Below, piece by piece: positions 1 through 64,000 of a stretch of DNA of 64,000 nt. The position numbers and the translations under genes are program-made. Every line of letters begins with the position of its first letter. Within the stretch, counting starts at the first letter, position 1. This DNA comes from Flavobacterium sp. YJ01 (GTDB taxonomy: Bacteria; Bacteroidota; Bacteroidia; Flavobacteriales; Flavobacteriaceae): contig NZ_CP119757.1 in the NCBI RefSeq assembly GCF_029320955.1, positions 2,170,001 through 2,234,000 of the forward strand, read 5' to 3'. Below the pieces are notes generated by a model, which ran no database searches, was not told the DNA's origin, and was given only the letters and a program-made list of their open reading frames with translations.

Positions 1-183
1 AACTTACTCATTTTAAACATAATATACAAAAATTTAAATTTTCGGAATTATAGTGTAAAGAATGAAATTGTTTAGAATTGTTTTTTGATGAAAATTAGTT
101 TTTTTAACGTTTACAAATTTTTCAACATCAATCAGTTGAAATTGTTTAGTGGAGAAATATTTTTCTATAAATATTTAAAAAAT

Positions 184-218
184 AAAAACCCTTTTCTAAA
201 TTTTAGAAAAGGGTTTTT
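184..218 (-). terminator. Intrinsic terminator after the OmpA-family gene
   Basis: A perfect 17-bp inverted repeat (184-200 with 202-218) has an A-run on one side and a T-run on the other, so it can terminate in either direction. It lies just past the stop of the OmpA-family gene and probably ends the three-gene minus-strand type IX cassette. The first 180 bases of the window are AT-rich and show no gene. Confidence 0.85.
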
Positions 219-239
219 ATAATTTTTAAGAAAGTCATT

Positions 240-2258
240 TTACATTGCTACAATAATAAACTCACTTCTTCTATTTTGCATGTGTTGTTGTTCGGTACAT
301 TTTACGCCATCTGCACATTTATTTACCAATTGTGTTTCTCCGTAACCTTTTGCTGATAATCGGTCTTCACTAATTCCTTTTTGCACTAACCATTTTTTTG
401 TTGACAACGCTCTCATATCCGAAAGAATTTGATTGCTTTCTGAAGAAGAACGGCTGTCTGTATGTGAACGAATATCAAGTTTCATGTCTGGATATTCTTT
501 TAAAAGATTTACTACTTTCATCAATTGCGGTTCTGATGTCTTTTTGATAGTAGCTTTTCCTAAATCAAAAAAGTTCATCGGAAGATTTAAAAGTTTTGCG
601 ACATCTACTCCAACTTTCATTGATCCCAATTTTACAGGACTAATAGCCACTTTTTTTATTGCTATTGTTTTTGCCGTTAAAGGAACAAATACTTTATTTA
701 ATGCTATCATTAAAGTGGTTTCTTGATCTCTCAAAATATTTACAGAAGCTTCTTTGGCATTATAATCTGTTTTAGAAGTTCTAATAGTATATTTTTTGCC
801 ACATTTTACGGTTGGAAAAACATAATTTCCTTTTTCGTCTGTAACAATTGTTCCTACTGGATCAAATTTATCATTAAACAAAGTCAAAGCTGTATTTGCT
901 AAAACAGCATTTGTTTCAGCATCAGTAACAGTTCCTGATAAATTTTGCTCACAAATTAATCTTCTAGTTTCTGTAAATCTATAAATATCGTCTAAACCTA
1001 AAGTATTTTGTCTGTTCGAAGAAAAATAACCACTTCTGCTTCTGCTGTCGATACTGAAAGCAAAATCATCTTGTTTACTATTTACAGGCTCACCAACATT
1101 TAAAACTTCATCATAACTTCCGTTTGCTTTTATTCTAGAAGCAAAAATATCCAAACCGCCTAAACCGGGACGTCCATCTGAAGCAAAATAAAGTTCATTT
1201 TCTCCAGAAATAAAAGGAAAGGTTTCTCTGCCTTCTGTATTAATTTCTGGACCTAAATTTTCTGGTTTTCCAAAAGTGCCATCTTCATTAATTGCAACCT
1301 TAAAAATATCAGACTGACCAAATGTTCCGGGCATATCTGAGGCAAAATATAAAAATTTCTCATCCATACTTAAAGCAGGATGCGCAGTACTGTACTGATC
1401 ACTATTAAAAGGAAGTTCTCTGATGTTCTTCCATTCGTTATCAATCAAATCTGCTTTGTATAATTTTAAAAGCGTAACATTTTTATCATTCTGTCCTCTT
1501 TTTCCATCAGTGAAATTATTTCTCGTGAAATACATTGTTCTTCCATCTTTTGTAAAAATTGGAGTTGACTCATTGAACTTATCTTTTTTTCTTTTTATAA
1601 AAAGTTCTGGTGTTCCAACACTTCCATCAGGCATTAAAACAGCGCTGTATAATCTTGAGAAAGATCTGTTTGTCCATTGAAAATTAGCTTTCACAACTCC
1701 TCCTGTATCGCGCGCAGAAGTAAAAATTATTTTGTTGTTATAAACCGTACTTCCATAATCTGAAAAACGAGAATTAACTCCTGCATCTGCTATTTGAAAT
1801 CTTCCAGAGTTTTCTTTTATTACTTCAAGATAATTTTTATCATTTCTGATTAAATTGGATCTTTTTTCTAACGCAGCCTTTTGATTGAATTTTTCTAAAA
1901 CTTCGTCAGATTTACGATAATTGCCAGAAGATTTTAAACATTGTGCGTAACGATAAAAATATTCTGCTTCTTGGTCTGCATTAATTTGAAATAATTGATC
2001 GTACCATTTTAAGGCACTTGTCAATTCTCCATTAAAATAATACGAATTCGCCAGACGTTTTACAACTCCTTCGTTTGCACTTTCTTTTTCAATTACACTT
2101 TCGTACGCTTTTATAGCATCCGCGTAAGCGTACTCTTCATATTTTTTGTCTGCATATTTTACGTTCATATTTGTGAATGGATTTTGAGCATTCACATTTG
2201 AAAAAAAGTTACACAGTAAAACGATTAAAATTATTTTCTTGAGTTTCATAGTTTTCAT
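240..2258 (-). CDS. OmpA-family protein with TPR, PD40/WD40-like repeats and a CarboxypepD_reg-like domain (PorE/SprF-partner type)
   Basis: This is a 672-aa envelope protein. A signal peptide (about 1-24, ending in NVNAQ) is followed by TPR-like helices (about 30-130). A beta-propeller of PD40-type repeats covers about 155-430, with recurring LYFASD motifs. A carboxypeptidase-regulatory-like beta sandwich spans about 440-520. The C-terminal OmpA peptidoglycan-binding domain (about 555-672) contains DIRSHTDSRSS and LSAKGYGE. This architecture matches the PorE-like proteins of type IX secretion and the OmpA proteins that accompany PorP/SprF. Its ATG overlaps the PorP stop by one base (TAATG), so the two are translationally coupled. 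By inference it anchors the PorP partner to peptidoglycan. It is probably a paralogue dedicated to the upstream giant protein rather than the core PorE. Confidence 0.88.
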   Translation of the reverse strand: MKTMKLKKIILIVLLCNFFSNVNAQNPFTNMNVKYADKKYEEYAYADAIKAYESVIEKESANEGVVKRLANSYYFNGELTSALKWYDQLFQINADQEAEYFYRYAQCLKSSGNYRKSDEVLEKFNQKAALEKRSNLIRNDKNYLEVIKENSGRFQIADAGVNSRFSDYGSTVYNNKIIFTSARDTGGVVKANFQWTNRSFSRLYSAVLMPDGSVGTPELFIKRKKDKFNESTPIFTKDGRTMYFTRNNFTDGKRGQNDKNVTLLKLYKADLIDNEWKNIRELPFNSDQYSTAHPALSMDEKFLYFASDMPGTFGQSDIFKVAINEDGTFGKPENLGPEINTEGRETFPFISGENELYFASDGRPGLGGLDIFASRIKANGSYDEVLNVGEPVNSKQDDFAFSIDSRSRSGYFSSNRQNTLGLDDIYRFTETRRLICEQNLSGTVTDAETNAVLANTALTLFNDKFDPVGTIVTDEKGNYVFPTVKCGKKYTIRTSKTDYNAKEASVNILRDQETTLMIALNKVFVPLTAKTIAIKKVAISPVKLGSMKVGVDVAKLLNLPMNFFDLGKATIKKTSEPQLMKVVNLLKEYPDMKLDIRSHTDSRSSSESNQILSDMRALSTKKWLVQKGISEDRLSAKGYGETQLVNKCADGVKCTEQQHMQNRRSEFIIVAM

Positions 2259-3169
2259 TAAAAGAACCTTGGAGATATCATTTTATTATAATTATTAAAG
2301 AAATCGAATCTTAAGAAGATTTCATGAGATCCAGAATTGTACTTTTTTAATTGAGTTGTTTCATGATCGTAACCGTAACCTAAATACATTCCTTTTGTAA
2401 CTTGAAATCCTGCCATTGCACTTACAGAAGCGCTCCAACGATAAGCAAGACCTAAAACAAATTTATCATTGAACATAAAATTACCCGAAACATCAACTTG
2501 CAAAGGAGCTCCTTCGACCATTTTGGTCATTAAAGCTGGTTTGAACTTAATATACTCTAATCGATCTAGATTAAATACGTAACCTGCGATTAAATAATAA
2601 TTGATTTTTTCTTTGAAGATAGCCGTGTCATCTGAATCATAACGGTTTGTTTCGATAAAATTTGGAACAGACAATCCGATATAAGCGCGATCTGAATGAA
2701 AATAAAGTCCTGCACCAACATTTGGAGAAAACTTGTTTTTTAGATTTTGAAATTGCTGATCATCTTGATCTTCCATACTCAATTTATTTACATCTAAATT
2801 GAATAGGTTTGCTGTTCCTTTTATACCAAAAGACAAATTCCATGATTCTGAAGTTGGAATTGTATATGATAAATCGGCAGATAAAGTGTTTTCTGTTGTT
2901 GGTCCGATTTTGTCATTAACCAAAGAAACTCCAAGTCCTAAATCGCTATTATTTAAAGGAGTATTTACAGAAAAAGTACTTGTTTGAGGCGCACCTTCTA
3001 ACCCAACCCATTGCGTACGGTATAAACCAAAAACGCTCATAACTCCTCTTGAACCTGCGTAAGCTGGATTGACTTCGATTGTATTGTACATATATTGCGT
3101 AAACTGTGCATCCTGCTGCGCATTTGACACAATCGAAAAAAACATAAAAAATATGATTAATCTTTTCAT
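2258..3169 (-). CDS. PorP/SprF family type IX secretion outer-membrane protein
   Basis: This is a 303-aa outer-membrane beta-barrel with a signal peptide (about 1-17, ending VSNAQ). The next stretch, QDAQFTQYMYNTIEVNPAYAG, is the family hallmark, a Gln-rich start followed by NPAYAG. Alternating amphipathic strands run to an aromatic C-terminus. In Flavobacterium johnsoniae, SprF is needed to secrete the adhesin SprB, and many cargo proteins with a type B C-terminal domain have their own SprF-like partner. Here the gene lies 48 bp downstream of such a cargo gene, which implies dedicated service. It is coupled to the OmpA gene by a TAATG overlap. Confidence 0.93.
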   Translation of the reverse strand: MKRLIIFFMFFSIVSNAQQDAQFTQYMYNTIEVNPAYAGSRGVMSVFGLYRTQWVGLEGAPQTSTFSVNTPLNNSDLGLGVSLVNDKIGPTTENTLSADLSYTIPTSESWNLSFGIKGTANLFNLDVNKLSMEDQDDQQFQNLKNKFSPNVGAGLYFHSDRAYIGLSVPNFIETNRYDSDDTAIFKEKINYYLIAGYVFNLDRLEYIKFKPALMTKMVEGAPLQVDVSGNFMFNDKFVLGLAYRWSASVSAMAGFQVTKGMYLGYGYDHETTQLKKYNSGSHEIFLRFDFFNNYNKMISPRFF

Positions 3170-3185
3170 TTTTAAAGCTTTAAAA

Positions 3186-3208
3186 ACGGCCTAGCTTTAC
3201 TAAGCCGT
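3186..3208 (-). terminator. Terminator-like hairpin between the giant gene and porP
   Basis: ACGGC (3186-3190) pairs with GCCGT (3204-3208), and an inner TAG/CTA pairing extends the stem. On the minus strand it is followed by a T5 run. It lies in the 48-bp gap after the giant gene, so it may attenuate rather than fully stop transcription into porP and the OmpA gene. Confidence 0.5.
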
Positions 3209-3217
3209 AATCTTATA

Positions 3218-6200
3218 TTATTTGTTGATGTATAAATATCCTGATTCCTGATGTGGTGCATTAGCATTATCTTGATATTTCAAGATGTAGAAATAAGTTC
3301 CCACCGGAAGACCTTCTGTTTGTTTGATCGTAGAACGTCCGTTAGAATATCCAACAAAAGCTCTGTCATTGTTATTATATCCGTCTATACTGTAAACCAA
3401 TACTCCCCAACGGTTATAAATTTCAACTGTATTATTCGGATAGCATTCGATACCTCTAATGTAGAATCTTGTATTCTTGTTGTCCCCATTTGGTGAAAAA
3501 GCTTTGAATACTTTGATTGCACAACCATCTAATTCTGTTACAGTTGGATTATCTCCAGTATTACTTGAATGGTCAGACAAATCTTCTACAACAACTCCTT
3601 TTGAACTGCTTCCTTGCGCAGTAGCTTGATTTGTTACTTTAGTAAGATTAATATCTTCTTGTGTTATCGTGTAAACTGCTGAGAAATTAGAACTGTTAGA
3701 TTCTCCAACTGCCAAAGAAATTGCTTGTCCAGAAACCACTATTCCTGTTAATGGATCTTTTACTATTACATTGCTTAGCGGAACATTTCCTGTATTTGTT
3801 ACGGTAAACGTATAGGTTATTGTTTCTCCTGCATTGGCAAAACCGCTATTGTTTTCATCATTAAATTCTGCTTTTTTGATAATAGCAATTGCTGGAACTT
3901 CAACAAAAACATTTAAAACTGCTGTTGAACAATTTGATGCATTTGCTTTTTCGCAAACCTGATAAGTAATTGCATAATTTCCACCAGGTGTATTTGGCTT
4001 AACATTTACAGTTCCGTCTGCATTCCACTCAAAATAAGAATTGTTTCCTAATGGTTTGATAGTTACATCTGCAGGATTGATTGGCTGTCCGTTTATAAAA
4101 TCATTATCTAAAACATTAACAAATTCTAGAGCACCGTTAATTCCGTCAGCAGTAACATTATTATCATCTCCTAATGTAATTCCGTTTGTTGTTGGAGGAG
4201 CAGGATCAGCGCTATTTAATACTGTAACTTTAACTACAGCTTGACTGCAATTTGATGTATTTGCTGCTTCGCAAATTTGATATGTCAATTCATAAATTCC
4301 GTTTGGCGTATTTGCAACAACACTTACTGAACCATCAGCATTTAGAATTAAATTCGGATTTGCAACAACAGTTGATAAGACAACACTTGTTGGTGTTGGT
4401 TTTACTCCGTTTAAAATATCATTATTAAAGATATTAAGTGAAGTATCTGTTCCTTTTTTCACATTTACTGGCCCAGCTTCATCATCATTCGCTTTTATCA
4501 TTGTCGATGCTGCAACCGTAACTTTTACAACATTTGAATTACAATTTGATGGATTTAATTTTTCGCAAATTGTATATGTCAATTCATAATCTCCTGCTGG
4601 CGCATTTGGAGCTAATATTGCATTTCCGTTTGCATCAACTGTTAAATATCCTTTTGGATCTGCAGCTGTAACTGAAAGATTTACATCTGACGGCACTAAT
4701 GCATTTCCATTTTTAGTATCATTCGCAAAAACATTAATTAATGTTTGAGGAACATTTGAACCAACTACTGAAGCAACAATATCTTGATTTGCTACAAGAT
4801 TTCCGCCTGTAACTGTTACCACAGTAATTGCTGAATCGCAATTTGATGGATTCGTATTATCGCAAATACGGTATTCTACATTATAATTTCCTGCTGGCGT
4901 ATTTGGTGCAACAGTAATAGTATAATCTGGGTTTAATGTTAATCCTGCTGGAAGTGTTCCAACAATATTAAATGTAACTTCTCCCGCAGCTGTTCCTGCA
5001 ATTACAGGATTTCCATTTAATTTGTCATTTGCAATTAATGATACTGTTGTTCCGCCAATGTTTCCATTGATTGGATTTACTGAATCTACAACTGCATCAA
5101 TAACTGGAAGATCAACAGTTACTTTTACAACATTTGAATTACAATTTGATGGATTTAATTTTTCGCAAATTGTATATGTCAATTCATAATCTCCTGCTGG
5201 TGCATTTGGAGCTAATATTGCATTTCCGTTTGCATCAACTGTTAAATATCCTTTTGGATCTGCAGCTATAACTGAAAGATTTACATCTGACGGCACTAAT
5301 GCATTTCCATTTTTAGTATCATTCGCAAAAACATTAATTAATGTTTGAGGAACATTTGAACCAACTACTGAAGCAACAATATCTTGATTTGCTACAAGAT
5401 TTCCGCCTGTAACTGTTACCACAGTAATTGCTGAATCGCAATTTGATGGATTCGTATTATCGCAAATACGGTATTCTACATTATAATTTCCTGCTGGCGT
5501 ATTTGGTGCAACAGTAATAGTATAATCTGGGTTTAATGTTAATCCTGCTGGAAGTGTTCCAACAATATTAAATGTAACTTCTCCCGCAGCTGTTCCTGCA
5601 ATTACAGGATTTCCATTTAATTTGTCATTTGCAATTAATGATACTGTTGTTCCGCCAATGTTTCCATTGATTGGCGTTATTGAGTCTACAACCGCGTCAA
5701 TTACCGGTGCTGTAACCGTAACCTGAACTTTATTCGTGCTACAGTTTCCAGGATTCAGAAGCTCGCAGATTTCATAAGTGATCTCATAATTTCCCGCAGG
5801 AGCATTCGCGCCTAAAACTGCTTTTCCGTCTGCATCAATCGTTAAAAATCCTTTCGGATCTGTGCCCGGCGTAAGCTTAACTTCCGACGGATCTAATTTT
5901 GCTCCGTTTTTAGTGTCATTCTCAAAAACATTGATAAGCGTTTGGGAAGCATTTCCTCCCACTACCGAACCTGCATTGTCCAAGTTTGCAACCAAAACAG
6001 CCGCTGTTACAGTTACAGTCGAAGTAGCCGTTGAGCAGTTTCCTGCATTATTGTTGTCGCAAATTGTATATTCCACATCGTAGTCTCCCGCTTTTGTTCC
6101 TTTGCTTACAGTCACCGTTCCGTCTGCATTAACGGTTAATCCTGCTGGAGCTGTTCCAGTCAAGGTAACTTCTCCTGCATTTGTTCCGATAACAGCCTGA

Positions 6201-9200
6201 ACACCGTTTAATGTATCTGATCCAATAAGCGATGCAGTCGTTCCCCCAATGCTTCCGTTAATCGGACCTAAATTTTCTTTTACCGCTAAAATTAACGGTG
6301 CAGTAACCGTAACCTGAACTTTATTCGTGCTGCAGTTTCCAGGATTCAGAAGCTCGCAGATTTCATAAGTGATCTCATAATTTCCCGCAGGAGCATTCGC
6401 GCCTAAAACTGCTTTTCCGTCTGAATCGATTGTTAAAAATCCTTTCGGATCTGTGCTTGGTGTCAATTTAACTTCCGACGGATCTAATTTTGCTCCGTTT
6501 TTAGTGTCATTCTCAAAAACATTGATAAGCGTTTGGGAAGCATTTCCTCCCTCTACCGAACCTGCATTGTCCAAATTCGCAACTAATACAGCCGCTGTTA
6601 CAGTTACAGTCGAAGTAGCCGTTGAGCAGTTTCCTGCATTGTTGTTGTCGCAGATTGTATATTCAACATCGTAGTCTCCCGCTTTTGTGCCTTTGCTTAC
6701 CGTTACCGTTCCGTCTGAATTGACCGTAAGTCCTGAAGGCGCTGTTCCCGTTAAGGCAACTTCTCCAGCATTTGTGCCGATAACCGCCTGAACGCCGTTT
6801 AGTTTATCTGAACCGATAAGCGATGCTGTTGTTCCGCCGATGCTTCCGTTGATCGGACCTAAATTTTCTTTTACCGCTAAAATTACCGGTGCCGTAACTG
6901 TAACCTGAACTTTATTTGCGCTGCAGTTTCCTGGATTCAGAAGCTCGCAGATTTCATAAGTGATTTCATAATTTCCTGCCGGTGAATTGGCTGCCAAAAC
7001 CGCTTTTCCGTCTGCATCAATCGTTAAAAATCCTTTCGGATCTGTGCCCAGCGTAAGCTTAACTTCCGACGGATCTAATTTTGCTCCGTTTTTAGTGTCA
7101 TTCTCAAAAACATTGATAAGCGTTTGAGAAGCATTTCCTCCCACTACCGAACCTGCATTGTCCAAGTTTGCAACTAGATCCGCTACCGTTACAGTTACAG
7201 TCGAAGTAGCCGTTGAGCAGTTTCCTGCATTATTGTTGTCGCAGATTGTATATTCCACATCGTAGTCTCCCGCTTTTGTGCCTTTGCCTACAGTCACCGT
7301 TCCGTCTGCATTAACGGTTAATCCTGCTGGAGCTGTTCCAGTCAAGGTAACTTCTCCTGCATTTGTGCCGATTACTGCCTGAACGCCGTTCAGTTTATCT
7401 GACGCGATAAGCGATGACGTTGTTCCTCCAATGCTTCCGTTAATCGGACCTAAATTTTCTTTTACCGCTAAAATTACCGGTGCTGTAACCGTAATTTCTA
7501 CAGTTGCAGAATTGCAATTTGAAGTATTTGCAACTTCACAAATTTTATAATCAAATGTATATACTCCTACTGGTGTATTTGGTTTAACTTTAACTTCTCC
7601 ACTTGCAGTATCAAAAGTTAAAACTGAAGGTAAAGTAGAATCCAAACTTAAAACAACTTCATTTCTAACTACTGCATTACAATTAAGCAAGTCGTTTGAT
7701 AAAACATTTGAAACAGCAGTTCCTCCATTATATCCATTTATCGAAGCTGTATCTTTATCAGCTATAATCGGACCTACAACTTTTACTACTTGAGTACAAG
7801 TTTGAGTGTTTCCTGCTGCGTCTGTAGCCGTCCAAGTTACTGTCGTATTTCCGATTGAAAAACTTGTCGGTGCATTATTAGTCACTGTTACAGTTCCGTT
7901 GCAATTATCTGATGTTACAGGAGTTCCTAAAGTTACACCTGTTGCAACACATGAATTTGCATCAGTAGAAACCACAACTGTTGCTGGACAAGTAATTGAT
8001 GGTTTTTGAGTATCGTTTACTGTTACTGTCTGCGTACAAGTTTGCGTATTTCCTGCTGCATCTGTAGCAGTCCAAGTTACTGTTGTATTTCCGATTGGAA
8101 AACTTGACGGTGCATTATTAGTCACTGTTACAGTTCCTCCACAGTTGTCAGATGTTACAGGAGTTCCTAAAATTACACCTGTAGCTGTACATGAATTTGC
8201 GTCAGCAGAAACCACAATTGTTGCAGGGCAGATAATTGATGGTTTTTGAGTGTCTTTAATTATTACTTTTTGAGTCGCAGTTTCTATGCTTCCATTTCCA
8301 TCATTAAAACTCCAATTGATAGTATAATTCCCCTGAGTCGAATAAGTCAATGGATCGCTAGTTGTTCCTGTTACGGTTCCGCTACAATTATCTGTTGTTG
8401 TTGGAGCTGTTACTGTTGCTGAACATTCTGCTGTAATATCAGCTAAAACTGGTTTAACTGGTTTTTCAGTATCACTAACTTTTACTGTTGAAGCAGCAGA
8501 AGTAGCTTCACATCCTGTTGATGTATTTGTAACTTTTACTTTATAATCTCCATCAGAATTTACCACTAATGAAGATGAAGTTTGTCCAGAAATTACAACA
8601 TTATCTTTGTACCAAACATAAGTTGGCGAACTTGCATTAGTTGTCGTCGTTAAAGTAGTTGTTAAACAAGCCGTTAATGTACCTCCAATAGAAATTGTCG
8701 GATTTGGATTAGTTGTTATATTGACAACATTACTTTTTACAGTACAATTTGCCGCATTAGTTGCAACTACATAATATCCGTTTGCTGCATTAAGATTTGT
8801 CCAAGTTAATGCTGACCCGTTACCTGATTTTGCAGATTGGACCGCTACATCACTTGAATCAAATAACTGATAACTTACATTATTTACTGAAGTTGTAGAA
8901 GAAATAGTTCCATTTCCTCCAAGTGAAACACAAATCACACTTCCTGTTAATGCAAGTGCTGTTGGGTTTAAAGTAGTAGCAACGTTCACACTGTTACTAG
9001 TAGAAGAACAAGTAGTTGTTGTATTTGTTCCAATTACATAATAGCCAGTTCCTCCTGCAAGATTTGTCCAAGTTAATGCAGATCCGTTACCTGATTTTAC
9101 AGACTGAACTGCTGTATTACTAGAATTATATAACTGATAATTTATTCCTGTTGCTGAAGTTGAAGACGTAATCGTTCCGTTTCCGCCTGGCGAAACACAA

Positions 9201-12154
9201 ATTGTACTTCCTGTTAAAACAAGAGCATCTGGATTAGGATTGGTAGCAACATTTACTGTAGCACTTGTAGATGCACAAGAAGTTGTCGTGTTTCTTCCAA
9301 TTACATAATAGCCATTTCCTGCAACAAGATTTGTCCAAGTCAAAGCCGCTCCATTTCCTGATTTTGCAGATTGAACTGTTGCATTGCTTGAATTGTATAA
9401 TTGATAACTTATTCCGCTTGCTGAAGTTGAAGAAGTGATTGTTCCATTTCCGCCTGGTAAAACGCAGATAGTACTTCCTGTTAAAGAAAGAACTGCTGGC
9501 AAAGCGTTAACAGTTACCAAAACAGCATCTGAAAAAACGGCAGCACAATCTCCATTCTGAACAACTGCTCTAAAGTAAGTGTTTGCTGTTAAGTTTCCGA
9601 TATTTGCGCTTGTTAATGTTGTTGAAGTTATATTAATATCAGTTCGAGTTGAAAAACCTGAATCTGTTGATTTTTGCCATCTTAAAACTGAACCGTTATT
9701 GCCACTTAACACCAAATTAGCTGGCGAAGTTCCTGAACAAATTGCAGCAACTGATGCAATTGCTCCTCCAACTGAAGATGCGTTTATACTTAATGTAACA
9801 TCTCTATTAACAGTACTGGTACAACTTGGTGTTGCGCTTGTTGTAGTAACAGTTGTTACTCTTAATGTCTTACCATTATTTACTGCTGTTAAAACCCCAG
9901 TTTCAAAAAAGCCATTACCAGAACCATCTGCGGCTACACCAGTAACAGGCGTTTGTGCAACTCCATCGATAGAATACGCAATAGTAGATGTCGTATTTGG
10001 CAATAATCCTTTTAAGTTTATTCTAGCAGGAGCGCCTTCACAAGTTATTGCAGCTTGCGATATCGTTCCCAAACTTGGTACTGGGCTTATTGTAATTAAA
10101 ACTGATGCTGAATTTGCTGCCGTACATGAGCCACTTTTTACAACTGCTCTATAATATGTATTTGCAGTAAGCGTTCCCATTTGAGCACTTGTTAAAACAG
10201 CATTTGTAGCTCCAATAATATCATTAAACGTACTATTATTTGCAGATGACTGCCATTGAATAGTTCCTGTGTAACCCGTTAATGTCAAATCTTGTGGAGC
10301 AGTTCCTGAACAAATTGTTTGTGCAGCAGATACTGTCCCAGCTACTGATCCATTTCCAACAATTACCGTAATTACATTAGAAGCTGTTGGCCCAGCTCCA
10401 CATGAATTATAAGATAAAACTCTAAAATAATAAGTTTGACCTGAAATTAAACCAGTAACGTTAAAAGAAGTTGAAGATGAATTAAGATTTCTTCCATCTA
10501 AATCTCCTTCGGGAGTATTAAAATTTGAATTTCTAGAAACCGCTAATCCATAAGAAGTTGCATTAGCTACAGCATTCCAATTTGCTGTGAAGCTATTACA
10601 TGTTATTGCTGTTGCCGCCGTTGCAGTTGGAGTACTAGCCTGTCCAAAAACAATAGAAACGGTATTACTCACATCTTTACAAGTTGTAGAAGAAACAACC
10701 CTTCTGTAATAAGCAGTTGCACTTGTACTAGGCGGATCATAACTTACACTTGTAGCTCCTGAAATAGGATTAAAATCTATATTGTTTATACTGCTTTCCC
10801 ATTGGTAACTTAATCCCGAACCACCTCCAGAAGCGGTAGAACCTGTTATAACACCTGGATCATTCGGTGCCGTACAAAAAGTGCTAGTTGCCGGAGCCGT
10901 AATCGTATTATTAGCAATAGCTGTATATGTGTTATATGTTATTGTTGAAGAATTAGAAGTCTTGTCATAAGTATCATTAAAAGTGTAATTGATTTGAACC
11001 GGACCAACAACAGTATTGTTTAGGGGTGTAAAAGTTACAGCTCCCGTTGATGAATTATATGTAAAAGTCCCTTTATCAGCAACTGTCTTAGAAATTTGAA
11101 CTCCTGTCACTGCTGGATCTAAGTCAACCGTAGATTTATTAATTGTACCTAAAGTATTTACTGATCCGTTGTCATTTGCAGTAATATCTCCAGAAGTTGC
11201 TGGTAATCCGATACAACCTGTAAAAGTATCTGAATTAGCCACTGGAGTTAAAAGCGTTGATTTATCAACTGTAATATTTAAATTACGGATTTCATGAAAA
11301 TTATTAGATCCTCCAGTAGAAGAAGAAATAGCAAATTTCAAATTAGATGGTGCCTCAGTTTTATATTCATAATTATTAATTATTAACTCTCTTACACTAC
11401 CATGAGTTAAGTAAACATCAATAAAAAAACCACCACCTGATCGCGGTTTTAGAACAACTTCCATTTTTCTAAAACCAGATTTCGAATTGTCAGTAGCATC
11501 TCTATCTCCACCTGCAACATTAAAAGAACTTGCTAAATCGGTTGTTCTCACAGAAATCAAATGCGGATATCCCGATGTTCCCGTTCCAGCACCTCTCAAA
11601 GTAACATTACTTGGTAAAAAACCTCCCGGAGCTCCACCACTTTTTCCTTCATTATTGGCAGAAAAGTTTCCATATTCGTCAATTCCAATACCCAAATAAC
11701 CTTTAGAAAAACCAGTTTCTGAATTTCGTTGCGCATAACCTAAGGAACCTCCAAAAGCACCTGCAGCAACAGGAGAAGCAGTTGCATCAAACAAAATAAA
11801 AGCGATACCATCGGCACCGTTTCCACTATGGGTATAGTATTCAAATGTAATAGTCATTCCGTACGCAGATGGGAACGAATACATATCTGAATAAACAATT
11901 CCTTTCTGGCTCCCTTGTCTATTTGTTAGTCGCAAATATCCAGAACCGTTTGCATCATTATAACCATCTCTTAGACCGGCTCCGCCAGTTAAAAAAGCTA
12001 TTGGTTCTCCGCCAAATAAAACACCTGGCGCTGTAGAGTTTTTAAACGATTGCGAATAAGGGAATTGAGCCCTAGTTTGAGCTGTAATAAAAAATAATGA
12101 AATAAGAAAAACCAGTTTAAATAAATTAAACCTTTTAAAAGTAAAGTTACGCAT
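3218..12154 (-). CDS. Giant secreted multidomain repeat protein with lectin-like head and gliding-motility (type B) C-terminal domain
   Basis: This is a protein of about 2978 aa exported by the type IX system. The ATG at 12154 is preferred over an in-frame TTG at 12160. Domains in order: signal peptide (about 1-30, ending QTRAQ); legume-lectin-like head (about 33-300, with GADGIAFILFD and GYLGIGIDEYGNF); Ig-like segment; fibronectin III (about 510-600); several Cys-containing Ig-like repeats; two HYR modules (about 1310-1465, with TVTWTATDAAGNTQTC). A long array of roughly 100-aa modules follows (about 1550-2750), each with an NDxxNG motif and a YxICE...NCS motif, organised as pairs. Then comes a DUF11/DUF7507-like module (TNTGNVPLSNVIV). 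The end carries the gliding-motility-associated sorting domain (FSPNGDNKNTRFYIRGI, EIYNRWGVLVY, GTYFYILKY). This is probably a surface adhesin; the ligand is unknown. It is the first gene of the cassette with porP and the OmpA gene. Confidence 0.92.
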   Translation of the reverse strand: MRNFTFKRFNLFKLVFLISLFFITAQTRAQFPYSQSFKNSTAPGVLFGGEPIAFLTGGAGLRDGYNDANGSGYLRLTNRQGSQKGIVYSDMYSFPSAYGMTITFEYYTHSGNGADGIAFILFDATASPVAAGAFGGSLGYAQRNSETGFSKGYLGIGIDEYGNFSANNEGKSGGAPGGFLPSNVTLRGAGTGTSGYPHLISVRTTDLASSFNVAGGDRDATDNSKSGFRKMEVVLKPRSGGGFFIDVYLTHGSVRELIINNYEYKTEAPSNLKFAISSSTGGSNNFHEIRNLNITVDKSTLLTPVANSDTFTGCIGLPATSGDITANDNGSVNTLGTINKSTVDLDPAVTGVQISKTVADKGTFTYNSSTGAVTFTPLNNTVVGPVQINYTFNDTYDKTSNSSTITYNTYTAIANNTITAPATSTFCTAPNDPGVITGSTASGGGSGLSYQWESSINNIDFNPISGATSVSYDPPSTSATAYYRRVVSSTTCKDVSNTVSIVFGQASTPTATAATAITCNSFTANWNAVANATSYGLAVSRNSNFNTPEGDLDGRNLNSSSTSFNVTGLISGQTYYFRVLSYNSCGAGPTASNVITVIVGNGSVAGTVSAAQTICSGTAPQDLTLTGYTGTIQWQSSANNSTFNDIIGATNAVLTSAQMGTLTANTYYRAVVKSGSCTAANSASVLITISPVPSLGTISQAAITCEGAPARINLKGLLPNTTSTIAYSIDGVAQTPVTGVAADGSGNGFFETGVLTAVNNGKTLRVTTVTTTSATPSCTSTVNRDVTLSINASSVGGAIASVAAICSGTSPANLVLSGNNGSVLRWQKSTDSGFSTRTDINITSTTLTSANIGNLTANTYFRAVVQNGDCAAVFSDAVLVTVNALPAVLSLTGSTICVLPGGNGTITSSTSASGISYQLYNSSNATVQSAKSGNGAALTWTNLVAGNGYYVIGRNTTTSCASTSATVNVATNPNPDALVLTGSTICVSPGGNGTITSSTSATGINYQLYNSSNTAVQSVKSGNGSALTWTNLAGGTGYYVIGTNTTTTCSSTSNSVNVATTLNPTALALTGSVICVSLGGNGTISSTTSVNNVSYQLFDSSDVAVQSAKSGNGSALTWTNLNAANGYYVVATNAANCTVKSNVVNITTNPNPTISIGGTLTACLTTTLTTTTNASSPTYVWYKDNVVISGQTSSSLVVNSDGDYKVKVTNTSTGCEATSAASTVKVSDTEKPVKPVLADITAECSATVTAPTTTDNCSGTVTGTTSDPLTYSTQGNYTINWSFNDGNGSIETATQKVIIKDTQKPSIICPATIVVSADANSCTATGVILGTPVTSDNCGGTVTVTNNAPSSFPIGNTTVTWTATDAAGNTQTCTQTVTVNDTQKPSITCPATVVVSTDANSCVATGVTLGTPVTSDNCNGTVTVTNNAPTSFSIGNTTVTWTATDAAGNTQTCTQVVKVVGPIIADKDTASINGYNGGTAVSNVLSNDLLNCNAVVRNEVVLSLDSTLPSVLTFDTASGEVKVKPNTPVGVYTFDYKICEVANTSNCNSATVEITVTAPVILAVKENLGPINGSIGGTTSSLIASDKLNGVQAVIGTNAGEVTLTGTAPAGLTVNADGTVTVGKGTKAGDYDVEYTICDNNNAGNCSTATSTVTVTVADLVANLDNAGSVVGGNASQTLINVFENDTKNGAKLDPSEVKLTLGTDPKGFLTIDADGKAVLAANSPAGNYEITYEICELLNPGNCSANKVQVTVTAPVILAVKENLGPINGSIGGTTASLIGSDKLNGVQAVIGTNAGEVALTGTAPSGLTVNSDGTVTVSKGTKAGDYDVEYTICDNNNAGNCSTATSTVTVTAAVLVANLDNAGSVEGGNASQTLINVFENDTKNGAKLDPSEVKLTPSTDPKGFLTIDSDGKAVLGANAPAGNYEITYEICELLNPGNCSTNKVQVTVTAPLILAVKENLGPINGSIGGTTASLIGSDTLNGVQAVIGTNAGEVTLTGTAPAGLTVNADGTVTVSKGTKAGDYDVEYTICDNNNAGNCSTATSTVTVTAAVLVANLDNAGSVVGGNASQTLINVFENDTKNGAKLDPSEVKLTPGTDPKGFLTIDADGKAVLGANAPAGNYEITYEICELLNPGNCSTNKVQVTVTAPVIDAVVDSITPINGNIGGTTVSLIANDKLNGNPVIAGTAAGEVTFNIVGTLPAGLTLNPDYTITVAPNTPAGNYNVEYRICDNTNPSNCDSAITVVTVTGGNLVANQDIVASVVGSNVPQTLINVFANDTKNGNALVPSDVNLSVIAADPKGYLTVDANGNAILAPNAPAGDYELTYTICEKLNPSNCNSNVVKVTVDLPVIDAVVDSVNPINGNIGGTTVSLIANDKLNGNPVIAGTAAGEVTFNIVGTLPAGLTLNPDYTITVAPNTPAGNYNVEYRICDNTNPSNCDSAITVVTVTGGNLVANQDIVASVVGSNVPQTLINVFANDTKNGNALVPSDVNLSVTAADPKGYLTVDANGNAILAPNAPAGDYELTYTICEKLNPSNCNSNVVKVTVAASTMIKANDDEAGPVNVKKGTDTSLNIFNNDILNGVKPTPTSVVLSTVVANPNLILNADGSVSVVANTPNGIYELTYQICEAANTSNCSQAVVKVTVLNSADPAPPTTNGITLGDDNNVTADGINGALEFVNVLDNDFINGQPINPADVTIKPLGNNSYFEWNADGTVNVKPNTPGGNYAITYQVCEKANASNCSTAVLNVFVEVPAIAIIKKAEFNDENNSGFANAGETITYTFTVTNTGNVPLSNVIVKDPLTGIVVSGQAISLAVGESNSSNFSAVYTITQEDINLTKVTNQATAQGSSSKGVVVEDLSDHSSNTGDNPTVTELDGCAIKVFKAFSPNGDNKNTRFYIRGIECYPNNTVEIYNRWGVLVYSIDGYNNNDRAFVGYSNGRSTIKQTEGLPVGTYFYILKYQDNANAPHQESGYLYINK
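4520..5674 (-). repeat. Two nearly identical tandem 600-bp repeats inside the giant gene
   Basis: Bases 4520-5074 match 5120-5674 at a fixed 600-bp offset. I found only two differences by eye, near 4600/5200 and 4669/5269. Each unit encodes 200 aa, a pair of cadherin/Ig-like modules. Such near-identity suggests recent duplication or gene conversion. Confidence 0.9.
5711..7490 (-). repeat. Three tandem ~591-bp repeats inside the giant gene
   Basis: Three consecutive units with a period of about 591 bp (197 aa) start near 5711, 6302 and 6893. They are very similar but carry scattered mostly silent changes, so they are older than the 600-bp pair next to them. Each encodes one DNAGSV-type module plus one ENLGPING-type module. 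By eye, codon use is more GC-rich than in the neighbouring 600-bp units. Confidence 0.85.
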
Positions 12155-12658
12155 AGACAACTTGAGTTTGTGGAACAGAAAAATAATACACTAAAAAATG
12201 GATGATCATTTTTAGCGTATTAGTGAAATACGAAAAACTGAAATGATTGGATTTCGAAAAATCATTAAAGACCTTGGAATGATCTCTAAATGAACATTGT
12301 AGCGTTTGGACCATAGTCATGATAGGTTCAATACACAAAATCGTGTTTTAAGTTTATAAAATGTAGTTTTGGAGGAACGAAAGTAAATAAATCATGAAGT
12401 ATCAAATACAATAGTCGATAAACGGCAAAGAAACTCGTCAAAAAGCAGTATTTAACAACTGTTCAGTGTTATTTATAACAAAAAAATATAATTATTTGAT
12501 AATGAAGAGGTCATAAATTCTTAAAGAATTATGAATAAAAGTGATTTTGACAGTATTTATTGACAAATACTCAATAAAACAAGAAGCTGAAAAATAAGTT
12601 AAAACTTATAAACAAAAACATAAATAACTAAAAACCAATAAGTTACACTTCAACAATC
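12155..12658. other. ~500-bp intergenic region upstream of the giant gene
   Basis: I see no convincing gene here. The only ORF (12147-12338, minus) lacks family features and overlaps the giant gene start. A promoter-like sequence at 12378-12406 (minus) would give the giant gene a 5' leader of about 220 nt. The rest is AT-rich, without a clear terminator for queG, which ends at 12659. Confidence 0.5.
12378..12406 (-). promoter_or_regulatory. Possible promoter of the giant adhesin cassette
   Basis: On the minus strand, TTTG (12403-12406) is followed after 17 bp by TACTTTCG (12378-12385), one mismatch from TAnnTTTG. Spacing is slightly short. It would drive the giant gene, porP and the OmpA gene. 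Confidence 0.35.
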
Positions 12659-13582
12659 CTATTGCAAAAATTTGATATTTCGCTTTAAGCCTTCAAATTT
12701 TGTCCTTTTAATTGGAGAATTTTTAAAAACAAGTTTAAATGTTTCTTCTGTAATTTCTATCCAATCTTTTTTGCCAAAGGAAAGCAATTCTGGATTTGGA
12801 TTAAAAAGAGGTTCTGAATGCGGTTTAGAAAATCTATTCCATGGACAAACATCTTGACAAGTATCACAGCCAAACATCCATTCATCAAATTTTCCTTTCA
12901 TTTCATAAGGAAGATTTTCTTTTAATTCGATAGTATAATAAGAAATACATTTACTGCCATCTACAATATATGGCGCCACAATTGCCTGTGTCGGACAAGC
13001 ATCAATACAAGCTGTACAAGAACCGCAATGATCAGTAACAGCATAATCATATTCTAACTCTAAATCTATAATAAGCTCGGCTATAAAGTAAAAAGAACCG
13101 ACTTTTTGAGTTATTAAATTACTATTTTTTCCTATCCATCCCAAACCGCTTTTCGCCGCCCAAGCTTTATCCAAAACCGGTGCAGAATCAACAAAGGCAC
13201 GACCTGAAACTTCTCCTATATTTTCCTGAATAGAATGTAAAAATTCTTTTAATTTATCTTTAATAACAAAGTGATAATCCTGTCCATAAGCATACTTTGA
13301 AATTTTAAAACTTTCTTCATTTTGAGAAACTTCAGGAAAATAATTTAGCAAAAGAGAAACTACGCTTTTTCCATCATCAACTAATAATGTCGGATCTAAT
13401 CGTTTATCAAAATGGTTTTCCATATAAGCCATTTGTCCATTACGATTATTCTTAAGCCAATTTTCAAGTCTTGGCGCTTCTTGTTCCAAAAAACCTGCTT
13501 TCGATATTCCGCAAGATAAAAAACCAAGTCTTTTCGCTTCTTCTTTAATAAATTTCGAATATTTCTCTTTAGAATTAATCAT
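12659..13582 (-). CDS. queG: Epoxyqueuosine reductase
   Basis: This 307-aa cobalamin- and Fe-S-dependent enzyme performs the last step of queuosine biosynthesis, reducing epoxyqueuosine to queuosine in the wobble position of GUN tRNAs. The N-terminal DUF1730-type region ([20 protein letters not shown]) is followed by two ferredoxin-type clusters: [12 protein letters not shown] at about 184-195 and [10 protein letters not shown] at about 237-246. The conserved WIGKNSNLI motif lies between the N-terminal region and the clusters. Length is typical of short QueG forms. Its ATG overlaps the P450 stop by four bases (ATGA), so it is the last gene of ruvB-P450-queG. A queuosine-precursor transporter is encoded separately at 55367. 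Confidence 0.93.
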
Positions 13583-14928
13583 GATCTTTCGGAAAATACC
13601 ACTTTAACACCGACAGGTTTCAATGTAATTAATGGATTAAAATCAACTTGGGTATTGACAGATTTAATTTTGTATTTTTTAATGATATATGCAAGTGCAA
13701 GTGACATTTCATAAATAGCAAAACCTGCACCAATGCACATCCTGGGTCCAGCTCCAAATGGATAAAAGTATTGCATAGAATGCTTTTTCTGTTCTCCTAA
13801 AAACCGTTCTGGGTTAAAACTATCTGGAGATTCCCAATATTTTGGATTTCGATGCAATTCGTAAAAAGAAACACCAATTAATGTTCCCTTTTTTATATTA
13901 AACTCTCCTAAACTATCATCTTCAACATTCTGTCTATCTGTAATCCATGCAGGCGGATATAATCTCATAGACTCATTTAAAACAGCATTCGTGTAAATCA
14001 TTTTTTGAAGCTGTTCTACCACGTCAACAGTTTCTGATTCTATTTTGTTAATCTCCTCAAAAACCTTTTGTTGCACATCAGGGTGATTCCCTAATAAATG
14101 CAATGTAAAGGTTAAAGCATTTGCAGTGGTTTCGTGACCTGCTATAAAAAGAATTTTTATTTCATCTATCAATTGCTCAACCGACATTCCCTCACCAGTA
14201 TCTTCATAACGAGTTTCGAGTAACATATTAAGCAAATCATTTATTTCATCTTTTGAAGCAACACGTTCTAAAATAATTTCTTTAATAATTTCATCATTTT
14301 CTTTTGCAAGCTCAAGATGTCTTTTTACTTGACCACTAAATGAAAACCACCACGCTTTGTGAGGAAGTCTAATTTCTTTAATTAAAAAATTTTGTACAGC
14401 TTCAATTATGCATTTAATCCGATCTAATTTTTCTTGGGCAATACAAAATTGAAACAACGATTTAGCCACAACATTAAACGCTAATTCACTCATTACAGGA
14501 AAAAGATCTATTTCTTTATCTATAACAAGTTCTTCCAACTCAGCAATAATAGTCGACTTCATATTTTCGACTAACTGATTCATTTTTTGTTTATGAAATG
14601 CAGGCTGAATAAGTCTTCTTTGTTTTAACCAAAATTCACCATCAACAGTCAAAAGCCCTTTTCCTAAATATTTAGAAAGATATACAGATTGGAATTTAGA
14701 CTTATAATAATTTTTCTGATTTTTCTGCAAGATATATTGCGCCACTTCATTATCTCTCGACAAAATAATATGTTGTGACTTTCCAATTCTTATAGAAAAC
14801 GAATCACCAAAATTTTTAAAATATCTTTTATGATAAGGTATCGGATTTTTACGAATACCCTCAGCATCAACAAAAAATCTAAAAATAGAAAGTTTTTGAG
14901 GATAGTTGTATTTTTTGATAGCAGACAT
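13579..14928 (-). CDS. Cytochrome P450
   Basis: This is a 449-aa soluble P450 monooxygenase. The I-helix oxygen-activation motif AGHETT is near 262, the ExxR motif is in ESMRLYPP (about 319), and the heme-thiolate signature [14 protein letters not shown] has its Cys near 396. There is no signal peptide or membrane anchor. No redox partner gene lies nearby, and the substrate cannot be read from the sequence. It sits 11 bp after ruvB and overlaps queG by four bases, so it is co-transcribed with housekeeping genes. Fatty acids or terpenoids are generic guesses only. Confidence 0.92.
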
Positions 14929-14939
14929 TTTATTTCAAA

Positions 14940-15965
14940 TTAAAATAAACCACCCTGAATATTATTGGTGTTTATTTTTCCAAGATGCTTATAGGCTTTA
15001 TCAGTAACTTCTCGTCCGCGAGGAGTTCTCATAATGAAACCCTCCTGAATCAAAAACGGTTCGTAGACTTCTTCAATAGTTTCACTACTTTCACTTACTG
15101 CAGTAGCCAAAGTCGAAAGTCCAACTGGACCACCTTTAAATTTATTGATAATCGTTAATAAGATTTTATTATCCATCTCGTCTAGACCATGAGCATCTAC
15201 ATTAAGCGCCTTTAAAGCATATCTAGAAATTTCTAAATCAATTCTACCATTTCCTTTAATTTGCGCAAAATCACGAACTCTTCTTAGTAATGCATTTGCA
15301 ATACGAGGAGTTCCACGACTTCTTCCTGCAATTTCAATTGCAGCTTCTAAATCTATGGGCGTTTTTAATATAGAGGCACTTCTTTCTACAATAGTAGTTA
15401 AAAGTTCAGTTGTATAATATTGCAATCGAGATGAAATCCCAAAACGCGCACGCATTGGTGCGGTTAACAATCCAGATCTAGTTGTCGCACCGATCAATGT
15501 AAATGGGTTCAAATTAATTTGAACAGTTCTCGCATTAGGTCCCGATTCAATCATAATATCTATTTTGAAATCCTCCATAGCTGAGTATAGATATTCTTCG
15601 ACAACTGGACTTAATCGATGAATTTCATCAATGAACAAAACATCTCTTTCATCTAAATTGGTTAGCAAACCAGCTAAATCTCCCGGCTTATCTAGAACTG
15701 GACCAGAGGTAATTTTTATCCCAACTTCTAATTCATTAGCAAGAATATTTGCCAACGTCGTTTTTCCTAAACCTGGAGGTCCATGAAATAAAGCATGATC
15801 AAGCGCTTCGCCACGCTGATTAGCCGCAGCAACAAAGACTTTCAAATTTTCCAAAACTTGATCTTGTCCAGCAAAATCATCAAATGATAGTGGACGCAGT
15901 CTTTTCTCAAGATCTAATTCTTCCGAATTATAACCTTTTGTTGTAGGATCTAGATTTTCATTCAT
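14940..15965 (-). CDS. ruvB: Holliday junction branch migration DNA helicase RuvB
   Basis: This 341-aa AAA+ motor works with RuvA and RuvC to move and resolve Holliday junctions. Walker A is GPPGLGKTT (62-70), Walker B is FIDEIHR (111-117), sensor 1 lies in LIGATTRSG, and [11 protein letters not shown] carries the arginine-finger region. The C-terminal winged helix includes the typical [10 protein letters not shown]. Length is normal for the family. It is the first gene of a minus-strand operon with the P450 and queG. A TATCTTTG box only a few bases upstream of the ATG implies a very short or absent 5' leader. Confidence 0.97.
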
Positions 15966-15969
15966 TCTA

Positions 15970-16000
15970 CAAAGATATAGAAACTAATTAGTTTTGTAAA
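15970..16000 (-). promoter_or_regulatory. ruvB operon promoter
   Basis: Minus strand: TTTA (15997-16000), 19 bp, TATCTTTG (15970-15977), an exact match to the TAnnTTTG box. The ATG starts at 15965, only four bases past the box, so transcription probably begins at or next to the start codon. Confidence 0.6.
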
Positions 16001-16035
16001 ATTGTAAAACTGAACGTTTAAAACTTTAACTAAAC

Positions 16036-16067
16036 AAAAAAGACCGTCATTTCTGACGGTCTTTTTT
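16036..16067 (-). terminator. Terminator of the act-cox operon
   Basis: Perfect 14-bp stem (16036-16049 with 16054-16067) around a TTTC loop, with A and T runs at the ends. It lies just past the coxA stop. It is inside the region upstream of ruvB and ends the respiratory operon. Confidence 0.9.
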
Positions 16068-16075
16068 ATAATATT

Positions 16076-17878
16076 TTAGTGGTGTAAAACTTCTTCACCT
16101 TCTTTCATAGGTACATTTTGAGGAACAAAATCTACATCATGATTTGGGTTACTATAGTCATACGGCCAACGGTATACATGAGGAATTTCTCCTGGCCAGT
16201 TTCCGTGGATATGTTCAACTGGAGTAGTCCACTCTAAAGTTGTAGATTTCCATGGATTCTGAGTTGCTTTTTTACCGTAGAAAATACTACTAAAGAAGTT
16301 GTATAAGAATACTAATTGGAATGCACCTCCTACAAGAGCAAATGTTGTAATTAAAACATTCACATTTTGTAAATCATCAAATAATGGGAAGTTAGTATTT
16401 GTATAGTAACGTCTTGGTAAACCAGCTAATCCGATAAAGTGCATTGGGAAGAAAACTCCATAAGCACAAACCGCTGTAATCCAAAAGTGAATATAACCTA
16501 AATTTTTGTTTAACATTCTTCCGTACATTTTAGGGAACCAGTGGTAAATACCAGCAAACATTCCGTAAAGTGCAGAAATACCCATTACTAAGTGAAAGTG
16601 AGCAATTACGAAGTAAGTATCGTGAACGTTAATATCTAAAGTACTATCTCCTAAAATGATTCCTGTTAAACCTCCAGTGATGAAAGTAGAAACCATTCCG
16701 ATAGAGAATAACATTGCAGGATTGAATTGTAAGTTACCTTTCCATAAAGTTGTAATCCAGTTAAACGCTTTTACAGCAGATGGAATTGCAATCAATAAAG
16801 TTGTGAAAGTAAACACAGATCCTAAGAAAGGATTCATACCTGAAATAAACATATGGTGCCCCCAAACAATAGTTGATAAGAATGCAATTGCAAGAACTGA
16901 CATAATCATCGCTCTATATCCGAAAATTGGTTTACGTGCATTAGTAGCCATAATTTCAGAAACAAGTCCCATCGCTGGTAAGATTACGATATAAACCTCA
17001 GGGTGACCTAAAAACCAAAATAAGTGCTCAAACAATACAGGAGAACCACCTTGGTAATGTAAAACTTCTCCAGCAATATAAATATCTGATAAGAAGAATG
17101 AAGTACCAAAACTTCTATCAAAAATCAATAATAAAGCTGCAGATAATAATACCGGGAATGAAATAACACCAATAATAGCTGTTACAAAAAATGTCCAGAT
17201 AGTTAATGGAAGTCTAGTCATAGACATTCCTTTAGTTCTTAAATTGATTACTGTAACAATGTAATTTAAAGATCCCATCAAAGAAGATGCGATGAAAATA
17301 GCCATCGAAACTAACCATAAAGTCATACCTGTTCCAGATCCCGGAATTGCTTGTGGTAATGCACTTAAAGGAGGATAAATAGTCCATCCTGCAGATGCTG
17401 GTCCTGACTCAACAAATAAAGAACATAACATGATAACTGCTGATAAGAAAAACAACCAGTATGAAATCATATTCATAAATCCTGAAGCCATATCTCGTGC
17501 TCCAATTTGAAGTGGAATAAGTAAATTACTAAAAGTTCCACTCAAACCTGCTGTCAGTACAAAGAATACCATGATGGTACCGTGGATTGTAACTAAAGCT
17601 AAATAAATATCATTTGCCATTACACCATCAGGTGCGAATTTATCTCCTAATAAAACATTAAATATCTTAAAAGACTCTTCTGGCCACGCTAATTGCATTC
17701 TGAAAAGCAAAGACATTGCAATACCAATGATTCCCATAATAATACCAGTAATCAAGTATTGCTTAGCAATCATTTTGTGATCAATACTAAAAATATATTT
17801 AGTAATGAACGTATCTTTATGATGATGTTCGTGCTCGTGATCGTGTCCGTGATCGTGATCGTGCGCTTCTGCTGACAT
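16076..17878 (-). CDS. ctaD: Cytochrome c oxidase subunit I (aa3-type)
   Basis: This 600-aa catalytic subunit of the heme-copper oxidase reduces O2 and pumps protons in the inner membrane. Twelve or so hydrophobic segments are visible. Landmarks include GHPEVY (His-Tyr cross-link region, about 291), WGHHMFISGM (CuB histidines, about 340) and HDTYFVIAHFHLVMG (heme ligand region). The N-terminus carries a His/Asp-rich stretch (residues 6-21) unlike most family members. It is the last gene of actABCDEF-coxB-coxA. Subunits III and IV are not in this window. The F. johnsoniae ACIII-aa3 supercomplex is the known precedent. Confidence 0.96.
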   Translation of the reverse strand: MSAEAHDHDHGHDHEHEHHHKDTFITKYIFSIDHKMIAKQYLITGIIMGIIGIAMSLLFRMQLAWPEESFKIFNVLLGDKFAPDGVMANDIYLALVTIHGTIMVFFVLTAGLSGTFSNLLIPLQIGARDMASGFMNMISYWLFFLSAVIMLCSLFVESGPASAGWTIYPPLSALPQAIPGSGTGMTLWLVSMAIFIASSLMGSLNYIVTVINLRTKGMSMTRLPLTIWTFFVTAIIGVISFPVLLSAALLLIFDRSFGTSFFLSDIYIAGEVLHYQGGSPVLFEHLFWFLGHPEVYIVILPAMGLVSEIMATNARKPIFGYRAMIMSVLAIAFLSTIVWGHHMFISGMNPFLGSVFTFTTLLIAIPSAVKAFNWITTLWKGNLQFNPAMLFSIGMVSTFITGGLTGIILGDSTLDINVHDTYFVIAHFHLVMGISALYGMFAGIYHWFPKMYGRMLNKNLGYIHFWITAVCAYGVFFPMHFIGLAGLPRRYYTNTNFPLFDDLQNVNVLITTFALVGGAFQLVFLYNFFSSIFYGKKATQNPWKSTTLEWTTPVEHIHGNWPGEIPHVYRWPYDYSNPNHDVDFVPQNVPMKEGEEVLHH

Positions 17879-17908
17879 ATATGTGTACTTTAAATTTTCT
17901 AAATAATA

Positions 17909-19099
17909 TTATTTCATTGCAACTTTAGCTACTGCAGCTTTTACTGTATCAACAACCGCCTTAACAGTATCGATTACTTTTGCAGCACTATCTGTAGCTG
18001 GTGCAGTTCCTTCAGCTGGTTTTTCAGCAGCAGCCGCCGCTTTAATATCTTGAGCTAAAGTAGTTTTCTCACTTAACCATTTTTTATAATCTTCAGGAGT
18101 ATCAACCACAACTTTCATTTGCATATTGTAGTGAGAAGCTCCACAAATTTTATTACATAATAATAAGTAATCAAATGTGTAAGGATCTAAAGCTGTACCG
18201 CCTTTTGCAACTAACTCAACACTTTTTTCAGCTCTAAGTTTATTGATATGCGCAACTTTTTCAACCATAAATGGTAGTTCTCTATACTCTGCTGTAGTGT
18301 AAGTTGGAACAAAAGCAAATTCAGTAACCATACCAGGAACACAGTTCATTTGTGCTCTAAAGTGAGGAAAGTATGCTGAGTGTAAAACGTCTTGAGAACG
18401 CATTTTAAAGTGAACTTTTTTTCCTTTAGGAATATGTAATTCAGAAACTACAATATCATCTTGAGAGTTTTTATCAGACATATCAACTCCTAAAGTGTTT
18501 ACACCCTCAATTAATCTTACGTTTGCTTTACCTAAAGTATTATCTGCACCTGCATATCTTGCAGTCCATTTGAACTGCTGAGCATATAGTTCAATTTCAA
18601 TAACATCTTCATCTTTATCAACAAACATAATGTTATTCCAAGCATATAATCCATAAAGAATTAAACAAGCTAAAACTACAGAAGGAATAATACTCCAAAT
18701 TGCTTCTAATTTATTACTATCTGCGAAGAATAATGCTTTTCTATCTTTATGCCCTCTGTTTTTAAAAGAAAACCAATATAGTAAACCTTGCGTAATAACT
18801 TGAACAGTAAAAATTAAAACCCAAGTAATATTCATTAAACTATCTACTAAAAGTCCATGCTCTGATGCAGGAGTATGAAGCGCTAAATTACCCCATTTTA
18901 GTAAACCATAAATAGTAAAGATATAGATGAAAGCCAAAAAGCCAAACATAATATATCCCTGAACGTTATTGTCATTATCTGATGCAACCTGAGAATCGTC
19001 CGAAGATGTTCCTACTTGCGTAAGATCAAAAATCTTGGTCAATTGCCATAATGCAACTGCTAATAAAACTAAAACTATAATTACCAACAAACTTGTCAT
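17909..19099 (-). CDS. ctaC: Cytochrome c oxidase subunit II
   Basis: This 396-aa subunit carries the CuA electron-entry site. Hydrophobic segments lie at the N-terminus, near 50-70, 85-110 and 130-155. The cupredoxin domain has HSAYFPHFRAQMNCVPGM (His ligand, about 243) and the CuA core CNKICGASHYNM (Cx3Cx3Hx2M, about 318-329). The C-terminal 45 residues are an Ala/Lys-rich helix with no known role. An extra N-terminal membrane segment compared with canonical subunit II is common in Bacteroidota. The next gene, coxA, starts 30 bp downstream. Confidence 0.95.
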   Translation of the reverse strand: MTSLLVIIVLVLLAVALWQLTKIFDLTQVGTSSDDSQVASDNDNNVQGYIMFGFLAFIYIFTIYGLLKWGNLALHTPASEHGLLVDSLMNITWVLIFTVQVITQGLLYWFSFKNRGHKDRKALFFADSNKLEAIWSIIPSVVLACLILYGLYAWNNIMFVDKDEDVIEIELYAQQFKWTARYAGADNTLGKANVRLIEGVNTLGVDMSDKNSQDDIVVSELHIPKGKKVHFKMRSQDVLHSAYFPHFRAQMNCVPGMVTEFAFVPTYTTAEYRELPFMVEKVAHINKLRAEKSVELVAKGGTALDPYTFDYLLLCNKICGASHYNMQMKVVVDTPEDYKKWLSEKTTLAQDIKAAAAAEKPAEGTAPATDSAAKVIDTVKAVVDTVKAAVAKVAMK

Positions 19100-19118
19100 C
19101 TGTTTACTTCTTTAAATA

Positions 19119-20513
19119 TTAATAATGAAAATGTTTACTTTCTTCAATGAAAGGATTTCTTTTTGCAAGCAAAGGAGATTTAGTTAATGCAGTAAATACA
19201 ACAAATATAAATAGACCTAAGAAGAAAAGAATCGATGCAATTTCAGGAACTCCAATAAACCATTTGTCTCCTACTGTACCAGGCATAATCATATTAAAGA
19301 AATCAACATAATGACCTAATAATATTACAATACCTGCCATTACAACAACCCAGTTAAGACGTTTGAAGTCAGTATTGATTAATATTAATAATGGGAAAAC
19401 AAAATTCATAACAACCGCTCCAAAGAAAGGTAAGTTATATAATTGAATTCTTGTTACGAAATAAGTTACCTCTTCTGGAATATTAGCATACCATATAAGC
19501 ATAAACTGAGAAAACCATAAATAAGTCCAGAATACACTAATTCCAAACATGAATTTAGCTAAATCATGAATGTGGCTATTGTTTACATATTCTAAATATC
19601 CTTTTGATTTTAAATATATTGTTACCAAAGCAATAGTCGTGATACCACTTACAAAGAAAGAAGCAAATACATACCATCCAAATAAAGTACTAAACCAGTG
19701 TGGATCAAAAGACATAATCCAATCCCACGACATGATAGACTCAGAAACAATGAAGAATACTAAAAATCCAGCTGAAGCTTTGAAATTCTTTTTGTAATAA
19801 AGATCATCATTTGCCTCGTCTTGCGCTAAACAGTTTTTTCTAGAAAAATGACGGTAAATATTCCATCCTAGTAAAAAGATGAACGCTCTTACAATCCAAA
19901 AAGGGAAGTTTAAGTATCCAGACTTACCTGCAATAATAGCATCGTAGTTTGGACTCTTAGGATCTGTTACACCTTCACCTAACCAAACGAAAATATGGTT
20001 AAAATGTAATCCACATAATACTAAAAGTATAAAGAAAATTACTGAACCAGCTGGTAAGTAAGCTGTAATACCTTGCATAACTCTAAACAAAACCGGAGAC
20101 CAACCTGCTTGAGCAACTTGTTGGATAGCATAGAAAGCTAAAACTCCCATTGAAAGCAGTAAAAAGAAAATACAAGCTACATATACAGCAGACCAAGGTT
20201 TATTTTGCAATTGGTGCAATACATGTTCTAAATGTTTTTCGTGCTCATTTGCACCAGAAACTTCAGCATGTCCAGCTGCTTTGTGTGTGTCATGTGATGC
20301 TTCAGCAGCTTCATGATGACCTGCTTCTTTGTGAGATGCCTCCGCTTTTTCTTCATGTGCAGCATCATGAGAACCATGTTCATCTGCAGCTAGTATTTTT
20401 TCAACTTCTTGAATATCTTTTGGTGCACTTAAAAAACCATACCCAATTCCTAATAAACCAACGGCCATTAAGATGATAGAAAAAGTTTTTAATTTACTTG
20501 AAAATGTATACAT
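19119..20513 (-). CDS. actF: Alternative complex III subunit ActF (NrfD-like membrane subunit)
   Basis: This is an integral membrane protein of about 464 aa with roughly ten hydrophobic segments, the second NrfD/PsrC-like subunit of alternative complex III, which oxidises menaquinol and passes electrons to cytochrome c. The ATG at 20513 is preferred to the TTG at 20540, because the N-terminal TM then begins normally. Between TM1 and TM2 (about 45-105) is a His/Glu/Ala-rich loop full of AGHHEAAEASH-type repeats. Order and spacing within actABCDEF are standard. Confidence 0.92.
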   Translation of the reverse strand: MYTFSSKLKTFSIILMAVGLLGIGYGFLSAPKDIQEVEKILAADEHGSHDAAHEEKAEASHKEAGHHEAAEASHDTHKAAGHAEVSGANEHEKHLEHVLHQLQNKPWSAVYVACIFFLLLSMGVLAFYAIQQVAQAGWSPVLFRVMQGITAYLPAGSVIFFILLVLCGLHFNHIFVWLGEGVTDPKSPNYDAIIAGKSGYLNFPFWIVRAFIFLLGWNIYRHFSRKNCLAQDEANDDLYYKKNFKASAGFLVFFIVSESIMSWDWIMSFDPHWFSTLFGWYVFASFFVSGITTIALVTIYLKSKGYLEYVNNSHIHDLAKFMFGISVFWTYLWFSQFMLIWYANIPEEVTYFVTRIQLYNLPFFGAVVMNFVFPLLILINTDFKRLNWVVVMAGIVILLGHYVDFFNMIMPGTVGDKWFIGVPEIASILFFLGLFIFVVFTALTKSPLLAKRNPFIEESKHFHY

Positions 20514-20540
20514 ATCTATTACGATCAGTTTGTTCAACAA

Positions 20541-21086
20541 TTATAATTGGCTTTTTAGTTTCAGAACATAGTCAGCAACTAACCAACGTTCGTGAGCACT
20601 TAATTGATTTGCATGTGAACCCATTGCATTTAAACCATAAGTCTCAACGTGAAAGATACTTCCCTCAGTGATTTCTCTGTCTTTATAGCTAGGTACTCCA
20701 AGAAATTTTTCTCTTTCAACCAATTTACCTTTACCGTTACCAGTTGCACCATGACAGCTGATACAGTAAATTTCGAAAAGTTCTTTTCCTTTTCCAGAAT
20801 TTCTCTCAATAGAATCCAAAGGAGATTTCAAATTAGCTTTTGCCAATTCGTAACCAGCAGTTGAATTTTCATATTCATAAGGCTCAAAACCTCTATTAAT
20901 AGTTCCTGTAACAGGAAGCTGTCCTTCTTTTCCTCCTTTAAATATTTTTGCTTCTGTGTATGGCTCGTAAGCAACAGACTCATACATATTTGGGAAATAC
21001 TGATAGTTCGGTGCCGAATTATTGTGGCAAGAAGAAACTAAAATAGTTATACCAACTAAAAGTGTTATTTTATATATCCTTTTCAT
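20541..21086 (-). CDS. actE: Alternative complex III subunit ActE (monoheme cytochrome c lipoprotein)
   Basis: This 181-aa protein has a lipoprotein signal (LVSSCHN, Cys near 20) and one c-type heme motif, CISCHGATGNGKG (about 108-120). A distal Met is probably supplied by the NAMGSH segment. Family role: the peripheral monoheme subunit that hands electrons from the ACIII core towards the oxidase. It begins 8 bp after actD ends. Confidence 0.94.
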   Translation of the reverse strand: MKRIYKITLLVGITILVSSCHNNSAPNYQYFPNMYESVAYEPYTEAKIFKGGKEGQLPVTGTINRGFEPYEYENSTAGYELAKANLKSPLDSIERNSGKGKELFEIYCISCHGATGNGKGKLVEREKFLGVPSYKDREITEGSIFHVETYGLNAMGSHANQLSAHERWLVADYVLKLKSQL

Positions 21087-21094
21087 AGCTACAA

Positions 21095-21619
21095 TTAATT
21101 CTTTTCTATTACTTTAACTTCAACAGCACCAGTTGCTTCGAAAAAAGAAACTAATTCTGTCTCGTTATCATTTACTGAAACTTCCATTAAGAAGTGATCA
21201 TCCGTTGTTCTTACATCTGGATTTTCTGCTTCTTTAAATGGCCATAATCTACTTCTCATGTAAAAAGTAATTACCATTAAGTGGGCTGCAAAAAATACAG
21301 TCATCTCAAACATAATCGGTACGAATGAAGGCATGTTTTGAATAAAACTAAAACTTGGTTTACCTCCAATATCTTGAGGCCAATCATGAATCATGATATA
21401 AGACATCATTGTTGTTGCAACAGAGATACCAACACATCCGTATAAAAAAGCACATATTGCTAATCTAGTTGGTGCTAATCCCATTGCTTTATCCAATCCG
21501 TGAACTGGGAATGGAGTAAAAACCTCCTCAATATGATGATGAGCAGCTCTAGTTTTCTTTACTGCATTCATCAAAACGTCATCGTCATTATAAATGGCGT
21601 ATATAACTTTATTACTCAT
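21095..21619 (-). CDS. actD: Alternative complex III subunit ActD (DUF3341)
   Basis: This is a 174-aa DUF3341 protein with a soluble N-terminal ferredoxin-like part (IYAIYNDDDVLMNAVKKTR, then HHIEEVFTPFPVHGLD) and two TM helices (about 57-80 and 100-122). PFPVHGLD is characteristic of the family. ActD packs against ActC in the known complex; it carries no cofactor. It overlaps actC by eight bases. Confidence 0.94.
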   Translation of the reverse strand: MSNKVIYAIYNDDDVLMNAVKKTRAAHHHIEEVFTPFPVHGLDKAMGLAPTRLAICAFLYGCVGISVATTMMSYIMIHDWPQDIGGKPSFSFIQNMPSFVPIMFEMTVFFAAHLMVITFYMRSRLWPFKEAENPDVRTTDDHFLMEVSVNDNETELVSFFEATGAVEVKVIEKN

Positions 21620-23015
21620 GATGTGAATCTTTACTGTTTGCTCTTTCTCTAATATAATTATCTCCTGTTCCTTTCAAAATTGTTTTAACCTCTGCCTGAG
21701 CAATTACAGGGAAAGTTCTTGAATACAATAAAAACAATACGAAGAAGAAACCAATTGTTCCAATGAAAATTCCAATATCAACAAATGTTGGTGAGAACAT
21801 TGTCCAAGAAGATGGAAGGTAATCTCTATGTAAAGAAGTAACAATAATTACGAATCTTTCAAACCACATACCGATGTTTACAACAATCGAAATAATGAAT
21901 GAGAACATGATACTTGTTCTTAATTTTTTGAACCACATGAACTGAGGAGAGAACACATTACATGTCATCATCGACCAATATGCCCACCAATAAGGTCCAG
22001 TAGCTCTGTTTAAGAATGCATATTGCTCATATTCTACACCAGAATACCAAGCTACGAATAACTCAGTGATGTAAGCTACACCAACAATAGATCCCGTAAT
22101 CATGATAATGATGTTCATTAACTCAATATGCTGTAATGTAATGTATGCTTCAAGATTAGATACTTTTCTCATAACGATCAACAATGTGTTTACCATCGCG
22201 AATCCAGAGAAAACCGCTCCAGCAACGAAGTATGGAGGGAAAATTGTTGTATGCCATCCAGGAATTACAGAAGTAGCAAAGTCCATAGATACAATTGTGT
22301 GTACAGAAAGTACAAGTGGAGTAGCTAAACCAGCTAATACTAAAGATACTTCTTCAAAACGTTGCCAGTCTTTTGCTCTACCGCTCCATCCAAAACTTAA
22401 GATAGAATAAACTCTTTTGTTAAATGGAGTAATAGCTCTATCACGAAGCATTGCAAAGTCAGGTAACAAACCAGTCCACCAGAAAACTAATGATACTGAA
22501 AGATACGTTGAAATCGCGAATACGTCCCAAAGTAATGGCGAGTTAAAGTTTACCCAAAGAGATCCAAATTGGTTTGGAATAGGTAATACCCAATAAGCTA
22601 ACCATGGACGCCCCATGTGAATAATTGGAAATAGACCTGCTTGAACTACCGAGAAGATAGTCATGGCTTCTGCAGAACGGTTAATAGCCATTCTCCAACG
22701 TTGACGGAAAAGTAATAATACCGCAGAAATTAATGTTCCGGCGTGACCAATACCTACCCACCAAACGAAGTTAGTGATATCCCAAGCCCAACCAACTGTT
22801 TTATTTAATCCCCATGTTCCGATACCGGTAGATACGGTGTAAATTATACAACCTAACCCCCAAAGGAAGGCTACTAATGCGATTGTAAATACAATCCACC
22901 ATTGTTTATTTGCAGGTCCTTCAACAGGCGCTGCCACATCTACAGTTACATCGTGATATGATTTATCACCTATAACTAAAGGTTTTCTAATGGGTGCTTC
23001 GTAATGAGACGACAT
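21612..23015 (-). CDS. actC: Alternative complex III subunit ActC (NrfD/PsrC quinol-binding subunit)
   Basis: This 467-aa polytopic membrane protein has about ten TM helices. It starts with the conserved soluble segment MSSHYEAPIRKPLVIGDKSY. Signature stretches are NFVWWVGIGHAGTLISA and LFPIIHMGRPWLAYW. In ACIII this NrfD-like subunit forms the main menaquinol site and possibly a proton path. It overlaps actD by eight bases and follows actB by 34 bp. Confidence 0.95.
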   Translation of the reverse strand: MSSHYEAPIRKPLVIGDKSYHDVTVDVAAPVEGPANKQWWIVFTIALVAFLWGLGCIIYTVSTGIGTWGLNKTVGWAWDITNFVWWVGIGHAGTLISAVLLLFRQRWRMAINRSAEAMTIFSVVQAGLFPIIHMGRPWLAYWVLPIPNQFGSLWVNFNSPLLWDVFAISTYLSVSLVFWWTGLLPDFAMLRDRAITPFNKRVYSILSFGWSGRAKDWQRFEEVSLVLAGLATPLVLSVHTIVSMDFATSVIPGWHTTIFPPYFVAGAVFSGFAMVNTLLIVMRKVSNLEAYITLQHIELMNIIIMITGSIVGVAYITELFVAWYSGVEYEQYAFLNRATGPYWWAYWSMMTCNVFSPQFMWFKKLRTSIMFSFIISIVVNIGMWFERFVIIVTSLHRDYLPSSWTMFSPTFVDIGIFIGTIGFFFVLFLLYSRTFPVIAQAEVKTILKGTGDNYIRERANSKDSHHE

Positions 23016-23049
23016 AATCCTTTATATTGTTTCTTAATTAATAATTTTT

Positions 23050-26000
23050 CTAAGTATTTCTAACTTTTACATGATAGAAAACATTTGGTTTTGTACCCAC
23101 ATGCTCTAATAAGTGATAAGCTCTTTCGCTTTCAGCAAGTTTAGCAACTTCACTTTCTTTATCATTAACATCTCCAAAAACCATAGCTCCAGAAGAACAA
23201 GCAGCAGAACAAGCACAAGCATTGTTGAACTCATCTTTTGCCACTACTCTACCTTCACGTTTTGCTTGAAGAATTACAGCTTGAGTACTTTGGATACAGA
23301 AAGAACATTTTTCCATAACTCCACGAGAACGAACGTTTACGTCTGGGTTTAACACCATACGACCTAAATCGTCATTCATATGATAATCGAATTCGCTGTT
23401 TTTGTTATACAAGAACCAGTTAAAACGACGTACTTTATAAGGACAGTTATTTGCACAGTAACGAGTACCAACACATCTGTTGTATGCCATATGGTTTTGA
23501 CCTTGACGACCGTGAGATGTAGCAGCAACAGGACAAACTGTTTCACAAGGTGCGTGGTTACAGTGCTGACACATTACTGGTTGGAATGCTACCTGTGGAT
23601 TATCCCCAGGTTTTTCCATTTCATTAAATGTAGATAATGAACTTGATAAACCAGCTATTCCCTCTTTTCTTTCATTGTCACCTTCAAATGTACTTTCTGA
23701 AGAATAGTATCTATCGATACGTAACCAGTGCATATCACGGCTTCTTCTAACTTCTGCTTTACCAACAACTGGTACGTTGTTTTCAGCGTGACAAGCAATA
23801 ACACAAGCACCACATCCAGTACAAGCATTTAAGTCAATTGATAAGTTGAAGTGGTGACCTGTAGTACGATCAAAAGATTCCCATAAGTCAACAGTTGTAG
23901 CTTCAACTTCTTGGTGATCTAAAGATACCATTGGCTTTTCATTCCAATGTTCTGCATCTTTAGTATTAAATACCTCTAAAGTAGTTTCTTTAATGATATC
24001 TCCTCTACCCATTAATGTTTTCTGACCTTGAACACAAGCAAATTCATGTTCTCCTCCAGCTTTTACTATAGATACAGATTGAACTCCATTAAATCCTTTA
24101 TATAAAGCGTAAGCATTTAAACCTACTTGCATTTCTTCTTTTAGAGAAGCTTTACGCCCATATCCAAGAGCTAGACCAATAGTCCCAACTGCCTGACCTG
24201 GCTGAACGATAACTGGAACATTTTCTAACTTAGCTCCGTCAACAGTAATAGTAGCATAACTACCATTTAAACCTCCGTTTGCAACAATTTCGTTTGACAA
24301 ACCAAGTTTTTTAGCGTCTGCGTTAGAAACTGTAACATAGTTATCCCAAGAAACTCTTGTAATTGGATCTGGAAACTCCTGCAACCAAGGATTGTTTGCA
24401 TGTTGTCCGTCTCCTAGACCTGTTTTAGTATACAAAACTAACTCATACTCTCCAGCTGATTTAGATTTAGCAACAGCATTTGCAGAAGAAGTAGCATCAA
24501 TAGCTCCTCCTGATAATACTGTAGAGCCCACAACAGCTACACCATCATGCAATACTTCATTCCAAGAAGAACCTGCAGTAAATACTCCAGAGTTAGCTTT
24601 TAAGTAATCATAAAAAGTACCAGCAGCACCATTTAATGACAATAAAACATCTTGAAATTGTTTTGTATTGAAAATAGGACGGATAGTTGGTTGAGTTAAA
24701 CTATAAGTTCCGCTTGTAATTTCAACATCACCCCAAGATTCTAAATAATGAGGAGTTGGAGCCGCAACATTTACAATTGATGCAGTCTCATCTTCTTTTA
24801 ATGCAAAAGCAACAGAAGTTTTAACTTTTTTCAATCCAGAAACAAAAGCAGCAGAATCAGCTAATGTATAAACTGGATTAACACCACTCATAATTAAAGT
24901 ATGAACACTTCCCGCATTCAAATCTTTAATAAACTGTGAAACAACAGCATTAGAACCTTTTCTAATTTGTCTTGCTCCTGCAGTACTAAAAGCTTCACTA
25001 GCTAACACTTGATTGATAGCCAAAACTAATAATTGAGCATTTTTATCTTCAATTCCAGATACTAAAACTCCTTTTGATCCAGCAGCTTTAAGCTGTTGTG
25101 CAGCTTTTACCACTTCAGCCTTAACGTTTCCGTCTAAAGCAACAGGAACAGAAGCACCTGTAATAATATTATAAATTTGAACTAAAGCCTGTTTTTGAAC
25201 AGCAGTAGTCATTGGAACACGTTTATCAGCAGCAGCACCAGACAATGTCATGTTTGATTCAAACTGGAAGTGACGAGACATTTTTCCATTTTGAGGAATA
25301 CGTCCTTTTGCATATCCAGAATCATACCCACCACCTTGCCAGTCTCCTAAGAAATCAGCACCAACAGATACGATTAATGAAGCTTTTGAAAAATCGTAAT
25401 CAACTAAAGCTCTTTGACCATAAACTGATTCAAAAGCATCTAAAGCTTCTGAAGAAGAAACTGCATCATAAACCACATGTTTTGCATTTGGGTTTTTAGC
25501 AATAAATTCAGCAATTAACTTTTCTGTAGATGGACTAGCTAAAGTATTAGTCAATAATACAACTTGTCCTCCTTTAGCTTTTGCATCAGCTAAGCTTGAT
25601 TTAATTTTTAAATCAACTGCTGACCAAGTAGAATTTTTACCATCTACCTTAGGCTCTTTCAAACGACCACTATCATACAATCCTAAAATAGAAGCATGAA
25701 TTCTTGCGTTCGCTGCAAATTTAGCACCAGCAATTGTATTGTTTTCAATTTTAATTGGACGACCCTCACGAGTTTTAACCAAAAGGTTAGCAAAATCAAA
25801 ACCATCAAAAACTGTAGTTGCATAATAATCAGCAACACCAGGAATGATTTGTTCTGGCTGTAAAACATAAGGGATAGACTTGTGAACAGGACCTTCGCAA
25901 GCAGCCAAAGTAACAGCTGCAGTACTAAATCCTACGTACTTTAAAAAGTCACGACGTGAAGTCCCAGATGTAGATAAAGCATCAGCATTACCCAAAAACT

Positions 26001-26106
26001 CATCAGTAGGAATTTCTTCAACAAATTCGTTATTTCTAAGCGCCTCAACAATAGAGCTATTTTCTAGCTCTTCAACACTTTTCCAGTATTTTTTGTTTGA
26101 TGACAT
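23050..26106 (-). CDS. actB: Alternative complex III subunit ActB (TAT-variant molybdopterin-like/Fe-S fusion)
   Basis: This 1018-aa fusion has a molybdopterin-oxidoreductase-like N-terminal part (about 1-700) and a four-cluster Fe-S C-terminal part. The leader carries SRRDFLKYVGF (RR at 51-52) and a lipobox-like LAAC (Cys70), the TAT-variant signal of this family. Cluster motifs start near 759: CTGCGACVIAC, CQHCNHAPCETVCP, CVGTRYCANNCPYK and CSFCIQ followed by CACSAACSSGA. In known ACIII the N-terminal domain has lost its molybdenum cofactor. It sits between actA and actC in the operon. Confidence 0.96.
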   Translation of the reverse strand: MSSNKKYWKSVEELENSSIVEALRNNEFVEEIPTDEFLGNADALSTSGTSRRDFLKYVGFSTAAVTLAACEGPVHKSIPYVLQPEQIIPGVADYYATTVFDGFDFANLLVKTREGRPIKIENNTIAGAKFAANARIHASILGLYDSGRLKEPKVDGKNSTWSAVDLKIKSSLADAKAKGGQVVLLTNTLASPSTEKLIAEFIAKNPNAKHVVYDAVSSSEALDAFESVYGQRALVDYDFSKASLIVSVGADFLGDWQGGGYDSGYAKGRIPQNGKMSRHFQFESNMTLSGAAADKRVPMTTAVQKQALVQIYNIITGASVPVALDGNVKAEVVKAAQQLKAAGSKGVLVSGIEDKNAQLLVLAINQVLASEAFSTAGARQIRKGSNAVVSQFIKDLNAGSVHTLIMSGVNPVYTLADSAAFVSGLKKVKTSVAFALKEDETASIVNVAAPTPHYLESWGDVEITSGTYSLTQPTIRPIFNTKQFQDVLLSLNGAAGTFYDYLKANSGVFTAGSSWNEVLHDGVAVVGSTVLSGGAIDATSSANAVAKSKSAGEYELVLYTKTGLGDGQHANNPWLQEFPDPITRVSWDNYVTVSNADAKKLGLSNEIVANGGLNGSYATITVDGAKLENVPVIVQPGQAVGTIGLALGYGRKASLKEEMQVGLNAYALYKGFNGVQSVSIVKAGGEHEFACVQGQKTLMGRGDIIKETTLEVFNTKDAEHWNEKPMVSLDHQEVEATTVDLWESFDRTTGHHFNLSIDLNACTGCGACVIACHAENNVPVVGKAEVRRSRDMHWLRIDRYYSSESTFEGDNERKEGIAGLSSSLSTFNEMEKPGDNPQVAFQPVMCQHCNHAPCETVCPVAATSHGRQGQNHMAYNRCVGTRYCANNCPYKVRRFNWFLYNKNSEFDYHMNDDLGRMVLNPDVNVRSRGVMEKCSFCIQSTQAVILQAKREGRVVAKDEFNNACACSAACSSGAMVFGDVNDKESEVAKLAESERAYHLLEHVGTKPNVFYHVKVRNT

Positions 26107-26138
26107 TGTATATATATATTAAAATCTTAATAAATCGA

Positions 26139-27467
26139 TTAATAGTGGCATTTACCACATTCTAAACCTCCCATTTGCGCTGCAGTTAATTTCTCTACAC
26201 CGTATTTTTTAGAAAGCTCAGCATGAATTTTGTCATAGTAAGCGTTACCTTCCATCTTAACATCAGTTTTTCTATGGCAATCAACACACCATCCCATTGT
26301 TAATTTAGAGTATTGCTTCATGATTTCAAATTCCTGAACTGGTCCATGACAAGTTTGACATTCAATTCCAGCAACAGAAACGTGTTGTGAGTGATTGAAA
26401 TAAACAAAATCAGGAAGGTTATGAATACGAACCCATTTAACAGGCTGCGTTTTTCCAGTGTAAGCTTGTTTTGCTTTATCCCACCCAACAGCATCATATA
26501 ATTTTTGAATCTGCGCATCGTAAAAAGCTTTGCTGTACTCAGGTGTAGCAGTTGTTTCAGCAACTTCAGAAATATTTTTATGACAGTTCATACAAACATT
26601 TAAAGAAGGAATACCAGCCGTTTTACTTACACGTGCAGCAGAGTGGCAATATTTACAATTGATTTCGTTATCACCAGCGTGAATTTTGTGAGAATAGTGA
26701 ATTGGCTGAATTGGCTCATAATTCTGATCCACACCTACTTGCATTAAGTAACCATAAACAAAATAACCACTTGCCAAAAGCAAAAAGATAGACGTTACCA
26801 AAACCAAAAATTGATTTTTAACGAAAGCTTTCCAAATTGGAGTTTTAGCCTCTTTAGGAGCAACCTCAATACCATTCTTATTTGCAACCTTAGTTAAAAC
26901 CTTGTTCACCATGAACAACATCACAACTAAGATAGCCATTACTAGAGCAAGAGCCCCTAAAATAATATTGTTTGAAATTCCACTTCCGCCTTCTTGAGGA
27001 CCAGTTGGCAATGCTTTAGCATCAGCAGCAGGCTCAGCCTTAACTTCAGAAGTATAAGCGATAATATTATCAATATCACCTTCAGACAATTGAGGAAAAG
27101 AAGTCATAACAGATTTGTTATTTTCCTCAAAAAGTTTAACAGCAACAGGATCACCTGACTTAATCATGTCAGAACTGTTATGCACCCACTTGTAAATCCA
27201 AGCCATATCATGCTTAGCAGCAACACCCCTTAAAGCAGGACCTGTTGATTTAGCATCTAATTTGTGACATGCAGCGCAATTTGCATTAAAAAGTTCCTTC
27301 CCTTTTACTGGATCACCGCCTCCCGCAGCTGGAGCAGCAGCCGCAGCTTCAGGCGCCGCCGGAGCAGCAGCATCTTGAGCAAATGAAGTTAGGGAGAAAA
27401 TTAACGTCAGCGATAAGCCAAACAGCAATTTTCTTGAGATCGAATTATGGTTACCCACCTTTTTCAT
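26139..27467 (-). CDS. actA: Alternative complex III subunit ActA, multiheme cytochrome c with N-terminal monoheme domain
   Basis: This is a protein of about 442 aa. The ATG at 27467 gives a normal signal peptide (MKKVGNHNSISRKLLFGLSL...FAQ); an upstream in-frame GTG at 27536 is less likely. Six CxxCH motifs are visible. One is in an N-terminal class I cytochrome c domain (CAACH, 64-68). After two TM segments come five in the ActA core: CKYCH, CMNCH, CQTCH, CVDCH and the near-terminal CGKCH. It is the electron-collecting heme wire of ACIII. It is the first gene of the operon and has a strong promoter upstream. Confidence 0.95.
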   Translation of the reverse strand: MKKVGNHNSISRKLLFGLSLTLIFSLTSFAQDAAAPAAPEAAAAAPAAGGGDPVKGKELFNANCAACHKLDAKSTGPALRGVAAKHDMAWIYKWVHNSSDMIKSGDPVAVKLFEENNKSVMTSFPQLSEGDIDNIIAYTSEVKAEPAADAKALPTGPQEGGSGISNNIILGALALVMAILVVMLFMVNKVLTKVANKNGIEVAPKEAKTPIWKAFVKNQFLVLVTSIFLLLASGYFVYGYLMQVGVDQNYEPIQPIHYSHKIHAGDNEINCKYCHSAARVSKTAGIPSLNVCMNCHKNISEVAETTATPEYSKAFYDAQIQKLYDAVGWDKAKQAYTGKTQPVKWVRIHNLPDFVYFNHSQHVSVAGIECQTCHGPVQEFEIMKQYSKLTMGWCVDCHRKTDVKMEGNAYYDKIHAELSKKYGVEKLTAAQMGGLECGKCHY

Positions 27468-27554
27468 ATAGTATAAATAATTGTCTACTAATTTTTGGTA
27501 TGATTTTTTCTGTATTAAAGCAGTAAAAACACACACCCTCTTTTAAAACTTGCA

Positions 27555-27584
27555 CAAAAATACGACTTATGAACTATTCTCAAA
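27555..27584 (-). promoter_or_regulatory. Promoter of the act-cox respiratory operon
   Basis: Minus strand TTTG (27581-27584), 18 bp, TATTTTTG (27555-27562). Both boxes are exact. The predicted 5' leader to the actA ATG is about 80 nt. Confidence 0.65.
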
Positions 27585-27660
27585 ACCTTAAAATACCCTT
27601 AAATATCAATTTATATCAATTCTAAATAATATTAAAATTTTACACTCAAACTTTAAATAG

Positions 27661-27668
27661 TATTTTTG
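27661..27668 (+). promoter_or_regulatory. -7 box of the SPOR-domain gene
   Basis: TATTTTTG is an exact TAnnTTTG box 18 bp before the ATG at 27687. The -33 region (TTTT at 27638-27641, 19 bp upstream) is weak. The leader would be about 12 nt. Confidence 0.5.
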
Positions 27669-27686
27669 CATAAAAACCATCACATT

Positions 27687-28076
27687 ATGAGAATTTTAAG
27701 TCCTTCAAAAAAAATGTTATTAGCAATTACAACGATTGCTTTCTCGCACAATATTAATGCACAAGACCAAAATTTAACATTGAACCAAGACCCCAAATTT
27801 GAGCAATTGTTAAATGAGAAGCGTAAAATTAACACGTCAATAAATACAAACGATACTTACAGAATTCAAATCTTTAGCGGCAAAAGCGACGAAGCCAAGA
27901 AAACACTTTCAGATTTTAAACGAGAAAATTCTAATATCGATGGGACAATAATTTTTAACACACCAAATTACAAAGTAATTGTCGGCAATTTTAAAACTCG
28001 AATTGAAGCAGAAAGAAATTTAGCTGAAATTAAAAAACGATACAAAACTGTCTTCCTTCTTAAACCAGGCAAATAA
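27687..28076 (+). CDS. SPOR-domain secreted protein
   Basis: This is a protein of about 129 aa. The ATG at 27687 is chosen; the in-frame TTG at 27666 lies inside the promoter box. A signal peptide (about 1-26, ending NINAQ) is followed by a short linker and a C-terminal SPOR domain (about 52-125; YRIQIFSGKSDEAKKTLSDF and YKVIVGNFKTRIEAERNLAE). SPOR domains bind denuded peptidoglycan, often at division sites. It stands alone, divergent from the act operon, and ends at a bidirectional terminator shared with the DUF4920 gene. Confidence 0.88.
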   Translation: MRILSPSKKMLLAITTIAFSHNINAQDQNLTLNQDPKFEQLLNEKRKINTSINTNDTYRIQIFSGKSDEAKKTLSDFKRENSNIDGTIIFNTPNYKVIVGNFKTRIEAERNLAEIKKRYKTVFLLKPGK

Positions 28077-28090
28077 ATCATTTTAAAACA

Positions 28091-28119
28091 AAAAAAGCGG
28101 GAAATTATCCCGCTTTTTT
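28091..28119. terminator. Bidirectional terminator between convergent genes
   Basis: A 12-bp stem (28091-28102 with 28108-28119) has A and T runs at its ends. It serves the SPOR gene on plus and the DUF4920 gene on minus. Confidence 0.9.
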
Positions 28120-28143
28120 TGTTTTAAGAATACTCAAAGATGA

Positions 28144-28653
28144 CTAATTCACAACTTTAATACCACTTGCCATAAATCGTATTTCTTCTTTCGGCGTTTT
28201 AATTGCATCAATTTCTGCTTTCGATTTTTTAGCATCTTTTGCATAATGCTTTAATTCTTCTACGGAAGTAACTTTTTTCTCAGCATTTCCTTCTAGAACA
28301 ACATTTTTACCCTTTAATGCGGTTGGCACAAAAAATGAATAATCTTTCATTTTAACAAAGAAAGAAGTGCCGTCATCTGCCTTAACACTAACCCAGCAAC
28401 CTCTTTTTGGACAAACACCAGTAACCTCACCTTTTACAGCAACATTTTCAATTTTAGCTGAAGATTGCAATTTACTACTCAATTCACTAACAGAAACAGC
28501 ATTGTTTACAGAAGAACCCGAAACATCTGCCCCATAATAATCTCCTACCAATGCATTTCCCGGAGGTGGAGAAGGCTTCTCTACATCTTCTTGCGCAAGA
28601 CAAAAAGAAGAAAAGCTTAAAAACAAAACAACAGAATATATACCTAATTTCAT
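28144..28653 (-). CDS. DUF4920 domain-containing secreted protein
   Basis: This is a 169-aa protein with a signal peptide (about 1-20, ending FCLAQ). The DUF4920 domain (about 65-160) contains GVCPKRGCWVSVKADDG, whose two Cys could bind metal or form a disulfide, and SFFVPTALKGKNVVLEG. The fold is probably OB-like. Function is unknown in the family. It is a single gene with a TATTTTTG box at 28675-28682. Confidence 0.85.
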   Translation of the reverse strand: MKLGIYSVVLFLSFSSFCLAQEDVEKPSPPPGNALVGDYYGADVSGSSVNNAVSVSELSSKLQSSAKIENVAVKGEVTGVCPKRGCWVSVKADDGTSFFVKMKDYSFFVPTALKGKNVVLEGNAEKKVTSVEELKHYAKDAKKSKAEIDAIKTPKEEIRFMASGIKVVN

Positions 28654-28674
28654 TTTAAATCAATTTAATTCAAT

Positions 28675-28682
28675 CAAAAATA
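28675..28682 (-). promoter_or_regulatory. -7 box of the DUF4920 gene
   Basis: On minus, TATTTTTG exactly matches TAnnTTTG, 22 bp before the ATG. No clear -33 TTTG is found at the expected distance. Confidence 0.4.
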
Positions 28683-28731
28683 ACATTAAAACTTGAAATA
28701 AATTATAGCAGGACAAATAAATTCTTTTCAC

Positions 28732-28765
28732 AAAAAAAGTCTCAATTTTCATTGAGACTTTTTTT
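28732..28765 (-). terminator. Terminator of the rimP-nusA-infB operon
   Basis: A perfect 15-bp stem (28732-28746 with 28751-28765) with a TTTC loop ends in a long T-run on minus, 15 bp after the infB stop. Confidence 0.92.
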
Positions 28766-28780
28766 TATAATGATTGAATT

Positions 28781-31660
28781 TTATTTCAATTTCTTTTTAA
28801 TTGCTACTTCGTGATAAGCTTCAATAACATCATTAATTTCAATATCATTAAATCCTTTAATTTGAATACCACAATCATAACCTTTCGTTACCTCTTTAAC
28901 ATCGTCTTTGAAACGTTTTAAAGCCACAAGCTCACCTGTATGAACCACAACTCCGTCTCTAATAACCCTGATCTTGGAAGTTCTTAAGATTTTACCATCA
29001 GTAACCATACATCCAGCGATTGAACCCACCTTAGAAATTTTGAAAATCTCACGAATTTCTGCGTTTCCTAAAACTTCTTCTTTCATCTCTGGCGCCAACA
29101 TTCCTTCCATTGCATCTTTCAAGTCATCGATAGCTGCATAGATAATAGAGTAATAACGGATATCGATTTCTTCTTTATCTGCAAGTTGTCTGGCATTTCC
29201 AGCAGGACGAACATTGAATCCGATAATAATAGCATCTGACGCAGAAGCTAAGTTAACATCGGTTTCTGTAATTGCGCCAACTCCTTTATGGATGATATTA
29301 ATTTGAACTTCTTCGGTAGAAAGTTTAGAGAACGAATCTGATAATGCTTCAACAGATCCATCAACATCCCCTTTAAGGATTACGTTCAATTCTTTAAACT
29401 GTCCAAGAGCGATACGACGACCGATCTCATCAAGTGTAATATGTCTTTGTGTACGAACTGATTGTTCACGCATTAATTGAGAACGCTTAGAAGCAATTTG
29501 TTTAGCCTCTTTTTCATCTTCAAAAACATTGAATTTATCACCAGCTGTTGCAGCTCCATCCAAACCTAAAACTGATACTGGCGTTGAAGGACCTGCAGAT
29601 AAAACTGTATGCCCTCTTTCGTCATGCATTGCTTTAACTTTTCCATGGTGCTTTCCAGCCAACATGTAATCCCCAATTTTCAATGTCCCTTGTTGAACTA
29701 AAATTGTAGAAACATATCCTTTTCCTTTATCAAGGAAAGCTTCAACAACTGTTCCTTGAGCAGCTTTATTTGGATTTGCTTTTAAATCTAAGATTTCAGC
29801 TTCTAATAAAACTTTCTCTAATAATTCTTTAACTCCTGTTCCAACTTTTGCAGAAATATCATGTGATTGAATTTTTCCACCCCAATCTTCAACAAGTAAA
29901 TTCATACCAGCCAAACGCTCTTTAATTTTATCAACATTTGCGTTTGGTTTATCAATTTTATTGATTGCAAATATAATTGGTACTCCCGCAGCTTGTGCGT
30001 GAGAAATTGCTTCTTTTGTTTGTGGCATGATATCATCATCCGCCGCAACAACAATAATGGCAATATCTGTAACTTGAGCTCCACGCGCACGCATCGCGGT
30101 AAACGCCTCGTGACCTGGTGTATCTAAGAATGCAATTTTTTGACCATTATCTAAAGTTACACCATAAGCTCCAATGTGCTGTGTAATACCTCCAGACTCA
30201 CCCGCGATCACATTTTCTTTACGAATATAATCTAGTAAAGATGTTTTACCGTGATCGACGTGTCCCATTACAGTAACAATTGGTGCTCTAGTAACTAAAT
30301 CTTCTTCTTTATCTTCAACTACCTCAATAGCTTCTTCAATATCAACCGTGATAAATTCAACTTCATAACCAAACTCATCTGCTACAATTGTTAGAGTTTC
30401 AGCATCAAGACGTTGATTCATGGTAACCATGATTCCAAGAGACATACAAGTTCCAATTACTTTAGTAATCGGCACATCCATCATAATAGCAATTTCTCCT
30501 ACTGTAACGAATTCTGTAACCTTAATAGTTTTACTTCCTTCATCAAGAGCTCTTTGCTCATCATCAGATTTCTGACGGTGTGTTTCTCTTTTATCTCTTC
30601 TATATTTAGCCGCTTTAGATTTACCTCCTTTACCTTGAAGTTTTTCAAGAGTTTCTCTAATTTGGTTTTTTACTTCTTCTTCTGTCGGCTCAACTTTAGC
30701 AACAATTGCAGGACGGTTTCCTTTTACAAAACCTGGCCTCTGACTTCTGTTTGCATTAAAGCCTCCACCATTATTATTTGGCGTAATTTTATTTGGATTT
30801 GGCGTTCCAGGCGCGTTATTACCCGCAACAGGTTTTGGCGCTCCAGGCGCACCTGGTTTTGGAGCTATTCTTTTACGCTTATTTTTATTTGCATTATTAC
30901 CGCCTACTCCAGGAGTTCCAGGCTTATTATTTTGAGCCGCTTTAGGATCTTCCTTCTTTTTCTTAGGTTTATTGAATTGAGATAAATCAATTGTCTGCCC
31001 AGTAAGAGTAGTTCCTGAAAGTTTTTGATATTGCGTTGTAATAGTTTCTTCTGAAGTTGTTGGATCTGTAGACACAATCGGTTCTTGCGCAACTTTAGAA
31101 GATTCAACTTTAGCCTCTTTTTTCTCAGTAATAACAGGTTCTTCTTTTTTGGTTTCTGAAACTGGAGGAGTTACCACCGGTTCCGACTTTACCGTTTCAT
31201 TTTGAACAGGTTTCTCTGGTTGCACAGGTGCAACAACAGCTTTTGGCTCTTCAGCCTTAACTGTTTCCTCAGAAGGAGTAATCGCAGGTTTTTTTGGATT
31301 TAAGTCAATTTTTCCAACTTGCACAGGTCCCGAAACAACCGCTCTCGCTTTGATTATTTCTTGCTGCTTTTGACGCTCTTCTTCTTGTCTGCGTTTGTCT
31401 TCAATCTCTTTCTCACGTTCTACACGTAATGCTTCTTTTTCTTTTCTTTTTTCTTCTCCAACCTCTTTAGAAGCCTCTTTATTCCCCTTATCGCCCGCAA
31501 ATTGGCTTTGAAGGATATTAAATTCACTATCAGAAATTTTTGCATTTGGATTTGCATCAATAGCAATTCCCTTATCTTTTAGATAATCTACAGCTCTTTC
31601 TAACGAAATATTTAATTCCCTTAAAACCTTGTTTATTCTTATTACTCTCTCTTCAGACAT
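28781..31660 (-). CDS. infB: Translation initiation factor IF-2
   Basis: This 959-aa GTPase brings fMet-tRNA to the ribosome. The N-terminus has the IF2_N helical module ([22 protein letters not shown]), followed by a long charged, Pro/Glu/Lys-rich linker (about 55-330), a second IF2_N-like region near 380-450, and the GTPase domain. G-motifs: GHVDHGKT (about 470), DTPGHEAF and NKID. The C-terminal domains include the fMet-tRNA-binding C2 part. It is the last gene of rimP-nusA-infB, 60 bp after nusA. Confidence 0.97.
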
Positions 31661-31720
31661 ATAACCTTTTTATTATTACCTTTTTCGTTGTGTTGTTAGA
31701 GCCAGATGTTCAGCTATTGC

Positions 31721-32974
31721 CTAGCTATCAAACTCTTCTTTTAGTATCTTCATAACATCTAGAATAGTTTCCTCTTCTAAATCTGTTCTTCTTACTAAAT
31801 CTTCTACGTCGTGTTTCAAGATACTTTTTGCAGTATCCAAACCTATCTTAGCAAACTCTTCAATTACCCATTCTTCGATTTCATCTGAAAACTCTGTTAA
31901 TTCAACATCATCTTCATCCGCAACTGTACCAGCAACATCACCTTCACGGATTACATCCAATTCATAACCTGTCAATTGACCTGCTAATTTAATGTTGTGA
32001 CCTCCTCTACCGATTGCTTTAGAAACCTCTTCTAATTTCAAGAAAACTTCAGCTCTTTTATTTTCTTCATCAATTTTAATAGAAGAAACTTTTGCAGGGC
32101 TTAATGCTCTTGTAATAAACAATTGAATATTGTTTGTATAGTTTATAACGTCAATATTTTCATTTCCTAACTCGCGAACAATTCCATGAATACGAGAACC
32201 TTTCATTCCAACGCAAGCTCCAACTGGATCAATTCTATCATCATAAGAATCAACAGCTACTTTTGCTTTTTCTCCAGGAATACGAACTACATTTTTAACT
32301 GTAATTAATCCGTCGAAAACTTCTGGAATTTCTTGCTCAAACAATTTTTCCAAGAACTTTTCTGAAGTTCTAGACATAATAATTTGAGGTTTATTTCCTT
32401 TTAATTCCACACTTTCAATAATTCCACGAACGTTATCTCCTTTACGGAAAAAGTCAGATGGAATTTGTTTTTCTTTCGGAAGAACAATTTCATTTCCTTC
32501 ATCATCAACCAAGATAACTACTCTAGGACGCACGTGATGTACTTCTGCTGTATAAATATCACCGATAATATCTTTAAACTGTTTGTAAAGATTAGTATTA
32601 TCGTGTTCGTGAATTTTAGATATTAAGTTTTGACGAAGCGCTAAAATAGCTCTTCTTCCTAAATCAATCAATTTAACTTCTTCAGAAACTTCTTCGCCAA
32701 TTTCAAAATCCGCCTCAATCATTCTTGCTTCGGTCAAGGTAATTTCTTCGTTTTCAAAATCCAGATCTTCATCAGCAACGATTACTCTTCTTCTCCATAT
32801 CTCCATATCTCCTTTATCAGGATTTATAATAATATCGAAGTTATCATCAGATCCGTATTTTTTCTTCAATGCATTTCTAAACACATCCTCTAAAATTGCC
32901 ATAAGCGTTACACGATCAATAAGTTTATTATCTTTAAACTCTGAGAATGAATCGATTAATGCTAAATTTTCCAT
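31721..32974 (-). CDS. nusA: Transcription termination/antitermination factor NusA
   Basis: This is a 417-aa RNA-polymerase-binding factor. It has the N-terminal NusA domain (about 1-125), an S1 domain (about 135-200; VEVHHVRPRVVILVDD-type strand region) and two KH domains with GACVGMKGSRIHGIVREL and AIGRGGHNIKLAGQLTG. A short acidic C-terminal tail replaces the repeats of the longer E. coli protein, as usual outside Gammaproteobacteria. The gene lies 19 bp after rimP, consistent with possible NusA feedback on the operon leader. Confidence 0.96.
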   Translation of the reverse strand: MENLALIDSFSEFKDNKLIDRVTLMAILEDVFRNALKKKYGSDDNFDIIINPDKGDMEIWRRRVIVADEDLDFENEEITLTEARMIEADFEIGEEVSEEVKLIDLGRRAILALRQNLISKIHEHDNTNLYKQFKDIIGDIYTAEVHHVRPRVVILVDDEGNEIVLPKEKQIPSDFFRKGDNVRGIIESVELKGNKPQIIMSRTSEKFLEKLFEQEIPEVFDGLITVKNVVRIPGEKAKVAVDSYDDRIDPVGACVGMKGSRIHGIVRELGNENIDVINYTNNIQLFITRALSPAKVSSIKIDEENKRAEVFLKLEEVSKAIGRGGHNIKLAGQLTGYELDVIREGDVAGTVADEDDVELTEFSDEIEEWVIEEFAKIGLDTAKSILKHDVEDLVRRTDLEEETILDVMKILKEEFDS

Positions 32975-32993
32975 GCGAATTCTTTAATTAAAA

Positions 32994-33458
32994 TTAAAAT
33001 GTTACTGTAACAACTGCCTCTTTAATTTCTGTATAAGGTATTTGTTGCTCTTTTTGAACTGTTTCTTTTCCTTTTCCTACTTTTTTTGGTTCCCTTGCTT
33101 TCCAAGACAAAATTATAAAAACATCGTTAGCTTCTATCAATTCTGCTTCAATTTTTTCAGTATTTGTAGTAACAATCAGCGTTCTACCAATATTTTTCTT
33201 GTATTGTCTTATCAATTTCAAAGGCGATCCTACTCCAACTGACGCTACTTCAAGCGAAAAATCCTGTTCTTCACGATCTAGATTATTCTCGATTGCACGA
33301 CTAATATCAATACAATCCTGCAGTGCCACTCCATTATCCCCGTCTAAACCAACGCTAATCTTAAAAGAATCCGAAACAGCAAGATCAATCAAAAAGATTG
33401 ATGGCTTTTCCAGAAGAGCTTCTGTAATTAATCCGTTTACTTTTTCTTTGAATGTCAT
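32994..33458 (-). CDS. rimP: Ribosome maturation factor RimP
   Basis: This is a protein of about 154 aa for 30S subunit maturation. The N-terminal domain includes [14 protein letters not shown] and [15 protein letters not shown], typical of RimP (a Pro is usual near the 'PG' position, here VG). The C-terminal SH3-like domain ends with [10 protein letters not shown]. The ATG at 33458 is preferred. An in-frame ATG at 33494 would translate through a GC-rich hairpin (33472-33492) and add 12 unrelated residues. First gene of rimP-nusA-infB. Confidence 0.9.
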
Positions 33459-33471
33459 AATTTTATAAAAA

Positions 33472-33492
33472 GAGGGGACACTTAGTCCCCTC
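33472..33492 (-). terminator. Terminator-like attenuator hairpin in the rimP leader
   Basis: Minus strand: GAGGGGAC pairs perfectly with GTCCCCTC around a TAAGT loop, then a T5 run begins one base later. It lies between the predicted promoter (33521-33549) and the rimP ATG (33458), so readthrough would be needed for operon expression. Confidence 0.65.
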
Positions 33493-33520
33493 ATTATTTA
33501 GATTTTAATAAATAACTGTG

Positions 33521-33549
33521 CAAATATAGTGTTTTTTTTATAAATCAAA
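33521..33549 (-). promoter_or_regulatory. Promoter of the rimP-nusA-infB operon
   Basis: Minus strand TTTG (33546-33549), 17 bp, TATATTTG (33521-33528), both exact boxes. The predicted leader is about 55 nt and contains the attenuator-like hairpin. Confidence 0.55.
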
Positions 33550-33632
33550 TAAATTGATTGCTCTAAAAATATTTCTTACCTTTATAAGAGCATTAAAACA
33601 GAGAATTATTCATATTATTTAACTTTAAAATT

Positions 33633-34457
33633 ATGAAACGAATTTTAGTACCTACCGACTTCTCAGAACACGCAGAAGATGCTTTAAAAGTTGCCTCCCA
33701 AATCGCAAAAAAAAATAATTCTGAGATTATCATCCTGCACATGCTCGAATTACCACATCAATCAAACGATGCTATTATGGGCGGAATCAGCATTCCTGAA
33801 AGCATGCTTTTTATGAAAAAAGCAAACGAAATGCTTGATGAAGTTTCTTCAAGATCTTATCTTGACGGAATATCAATAACCGAAGTTGTAAAAATGGACA
33901 AACCAATACATGGCATAACGCAAATAAGCAAAGATTATGAAGTCGACCTAATTATCATGGGTTCTCACGGATCGTCTGGCATCGAAGAATTACTTATTGG
34001 TTCTAACACCGAAAAAGTTGTCCGCAATTCTGAAATTCCTGTTTTAATCATCAAGAAAAACATTTCAAATTTCGACGCCGCTAATATTGTTTTTGCATCT
34101 GATTTTTCTGAAGAAGCAAAAAAACCGTTTAAAAAACTTTTAAATTTCACTCAATTATTTGATTCAAAACTACATTTAGTAAACATTTGCACTCCAAACA
34201 GTTTCAAACCTACTCACGTTGCAGAAAAAGCAATGAATGATTTTGCTTCTCAATTTGACATTAGCAATTATACCACTCAAATTTATAACGACACTAATAT
34301 CGAAAAAGGAATTATTAATTTTTCTAATAAAATAAATGCCGACATCATAGGAATGTGTACGCACGGCAGAACAGGTTTTGCGCACTTTTTTAACGGAAGC
34401 ATTAGCGAAGGATTAGTCAATCATGCTGTTAGACCGGTAATCACTTTAAAAATATAA
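33633..34457 (+). CDS. Universal stress protein with two tandem UspA domains
   Basis: This 274-aa cytoplasmic protein has two Usp folds. Domain 1 (1-148) starts MKRILVPTDFSEHAEDALKVA and ends with the nucleotide-loop motif GSHGSSGIEELLIGSNTEKV. Domain 2 (about 149-274) starts IVFASDFSEEAKKP and has GMCTHGRTGFAHFFNGSISEG. The GxHGxxG-9-G(S/N) loops suggest ATP binding in both halves. It is a single gene; a TACCTTTA sequence at 33577-33584 is a possible -7 box. Role in stress survival is inferred from the family. Confidence 0.92.
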   Translation: MKRILVPTDFSEHAEDALKVASQIAKKNNSEIIILHMLELPHQSNDAIMGGISIPESMLFMKKANEMLDEVSSRSYLDGISITEVVKMDKPIHGITQISKDYEVDLIIMGSHGSSGIEELLIGSNTEKVVRNSEIPVLIIKKNISNFDAANIVFASDFSEEAKKPFKKLLNFTQLFDSKLHLVNICTPNSFKPTHVAEKAMNDFASQFDISNYTTQIYNDTNIEKGIINFSNKINADIIGMCTHGRTGFAHFFNGSISEGLVNHAVRPVITLKI

Positions 34458-34487
34458 GGAAATAAAAAAATAATTTTAGCACATAAA

Positions 34488-34518
34488 AAAAAGCCTCTCA
34501 TTCCTGAGAGGCTTTTTA
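34488..34518. terminator. Terminator between usp and the first tRNA-Gln
   Basis: AAAGCCTCTCA pairs with TGAGAGGCTTT around TTCC. It can end usp on plus and the tRNA on minus. Confidence 0.8.
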
Positions 34519-34520
34519 TG

Positions 34521-34591
34521 TTGGTCTACTAGGACTCGAACCTAGAAAGACGGCACCAAAAACCGTAGTGTTACCATTACACCATAGACCA
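34521..34591 (-). tRNA. tRNA-Gln (anticodon TTG), copy 1
   Basis: This 71-nt cloverleaf reads on minus. The acceptor TGGTCTA pairs with TAGACCA, with discriminator A. The anticodon stem ACGGT/GCCGT encloses loop TTTTGGT, giving anticodon TTG. The T arm contains GGTTCGAGTCC. CCA is not encoded. It has its own promoter and terminator and is repeated 180 bp away. Confidence 0.95.
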
Positions 34592-34611
34592 GCAGTGCTG
34601 TTAAGCGGGTG

Positions 34612-34642
34612 CAAAATTAAAACTTTATTTAGTTTATGCAAA
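34612..34642 (-). promoter_or_regulatory. Promoter of tRNA-Gln copy 1
   Basis: Minus strand TTTG (34639-34642), exactly 19 bp, TAATTTTG (34612-34619). An ideal consensus promoter about 20 nt upstream of the mature tRNA end. Confidence 0.75.
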
Positions 34643-34667
34643 TTTTAAAACAACTTTTTTTGCATAA

Positions 34668-34698
34668 AAAAAAGCCTCTCATTTCTGAGAGACTTTTC
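34668..34698 (-). terminator. Terminator of tRNA-Gln copy 2
   Basis: AAAGCCTCTCA followed by TGAGAGACTTT forms the same hairpin as after copy 1, with one mismatch, immediately downstream of the second tRNA on minus. Confidence 0.75.
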
Positions 34699-34700
34699 TG

Positions 34701-34771
34701 TTGGTCTACTAGGACTCGAACCTAGAAAGACGGCACCAAAAACCGTAGTGTTACCATTACACCATAGACCA
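34701..34771 (-). tRNA. tRNA-Gln (anticodon TTG), copy 2
   Basis: Identical to copy 1 over all 71 nt, at exactly 180-bp offset. Same anticodon TTG, discriminator A and no encoded CCA. It arose by tandem duplication of a promoter-tRNA-terminator unit. Confidence 0.95.
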
Positions 34772-34791
34772 GCAGTGCTGTAAAGCGAGTG

Positions 34792-34822
34792 CAAATTTAA
34801 GGCTTTATTTAGTTTTCGCAAA
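34792..34822 (-). promoter_or_regulatory. Promoter of tRNA-Gln copy 2
   Basis: Minus strand TTTG (34819-34822), exactly 19 bp, TAAATTTG (34792-34799). Same geometry as copy 1, although the intervening bases have diverged. Confidence 0.75.
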
Positions 34823-35016
34823 CTTTTTAGCTAAAAAAAATATTTTTTTTAGCTTTTTTTCACTTTCAAATTTTCTTCAACACGCAAAACACTTCATACA
34901 CAATAAATTACTATCGCTAGATACTTTTATAGAATTTTTTGTTAATGCTCTATTCTTTACATAAAAAAACATTTTCTTTGTAGGATAGAAAACTTTCAAA
35001 TTTTTAACACCTAAAT

Positions 35017-38000
35017 ATGGCACAATTCAATTTCAATAAATGGAATACAATTATTGGTTGGTTTGCATTTGCAATCGCTTTAATTACTTACACATTAACA
35101 GTTGAACCTACAATGAGCTTTTGGGATTGCGGAGAATATATTGCAACCGCAGCCAAACTTGAAGTAGGTCACCCTCCAGGAGCTCCACTTTTTCAGATGA
35201 TGGGCGCATTTTTTGCAATGTTTGCAATAGATGCCAAACATGTCGCTCTTATGGTTAACATGATGTCTGTTTTTTCTAGCGCATTTACCATATTATTTAT
35301 GTTCTGGTCTTCTTCTATGATCTTAAAAAAGATTGTGGCTCGTTTTGCAGAAATCGACCAAAACAATTCGATTGTTATTTTAGGAAGTTCTTTTGTTGGA
35401 GCTTTAGCTTACACATTCTCCGATAGTTTCTGGTTTAATGCGGTTGAAGCCGAAGTTTACGCGATGGCTTCTTTATTAATTGCATTGCTTTTCTGGCTTG
35501 GTTTACGTTGGGAACAAGATATGGATAAACCTAAAGGGAACAAATGGCTTTTAATTATTTCTTTAGTTGTTGGTCTTTCTTTTGGAGTTCACTTTATGGC
35601 TCTTCTTACAATTCCTTCCATCGGATTTTTATACTATTTTAAACATTACGAAAAAGTAACAATCAAAAATTTCATCATTGCAAACCTTGTGGTTGTTGGA
35701 ATTTTATTATTTATTTTCATTTTACTTCTTCCGTTAACTATGGCATTTTTCGGAAAAACCGAAATTTTCATGGTAAACAGCATGGGACTTCCTTTTAACT
35801 CAGGAACTATTTTCGTTGCCCTACTATTTATCGCTTTCTTCTATTTTGGATTAAAATACACTAAGCAAAAAGGATTAATATTCTACAATACTATTATCTT
35901 ATGCATTTTATTCATTTTGATTGGTTTCTCAACTTGGTTAATGCTTCCTGTCAGAGCAAACGCTAATACAGTTATCAACGAAAACAAACCTTCAGATGCT
36001 ACAGAGGTTTTAGCTTATTACAATCGTGAACAATATGGTGTAAATCCATTGTTTTACGGACCTCAATATACTGAGGTTTATGCCGGACTTGATGCTAAAA
36101 ACCCATATTCGGATAAAAAACCAAACTACGAAAGAGATTATAAAACAGGTAAATACGTTATTACCAACAATTATAAAAATGCAGAGCAGAATTCTGATGA
36201 CAATCAAAAAACTTTTCTGCCTAGATTATGGAGCACCGAAACATCTCATATTCAGAATTATATCAACTTTACAAGTCCTCCTAAATTCCGAATTAACCTA
36301 AATTACAATTATGATGAAGAATTGGCAAAATACGGAATTGATGCAAGCCAATTAAGCGAAGACGAATACAATAAAGCTACAGCTCAATTGCGCAACGAAG
36401 TTGAAAAAACAGTTTCTGAATTTAGAAAAGCTTACGCTCAAAAACAAATTGACAACGAGGGTTATGTTAAATTCTTAAGCAGCTACAAAGATTATTTAAT
36501 TATAGAAAAACCTTCTGCTGGAGACAACTTTAGTTTTATGTTCGAATATCAGTTCGGATATATGTATTGGAGATATTTGATGTGGAATTTTGTTGGACGT
36601 CAGAATGACATTCAAGGTAAATATGACAATCTAGATGGAAACTGGATTAGTGGTATCAAACCTTTAGATTCAATTCATTTAGGTTCTCAGGATAATTTAC
36701 CTGCTGACGTATTAAACAATAAAGGAAGAAATGTTTATTATTTCCTTCCTTTCATTTTAGGTTTAATAGGATTAATGTATCATGCAAATAAAGATTTGAA
36801 AAGCTTCTACGTGCTTTTAGCGTTGTTTTTATTTACAGGGATTGCATTAAAAATATACTTAAACGAAAGACCTTTTGAACCTCGTGAAAGAGATTATGCA
36901 CTTGTAGGTTCGTTTTATGTTTTTGCCATCTGGATTGGTTTTGGAGTTTATTCGCTTTACGAAAGTTTCCAGAAATATGTTGCTCCAAAAATTGCTGGAC
37001 CAGTAATTATTGCTGGAAGTTTGTTGGCTGCTCCTATTTTAATGGCTTCTCAAAACTGGGATGATCACGATAGATCTGGCAGATATACAGCTGTTGCAAT
37101 GGCAAAAGCTTATTTAAGTTCTTGTGATAAAGATGCTATTTTATTTACAATCGGAGATAATGACACATTCCCACTTTGGTATGCGCAAGAAATTGAACAC
37201 TTCAGAACGGATGTTAAGATTGTAAATACGAGTCTATTTATGACAGATTGGTATATCGACCAGATGAAAGCTAAGTCGTACGAATCTAATCCGCTTCCTA
37301 TTTCTTTTGAGCACAAACAATATGTAGGAGACAATCTGGACTATACAGCTTACATTCAAAAAATTGATACTCGTTGGAATATTAAGGATTTTATCGATTT
37401 TATTAAAAATCCTAAATCAACTGTAGGATTGCAAAATGGGCAAACAATTCATTTTTATCCAACAAATAAAATTAGAGTGAATGTTGACAAAAACGCCATC
37501 ATTCAAAATAAAATTGTTAATCCAAAATACCATGATTCTATCGTTCCTTATTTAGATATAGACATCAAAGGAAGTGCTTTATACAAAAACCGCTTAATGA
37601 TGCTTGACATCTTAGCTAATAATAATTGGAAAAGACCAATTTACTTTAGTGGAGGTGCATTTGACGACGAGGATTATTTATGGCTAAAAGACTATTTACA
37701 GTTAGATGGAATGGTTTACAAATTGGTGCCTATAAAAACTACTCCTTCTAAAGATGGTGGCCCATTAGATATGGGACAAATTGATTCAGAAAAAATGTAT
37801 GACATTGTAATGAAATGGGATTGGGGAAATAGTAACAGAAACATCTATCACGATCCAGAAACAAGAAGAAACAGCATTACATACCGTACTAATCTTTCTA
37901 GATTAATGAATCAGCTTATTGAAGAAGGCAAAATTGATAAAGCTAAAAATGTAATAAATTTAGCAATGACAAAAATGCCTTTAGACAAGTATGGCTATTA

Positions 38001-38295
38001 TTCTCTAGTTGAACCTTTTGCGGGCGGTTATTATAAAGTTGGAGAAACTGCTAAAGCGCAAGATCTTTTGAATAAATTAGTTGAAAAATACAAGGAAAAC
38101 CTTAACTATTACAGTACACTAACTCCTTCTGATCAATCTGATTTGGCAATTGATATCATTACAGATATTGAGCGCTACAGAAGTTTATTGCATGTAATGC
38201 AGGAAAACAAAGACAACGCTTTCTACAACAAACACAAAACAACATTTAACACTTACGTAAATGTATTTGAGCGTTTTGGACGTGAGAAAGAATAA
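35017..38295 (+). CDS. DUF2723 membrane protein (putative glycosyltransferase, GT117-like)
   Basis: This is a 1092-aa integral membrane protein. The N-terminal half has about eight TM helices (10-320) and the motif FWDCGEYIATAAKLEVGHPPG, whose acidic DCGE resembles the first-loop catalytic Asp-Glu of protein O-mannosyltransferases. More TM helices lie at about 575-680. The C-terminal soluble part (about 690-1092) includes ERDYALVGSFYVFA just before it and TPR-like helices at the end. The family is restricted largely to Bacteroidota and is annotated as DUF2723 or GT117; a role in O-glycosylation of exported proteins is an inference. It ends at a clear terminator (38318-38358). Confidence 0.85.
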   Translation: MAQFNFNKWNTIIGWFAFAIALITYTLTVEPTMSFWDCGEYIATAAKLEVGHPPGAPLFQMMGAFFAMFAIDAKHVALMVNMMSVFSSAFTILFMFWSSSMILKKIVARFAEIDQNNSIVILGSSFVGALAYTFSDSFWFNAVEAEVYAMASLLIALLFWLGLRWEQDMDKPKGNKWLLIISLVVGLSFGVHFMALLTIPSIGFLYYFKHYEKVTIKNFIIANLVVVGILLFIFILLLPLTMAFFGKTEIFMVNSMGLPFNSGTIFVALLFIAFFYFGLKYTKQKGLIFYNTIILCILFILIGFSTWLMLPVRANANTVINENKPSDATEVLAYYNREQYGVNPLFYGPQYTEVYAGLDAKNPYSDKKPNYERDYKTGKYVITNNYKNAEQNSDDNQKTFLPRLWSTETSHIQNYINFTSPPKFRINLNYNYDEELAKYGIDASQLSEDEYNKATAQLRNEVEKTVSEFRKAYAQKQIDNEGYVKFLSSYKDYLIIEKPSAGDNFSFMFEYQFGYMYWRYLMWNFVGRQNDIQGKYDNLDGNWISGIKPLDSIHLGSQDNLPADVLNNKGRNVYYFLPFILGLIGLMYHANKDLKSFYVLLALFLFTGIALKIYLNERPFEPRERDYALVGSFYVFAIWIGFGVYSLYESFQKYVAPKIAGPVIIAGSLLAAPILMASQNWDDHDRSGRYTAVAMAKAYLSSCDKDAILFTIGDNDTFPLWYAQEIEHFRTDVKIVNTSLFMTDWYIDQMKAKSYESNPLPISFEHKQYVGDNLDYTAYIQKIDTRWNIKDFIDFIKNPKSTVGLQNGQTIHFYPTNKIRVNVDKNAIIQNKIVNPKYHDSIVPYLDIDIKGSALYKNRLMMLDILANNNWKRPIYFSGGAFDDEDYLWLKDYLQLDGMVYKLVPIKTTPSKDGGPLDMGQIDSEKMYDIVMKWDWGNSNRNIYHDPETRRNSITYRTNLSRLMNQLIEEGKIDKAKNVINLAMTKMPLDKYGYYSLVEPFAGGYYKVGETAKAQDLLNKLVEKYKENLNYYSTLTPSDQSDLAIDIITDIERYRSLLHVMQENKDNAFYNKHKTTFNTYVNVFERFGREKE

Positions 38296-38317
38296 TATAC
38301 GTAATTTTTAACAATTA

Positions 38318-38358
38318 AAAAAATGCAGCACTGTTTGATAAATAGCGCTGCATTTTTT
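38318..38358 (+). terminator. Terminator after the DUF2723 gene
   Basis: A 12-bp stem (38318-38329 with 38347-38358) with a 17-nt loop and a T6 tail lies 22 bp past the stop codon. Confidence 0.8.
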
Positions 38359-38390
38359 AATTTTATACATACAATTAAATTCAACTCAAG

Positions 38391-39032
38391 ATGAGCTTTT
38401 ATTGGGTAAAAACGAACTCATTTATTAAAAGGGTATTTTCTAAATATTGCTGGGACATTCCTAACAATGAAAAGAAAATATACCTAACATTTGATGACGG
38501 CCCAACTCCAGAAATTACAGACTGGGTTTTATCTGAATTGAAAAAATTTGATGCAAAAGCCACTTTTTTCTGCATCGGAAAAAACATAAAAGCTAACTTA
38601 GCTTTATTCGAAAAACTAATAACTGAAGGCCACTCTATTGGCAATCACACTATGAATCATGTAAATGGATGGAAAATCCATACTAATGATTATATCGAAA
38701 ACGTGAAAAACTGCGCCGAAGTTTTAGACGAACAAGAAAAAGCTCCACGCCGTTTATTATTTCGTCCTCCTTACGGAAAAATCAAAAAAGCACAATCTAA
38801 AGTTCTTAGAAAATTAGGCTATAAAATAGTAATGTGGGATGTTTTGAGTGCCGACTTCGATCAAAGCATTACTCCTGAAAAATGCTTGGAAAATGTCACC
38901 AAGAATGTAAAATCAGGAAGCGTGATTGTTTTTCACGACAGCATTAAAGCTTCTCCAAACTTGAGATTTGCTTTACCTAGAACACTGCATTTTTTAAAAG
39001 AAAACGGATATAAGTTTGATATTATTCACTAA
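38391..39032 (+). CDS. Polysaccharide deacetylase family protein (NodB domain)
   Basis: This is a 213-aa CE4 enzyme. All catalytic motifs are present: LTFDDGPTPE (catalytic Asp and metal Asp), SIGNHTMNH (metal histidines), RPPYGK, WDVLSADFD and IVFHDS. No clear signal peptide or membrane anchor is seen, although residues 3-30 are hydrophobic or basic. It may act on peptidoglycan or another N-acetylated polymer. It follows the DUF2723 terminator and has no visible operon partner. Convergent with the thioredoxin-like gene; AAATAAC/GTTATTT between them is a weak hairpin. Confidence 0.9.
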   Translation: MSFYWVKTNSFIKRVFSKYCWDIPNNEKKIYLTFDDGPTPEITDWVLSELKKFDAKATFFCIGKNIKANLALFEKLITEGHSIGNHTMNHVNGWKIHTNDYIENVKNCAEVLDEQEKAPRRLLFRPPYGKIKKAQSKVLRKLGYKIVMWDVLSADFDQSITPEKCLENVTKNVKSGSVIVFHDSIKASPNLRFALPRTLHFLKENGYKFDIIH

Positions 39033-39055
39033 ATAACATCAATAAGAGAAGTTAT

Positions 39056-39358
39056 TTAAATGTTGAATTGATCTTGCACAATTCCGATAATAGTATTCGC
39101 GTCAAGTTCTCCAGATTGTCTCCAGATCATTTGCCCATCTTTATAAATCATTAAAGTTGGAAGTCCTTTTATACGAAGTGCTTCTGCTAGTTCCTGATTT
39201 TTATCTACATCAATTTTAATCACCTTGGCTTTATCACCAAGCGCCGCAGCAACATCCTTAATTACAGGATGCATAGAAACTGAAGATTCATTCCAATCGG
39301 TGTAAAAATCAATTAACACTGGAACTTGAGCATTTATTAGTTCTCCAAATTTTGACAT
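39056..39358 (-). CDS. Thioredoxin-fold protein lacking the CxxC active site
   Basis: This 100-aa protein has the complete thioredoxin fold: VLIDFYTDW, the central strand AKVIKIDVDKN and the cis-Pro loop GLPTLMIYKDGQ. The WCGPC active site is replaced by WNESS (22-26), and the whole protein has no cysteine. It cannot be a dithiol oxidoreductase. A structural or chaperone role is inferred from other redox-inactive thioredoxin-fold proteins. The frame is intact and key fold residues remain, so it is not a decaying gene. A TAAATTTG box (39410-39417) lies 51 bp upstream. Confidence 0.88.
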   Translation of the reverse strand: MSKFGELINAQVPVLIDFYTDWNESSVSMHPVIKDVAAALGDKAKVIKIDVDKNQELAEALRIKGLPTLMIYKDGQMIWRQSGELDANTIIGIVQDQFNI

Positions 39359-39409
39359 AAAACCAAAAATTTTAAGTTTTTAAATCTATTAATAGAATTA
39401 AATATAATA

Positions 39410-39417
39410 CAAATTTA
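39410..39417 (-). promoter_or_regulatory. -7 box of the thioredoxin-like gene
   Basis: Minus-strand TAAATTTG exactly matches TAnnTTTG. No good -33 box is seen; that region lies inside the end of the metallophosphoesterase gene. Confidence 0.4.
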
Positions 39418-39431
39418 GCATTTTTAACGAA

Positions 39432-40667
39432 TTAAGCGACATTACGGCCCTTTTTTAGTTCAATGACTGTTATTTCAGGCATAATTCCAACTCGTCCTGG
39501 ATAAGCGTGAAAACCAAACCCGCGGTTAACATAAACGTATCTTCCGAGGTTTTCGTACAAGCCTGCCCATTGTTTATAAATATATTGGGCTAAACTCCAT
39601 TTGAAATATCCCGGGATTTCAATTCCAAATTGCATTCCGTGTGTGTGACCCGCAAATGTTAAATGGAAATTCTTTGGATGTTCTTTAATTTCAGCATCCC
39701 AATGACTTGGATCATGACTCATCAAAATTTTAAAATCGTCTTGATGTACATTTTGTGAAGCTTTATTTAAATCTCCCGCTTTTTTGAAATTCACACCCCA
39801 ATTCTCCACTCCAACCAATGCAATTTTATCATTTCCTTTTTGGATATACGTATGTTCATTCAACATAAGTTTAAAACCAATTTGACCGTAAAGCTTTTTA
39901 ATTTGCTGGAAATTTTCATCTTTTTCCTTTTCAGAAGGCCAAGTAACATATTCTCCGTAATCGTGATTCCCTAGAACCGCAAACTTTCCGTACTTGTAAT
40001 CTTTTATTCGATTAAAAGTCTCCAACCAAGGATGCATTTCTTTTGCATGCGTATTTACAATATCTCCAGTAAACAGAATTATATCAGATTCTTGCTGATT
40101 TATTAAATCAATCGCATAATTTATTTTTTCTGGATTATCAAAACTTCCGCTGTGAACATCAGAAATCTGAGTGATTTTAAAACCATCAAAAGCATCTGGA
40201 AGATCTGGAAAAAATATAGTTTGTTTAAAAACTTTAAAATTATATTTCCCTTCAAAAATTCCATAAATCAAAGATAAAAATGGAATTGCAGCCAAACCTA
40301 AAGCAATCTGACTTACAAACTTTCGTCTGTCTGGCATCATTTCTTTACGCGGCGTATTATAAATAAAATAGTTTAAGATACTTGCTCCAATTCTAATAAT
40401 ATCTTCTCCAAACATTACCAAAGTAAGAACAATTTTTGGCACATAAACCAAAAGCATTAAACCCGTAGTAAACATGAATTGGCGAGTCTGCCCTACTGAG
40501 CGATCGACCTGAGAAAATGAATAGATAATAAATAATAGAATTAGCAGGCTTATAACCTGATAACTTATCAAAACCCATCTAAGCTTAATTAAAGTGCGAA
40601 AGGCTTGATAAGAATAGAACTCAATAAATATAAAAAGAGCGCATAGAATTACAAAACGAAGGATCAT
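39432..40667 (-). CDS. Membrane-anchored calcineurin-like metallophosphoesterase
   Basis: This is a 411-aa protein with about four N-terminal TM helices (1-25, 33-55, 68-92, 118-140) and a cytoplasmic or periplasmic phosphoesterase domain (about 150-405). The dinuclear metal motifs are in order: ISDVHSGSF, FTGDIVN, GNHDYG, LMSHDP and FAGHTHG. This resembles YkuE/YaeI-type phosphodiesterases, which in other bacteria act on UDP-2,3-diacylglucosamine or related lipids; the substrate here is unknown. A TACTTTTG box at 40686-40693 (minus) is the likely -7 element. Confidence 0.9.
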   Translation of the reverse strand: MILRFVILCALFIFIEFYSYQAFRTLIKLRWVLISYQVISLLILLFIIYSFSQVDRSVGQTRQFMFTTGLMLLVYVPKIVLTLVMFGEDIIRIGASILNYFIYNTPRKEMMPDRRKFVSQIALGLAAIPFLSLIYGIFEGKYNFKVFKQTIFFPDLPDAFDGFKITQISDVHSGSFDNPEKINYAIDLINQQESDIILFTGDIVNTHAKEMHPWLETFNRIKDYKYGKFAVLGNHDYGEYVTWPSEKEKDENFQQIKKLYGQIGFKLMLNEHTYIQKGNDKIALVGVENWGVNFKKAGDLNKASQNVHQDDFKILMSHDPSHWDAEIKEHPKNFHLTFAGHTHGMQFGIEIPGYFKWSLAQYIYKQWAGLYENLGRYVYVNRGFGFHAYPGRVGIMPEITVIELKKGRNVA

Positions 40668-40685
40668 TTACTTTATAGTTTTAAA

Positions 40686-40693
40686 CAAAAGTA
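40686..40693 (-). promoter_or_regulatory. -7 box of the metallophosphoesterase gene
   Basis: Minus-strand TACTTTTG matches TAnnTTTG exactly, 18 bp before the ATG. The -33 region is not convincing. Confidence 0.4.
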
Positions 40694-40750
40694 ACAAAGA
40701 ATGAAAATGCTATCGCTTATTATTATAAAAAATTTAACGCTATTAAATAG

Positions 40751-40782
40751 AAAAAGCTAAAAGAATACTCTTTTAGCTTTTT
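40751..40782 (-). terminator. Terminator of the small Lys/Ala-rich gene (copy A)
   Basis: A perfect 14-bp stem (40751-40764 with 40769-40782) around ATAC, flanked by A and T runs, about 50 bp after the stop of the small gene on minus. Confidence 0.88.
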
Positions 40783-40832
40783 CCCTACCAACCTTTTTAA
40801 AACTATTTAATCTTCAACATATAATGTTGTTT

Positions 40833-41021
40833 TTATTTTGCTTTTGGAGCTTCTGCTTTTACAGCTTCTGCTTTTTTCTCTCCTTTAGCTTTTTTGTTTC
40901 CTTTTTTATCGTGTTTAGCGACTTTTACTTCTTTTGCTGGTGCTGCTGCTGGAGTTGTTTGAGCGTTTACCATTGAGAATGTTCCTAATACTGCTACTGT
41001 TAAAATTGCTAATTTTTTCAT
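40833..41021 (-). CDS. Small secreted Lys/Ala-rich protein (copy A)
   Basis: This is a 62-aa protein with a signal peptide (about 1-20, MKKLAILTVAVLGTFSMVNA) and a strongly basic low-complexity mature part rich in Lys, Ala and Glu (KKGNKKAKGEKKAEAVKAE). It is paralogous to the gene at 43321: both share VAVLGTxxMVxA in the signal and a KEVK start to the mature region. It resembles the E. coli acid-shock protein Asr in composition and design, but homology cannot be claimed. Its promoter carries a TCTTCAT direct repeat shared with copy B, suggesting control by the adjacent two-component system. Confidence 0.75.
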   Translation of the reverse strand: MKKLAILTVAVLGTFSMVNAQTTPAAAPAKEVKVAKHDKKGNKKAKGEKKAEAVKAEAPKAK

Positions 41022-41064
41022 GACTTTAAATTTTATGATGATTATTATTTCATTATTTATAAGT

Positions 41065-41100
41065 CAAAGATATAATCGTAAAATGAAGACAAAATGAAGA
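41065..41100 (-). promoter_or_regulatory. Promoter and direct-repeat operator of copy A
   Basis: Minus strand, in order: TCTTCAT (41094-41100), TTTG, TCTTCAT (41083-41089), 10 bp, TATCTTTG (41065-41072). The 11-bp repeat period and the 10-bp distance to the -7 box are identical to copy B. The repeat occupies the -33 position. Confidence 0.65.
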
Positions 41101-41119
41101 TAAAGTCTTACAGGAAATT

Positions 41120-42454
41120 TTAACTTTTAATTGGCTTTTGAAACCATAAAATAAAAGAAGTTCCTTTTCCCAGTTCAGATTCTACTTTAATTTCTATATG
41201 ATGAAAAGATGCAATACTTTGCGCAATTGCAAGCCCTAACCCCTGCCCTTCTTGATCTGAACTAATTCTGGCAAACCTGCTAAATATTTTTTCCAATTGC
41301 GATTCGTCCATTCCAATTCCAGAATCTTTTACTTTAATGAAATATTGTTCATCAACAAAACCATCTTCAACAAGAATATTCCCATTTGGTTTATTGTATT
41401 TTACGGCATTTGTAACCAAATTATAAATCAAAATATGAATTAAGGTTTTGTTTCCCAAAAAGATAAAACGGTTTTGCATTTTATTTACAAACTGAATTCC
41501 TCTATCATCAATACGATCTTGAAGATCTTCTTGTAAATCTGTAACTATTTCGCGAAGATTGATTTCTTCATTTGCCTCATATTGATTATTGTCTATTCTG
41601 GAAATCAGCAATAAATTATTAATGATTTTTTTCAGCATATCTAAAGTCTTCAACGAACCTGCGATTTTATCTACAGCGTTGTCATCTAAAGATTCGTTTT
41701 GCAATAAATTTTCGAGTTTATTTTTAAGAAGCGCAATTGGCGTTAGAAGTTCGTGCGAAACATTCGAAATAAATTGTTTTTCTTTTTTAAAAACTTCCGA
41801 AATACGATCCATCATTTGATTTAAAACAAAATCCAATTCTCTAAAATCTCGCGAAGCCGCTTTTATCGGAGTGTGATCGAATGTTTCAGGTTCGTTTACA
41901 CGCCTAATTTTTGTATCGATAATTTTATAAAATGGTTTGAGAAGATATTCTATATAAAAAGTATCAGCCAAAAAAGTAATAAATAAGATGACAACAAAAA
42001 CAATTAGTATAAAGAAACGAATCACAAAAGTCAAATCGTTAACTTCAGACAAACTGCTTCCAATTTCAAGTTGATAATCTTCGCCTTCGTAGGTAAAATG
42101 ATGCTGTAGAATTCGATATTCGCTTTCTTCATTTTCAATCTTACGATACTCATTTGTAAAAGTGGTTTTCTTTTGATGCGGTTTGATTGGAACACGAGAA
42201 AGAACTAAAAACTCGCTGTGGAGTGTTGAAAACTCTGAAAAAGTTTCGGTAGAATCATCAGGATTTTCTATAAAATCATTAATTTCTTCCTTATTTAAGT
42301 GTTCTATAAATTTTTTCTTTTTTTCGAGAAGACTATTATTTATATGATGATAAACCACATTTTGAACCAAAATGGGAAGCATTAGCCATAAAATCAAAAT
42401 TACCAACAATCTTGTCAGTGCATTAAAAATGGCTAATTGATGTTTTATTTTCAC
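41120..42454 (-). CDS. Sensor histidine kinase
   Basis: This 444-aa inner-membrane kinase starts at a GTG (no better ATG is available). TM1 is at about 12-34 and TM2 at about 140-162, enclosing a periplasmic sensor of roughly 105 aa with no recognised fold. The HisKA motif is SNVSHELLTPI (phospho-His about 233). The ATPase domain has NLVTNAVKYN (N box), DSGIGMDESQ (G1) and GQGLGLAIAQ (G2). It lies nine bases after the regulator gene. The pair is bracketed by two co-regulated small secreted proteins, which suggests an envelope stress signal. Confidence 0.93.
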   Translation of the reverse strand: MKIKHQLAIFNALTRLLVILILWLMLPILVQNVVYHHINNSLLEKKKKFIEHLNKEEINDFIENPDDSTETFSEFSTLHSEFLVLSRVPIKPHQKKTTFTNEYRKIENEESEYRILQHHFTYEGEDYQLEIGSSLSEVNDLTFVIRFFILIVFVVILFITFLADTFYIEYLLKPFYKIIDTKIRRVNEPETFDHTPIKAASRDFRELDFVLNQMMDRISEVFKKEKQFISNVSHELLTPIALLKNKLENLLQNESLDDNAVDKIAGSLKTLDMLKKIINNLLLISRIDNNQYEANEEINLREIVTDLQEDLQDRIDDRGIQFVNKMQNRFIFLGNKTLIHILIYNLVTNAVKYNKPNGNILVEDGFVDEQYFIKVKDSGIGMDESQLEKIFSRFARISSDQEGQGLGLAIAQSIASFHHIEIKVESELGKGTSFILWFQKPIKS

Positions 42455-42463
42455 AAGAATTAT

Positions 42464-43138
42464 TTATTCGTTTATACGATAACCGACATTTCGAACTGTT
42501 TCAAACCAATCTATTGGTGCGTGTTTGTCTAGTTTTTTTCTAAGATTTCGAACATGAACATCAATAAAATTAGAATCTGAATTGACTTCTAAAATATCTC
42601 CCCAAATATGTTCTGTAAGCTGAAGACGTGTGATTACTCGATTTTTATTCAAAACTAAATATTGAAAAATATCAAATTCCTTTTTGGTTAAATTAATTGG
42701 CTGTTCATTATAACTCACTTTATAATCTTGAAGTTGTAAGACAAAACCATTTATAGAAAGATTGTTTAAAGTAAAGCCATGAATTCTTCTGATAACAGCA
42801 AATAATCTGGCGCTAAGTTCAGTCAGCGCAAAAGGTTTTGTCAGATAATCATCGGCTCCAAGATGCAGGCCATTAATTCTGTCATCTAATTCTCCTCTTG
42901 CTGTTAAGACAATTACCGCCATTTTTGATTTTGTTTTTCTAACGGTTTGCAAAACCTCAAAACCATCGCCGTCTGGAAGTCCTAAATCTAGAAGCATGGC
43001 ATCATAATCGTTACTATTAAATTCTTCTAAAGCATCGGCACAAGTGTGAGCAATCTTGCAGATATATCCTGCATTACACAAAAAATCATAAACTTCTACC
43101 GCAAGTTCTCGATTATCTTCTACAATCAAAACATTCAT
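42464..43138 (-). CDS. OmpR-family response regulator
   Basis: This is a 224-aa regulator; the ATG at 43138 is preferred over a TTG at 43144. The receiver domain has the acidic pair ED (7-8), the phospho-acceptor Asp51 (MLLDLGLPDGDGF), the Thr in VIVLTARG and Lys about 101 in LTKPFA. The C-terminal winged helix (about 125-224) ends with RKKLDKHAPIDWFETVRNVGYRI. It is first in the regulator-kinase pair. OmpR/PhoB proteins bind 7-bp direct repeats with 4-bp spacers, exactly the arrangement in front of the two flanking small genes. Confidence 0.95.
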   Translation of the reverse strand: MNVLIVEDNRELAVEVYDFLCNAGYICKIAHTCADALEEFNSNDYDAMLLDLGLPDGDGFEVLQTVRKTKSKMAVIVLTARGELDDRINGLHLGADDYLTKPFALTELSARLFAVIRRIHGFTLNNLSINGFVLQLQDYKVSYNEQPINLTKKEFDIFQYLVLNKNRVITRLQLTEHIWGDILEVNSDSNFIDVHVRNLRKKLDKHAPIDWFETVRNVGYRINE

Positions 43139-43212
43139 AACCAAAAGTGTTTAGCACAATTAAAAGTAATCAATTCTAAAAAACCAAATTATGCGTTATT
43201 AAAATATTAACG

Positions 43213-43244
43213 AAAAAAGCTGACAAATTTCTTTATCAGCTTTT
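43213..43244 (-). terminator. Terminator of the small Lys/Ala-rich gene (copy B)
   Basis: AAAAGCTGA (43215-43223) pairs with TCAGCTTTT (43236-43244), about 75 bp past the stop on minus. It separates copy B from the regulator gene. Confidence 0.7.
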
Positions 43245-43320
43245 AACTCCTGCATTCTTCATAATTATCCTTCCTGTTTTGCTTTCGTAATACTCTTCTG
43301 AAAACAAAACAAAAAACATA

Positions 43321-43530
43321 CTATTTATTCATTTTTGCAGTTTCTGTTTTTGGGGCTTCTGTTTTAGCTTCTGTTTTTTCTGCTTTCGCTTTTTTAGAAG
43401 ATTTGTGTTTAGGATGTTTAGTTGCTTTTACTTCTTTTGTTGCAACTGCTTTTTCTGTTTTTGCTGGAAATGCTTGAACCATTGCACTTGTTCCTAAAAC
43501 TGCTACTAGTAACATTAATAAATTTCTCAT
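43321..43530 (-). CDS. Small secreted Lys/Ala-rich protein (copy B)
   Basis: This is a 69-aa paralogue of the protein at 40833. It has a signal peptide (about 1-20, MRNLLMLLVAVLGTSAMVQA), then a mature region of Lys, Ala, Thr and Glu with His in the HPKHKSSKKAK stretch. Both paralogues lie next to, and on the same strand as, the two-component system. Its promoter has the same TCTTCAT repeat and -7 spacing. An Asr-like role in buffering or protecting the periplasm is a speculation based on composition. Confidence 0.75.
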   Translation of the reverse strand: MRNLLMLLVAVLGTSAMVQAFPAKTEKAVATKEVKATKHPKHKSSKKAKAEKTEAKTEAPKTETAKMNK

Positions 43531-43573
43531 GATTTCTAAGATTTAAGAATTAATAACCTTTTAATTTATATGT

Positions 43574-43609
43574 CAAAATTACTTTCACAACATGAAGAAA
43601 AAATGAAGA
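43574..43609 (-). promoter_or_regulatory. Promoter and direct-repeat operator of copy B
   Basis: Minus strand, in order: TCTTCAT (43603-43609), TTTT, TCTTCAT (43592-43598), 10 bp, TAATTTTG (43574-43581). No TTTG -33 box is present; the repeat replaces it, consistent with activator dependence. Confidence 0.65.
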
Positions 43610-43658
43610 AACTGCCGAATAAAAAATTTTAACTTGATATTAACTCTTCTTGTTTTTC

Positions 43659-43775
43659 TACCATATAAGTTATATAAGTTAATTTAAATATTGAGCGTAT
43701 ATAATTTAGACGCACTGCAGTGCATCTCTACAATGTGCGCCTCCGCTAAAATGAACTTATATAACTTATATGGTA
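43659..43775. repeat. MITE-like element with 22-bp perfect terminal inverted repeats
   Basis: Bases 43659-43680 and 43754-43775 are exact reverse complements. The 73-bp interior holds another palindrome (43707-43730, core GCACTGCAGTGC) that recurs near 57704. There is no coding capacity. It lies in the gap between the Lys-rich gene and polA; the 312-bp stretch 43531-43842 otherwise holds only the promoter of copy B. Confidence 0.75.
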
Positions 43776-43842
43776 AAATTTTTCTTTTTTGATTAATGTT
43801 TCAAACCTCAATTGTTTATTTTTACAGACTAATATTTTTTAT

Positions 43843-46686
43843 ATGTCGACTCAAAAACGCCTTTTTCTTCTAGATGCTTACGCATTAATTTTTCGCGGTT
43901 ATTATGCTTTTATTAAAAACCCGAGAATCAACTCTAAAGGAATGGATACATCTGCAATTATGGGTTTTATGAACTCACTTTTGGATGTTATTAAAAGAGA
44001 AAAACCAGATCATTTGGCTGTAGCTTTTGACAAAGGCGGAAGTCATGTAAGAACAGAAATGTTCGTAGAATATAAAGCCAATCGTGATGCAACGCCTGAG
44101 GCTATTAAAATTGCCGTTCCTTATATTCAGGAATTATTACGCGCTATGCATATTCCGATTATAGAAGTTGAAGGTTGTGAAGCTGACGATTTAATTGGAA
44201 CAATTGCAAAACAGGCCGAAAAACAAAATTACAAAGTCTTTATGGTAACACCCGATAAAGATTTTGCGCAATTGGTTTCTGAAAATATTTTCATGTACAA
44301 ACCTGCCCGTATGGGTAACGGAATCGAAATCTGGGGAATTCCAGAGGTTTTGGCAAAATTTGAAATAGAAAGACCTGAACAAGTAATTGATTTTCTTGGA
44401 ATGATGGGCGATGCTGTGGATAATATTCCAGGTTTGCCAGGTGTTGGTGAAGTTACAGCTAAAAAATTCCTGAAAGAATACGGCACAATGGAAAACCTTT
44501 TAGAAAATACCCATTTACTAAAAGGCAAAATGAAAGAAAATATTGAAGCCAATAAAGAGAAAGGTATTTTATCTAAAAAACTGGCAACCATTATCTGCGA
44601 TTGTGATGTTACCTTTAATGAAGACGATTATGAACTTTCTCGTCCCGATATTGAAAAAACAGATGCTATTTTTCAGGAATTGGAATTTAGAAGAATGGCC
44701 GAACAGTTTGATAATTTATTTAAAACAGACGGAACTCAAACTGCTGCACCAGAAGTTGCGGATGCCAAATTATACAAGAAACCACAGCCAAAAAATGAAG
44801 ATCAATTTGATCTTTTTGGAGGCGGAAATACAAATGGAGAAAATGCTGAAATCGAAAGAACTTCATTTTACAACACTTTAGAAAACACAGAGCATTTTTA
44901 CCAAACTATTCAAGGCGATTTAGGTATTAAAATGCTTTTGCAAAATTTAGAAAAACAGACTTCAGTTTGTTTTGATACTGAAACAACAGGAATCGACGCG
45001 CTTCACGCAGAATTGGTCGGAATGTCTTTTTCTTATGAAAAAGGAAAAGCATTTTACGTTCCGTTTCCGGAAAGTCAGGAAGAAGCTCAAACTTTGATTA
45101 ACAAATTTGTTCCATTTTTTGAAAATGAAAATATTGAGAAAATCGGACAAAACTTAAAATACGATTTAAAAATCCTTTCTAATTATGGTGTTACTGTAAA
45201 AGGAAAACTTTTTGATACGATGATTGCACATTATCTGATTAATCCAGATATGCGTCATAATATGGATATTTTAGCCGAAACGTATTTGAAATATTCTCCA
45301 AAATCTATTGAAACTTTAATTGGCAAAAAAGGAAAAAACCAGCTTTCGATGCGTGATGTTCCTTTAGAAGACATTAAAGAATACGCAGCCGAAGATGCTG
45401 ATATTACTTTACAATTAAAAGAAATTTTTACTTCAGAATTAGACAAAACAGAAACTAAAAAGTTATTTGATGAAATCGAAATTCCGTTAGTTAGTGTTTT
45501 AGCCGATATGGAAACGGAAGGAATTCGTTTAGATGTAGATTTCTTAAAAGGAATGTCTTCTGAAATGGAAGTTGAAATCAAATCTTTAGAAGAAAAAATA
45601 TACGAAACTGCGGGCGAGAAATTCAATTTGGCTTCTCCAAAACAATTAGGAGATATTTTATTTGACAAACTTAAAATTGGCGGCGCAAAACAAAAGAAAA
45701 CCAAAACTGGTCAATATGCAACTGGCGAAGAAGTTTTGACTTATTTGGCGAATGATAATCCGATTGTAAAACAGATCTTAGATTGGCGTCAGATGGTAAA
45801 ATTGCAAAGTACTTATATTTTGGCTTTACCAGAACAAGTTGATAAAAAGACTTTGCGCGTTCATACCGATTATATGCAAACTGTTGCGGCTACGGGACGT
45901 TTGAGTTCTAATAATCCGAACTTGCAGAATATTCCAATTCGTACCGAAAGAGGACGTCAGATTCGTAAAGCTTTTGTAGCGCGCGATGAAAATTATACTT
46001 TAATTTCTGCCGATTACTCTCAAATTGAGTTGCGTATTATTGCCGCTTTGAGCGGTGAAGAAAATATGATTGCAGCTTTTCAAAATGGAGAAGATATTCA
46101 CAGAGCAACTGCCGCAAAAGTTTTTGATGTTGCATTAGAAGAAGTTTCTCGCGAACAAAGAAGTAATGCCAAAACAGTAAACTTTGGAATTATTTATGGT
46201 GTTTCTGCTTTTGGATTGAGTAACCAAACTTCTCTTTCAAGAAGCGAAAGTGCCGCTTTAATTGATGCATATTACAAAACTTATCCTCGTCTTAAATCTT
46301 ATATTTCAGAACAAGTTGATTTTGCTCGTGAAAAAGGTTACGTTCAAACCATTTTAGGTCGTCGTCGTTATTTAAAAGATATCAATTCTGCAAATGCGGT
46401 TGTTAGAAGTGCAGCCGAAAGAAATGCTGTAAATGCACCAATTCAAGGAAGCGCTGCCGATGTGATTAAAATTGCAATGATCAATATTCATAAAAAACTT
46501 CGTGACGAAAACTGGAAATCAAGAATGTTGCTTCAAGTGCATGATGAGCTTGTGTTCGATGTTCACAATGATGAACTCGAAAAAATTCAGCCAATGATTA
46601 AACACGAAATGGAAAATGCATTTATAATGTCTGTTCCTTTGGAAGTTGAATTAGGAATGGGTAAAGATTGGTTAGAAGCGCATTAA
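43843..46686 (+). CDS. polA: DNA polymerase I
   Basis: This is an enzyme of about 947 aa for Okazaki-fragment processing and repair. The ATG at 43843 (MSTQKRLFLLDAYALIFRG) is the family start; the track start upstream adds 18 unrelated residues. The 5'-3' exonuclease domain is about 1-290 (with EADDLIGTIA and MGDAVDNIPGLPGVG). The 3'-5' exonuclease region is about 345-540 with intact DxE (CFDTETTGID) and YAAEDADIT, so proofreading is probably active. The polymerase domain has SADYSQIELRI, NAPIQGSAADVIK and LLQVHDELVFD. Confidence 0.97.
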   Translation: MSTQKRLFLLDAYALIFRGYYAFIKNPRINSKGMDTSAIMGFMNSLLDVIKREKPDHLAVAFDKGGSHVRTEMFVEYKANRDATPEAIKIAVPYIQELLRAMHIPIIEVEGCEADDLIGTIAKQAEKQNYKVFMVTPDKDFAQLVSENIFMYKPARMGNGIEIWGIPEVLAKFEIERPEQVIDFLGMMGDAVDNIPGLPGVGEVTAKKFLKEYGTMENLLENTHLLKGKMKENIEANKEKGILSKKLATIICDCDVTFNEDDYELSRPDIEKTDAIFQELEFRRMAEQFDNLFKTDGTQTAAPEVADAKLYKKPQPKNEDQFDLFGGGNTNGENAEIERTSFYNTLENTEHFYQTIQGDLGIKMLLQNLEKQTSVCFDTETTGIDALHAELVGMSFSYEKGKAFYVPFPESQEEAQTLINKFVPFFENENIEKIGQNLKYDLKILSNYGVTVKGKLFDTMIAHYLINPDMRHNMDILAETYLKYSPKSIETLIGKKGKNQLSMRDVPLEDIKEYAAEDADITLQLKEIFTSELDKTETKKLFDEIEIPLVSVLADMETEGIRLDVDFLKGMSSEMEVEIKSLEEKIYETAGEKFNLASPKQLGDILFDKLKIGGAKQKKTKTGQYATGEEVLTYLANDNPIVKQILDWRQMVKLQSTYILALPEQVDKKTLRVHTDYMQTVAATGRLSSNNPNLQNIPIRTERGRQIRKAFVARDENYTLISADYSQIELRIIAALSGEENMIAAFQNGEDIHRATAAKVFDVALEEVSREQRSNAKTVNFGIIYGVSAFGLSNQTSLSRSESAALIDAYYKTYPRLKSYISEQVDFAREKGYVQTILGRRRYLKDINSANAVVRSAAERNAVNAPIQGSAADVIKIAMINIHKKLRDENWKSRMLLQVHDELVFDVHNDELEKIQPMIKHEMENAFIMSVPLEVELGMGKDWLEAH

Positions 46687-46739
46687 ATTTATTTTAGATT
46701 GTTGATTTTAGATTTCTAAAGAACAAAGAACACAATCTT

Positions 46740-46837
46740 GTCATTTCGACGAAGGAGAAATCTTTGCAAGTAACTCCATTCCAATAAGCCAATCTTTGTA
46801 GAGCTTCTCGCGAAGATTTCTCCTTCGTCGAAATGAC
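46740..46837. repeat. Palindromic repeat with 25-bp perfect inverted arms
   Basis: Bases 46740-46764 (GTCATTTCGACGAAGGAGAA...) and 46813-46837 are exact reverse complements, separated by 48 bp. There is no ORF. It lies between polA and the convergent LacI-family gene. It looks like a dispersed non-autonomous element. Confidence 0.8.
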
Positions 46838-46854
46838 ATAAATTACATATAATA

Positions 46855-46889
46855 AAAAAGGACTGTTCTCTCGAACAATCCTTTTTTAA
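46855..46889. terminator. Terminator between polA and the LacI-family gene
   Basis: AAAAAGGACTGTTC pairs with GAACAATCCTTTTT around TCTC (one mismatch/wobble). It can act in both directions between convergent genes. Confidence 0.8.
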
Positions 46890-46903
46890 TTTCATATTTA
46901 TTT

Positions 46904-47929
46904 TTATTTTTTTCGAGTAGATTCTCTTTCTTTCAATTTTGTTTTAATAACAATCGTTTCGTATTCTGAAACTGTTCCTTCTGGTTCTTCCAATCTTTCG
47001 ATTAATCTTTTAGCGGCAACTTCTCCAATTTCAACCCCATGCTGACTTATTGTCGTCAAACTTGGCGATAAACGTCTCGAAGCTAAAATTCCGTCTGCGA
47101 AACCAATAATCGAAATATCTTCTGGAACTCTAAATCCTTTTTTCAAACTTACTCTTAATGCCGCAACTGAATCATTTTCGTCCAAAGCAAAAATTCCGTC
47201 AATTTTATGATCAAAAATCCCATCGATTTTAGCTTTCATGTCTTCTTCAGAATCGGTACGAAGAATAATTTTTTCGTTTACTGGAATATTATTGTCTTTT
47301 AAAGCTTTTAAATATCCTTCTGTTCTCAATCTTCCAACACTTATATTATCTACAGAAGAAATCAACGCAATATTTTTACATCCTAAATCAATTAAATGTT
47401 GAGTAGAATTTATAGCCGAATCAAAATCATCAACTACAACTTTATCACAATCTACTTCATCTGCAATACGATCAAACATCACGATTGGCGTTCCATCATT
47501 AATAATCTCAGAAAAATGATTGTAATCTTGAAGTGTTTGAGCCTCTTTCGAAACAGACAGAATAAATCCGTCGATTGTTCCGTTACTTAACATTTCTAAA
47601 GTATGGACTTCTTTTTCTAGAGATTCATTAGAAATACATGTAATTACATTATATCCTTTTTTATCGGCAACTTTCTCAATACCGCTAAAAACTTTCGCGA
47701 AGAAAGAATTTAAAATATTAGGAATAATTACTCCAATCGTTTTTGTTTTACGATTCTTCAAATTAAGACCAATAACATTCGGCTTATAATTTTTGAGTTT
47801 TGCATACTCCTTAATCTTAACCTTCGTTTGCTCACTAATTTCTGGACTGTCATTCAGAGCTTTAGACACTGTTGACACAGAAACTCCTAGTTCTTTCGCA
47901 ATTTGTTTTAGAGTTGCTTTAGCTTTCAT
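46904..47929 (-). CDS. LacI/GalR-family transcriptional regulator
   Basis: This 341-aa regulator has an N-terminal helix-turn-helix (TLKQIAKELGVSVSTVSKAL, about 4-23) and a hinge region ending near 60. The periplasmic-binding-protein-like effector domain has TIGVIIPNILNSFFAKVFSGIE, IGFADG and the C-terminal LTTISQHGVEIGEVAA. Effectors of this family are usually sugars, but no sugar operon is nearby. The nearest divergent genes encode ferritin-like proteins. A TATATTTG box (47954-47961) lies 25 bp upstream of the ATG. Confidence 0.93.
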   Translation of the reverse strand: MKAKATLKQIAKELGVSVSTVSKALNDSPEISEQTKVKIKEYAKLKNYKPNVIGLNLKNRKTKTIGVIIPNILNSFFAKVFSGIEKVADKKGYNVITCISNESLEKEVHTLEMLSNGTIDGFILSVSKEAQTLQDYNHFSEIINDGTPIVMFDRIADEVDCDKVVVDDFDSAINSTQHLIDLGCKNIALISSVDNISVGRLRTEGYLKALKDNNIPVNEKIILRTDSEEDMKAKIDGIFDHKIDGIFALDENDSVAALRVSLKKGFRVPEDISIIGFADGILASRRLSPSLTTISQHGVEIGEVAAKRLIERLEEPEGTVSEYETIVIKTKLKERESTRKK

Positions 47930-47953
47930 CTATAAAAGTTTATGTAATTAATA

Positions 47954-47986
47954 CAAATATAGTAGAATTACCGAAAATAAAACAAA
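47954..47986 (-). promoter_or_regulatory. Promoter of the LacI-family gene
   Basis: Minus strand TTTG (47983-47986), 21 bp, TATATTTG (47954-47961). Both boxes are exact; spacing is at the long end. Confidence 0.45.
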
Positions 47987-48135
47987 AAACAATAAGCAGT
48001 CTTTCAAATTATACCATTTATTCGAAATAATATTAAAAAAGCAGATTTTTCTGAAACCGCATCTCCTAAAATTTCGTTAATAAATAAATACCTAATAACT
48101 AAACCAATGTTGTTAACTATTAAAAAAACTTAATT

Positions 48136-48882
48136 ATGAAAAACGAAGTTAAGATTCAGGAAGTTAATCCTTCCCTGGATAGCAGAAGGAGCTTTCTTAA
48201 GCTCAGTGGACTAACATTAGTTACCGCAGGTTTGGTTTTTGCTGGCTGCAGCGACAATGACAACGATAATGATATGCCAGACACCTCTTTACCTGGAATA
48301 AGAAATGGTGTTTTTGATTTAGGCTCTGGAGATTTTGGAGTTTTGACTTATGCATACGCTCTCGAACAACTAGAAGCCGACTTTTATACTAAGGTTGTTA
48401 ATGCCAGTAGTTTTAACACTGTATTTAGCAGCCTTGAACGTGAGGTTTTAACAGATTTATACCATCATGAAGTCGTTCATAGAGATTTCTTCAAAGCCGC
48501 TTTAAACGGAGCACTTCCTGATCCAAGTTCACAATTACTCCCTTCTTTAGCCTTTAATTATGGATCATTGAATTTCAACAGCCGTACCGAAGTTTTAGCG
48601 ACCGCAAAAGCATTAGAAGATACTGGAGTTGCCGCCTATAACGGTGCTGGTAAATTAATCAAAACAGCCGACTACCTATTATTAGCAGGGAAAATTGTTT
48701 CTGTAGAAGCAAGACATGCCGCTGCTATACGAAGTTTGATTAATCCGAATTCTAAAGATTTCGCCGGAGATGATATTGTAAATATGTCAACAGGTTTAGA
48801 CGATGCAAAAGATCCGTCTAAAATCCTGCCGATTGCCGCTGGTTTTATTACAACAAAATTTACAGCTAAATACCTGCCTTAA
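48136..48882 (+). CDS. Ferritin-like domain lipoprotein (Tat-like leader)
   Basis: This is a 248-aa protein. The leader has twin arginines in SRRSFLKLSG (17-26) and a lipobox FAGC (Cys38), followed by an Asp/Asn-rich linker. The ferritin-like four-helix domain (about 65-235) has repeated Glu/His positions: YALEQLEADFY, YHHEVVHRDFF, ALEDTGVAAY and SVEARHAAAI. These suggest a di-iron site, but catalytic activity is not established for the family. It pairs with the next gene (25-bp gap), a similar protein, so the two may form a hetero-oligomer. Confidence 0.87.
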   Translation: MKNEVKIQEVNPSLDSRRSFLKLSGLTLVTAGLVFAGCSDNDNDNDMPDTSLPGIRNGVFDLGSGDFGVLTYAYALEQLEADFYTKVVNASSFNTVFSSLEREVLTDLYHHEVVHRDFFKAALNGALPDPSSQLLPSLAFNYGSLNFNSRTEVLATAKALEDTGVAAYNGAGKLIKTADYLLLAGKIVSVEARHAAAIRSLINPNSKDFAGDDIVNMSTGLDDAKDPSKILPIAAGFITTKFTAKYLP

Positions 48883-48907
48883 TCTTAACCGCTAAAACTT
48901 AGAAATT

Positions 48908-49720
48908 ATGAACATTTTAAAATTTATAGAATCCTTTACTGACAATAATTTAATGAATAGTACTGGTTCTCGAAGAGACAGTTTTTCGCAGTTTGGAAAT
49001 ATTGGAAAAAATTTAGCCTTAGCATCAATTCCATTCGGATTGTCCGCTCTTACTAATAAAGCTTTCGCTAAAGACATTACAGCAACACCAGCAACTCCAA
49101 TTGGAGCTTTGCAATTTGCTTTGACCTTAGAATATCTTGAAAACGAGTTTTACGCCATGGCATTAGATTCAGGTGTAATTCCTGCTTCTGAAAATGGCGG
49201 ACGCGATTTAAAAGTATTTCAGCAAATTGCTGCACACGAATCAGATCACGTAAAATTTTTGATTGCAGGTTTAGGCGGCTCAGCAAGTGCCAATTTTGTT
49301 CCAAAACCAACTTTTGACTTTACAGTTGGAGGCGCATTTAATCCGTTTGGAGATTACCCAACCTTTTTAGCATTAGCACAAGCTTTTGAAGATACTGGAG
49401 TTAGAGCATATAAAGGACAAGCCGCAAACTTAATTACAACACCCGATTTATTGACCGCGGCATTGCAAATTCATTCTGTTGAAGCTCGTCATGCTTCAGA
49501 AGTTAGAAGATTGCGAGGTTTAAAAGGATGGATTTCTAATTCCGAAAGAGGCGCAGGTATGCCAGCAGCGACACAAGCTGTTTACGATGGCGAAGGTGTA
49601 ACAATGCAGGCAGGATTTAATACTGCAACTGCTTTTGGGGCAGCAGCAGGCTCCGAAGCTTATGATGAGCCACTTACGACTCAGCAAGTAGTTGACATTG
49701 CCAATATATTTATTGTATAG
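48908..49720 (+). CDS. Second ferritin-like domain secreted protein
   Basis: This is a 270-aa protein related to its upstream neighbour. The N-terminus has GSRRDSFSQFG (20-30) and a hydrophobic stretch ending KAFAKD, a Tat-type signal without a lipobox. The ferritin-like domain (about 65-235) has FALTLEYLENEFY, AAHESDHVKFL, AFEDTGVRAY and SVEARHASEVR. The Glu/His pattern matches the first protein. They form a two-gene operon that ends at the terminator at 49742. Confidence 0.87.
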   Translation: MNILKFIESFTDNNLMNSTGSRRDSFSQFGNIGKNLALASIPFGLSALTNKAFAKDITATPATPIGALQFALTLEYLENEFYAMALDSGVIPASENGGRDLKVFQQIAAHESDHVKFLIAGLGGSASANFVPKPTFDFTVGGAFNPFGDYPTFLALAQAFEDTGVRAYKGQAANLITTPDLLTAALQIHSVEARHASEVRRLRGLKGWISNSERGAGMPAATQAVYDGEGVTMQAGFNTATAFGAAAGSEAYDEPLTTQQVVDIANIFIV

Positions 49721-49741
49721 TCACTTTTTTTCTAAATATTT

Positions 49742-49777
49742 AACCGTCTTCACTTTATTGTGGAGACGGTTTTTTTA
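49742..49777 (+). terminator. Terminator of the ferritin-like operon
   Basis: AACCGTCTTCAC pairs with GTGGAGACGGTT around TTTATT (one wobble), then a T-run. Confidence 0.88.
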
Positions 49778-49839
49778 TTCATGAATTAATTAAAAAACAT
49801 AACCCCTGATTTTCAGCAGATAAAATATTCTTTCAGGTA

Positions 49840-49870
49840 TTTGGTTTTAAAATAATTAATTGTACTTTTG
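49840..49870 (+). promoter_or_regulatory. Promoter of the rplM-rpsI operon
   Basis: TTTG (49840-49843), exactly 19 bp, TACTTTTG (49863-49870). An ideal consensus. Confidence 0.75.
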
Positions 49871-49890
49871 CATCCCCTTTATTGGGGATG
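49871..49890 (+). promoter_or_regulatory. Palindrome at the rplM transcription start
   Basis: CATCCCC-TTTATT-GGGGATG is a perfect 7-bp stem directly after the -7 box. It overlaps the expected start site, so it could be an operator or, if inside the RNA, a leader hairpin. Confidence 0.55.
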
Positions 49891-49913
49891 GAATGTTTAA
49901 TTAAAATAATATT

Positions 49914-50369
49914 ATGGACGCATTAAGCTACAAAACAGTTTCAGCTAGCAAAGCCACTGTAACTAAAGAGTGGATTGTTGTTGACGCTGAAGGTCATAAC
50001 TTAGGACGTCTTGCTTCTAAAGTTGCAATGATCTTGAGAGGTAAGTACAAGCCAAGTTACACACCGCACGTTGACTGTGGAGATAACGTAATTGTTATCA
50101 ACTCAGAAAAAATTAACCTTACAGGTACAAAATTGAATGACAAAATTTACATGCGTCATACAGGTTACCCAGGAGGACAAAGAACTTTAACTGCTAAAGT
50201 ATTGCAATCTAAAAACCCTGCATTATTAGTAGAAAAAGCTGTAAAAGGTATGTTACCTAAAAACAAATTAGGAGCAGAACTTTTTAGAAATCTAAATGTT
50301 GTTGTAGGATCTGAGCACAAACACGGAGCTCAAAAACCTAGAACTGTTAACCTAAATGATCTTAAGTAA
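49914..50369 (+). CDS. rplM: 50S ribosomal protein L13
   Basis: This 151-aa large-subunit protein contains the conserved WIVVDAEGHNLGRLASKVA and the central KIYMRHTGYPGG. Length is normal. Its stop overlaps the rpsI start by one base (TAATG), the standard rplM-rpsI coupling. Confidence 0.98.
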   Translation: MDALSYKTVSASKATVTKEWIVVDAEGHNLGRLASKVAMILRGKYKPSYTPHVDCGDNVIVINSEKINLTGTKLNDKIYMRHTGYPGGQRTLTAKVLQSKNPALLVEKAVKGMLPKNKLGAELFRNLNVVVGSEHKHGAQKPRTVNLNDLK

Positions 50370-50755
50370 TGGGAGTTATTCACAAAATCGGTAGAAGAAA
50401 AACCGCTGTTGCACGTGTATACGTTTCTGAAGGAACTGGAAACATCACTGTAAACAAAAAAGAATTCGCAACTTACTTTCCAACTGCAACTTTACAATAC
50501 AAAGTTTTGCAACCGCTTTCTATGACAGAAAACGCTAGTAACTTTGACGTAAAAGTAAACGTTTACGGAGGTGGTACAACTGGTCAAGCAGAAGCTGTAA
50601 GAATGGCATTAGCACGCGTAATGTGTGAAGTTAACGCTGAAAACAGAGCTATCCTTAAACCAGAAGGTTTATTAACAAGAGACCCAAGAATGGTTGAACG
50701 TAAGAAATTCGGTCAGAAGAAAGCTCGTAAGAGATTCCAATTCTCTAAACGTTAA
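50369..50755 (+). CDS. rpsI: 30S ribosomal protein S9
   Basis: This 128-aa small-subunit protein starts GVIHKIGRRKTAVARVYV and ends with the basic tail KKFGQKKARKRFQFSKR, which reaches the P site. It is translationally coupled to rplM. A hairpin at 50763-50787 follows the stop. Confidence 0.98.
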   Translation: MGVIHKIGRRKTAVARVYVSEGTGNITVNKKEFATYFPTATLQYKVLQPLSMTENASNFDVKVNVYGGGTTGQAEAVRMALARVMCEVNAENRAILKPEGLLTRDPRMVERKKFGQKKARKRFQFSKR

Positions 50756-50762
50756 TATTACC

Positions 50763-50787
50763 TGTCTTGTTCAGATGGGACAAGACA
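50763..50787 (+). terminator. Hairpin after rpsI
   Basis: TGTCTTGT pairs perfectly with ACAAGACA around a 9-nt loop, 8 bp after the rpsI stop. The T-run after it is weak, so it may be a partial terminator or RNA-stability element. Confidence 0.5.
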
Positions 50788-50800
50788 TTATCAATTATTT

Positions 50801-50829
50801 ATTGAAATTAAAAAACACAGTTATTGTTG
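50801..50829 (+). promoter_or_regulatory. Possible rpsB promoter
   Basis: ATTG (50801-50804), 17 bp, TATTGTTG (50822-50829); each box has one mismatch. It would start transcription near 50835, just before the folded leader. Confidence 0.35.
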
Positions 50830-50832
50830 CTC

Positions 50833-50905
50833 TCCTATCGAGGTAGGATATAGTTTAGCATCTAAATGTATAAAGCCAGAGAAATCGCCATTTATACATT
50901 GCTAA
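50833..50905 (+). promoter_or_regulatory. Structured rpsB leader (candidate ribosomal-protein autoregulatory RNA)
   Basis: A first hairpin (TCCTA/TAGGA, 50833-50848) is followed by a long bulged stem. TTAGC (50855-50859) pairs with GCTAA (50901-50905); after a 5-nt bulge, AATGTATAAA (50865-50874) pairs with TTTATACATT (50891-50900). The loop is 16 nt. The bulged architecture is typical of r-protein binding sites; identity with any known family was not tested. Confidence 0.55.
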
Positions 50906-50931
50906 TCAACAGAACGTAAACTAGTACAAAA

Positions 50932-51696
50932 ATGGCAAACAAAATAGAAGTAAAAGAATTACTAGAAGCAGGTGTTCACTTCGGACACATGACTAGAAAA
51001 TGGGATCCAAACATGGCTCCTTACATTTATATGGAGCGTAATGGTATTCACATTATCAATCTATATAAAACTGCAGCTAAAATTGAAGAGGCTAACGAAG
51101 CTTTGAAAAAAATCGCTGCATCAGGTAGAAAAATCTTATTCGTAGCTACCAAAAAACAAGCAAAAGACATCGTTGCTGATAAAGCAAAAGCTGCAAACAT
51201 GCCTTACATCACTGAAAGATGGCCAGGTGGTATGTTGACTAACTTCGTAACTATCAGAAAGGCAGTTAAAAAAATGTCTTCTATCGATAAAATGAAGAAA
51301 GATGGTACTTTCAACACTTTATCTAAAAAAGAGCGTTTACAAGTTGATCGTCTACGTGCTAAATTAGAGAAAAACTTAGGTTCAATTGCTGATATGTCTA
51401 GACTACCTGCAGCATTGTTCGTAGTAGATATCAAAGCTGAACACATCGCAATAAAAGAAGCTCAAAAATTAAACATTCCAGTTTTCGCAATGGTTGATAC
51501 GAATTCTGACCCAAGAGAGGTTGATTACGTAATTCCTGCAAATGATGATGCTTCTAAATCAATTGACAAAATTTTATCTTTAGTAACTACTGCAGTAATC
51601 GAAGGTCTTTCTGACAGAGGTGCTGAAAAAGAAGTTGAAGCTGCTGAAGAAGCTCCTGCTGTTGAAGCTGAAGCTGCTCCTGCAACTGAAGAATAA
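50932..51696 (+). CDS. rpsB: 30S ribosomal protein S2
   Basis: This 254-aa protein contains VKELLEAGVHFGHMTRKWDPNM and the central RWPGGMLTNF motif. The last 25 residues form a Glu/Ala-rich tail (VEAAEEAPAVEAEAAPATEE). It stands in the usual rpsB-tsf pair, 140 bp ahead of tsf, with a structured leader upstream. Confidence 0.98.
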   Translation: MANKIEVKELLEAGVHFGHMTRKWDPNMAPYIYMERNGIHIINLYKTAAKIEEANEALKKIAASGRKILFVATKKQAKDIVADKAKAANMPYITERWPGGMLTNFVTIRKAVKKMSSIDKMKKDGTFNTLSKKERLQVDRLRAKLEKNLGSIADMSRLPAALFVVDIKAEHIAIKEAQKLNIPVFAMVDTNSDPREVDYVIPANDDASKSIDKILSLVTTAVIEGLSDRGAEKEVEAAEEAPAVEAEAAPATEE

Positions 51697-51704
51697 ATCA
51701 AAAT

Positions 51705-51815
51705 TTAAATTCCAAATTTTAAATTCCAAAATCCAACCAGAATTAAAAACGTTATGTTGATAATTTATTAAAATTGGAGTTTGGGATTTAAAAGCTGGAA
51801 TTTTTTACTTTTAAA
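51705..51815. repeat. AT-rich imperfect inverted repeat between rpsB and tsf
   Basis: Direct copies of AAATTCCAAA-type sequence (about 51705-51737) face imperfect complements (about 51773-51805; TTGGAGTTTGGGATTT). There is no ORF. It is probably a dispersed intergenic repeat; terminator strength is unclear. Confidence 0.5.
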
Positions 51816-51836
51816 CACATTAAAACTTAAAATATT

Positions 51837-52799
51837 ATGGCAACAATTACTGCTGCAGACGTAAATAAATTAAGACAATCTACAGGTGCCGGAATGATGG
51901 ACTGTAAAAAAGCTTTAGTTGAAGCTGAAGGAGATTTCGATAAAGCTATCCAAATTCTTAGAGAAAAAGGACAAAAAGTTGCTGCTAACCGTTCTGACCG
52001 TGAGTCTTCTGAAGGAGCTGCTGTTTCTTTTATCAATGCGGACAACACTAAAGGAGCTATCATCACTTTAAACTGTGAAACTGACTTCGTAGGTAAAAAT
52101 GAAGCTTTCGTAACTTTAGCTAAAGATTTAGTTGAAAGAGCTATTAACTTCTCTTCTAAAGAAGATTTCTTAGCTTCTGATTTCAACGGAATCACTGTTG
52201 CTGAAAAATTAATCGAGCAAACAGGTGTTATCGGTGAGAAAATCGAAATCGGTGGTTTCGAAATTTTAGAAGGTGCTTACGTTGGATCTTACGTTCACGT
52301 TAACAAAATTGCTGCTTTAACTGCAATTTCTGCTCCAGTGGCTAACGCTGAAGCTTTAACAAAAGACGTTTCTATGCAAGTTGCTTCTATGGGAGCTGAC
52401 ACATTATCTTACAAAGATTTTGATCCTGCTTTCGTTGAATCTGAACTTGCAGCTCGTATTGCTGTAATTGAAAAAGATAATGAAGAAGCTGCACGTTTAG
52501 GAAAAACTTTAAAAAATGTTCCTAAATACATCTCTTTCTCTCAATTAACTCCTGAAGTTATCAAACAAGCTGAAGAAGATGCTAAAGCTGAATTAAAAGC
52601 TGAAGGAAAACCAGAGCAAATCTGGGACAAAATTCTTCCAGGAAAAGTTCAACGTTTCATTTCTGACAACACTACTTTAGATCAAGAAAAAGCTTTACTT
52701 GATCAAAACTTCATCAAAGATGACAGTAAAAAAGTTGGTGATTATGTTAAAGGATTCAATGTTGAAATCACTGGTTTCAAAAGAGTATCTTTAGGTTAA
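51837..52799 (+). CDS. tsf: Elongation factor Ts
   Basis: This 320-aa EF-Tu nucleotide-exchange factor starts with a UBA-like domain (ITAADVNKLRQSTGAGMMDC, KKAL) and has the ETDFVGKN motif near 80. A duplicated core and the C-terminal PGKVQRFISDNTTLDQ segment follow. It ends at a strong terminator. Confidence 0.98.
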   Translation: MATITAADVNKLRQSTGAGMMDCKKALVEAEGDFDKAIQILREKGQKVAANRSDRESSEGAAVSFINADNTKGAIITLNCETDFVGKNEAFVTLAKDLVERAINFSSKEDFLASDFNGITVAEKLIEQTGVIGEKIEIGGFEILEGAYVGSYVHVNKIAALTAISAPVANAEALTKDVSMQVASMGADTLSYKDFDPAFVESELAARIAVIEKDNEEAARLGKTLKNVPKYISFSQLTPEVIKQAEEDAKAELKAEGKPEQIWDKILPGKVQRFISDNTTLDQEKALLDQNFIKDDSKKVGDYVKGFNVEITGFKRVSLG

Positions 52800-52820
52800 T
52801 CTAAAAGTATTTCAATATAA

Positions 52821-52854
52821 AAGCCCTGAATTTTACAATTCAGGGCTTTTTTTT
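52821..52854 (+). terminator. Terminator of tsf
   Basis: AAAGCCCTGAATT pairs with AATTCAGGGCTTT around TTAC, followed by T8. Confidence 0.93.
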
Positions 52855-52876
52855 GTTATTCTACAAACTGGACTGA

Positions 52877-52945
52877 TCCCGAAGCCTCGGGACAGCTCTA
52901 CAATATAATCCGTTCCTTTCGGAACTACTAAAAAAAACCTTCGGC
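52877..52945. repeat. Cluster of short palindromes after tsf
   Basis: Three small hairpins follow one another: TCCCGA-AGCC-TCGGGA (52877-52892), GTTCC-TTTC-GGAAC (52912-52925) and a CCTTCGG type near 52938. There is no gene. These look like remnants of dispersed repeats between convergent genes. Confidence 0.5.
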
Positions 52946-53027
52946 TTTTTTATTCTGAAAGATAGAACTTCGGTCGGATTTCAAAATGTAAAAAAAACTA
53001 AAATAAGAACTGCAAAACAATTCAAAA

Positions 53028-53058
53028 AAAATCCCCAAATAAATAATTATCTGGGGAC
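53028..53058 (-). terminator. Terminator of the M3 peptidase gene
   Basis: TCCCCAAATAA pairs with TTATCTGGGGA (one mismatch); on minus a T-run follows. About 20 bp past the stop. Confidence 0.78.
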
Positions 53059-53079
53059 TTTAATCAGATTTTAATCTTA

Positions 53080-55203
53080 TTATTTCTTAGCCTTAATTGG
53101 AAAGTTTCTTGCGCGCATTAAAGCATCAGATTTCGGAGCTCTTCCTCTAAAATTCTCGTACGCTTTTTCCTGATCAATAGTATTTCCTACACTAAAAACA
53201 GTATCGTAAAGTCTTTTTGCAACAGTTTTATCATAAGCACCTTTTCCTTCTGTAAAAGCTTCCCAAGCATCAGCATTGATAACATCTGCCCATAAATAGC
53301 TATAATAACCTGCAGCATAGCCATCGCTTGAGAAAATATGTCCAAATTGCGGAATACGGTGACGCATTACAATTTCAGAAGGCATATGAAGCGCATCTAA
53401 CGTTTCTTTTTCAAATTTCTTCGGATCAATAGGTTGTGTAGCTAAATGAAGCTTCATATCGACCAAAGAACTTGAAATCGTTTCAACAGTAGAAAAGCCT
53501 TCACCAAAGTTTGATGCTTTTTCAATTCTATCTACTAAAGCCTGTGGCAATGGCTGGTTTGTTTTATAATGCAAAGCGAATTTATTCAACACTTCTGGAG
53601 TTGCCAGCCAATGTTCTAATAATTGCGATGGAAACTCTACATAATCTCTCGCAACGGCTGTTCCTGCTAAACTTGGGTAAGTAACATTAGAACATAATCC
53701 ATGAAGTGCGTGTCCAAATTCGTGGAATAAAGTCGAAGCATCTTCCCAAGAAATTAAAATTGGTTCATTTGCAGCTCCTTTAATAAAATTACAGTTATTA
53801 GACACAATTGTCAATACATCTCCATCAAGTTTCTCTTGAGCTCGGTAAGCATTCATCCATGCTCCAGAACGCTTTCCTGCACGAGCGTAAGGATCAAAAT
53901 ACCATAAACCTACAACTTTGCCAGTTACTTTATTGCTTACTTCCCAAACACGTACATCTGGATGATAAACCGGAACATTCGTAATTTGCTTAAAGCTTAA
54001 ATTAAATAACTCTCCGGCAACCCAAAACATTCCTTCGCGTAAATTTTCTAACTGAAGATAAGGCTTAACTTCATTTTGATCTAAATCGTATTTAGCTTTT
54101 CTAACTTTTTCAGCATAAAAACGGTAATCCCAAGGCTGAATTTTAAAATTTCCTCCTTCAGCATCAACAATTTTCTGCATTTCGGCAACATCTTTATGAA
54201 CTTGCTCAACAGCTGGTTCCCAAACAGATTCCATCAAAGCCAAAGTCTTTTTAGGATATTTTGCCATTTTATTAGACAAACTCCAATCAGCAAATGTTGG
54301 ATAACCTAATAATTTTGCTTTTTGCGTACGCAATTGCAAAATAGAAACAAGTGTTGCGTTATTGTCATTTTCATTTCCGTTATCACCTCGTTTCACAAAA
54401 ATATCAAATGCTTTTTCTCTTAAATCTCTACGTGTTGAAAAAGTCAAAAATGGCTCGATTGATGAACGTGTATTGGCAATACAACCCATAACGTCTAATT
54501 TTCTTTCTTTTGCTTCTGCAATCGCAGCATTTTTAACTTCAGCTGGTAGACCATCAAAATCGCTTTCTGTTTTTAAAGCAACGTATTGGTTATTCTCTTC
54601 TACCAATAAATTTTGGCTAAAACGAGTAAAAAGTGAAGCCAAATCTTTGTTTATTCCTGCAACTTTAGCTTTGTCGGCGTCATTTAACTGAGCACCTTGA
54701 CGCACAAAATTAGTGTAATACAACCAAATTAAACGTTGTTGCTCACCTGTAAGCTTGCTTTTATCTTTTGAATTATAAACCGTTTCGATTCTATTAAATA
54801 ATTTTTTATTTTGATTGATTTTATCTGAAAACTCAGAAAATTTAGGCGACATTTCTCTGTCAATTACGCTAAACTCAGGACTGCTTAAATTCGATCTGTA
54901 AATACCGTAAACTGTCATAATTCTCTCGATTGTTTCACCAGAGCGCTCCAAAGCAACAATAGTATTTTCGAAAGTAGCAGGTTTTGTATTGTTCGCAATA
55001 GCATCTACTTCATTAAGTTTTTCCTGAATTGCAAATTCAATTGCTGGTTTAAAATCCGAAACTTTATACTCATTAAAAGCTGGAACGCCACCATACGGAC
55101 CTGTCCATTTCTTTAGAAGAGGATTGTTAGAATTTGTTTGTGCGTTAGACGCAAAAAAGGTTGTACTCATGATAAAAATTGATAATATTTTTTTCATTCT
55201 CAT
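53080..55203 (-). CDS. M3-family metallopeptidase (peptidyl-dipeptidase Dcp-like)
   Basis: This is a 707-aa secreted or periplasmic zinc peptidase. The signal peptide (about 1-22, MKKILSIFIMSTTFFASNAQ) follows one of two ATGs six bases apart (55203 or 55197). The zinc motif HEFGHALHG (about 497-505) and the later EFPSQLLEHW are diagnostic for M3. C-terminal GYAAGYYSYLWADVIN is typical of Dcp. Family members release dipeptides from the C-terminus of oligopeptides. It is a single gene with its own terminator and a TATTTTTG box at 55238-55245. Confidence 0.94.
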   Translation of the reverse strand: MRMKKILSIFIMSTTFFASNAQTNSNNPLLKKWTGPYGGVPAFNEYKVSDFKPAIEFAIQEKLNEVDAIANNTKPATFENTIVALERSGETIERIMTVYGIYRSNLSSPEFSVIDREMSPKFSEFSDKINQNKKLFNRIETVYNSKDKSKLTGEQQRLIWLYYTNFVRQGAQLNDADKAKVAGINKDLASLFTRFSQNLLVEENNQYVALKTESDFDGLPAEVKNAAIAEAKERKLDVMGCIANTRSSIEPFLTFSTRRDLREKAFDIFVKRGDNGNENDNNATLVSILQLRTQKAKLLGYPTFADWSLSNKMAKYPKKTLALMESVWEPAVEQVHKDVAEMQKIVDAEGGNFKIQPWDYRFYAEKVRKAKYDLDQNEVKPYLQLENLREGMFWVAGELFNLSFKQITNVPVYHPDVRVWEVSNKVTGKVVGLWYFDPYARAGKRSGAWMNAYRAQEKLDGDVLTIVSNNCNFIKGAANEPILISWEDASTLFHEFGHALHGLCSNVTYPSLAGTAVARDYVEFPSQLLEHWLATPEVLNKFALHYKTNQPLPQALVDRIEKASNFGEGFSTVETISSSLVDMKLHLATQPIDPKKFEKETLDALHMPSEIVMRHRIPQFGHIFSSDGYAAGYYSYLWADVINADAWEAFTEGKGAYDKTVAKRLYDTVFSVGNTIDQEKAYENFRGRAPKSDALMRARNFPIKAKK

Positions 55204-55237
55204 TAATTAGATTTAATAATAGAATTAGTAATTGTTT

Positions 55238-55245
55238 CAAAAATA
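55238..55245 (-). promoter_or_regulatory. -7 box of the M3 peptidase gene
   Basis: Minus-strand TATTTTTG matches TAnnTTTG exactly, about 35 bp before the ATG. The -33 box is weak. Confidence 0.4.
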
Positions 55246-55313
55246 ACTAAAAAGAAAACCAATGAATAATTTTTAACTTTTAACTTGACGAAAATGCAAA
55301 TTCAAAAAACAAC

Positions 55314-55344
55314 TTTCAGTTAAAAAGGAAATAGTTTAAATTTG
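55314..55344 (+). promoter_or_regulatory. Promoter of the transporter-lipoprotein-tag operon
   Basis: TTTC (55314-55317), exactly 19 bp, TAAATTTG (55337-55344). The leader would be about 15 nt. Confidence 0.6.
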
Positions 55345-55366
55345 AAACGCTAATATCCAAATTATC

Positions 55367-56041
55367 ATGTTTAAAACTCGAAGAGAAATTGTTTTTGTAA
55401 TTCTAGCCGGAATCTTTATTACCAATGCAGTTGTTGCCGAACTTATCGGAGGAAAATTAATTCAGATCGGTCCATTTGTAATGAGTATCGGAATCTTGCC
55501 TTGGCCAATTGTATTTTTAACAACAGATTTAATTAATGAGTATTTTGGAGAAAAAGGCGTAAAAAAACTTTCTTTCATCACAGCATGTTTAATTGCCTAT
55601 GCTTTTTTAATCTTGTTTATGGCGATTGTTATTCCCGCAGCAAAAGGAATAAGTCCCGTAAATGACGAGCAATTTCAAGCCGTTTTCGGACAAAGTATGT
55701 GGATTATTGTTGGAAGCTTAATCGCCTTTATGGCATCGCAGCTTATTGATGTCTGGATTTTTTGGTTTTTTAAGAACAGAACGGGCGAAAAAAAAATATG
55801 GCTTAGAGCTACTGGTTCTACTGTAATTTCGCAATTATTTGATTCTTTTATTGTCTTAGGAATTGCATTTTGGCTTCCTGGAAAAATAGATTTTGATACG
55901 TTTATCTCTTCAGGATTAATCGGATACACTTTCAAATTAGCAATCGCTATTTTGCTAACTCCCGCCATTTATTTAGGCCATCATTTAATTAAAAAATATT
56001 TAGAAAAAGACAATCTGAAAAAAAACGAGGAACTACAATAA
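55367..56041 (+). CDS. Queuosine precursor transporter (YhhQ/VUT family)
   Basis: This is a 224-aa membrane protein with about six TM helices. The family signature WPIVFLTTDLINEYFGEKG (about 46-64) is present. YhhQ-type ECF-like transporters import preQ0/preQ1 or related deazapurines for queuosine. This fits the queG gene at 12659, though the two are far apart. Its stop overlaps the next start by one base (TAATG). Confidence 0.9.
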   Translation: MFKTRREIVFVILAGIFITNAVVAELIGGKLIQIGPFVMSIGILPWPIVFLTTDLINEYFGEKGVKKLSFITACLIAYAFLILFMAIVIPAAKGISPVNDEQFQAVFGQSMWIIVGSLIAFMASQLIDVWIFWFFKNRTGEKKIWLRATGSTVISQLFDSFIVLGIAFWLPGKIDFDTFISSGLIGYTFKLAIAILLTPAIYLGHHLIKKYLEKDNLKKNEELQ

Positions 56042-56667
56042 TGAAAAATTATAAAATATACTTTTTAGTAATTATTGCAGGTTGCATAATAGGCTGTTCC
56101 AAAAATGCTAAAAAACAAATGTTAGAAGTCACTGATAAGATTTCAAACCAAATAGAAACGATTTCTGAAAGCACTATTGAAACCGTAAAACAATATAAAA
56201 ACACAATTGTAGATCAAATTACAACAGAAGAAATTCTGACCGAGAATGCCTCAACATTAAATGATAGCGTTGTAAAACCTAAAATTGAAAATGATAAGTT
56301 TTTAGGAATCACTTCTTTTAAAAAATTTATATCAGATTGCAAAACTGGTGAAACTTTAACTCAAAAAGAACTTATAGAAAATCATGATGTTCCTGCTGAC
56401 GGAATAAAACTAATAAAAAGCATTACTAAAACTTCTGAAGATGAAATTGAAATAAAATGGAAATCTACTTGGTTTATAGAAAAAATTTCTGACGCGAAAT
56501 TTAGAGATGCGAAAATAAAATTCAAATTTGAGGCCAATAAAATGTATACTTCTGGAAATGCAATTGGAATTAAATATAAAAAGAAAATCTATACTGATTT
56601 GATCATAATTGGAACAAAAGCTTACATACCAACCGTAAAAGGTTATCACTGGAAAATTGGAAAATAA
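56041..56667 (+). CDS. Lipoprotein of unknown function
   Basis: This is a 208-aa protein. The signal MKNYKIYFLVIIAGCIIGC ends at a lipobox Cys (IIGC, about 19). A coiled-coil-like region (about 25-65) has repeated Thr/Glu/Ile (QIETISESTIETVKQYKN). The C-terminal part (about 110-208) is a beta-rich domain with KWKSTWFIEKISDAKFRDAK and KGYHWKIGK. I do not recognise the family. It is coupled by TAATG overlaps to the transporter upstream and to tag downstream, so it is stably produced with them. Confidence 0.7.
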   Translation: MKNYKIYFLVIIAGCIIGCSKNAKKQMLEVTDKISNQIETISESTIETVKQYKNTIVDQITTEEILTENASTLNDSVVKPKIENDKFLGITSFKKFISDCKTGETLTQKELIENHDVPADGIKLIKSITKTSEDEIEIKWKSTWFIEKISDAKFRDAKIKFKFEANKMYTSGNAIGIKYKKKIYTDLIIIGTKAYIPTVKGYHWKIGK

Positions 56668-57227
56668 TGGAACAAATAAGATGCGGCTGGTGTTCAGCAA
56701 GTGATTTATACAAAAAGTATCATGACGAAGAATGGGGAGTTCCTGTTTACGATGATCCCACTATTTTCGAATTTTTAATTCTTGAAACTTTTCAAGCAGG
56801 TTTAAGCTGGATTACCATTTTAAATAAAAGAGAAAATTTCAAAGTCGCTTTTGACAATTTCGATTATAAAAAAATCGCCAATTATTCTGAAGATAAAATC
56901 GAAGAATTACTGCAAAATACAGGAATCATTCGTAACAAACTTAAAATAAGATCAGCTGTAACAAACGCGCAGGCATTTATGAAGATTCAAGAAGAATTTG
57001 GAACTTTCTCCAAATACATCTGGAAATTCGTCGACGGAAAACCAATTGATAACAATCCTAAAACATTAAAAGATGTCCCAGCAACCACTCCAATTTCTGA
57101 TGCTATCAGCAAAGATTTAAAAAAACGTGGTTTCAAATTCGTTGGCTCAACTGTTATTTACGCGCATATGCAAGCAACTGGAATGGTCAATGATCATATC
57201 GAAGATTGCTGGACGAGAACAAAATAG
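56667..57227 (+). CDS. tag: DNA-3-methyladenine glycosylase I
   Basis: This is a 186-aa base-excision repair enzyme. The N-terminal RCGWCSASDLYKKYHDEEWG supplies Zn ligands (Cys6 and His19 by alignment to E. coli Tag). ETFQAGLSWITILNKRENF is the substrate-pocket signature. C-terminal MVNDHIEDC holds the last Zn-binding His and Cys. It starts on the stop codon of the lipoprotein gene. Confidence 0.95.
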   Translation: MEQIRCGWCSASDLYKKYHDEEWGVPVYDDPTIFEFLILETFQAGLSWITILNKRENFKVAFDNFDYKKIANYSEDKIEELLQNTGIIRNKLKIRSAVTNAQAFMKIQEEFGTFSKYIWKFVDGKPIDNNPKTLKDVPATTPISDAISKDLKKRGFKFVGSTVIYAHMQATGMVNDHIEDCWTRTK

Positions 57228-57229
57228 TT

Positions 57230-57285
57230 TTCAGTCGCAATTTTCAGTTTTTTTTGAACCTGAAACTTGAAAACTGAAACTTTTT
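57230..57285. repeat. Inverted TTTTCAG/CTGAAAA repeat before the thi operon
   Basis: TTTTCAGT-type copies (about 57229-57250) face AAAACTGAAAC (about 57270-57280). The hairpin may terminate tag, though the T-run is short, or be a dispersed repeat. Confidence 0.4.
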
Positions 57286-57299
57286 AAACAAAAATTACA

Positions 57300-57307
57300 T
57301 ATATTTG
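57300..57307 (+). promoter_or_regulatory. -7 box of the thiamine operon
   Basis: TATATTTG matches TAnnTTTG exactly and places the start about at 57313, right at the first riboswitch helix. The -33 region is weak. Confidence 0.5.
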
Positions 57308-57311
57308 CTTC

Positions 57312-57396
57312 ACACTTTAGGGGTGTCTACAACTTGTAGGCTGAGATTTTACCCTCTGAACCTGATCTAGTTCATACTAGCGTAGGGAAAAGTAAG
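57312..57396 (+). promoter_or_regulatory. TPP riboswitch (THI element)
   Basis: All conserved parts of the TPP aptamer are present in order: GGGGTGTC, the CTGAGA pyrimidine-sensing loop, ACCCTCTGAACCTGATCT, and the closing TAGCGTAGGGAA. ACTTT/AAAGT closes P1. It sits between the -7 box and thiS and should repress the operon when thiamine diphosphate is plentiful. The expression platform (57397-57469) shows no strong terminator, so control of translation or partial termination is possible. Confidence 0.96.
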
Positions 57397-57469
57397 ATGA
57401 CTTCTGCGCGCATTTTTATGCGTTCTTGTAGCCATTCCTAATGTGTAACTATACACTAAACTCAAAGGA

Positions 57470-59585
<2,116 letters not shown>

Positions 59586-59615
59586 AAAATAGAAGAAAGA
59601 ATAAAGAGAAAAGAT

Positions 59616-60227
59616 ATGATTGTGATTTCTAATCCGTTTGCTATTGCAGATGAAATCAAAATAATTCATTCTTTATTTGAAGAAGGATTGACTTTGCTTC
59701 ATATTCGGAAACCTGATTTTTCAGAAGTAGAAATGGCTCAATTTATTCATCAGATAAAACTAGAATTTCGAAATAAATTGGTTCTGCAAAATCATTATGA
59801 TTTGGCAAAAGATTTTGGAATTAACCGATTTCATTTTTCTGAGAAAGAAAGAAAACAGAATCTTAATCATCCTGCAAGGTTTTCAAAACCTTGTAGGTTT
59901 CTATCAACATCAACGCATTCTATCGAAGATTTTAATTCTTTAGAAAATGATTTTGACTACGCATTTCTAAGCCCTGTTTTTAATAGTATTTCTAAAGAAA
60001 ATTATCATCCAAAAACTGATCTTTTCGAAGCATTAAAATCAAGAACAAATCATAAAACAAAAGCCATCGCTTTAGGCGGAATTGATGCAGAAAACATTCA
60101 AAAAACACTTGAAAATGGTTTTGACGATATTGCGCTTTTAGGAACAATTTGGAAAAACGAAAATCCTTTAAAACAATTTAAATCATGTCAGAAAATCGTC
60201 CATTCGTACTTTCAATCGCAGGTCTAG
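59616..60227 (+). CDS. ThiE/TenI-like protein (probable thiazole tautomerase)
   Basis: This 203-aa TIM-barrel of the ThiE/TenI superfamily is divergent from the bona fide ThiE at 60930. It keeps LTLLHIRKPDF, STHSIEDF and AIALGGIDAENI. The ThiE substrate motif (VNDDLHLA in the true ThiE) is replaced by LQNHYDLA, and HLGxxD by HFSEKE. By position and loss of these residues it is more likely a TenI-type thiazole tautomerase or an inactive paralogue. Residues 86-94 are encoded by a 27-bp palindromic element. It overlaps thiD by 43 bases. Confidence 0.78.
   Translation: MIVISNPFAIADEIKIIHSLFEEGLTLLHIRKPDFSEVEMAQFIHQIKLEFRNKLVLQNHYDLAKDFGINRFHFSEKERKQNLNHPARFSKPCRFLSTSTHSIEDFNSLENDFDYAFLSPVFNSISKENYHPKTDLFEALKSRTNHKTKAIALGGIDAENIQKTLENGFDDIALLGTIWKNENPLKQFKSCQKIVHSYFQSQV
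59871..59897. repeat. 27-bp palindromic element embedded in frame in the TenI-like gene
   Basis: CCTGCAAGGTTTT is followed after one base by AAAACCTTGTAGG: a palindrome with one mismatch. Its length is exactly nine codons and it keeps the frame, encoding PARFSKPCR. Confidence 0.75.
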
Positions 60228-60937
60228 ATCCATCGGGCGGTGCAGGAATTTTGGCTGACATCAAGACATTTGAACAGCATAAAGTTTCTGGTTTTGCCAT
60301 TACAACGGCCAATACCATTCAGACTGAGAATCAATTTTATGAAATTCAATGGACAGATTTGAGTTTTGTTATTCGTTCTATTGAAACTTTGTTTTTAAAT
60401 TATAAAATAAGCGCCGTGAAAATCGGAATTCTTTCTTCTCTATATGATTTAAGTCGAATTGTTTCAACCATAAAACTTCTTTCTCCATCAACAAAAATTG
60501 TTTGGGATCCCGTTTTAAAATCGACGACAAAATTTGATTTTTTGAATATCAAAGATTATTTGGATTTAAATAAAATCATATCAAAAATTGATCTCATTAC
60601 TCCAAATCTTGATGAGATTGAAGTTTTGTTTCCTGGTTTTGTTGCAAAAGATTACTGGAAAGAAAACAAAGTTGCGACTAATATTCTCTTAAAAGGCGGA
60701 CATAACAAAACGGCAATAGGAACCGATCTTCTATTTCTAAAAAATGAAATTTTAGAATTGCTTCCTTCAAATAAAAAATGCTTTGAAAAACATGGCTCTG
60801 GTTGTGTTATTTCGTCAGCAATTGCAGCAAATTTAGCTTTAAATCAAAGTTTAGAAGAGGCTTGCAAAAATGGCAAAAAATACATTGAAAACTATCTAAG
60901 TTCAACCTCAACCTTAATCGGATATCATTATGTATAA
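60185..60937 (+). CDS. thiD: Hydroxymethylpyrimidine/phosphomethylpyrimidine kinase
   Basis: This 250-aa ribokinase-fold kinase phosphorylates HMP and HMP-P to HMP-PP. Key stretches are SIAGLDPSGGAGILADIKTF, WDPVLKST, LITPNLDEIEVL and the anion-hole region HGSGCVISSAIAA. It overlaps the TenI-like gene by 43 bases and thiE by eight, so it is translationally coupled on both sides. Confidence 0.94.
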   Translation: MSENRPFVLSIAGLDPSGGAGILADIKTFEQHKVSGFAITTANTIQTENQFYEIQWTDLSFVIRSIETLFLNYKISAVKIGILSSLYDLSRIVSTIKLLSPSTKIVWDPVLKSTTKFDFLNIKDYLDLNKIISKIDLITPNLDEIEVLFPGFVAKDYWKENKVATNILLKGGHNKTAIGTDLLFLKNEILELLPSNKKCFEKHGSGCVISSAIAANLALNQSLEEACKNGKKYIENYLSSTSTLIGYHYV

Positions 60938-61568
60938 CAAATTACAATACATTTCGCAAGGCGAAACTATCGAAGAACAATTATACAATATAAATCAAGC
61001 ATTAGATGCGGGATGCAATTGGGTGCAAATGCGATTTAAAAACCAAACCCAAAAAGATGTTTTTACTCTTGCGGAAGCTGTGAAACCTTTGTGCGAAGAA
61101 TATCTTGCAAATTTTATTGTAAATGATGATTTACATCTTGCCCAACAAATCGCCGCAGATGGTGTTCATTTAGGTTTAACTGATACCAAAATTGATGAAG
61201 CAAGAGCAATTTTAGGCACAACCAAAATAATCGGAGGCACGGCAAATACTTTTGAAGACATCGAAAATCATGTAAAAAACGGCTGTGATTATATTGGTTT
61301 AGGACCATTTCGATTTACAAACACAAAAGAAAAATTAAGTCCGATTTTAGGTTTGGCGGGTTATTTTGATATTCTTGAAAAAATAAAAAAAAACAAACTT
61401 CAAATTCCTGTTTACGCTATTGGAGGCATCACATTACGCGACGTAGCTCCGCTGATGGAAACTGGAATTTACGGAATTGCCCTTTCCGGAATCATCACAG
61501 AAAGTGAAGAAAAAGAAAAATTGATTCAACAATTAAATGAAAAATTATATGCAAACATCGTTGCTTAA
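60930..61568 (+). CDS. thiE: Thiamine phosphate synthase
   Basis: This 212-aa TIM-barrel joins HMP-PP with the thiazole phosphate to form thiamine phosphate. All motifs are intact: [46 protein letters not shown] and VYAIGGI. It is thus the functional ThiE in contrast to the divergent paralogue at 59616. It overlaps thiG by 20 bases. Confidence 0.95.
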
Positions 61569-62325
61569 CATAGGAAACAAAACTTTTAATTCTCGTTTGT
61601 TTTTAGGAACAGGAAAATTTGGTTCGAATGAAGAAATGGCGCAAGCAGTTTTAGCTTCAGAAAGTGAATTGGTAACCGTTGCACTTAAGCGCATTGATCT
61701 TGAAACAGAAACCGATGCAATCCTCTCGCATTTACAACATCCAAATATTAGTTTATTGCCAAATACTTCAGGTGCAAGAAATGCTAAAGAAGCTGTTTTT
61801 GCGGCGCAGTTGGCTCGTGAAGCTTTAGAAACCAATTGGGTAAAATTAGAGATTCATCCAGATCCCAAATATTTAATGCCAGATCCGATTGAAACATTAA
61901 AAGCCACAGAAGAATTGGCAAAACTAGGCTTTATCGTTCTTCCGTACATTCATGCTGATCCAGTTTTATGCAAACATTTAGAAAGCGCTGGAACTTCCGC
62001 CGTAATGCCCTTAGGTTCACCGATTGGAAGTAATAAAGGTTTAAAAACTATTGATTTTTTAGAAATCATAATCGAGCAAAGCGCTGTGCCTGTTATTGTT
62101 GATGCAGGAATCGGATCTCCTTCTGACGCTGCAAAAGCAATGGAAATAGGTGCCGATGCTGTTTTGGTAAACACTGCAATTGCTGTTGCTGGAAATCCAA
62201 AATTAATGGCAGAGGCATTTAAGCAAGCTGTAATAGCAGGAAGAAAAGCTTTTGAAGCCAAAGTTGCTAATCAGCAAAATTATGCAGTTGCTTCAAGTCC
62301 TTTGACTTCATTTTTATATGACTAA
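61549..62325 (+). CDS. thiG: Thiazole synthase ThiG
   Basis: This is an enzyme of about 258 aa that builds the thiazole phosphate from DXP, dehydroglycine and ThiS thiocarboxylate. The catalytic Lys lies in [10 protein letters not shown] (about 98). Also present are [27 protein letters not shown] and [20 protein letters not shown]. The ATG at 61549 is preferred over an earlier one at 61537, since it starts with the family N-terminus. ThiG works with ThiH, encoded next. Confidence 0.96.
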
Positions 62326-62344
62326 ATAATATTAACCGCAAAAG

Positions 62345-62473
62345 TTTTTTTACCGCAAAGAACGCAAAGTTTTTTCGCAAAGTTCACAAAGCTTTGTGTG
62401 CTTTAAAGTCAAAAACAAGAACCCAAAGCTTTGGGAACTTTGCGTATTCTTAGCGCGCTTTGCGGTAAAAAAA
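62345..62473. repeat. Nested palindromic element between thiG and thiH
   Basis: Outer arms TTTTTTTACCGCAAAG (62345-62360) and 62458-62473 are perfect complements. Inner arms CGCAAAGTTC (62376-62385) and GAACTTTGCG (62435-62444) also match. Two self-palindromes, CACAAAGCTTTGTG and CCCAAAGCTTTGGG, lie inside. There is no credible ORF. Confidence 0.75.
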
Positions 62474-62484
62474 ACACATTCAAA

Positions 62485-63612
62485 ATGAACACATTTAAAG
62501 CTATTTTTGAGCAATATAATTGGGATCAAATTAAATCCAAAATATACCAAACCACATCAAAAGATGTCGAGCTAACTTTGGCTAAAACCAAATACAATCT
62601 TGATGATTTTCTGACTTTGATTTCTCCAATTGCTCAAAATTATTTAGAACAAATGGCACAAAAGTGTCATGAAATAACAAAAAAGCGTTTCGGAAAAACC
62701 ATTCAAATGTATGCGCCGTTGTATTTAAGCAACGAATGCCAAAACATCTGTACATACTGCGGATTTAGTTTAGACAATAAAATCAAAAGAAAAACACTTT
62801 CTGATGCTGAAATAAAACTAGAAGTCGAAGCCTTAAAAAAAACTGGTTTTGATCATGTTTTACTAGTTACAGGCGAGGCAAATTATACTGTGAATATCAA
62901 TTATTTTCTAAATGCCATTAACTTAATCAAAGAAGACTTTTCTATTATTTCTGTTGAAGTTCAACCACTTTCTACAGAAGATTATGAACGTTTGCATAAT
63001 GCTGGAGTATATTCGGTTTTGGTTTATCAGGAAACGTATCATCAAGAAGTTTATAAAAAGTATCATACTAAAGGTAAAAAATCAAATTTTGACTATAGAT
63101 TGGAAACTCCTGACCGAATTGGAACTGCGGGAATTCATAAAATTGGTTTAGGCGTTTTATTAGGTTTGGAAGATTGGCGAACCGATAGCTTTTTCAATGC
63201 TTTACACTTAGATTATTTGCAGAAAAAATATTGGCAAACTAAATATTCTGTTTCTTTTCCACGTCTCCGCCCCGCCGAAGGAATTATCGAACCGAATTTT
63301 ATTATGGATGATAAAGATTTAACCCAGTTAATTTGCGCTTATAGATTGTGGAATGAAGATTTAGAAATTTCCATTTCGACTCGTGAAAACGAAAAATTTA
63401 GAAACCATATAATTCCGATTGGCGTTACAAGTATGAGTGCTGGTTCAAAAACAAATCCTGGCGGTTATGTTGTAGATCCGCAATCTTTAGAACAATTTGA
63501 AATCAGCGATGAACGTTCTGCTGAGGAAATTTCAAAAATTATTAAAAATAAAGGTTACGAACCTGTTTGGAAAGATTGGAGCAAAAGTTTTATTTCAGAT
63601 TTTAGATTGTAG
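62485..63612 (+). CDS. thiH: 2-iminoacetate synthase ThiH
   Basis: This is a radical-SAM tyrosine lyase of about 375 aa that supplies dehydroglycine to ThiG. The cluster motif is CQNICTYC (Cx3Cx2C, about 85-92) in YLSNECQNICTYCGFSL. The ATG at 62485 matches the family start; an upstream one lies in the repeat. The presence of ThiH and absence of ThiO shows the tyrosine-dependent route. The 159-bp gap from thiG is occupied by the repeat. Confidence 0.96.
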   Translation: MNTFKAIFEQYNWDQIKSKIYQTTSKDVELTLAKTKYNLDDFLTLISPIAQNYLEQMAQKCHEITKKRFGKTIQMYAPLYLSNECQNICTYCGFSLDNKIKRKTLSDAEIKLEVEALKKTGFDHVLLVTGEANYTVNINYFLNAINLIKEDFSIISVEVQPLSTEDYERLHNAGVYSVLVYQETYHQEVYKKYHTKGKKSNFDYRLETPDRIGTAGIHKIGLGVLLGLEDWRTDSFFNALHLDYLQKKYWQTKYSVSFPRLRPAEGIIEPNFIMDDKDLTQLICAYRLWNEDLEISISTRENEKFRNHIIPIGVTSMSAGSKTNPGGYVVDPQSLEQFEISDERSAEEISKIIKNKGYEPVWKDWSKSFISDFRL

Positions 63613-63698
63613 ATTTCAGATTAAAGCAATCTAAAAATCAGAAATATTTAAATTCCAACATCAATCTAAAATCAACAATCTAAAATCTAAAATTTAAA
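63613..63698. repeat. AT-rich AAATCTAAAAT-type repeat between thiH and thiF
   Basis: This consists of copies and complements of AATCTAAAATCAACAATCTA. The same sequence occurs in reverse orientation after polA (about 46694-46714). There is no ORF. Confidence 0.55.
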
Positions 63699-64000
63699 GT
63701 GAGCATTATACAAGAATTCCTTCGTTACAACAGACAAACCATTCTTCCTGAAATTGGCGATGAAGGTCAGGAAAAACTAAAAAAAGCACGCGTTTTAGTC
63801 ATTGGCGCTGGCGGTTTAGGCTGTCCGATTTTACAATATATTGCAACGGCTGGAGTTGGTTTTATCGGAATTATGGATTTTGATTCTATTGAAATTCACA
63901 ATCTTCATCGACAGATTTTATATACTGAAAATGAGATCGGTCAACAAAAAGCAATTGTGGCACAAAAAGTAGTTTCAAAATTAAATCCGTTGATCGAAGC
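63699..64000 (+). CDS. thiF: ThiF/MoeB-family sulfur-carrier adenylyltransferase (partial, cut by window end)
   Basis: About 100 residues are visible from a GTG at 63699. The ATP-binding motif VIGAGGLGCP (35-44), the acidic strand MDFDSIEIHNLHRQ, and the downstream RQILY/GQQKA pattern are those of E1-like ThiF/MoeB/HesA enzymes. It would adenylate the C-terminal Gly of ThiS. No better ATG start is seen upstream, where only the AT-rich repeat lies. The gene continues beyond 64000, so ThiF versus MoeB cannot be fully settled, though context favours ThiF. Confidence 0.9.
   Translation, partial: MSIIQEFLRYNRQTILPEIGDEGQEKLKKARVLVIGAGGLGCPILQYIATAGVGFIGIMDFDSIEIHNLHRQILYTENEIGQQKAIVAQKVVSKLNPLIE

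Follow-up and report, generated by a model that had tools for sequence, protein, structure and literature searches.

A probable self-contained signalling cassette in Flavobacterium, with a tandem-repeat operator shared by two small basic protein genes

In Flavobacterium sp. YJ01, an OmpR/PhoB-family two-component system lies between two genes for small basic proteins, and the four genes probably constitute one self-contained signalling cassette in which a PmrA/PhoB-like regulator switches on polycationic envelope proteins (probability roughly 0.78). The two small genes, A and B, have in common a near-invariant tandem repeat, a putative operator of fixed geometry that is rare elsewhere in the genomes. 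Through this repeat the regulator-kinase pair very likely controls both genes, as its conservation indicates. The features are listed in Table 1 with their positions in the window, i.e. the whole stretch of 64,000 nucleotides that was analysed.

Table 1. Positions of the cassette features in the window.
Feature	Coordinates	Strand	Remarks
Small gene B	43321..43530	minus	69 aa, signal-peptide-like start, then K/A/T/E-rich part
Response regulator, OmpR/PhoB family	42464..43144	minus	226 aa from TTG as listed; ATG at 43138 is a likely start
Histidine kinase	41120..42454	minus	444 aa, GTG start, HisKA + HATPase_c
Small gene A	40833..41021	minus	62 aa, signal-peptide-like start, then K/A-rich part
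Operator B	43592..43609	minus	TCTTCAT-TTTT-TCTTCAT direct repeat; B-position repeat in 49/53 loci
-7 promoter box of small gene B	43574..43581	minus	TAATTTTG; exact box at the same distance in 45/53 loci
Operator A	41083..41100	minus	TCTTCAT-TTTG-TCTTCAT direct repeat, 11-bp period; 53/53 orthologous loci, 13-14/14 half-site bases
-7 promoter box of small gene A	41065..41072	minus	TATCTTTG; 10 bp after operator A; exact TAnnTTTG there in 53/53 loci
Possible terminator	43216..43244	minus	Inverted repeat AAAAGCTGA...TCAGCTTTT, then T on the minus strand; B-regulator gap; by eye
Possible terminator	40751..40782	minus	Inverted repeat AAAAAGCTAAAAG...CTTTTAGCTTTTT; downstream of A; by eye

The genes are transcribed in the order B, regulator, kinase, A, with polA on one side of the block and a metallophosphatase gene on the other. 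Within a genus sample of 199 genomes, 52 carry the regulator (53 orthologous loci) and 147 do not. The two flanking genes are adjacent in 8 of 12 regulator-less genomes tested, empty sites that agree with the self-contained module proposed in the initial annotation. By this comparison, the four genes form one block, which a genome either has or lacks at a single chromosomal place. Outside the genus, a family sample of 299 genomes from 236 genera was searched for the regulator, and the window's own genome alone reached E 1e-60. Neither of the inverted repeats in Table 1 is listed by a G+C-based scan.

Both TCTTCAT-N4-TCTTCAT copies lie 10 bp ahead of TAnnTTTG, with coordinates and spacing as first annotated. 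In full, site A (41065-41100, minus strand) is TCTTCATTTTGTCTTCAT-TTTACGATTA-TATCTTTG and site B (43574-43609, minus strand) is TCTTCATTTTTTCTTCAT-GTTGTGAAAG-TAATTTTG. These operators are the only two exact 18-base repeats in the 5.48 Mb genome. At up to two mismatches the genome holds 131 matches, against 117 with the reversed pattern, and the window holds three against 1.56 expected. Since 20 of 100 shuffles also reach three, the relaxed motif is not remarkable by itself.

The regulator and kinase belong to the OmpR/PhoB-family two-component systems, with Response_reg, Trans_reg_C, HisKA and HATPase_c all above their Pfam cut-offs. The phospho-acceptors are conserved, D53 in 53/53 regulators and H234 in 34/34 aligned kinases (34 of the 52 at hand). 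Regulator residues S189-R202, presumed to carry an almost invariant recognition helix, are identical in 53/53, the protein as a whole having 110 invariant positions. For the kinase periplasmic domain (approximately residues 30-135), structure modelling gives a Cache/PDC-like fold at moderate confidence. PmrA is the best NCBIfam model for the regulator and, among PDB sequences, BasR chains come second and third, as in a PmrA/BasR-PmrB system, but the score of 185.8 bits is far under the PmrA cut-off of 330. The Pho box, which covers the upstream promoter element, has 7-bp direct half-sites with a 4-bp spacer and is located roughly 10 bp upstream of the core element. The cassette operators share this geometry; however, their half-site is TCTTCAT and the regulator scores 167.8 bits against the PhoB cut-off of 296.2 (144.6 against 270 with the Bacteroidota PhoB model). 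The kinase does not reach the cut-off of any model among the best 25 of 80 in NCBIfam. The top model is PorY, and membership of PorXY, which regulates the T9SS, was rejected at 264.8 bits against 350. A literature search of incomplete coverage, which does not establish absence from print, found no paper on the cassette system. In F. johnsoniae an altered OmpR-type regulator is reported (PMC10197871), which could not be linked to the cassette regulator.

The two small proteins look exported and are probably disordered. If cut after residue 20, mature A would have a pI of 10.1 and a charge of approximately +7.8, and mature B a pI of 10.1 and a charge of approximately +8.9, with A/K/P/T/E/H/Q making up 83-86% of both. 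Neither protein has a Pfam family above cut-off, nor homology to a protein of known function in Pfam and NCBIfam. They resemble the E. coli acid shock protein Asr, a small basic A/K-rich exported protein (export is predicted for A and B) under an OmpR/PhoB-family regulator acting on tandem repeats. Published work portrays Asr as an intrinsically disordered periplasmic chaperone (PMC10746267) and places RstA and PhoB sites in the asr promoter (PMC4117788). The proteins are alike in composition alone, and no Asr family was among the matches at E up to 10 (Pfam) or 1 (NCBIfam), in a search where HMMER filters drop most weak matches. The cassette also differs in layout and operator: in the E. coli K-12 stretch examined, asr has ynfM, ydgU and ydgD as neighbours and no regulator gene alongside, its half-site consists of TACA repeats (PMC4117788), and the polymerase promoter is of a different kind. 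A and B may protect the envelope, e.g. as Asr-like chaperones or charge shields, a tentative assignment that falls somewhat short of even odds.

CpxP is the periplasmic partner of CpxA, and by analogy A and B might be periplasmic kinase partners that report or damp the signal, rather than stress effectors. Such accessory feedback is rather unlikely, with perhaps one chance in four. It would fit the finding that A and B go with this system alone and were not found without it in the genomes checked (profile matches in 3/3 regulator-bearing genomes and 0/48 without the regulator). A charge contact is also possible, since the mature proteins are basic and E57, E81, E130 and E137 are among the invariant residues in the periplasmic part of the kinase. 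However, two or three similar low-complexity proteins exceed what a feedback ligand needs, and these proteins have few conserved positions past the signal peptide. In two loci (L185, L187) a gene for a PepSY-like protein stands in place of B, which is compatible with an effector or a feedback role.

Control of A and B by the adjacent regulator is argued for by conservation. The full 36-base architecture, allowing one mismatch, occurs in 52/52 regulator-bearing genomes and in 1/147 others, a lone match that looks like chance; the reversed pattern occurs in 0/199. The pattern thus tracks the regulator. The initial annotation had staked its proposal on conservation in orthologous promoters, and this was found, in support of its interpretation: site A is present in 53/53 loci, each time with N10 and the exact TAnnTTTG, and the B-position repeat in 49/53 (45 of these with N10 and the exact box), the B site missing from L177, L184, L186 and L191. 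Over 104 sites, 12 of the 14 half-site columns show conservation of at least 0.98 and the remaining two, the first-T columns, 0.88 and 0.91. Selection of sites required at least 12 of the 14 half-site bases to match, a threshold that may flatter the B-side column counts, whereas A is present in every locus. The last N4 base and six N10 bases have drifted to 0.40-0.60. The motif boundary is not sharp, because conservation extends to positions 1 and 2 of N4 (0.94, 0.99) and to position 2 of N10 (1.00). In L189 and L190 an additional site is found 150 bp ahead of the regulator gene itself. Because the sites are located within the cassette, their co-occurrence with the regulator is partly linkage, and because the genomes are related, the 53 loci cannot be counted as independent of one another. 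Another regulator, for example a general PhoB or a second OmpR-type protein, could be imagined to bind the repeat, with the neighbouring pair merely linked. Tandem half-sites are common among OmpR/PhoB regulators, PhoB included, and further such regulators exist in these genomes, one of them beside a weak match in L225. This is nevertheless very improbable: the architecture was not found in 146/147 regulator-less genomes, four of them apparently closely related (86-89% identity in the metallophosphatase), and the presumed recognition helix and the half-sites are both near-invariant.

The position of the repeat suggests how the adjacent regulator might act. F. johnsoniae promoters have TAnnTTTG at -12 to -5, together with a -33 element described as weak and poorly defined (PMC6847099). 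The initial annotation had the repeat replacing the -33 element in copy B and overlapping it in copy A. The repeat does lie at the -33 position, but the claim needs qualifying in that TTG is not required there. A TTG ending where N4 ends is present in 22/53 A sites and 29/51 B-side sites, so the repeat is best regarded as the occupant of the -33 position, where TTG is dispensable. Such dispensability is not general across the phylum, because a -33 box has been confirmed in B. thetaiotaomicron (PMC7366714). With a fixed N10 to the exact box at 53/53 A and 45/53 B positions, the operator would work like a class II-type activator site. A repressor site, from which the regulator is released for expression of A and B, is highly unlikely: although a protein bound over the -33 region could exclude polymerase, simple repression needs no fixed spacing such as the 10 bp kept in 53/53 A sites, and the lack of TTG in 31/53 A sites fits activation.

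Targets beyond A and B were also sought. A scan of the window's genome at up to three mismatches gave 23 matches against 19 with the reversed pattern, so only strong matches are meaningful. Among regulator-bearing genomes, 18/52 have one further match (up to one mismatch) outside the cassette. Fourteen of these share their letters with a site that precedes a KdsA-like gene (three inspected, L226, L228 and L229; labelled by eye). This gene was rejected as a target because, among the matches listed, the first half-site varies between genomes, whereas the flank AAATCATAACTACCTTTG is mostly preserved. Of the other four, the match in L224 is antisense within a gene and was dismissed as chance, and three precede a membrane protein gene (L225), a PepSY-like gene (L223) and a weakly MprF-like gene (L222; Pfam LPG_synthase_TM E 0.024, first 165 aa), the last being a lead only. 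The match in genome G017 (L227) has no gene directly behind it. PepSY-like genes were searched for in 46/52 regulator-bearing and 48/147 other genomes and found in 31/46 and 9/48. Thirty of the 31 were examined, and in L298 the 130-nt stretch compared cuts off the operator. The repeat before the gene scores at least 11/14 in 15/30 loci of regulator-bearing genomes against 1/9 without the regulator, which makes it a possible third target, albeit not a conserved one; regulator-less G060 retains a weak repeat there. The target list of the initial annotation thus holds for A and B but is too short for some genomes, given these degraded repeats and a third small gene, without its own site, behind B in 17 loci.

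Other Bacteroidota pairs (L037, L039, L041, L043) are also regulator-kinase pairs, but their regulators are only 35-38% identical. Labelled by eye, a PepSY-like gene lies near L037 and L039 and an OB-fold-like gene near L041. L037, L039 and L043 carry TTCCC-N6-TTCCC before the regulator or a gene behind the kinase, with the same 11-bp period and a different half-site; exact TAnnTTTG is not behind all copies, and the spacing, counted from the TTCCC edge, is 11-12. This motif, spotted post hoc, has six matches in 80 loci, four of these in the three Bacteroidota loci. A strict N12 TTCCC pattern occurs in 0/199 genus genomes, and no general rule is claimed.

In the proposed mechanism, a periplasmic signal would lead the kinase to phosphorylate the regulator at D53. 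The regulator would then bind both TCTTCAT half-sites as a head-to-tail dimer at approximately -40 to -23, the place expected for the -33 element, and recruit or activate RNA polymerase carrying sigma-ABfr at TAnnTTTG. As the output, small and probably disordered polycationic proteins (A, B and, in some species, the third copy) would be exported into the envelope. More speculatively, and with the odds against it, Bacteroidota may have arrived independently of enterobacteria at a portable cassette that combines a sensor and its regulator with two or three disordered polycationic chaperones of the envelope, in which the activator fully substitutes for the -33 element at the unusual sigma-ABfr promoter.

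The cassette occurs in a subset of Flavobacterium-type bacteria, and genomes without it are natural controls. It adds a group of small, predicted exported polycationic proteins undescribed by Pfam and NCBIfam. For a Flavobacterium-type OmpR-type regulator, it offers a concrete candidate operator, rare in the genome and of fixed spacing, in a group whose -33 element is described as poorly defined (PMC6847099). With such an operator, sigma-ABfr promoter activation would be directly testable with two short native promoters.

The four genes of the cassette follow one another on the minus strand of the single 5.48 Mb contig of Flavobacterium sp. YJ01, with a 9 bp gap between regulator and kinase. 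The initial annotation proposed that the two outer genes, encoding small secreted proteins, share a promoter arrangement and that the regulator activates both, and gave conservation of the repeat beside orthologues as a check. The shared arrangement is confirmed, as TCTTCAT-N4-TCTTCAT-N10-TAnnTTTG lies upstream of both small genes. The 18-base repeat has two exact matches in the whole genome, both in the cassette, whereas allowing up to two mismatches gives 131 matches against 117 for a reversed-pattern control; the relaxed motif is thus at background level, unlike the exact one. Both small genes are followed by an inverted repeat and a run of T, so that each may have its own terminator.

Features of the cassette and of two matches elsewhere
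Feature	Position	Strand	Remarks
Small gene B		minus	no Pfam family above cut-off
OmpR-type response regulator	42464-43144	minus	Response_reg, Trans_reg_C (Pfam)
Histidine kinase	41120-42454	minus	HisKA, HATPase_c (Pfam)
Small gene A		minus	no Pfam family above cut-off
Operator, site A	41083-41100		upstream of gene A
Operator, site B	43592-43609		upstream of gene B
Inverted repeat and T run	43216-43244	minus	3' of gene B
Inverted repeat and T run	40751-40782	minus	3' of gene A
L235 repeat	G000:C1:4380885-4380920		home genome, near PepSY-like gene
L222 match	G094:C57:8489-8524		one genome, near weakly MprF-like gene

A regulator orthologue is present in 52 of the 199 genomes of the genus sample, the home genome included, and the class is clean, since the weakest accepted match (E 9.7e-106) lies far from the limit (E 1e-70). 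Together with a locus of Flavobacterium tagetis, the window and the other 51 regulator loci give 53 loci for comparison. The expected conservation was borne out. On recount, site A occurs in 53/53 loci, matching at 13 or all 14 half-site bases and followed by N10 and an exact TAnnTTTG box. A repeat at the B position (12 to 14 bases) is found in 49/53, in 45 of the 53 with N10 and the exact box, and is absent from L177, L184, L186 and L191. On the B side the box is displaced one base downstream in L188 and altered at one base in L142, L189 and L190; L189 and L190 carry an additional site 150 bp upstream of the regulator gene. Across 104 sites, for which a score of 12 or more out of 14 was required (a choice that affects B, with four loci lost, but not A), CTTCAT of both half-sites is conserved at 0.98-1.00 and their first T at 0.88 and 0.91. 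The N4 spacer is conserved at 0.94 and 0.99 in its first two bases and 0.75 and 0.51 in its last two; N10 shows 0.40-0.76 per base apart from one invariant T. Upstream of each operator, at a distance of 13-25 bp, an A/T-rich block is conserved as well. The one at A overlaps the stop codon of the kinase gene; at B there is no such overlap, which makes an upstream contact site a possibility. The kinase frame of L182 is just 348 aa, against about 444 elsewhere.

Allowing one mismatch at most, the 36-base pattern occurs in 52/52 genomes with the regulator and 1/147 without (G017, with no gene directly downstream of the match); the reversed pattern occurs in 0/199. This co-occurrence is partly linkage, because the sites sit within the cassette, but linkage leaves unexplained the pattern's rarity elsewhere in the same genomes and the invariant half-sites amid drifting bases. 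Outside the cassette, 34 of the 52 regulator genomes have no match and 18 have one each, 14 of these being one recurring KdsA-like promoter. Regulator residues S189 to R202, presumably the stretch holding the recognition helix, are identical in 53/53, as is D53, among 110 positions invariant in all 53. Comparison strongly supports the proposed control of both small genes by the regulator.

Several weaker resemblances were observed. In L226, L228 and L229, the near-match ends about 20 nt upstream of the KdsA-like gene (labelled by eye), and its flank is better conserved than its first half-site. The L222 match, with first half-site ACTTCAT, lies just upstream of a gene for a weakly MprF-like membrane protein. 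At L235, ACTTCAT-N4-TCTTAAT-N10-TAAATTTA starts 72 nt from a gene for a PepSY-like secreted protein, and a similarly degraded repeat is seen in 15 of 30 PepSY-like loci of regulator-bearing genomes. Two cassette-less genomes, G060 (L299) and G066 (L300), retain a strong PepSY-like orthologue, in G060 with a weak repeat still upstream.

A basic ORF of 59-83 aa with mature pI of at least 9.8, picked by script on length and a signal-peptide-like start, lies downstream of 52/53 A sites and 46/50 B-side sites. Among A sites the lone exception is L188, where the ORF did not pass the signal test; on the B side the exceptions are PepSY-like genes in L185 and L187 and the two sites upstream of the regulator gene. 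Both genes owe the PepSY-like label to matches with a further protein so labelled (E 9.9e-28 in L185, 8.0e-25 in L187), and Pfam PepSY_like falls slightly below cut-off in L185 (E 6.8e-06). B and the regulator are separated by a third small-gene copy in 17 loci by automatic count, and in L166 and L178 by eye; having no operator of its own in the 17, it is probably co-transcribed with B.

The block is flanked by polA and a metallophosphatase gene in 50/53 loci; in L185, L187 and L188 at least one of the two is missing, L187 being situated at a contig end. The metallophosphatase gene was located in 12 regulator-less genomes, and its 1.5 kb flanks held a regulator or kinase match in 0/12. There polA adjoins it at about 90-200 bp in eight and was not found within the 1.5 kb flank in four. 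Four of the eight (G060, G066, G099, G179) have a metallophosphatase 86-89% identical and look like close relatives. A small-protein profile matched 3/3 regulator genomes, one being the home genome, whose proteins are part of the profile, and 0/48 without the regulator.

In F. johnsoniae, TAnnTTTG is described as occupying -12 to -5, the start lying 4-5 nt downstream, and the -33 element as weak (PMC6847099); a -33 box is reported as confirmed in B. thetaiotaomicron (PMC7366714). By the F. johnsoniae placement the operator would span about -40 to -23. Since TTG stands at -33 in just 22/53 A sites, the regulator most likely replaces the -33 element. PhoB stands in for the -35 element. The periplasmic domain of the kinase has a Cache/PDC-like fold in a structure model of moderate confidence; its H79 and several acidic residues, invariant among 34 aligned kinases, would suit pH or cation sensing and prove neither.

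E. coli Asr (pI 10.5, 98% A/K/P/T/E/H/Q) resembles the small, basic, K/A-rich proteins A and B in character. It is described as a disordered chaperone induced about 1000-fold at pH 4.4 (PMC10746267); the asr promoter carries sites for both RstA and PhoB (PMC4117788), and acid triggers activation of the gene by RstA (PMC11135836). The likeness is an analogy in composition and control, not homology. In other Bacteroidota regulator-kinase loci the 11-bp period recurs in TTCCC-N6-TTCCC repeats, upstream of a PepSY-like gene (L037), of the regulator and a gene behind the kinase (L039), and of the regulator (L043). The cassette is of a known kind, that of OmpR/PhoB-family systems that use tandem operators; what is new is its form, its operator and its outputs.
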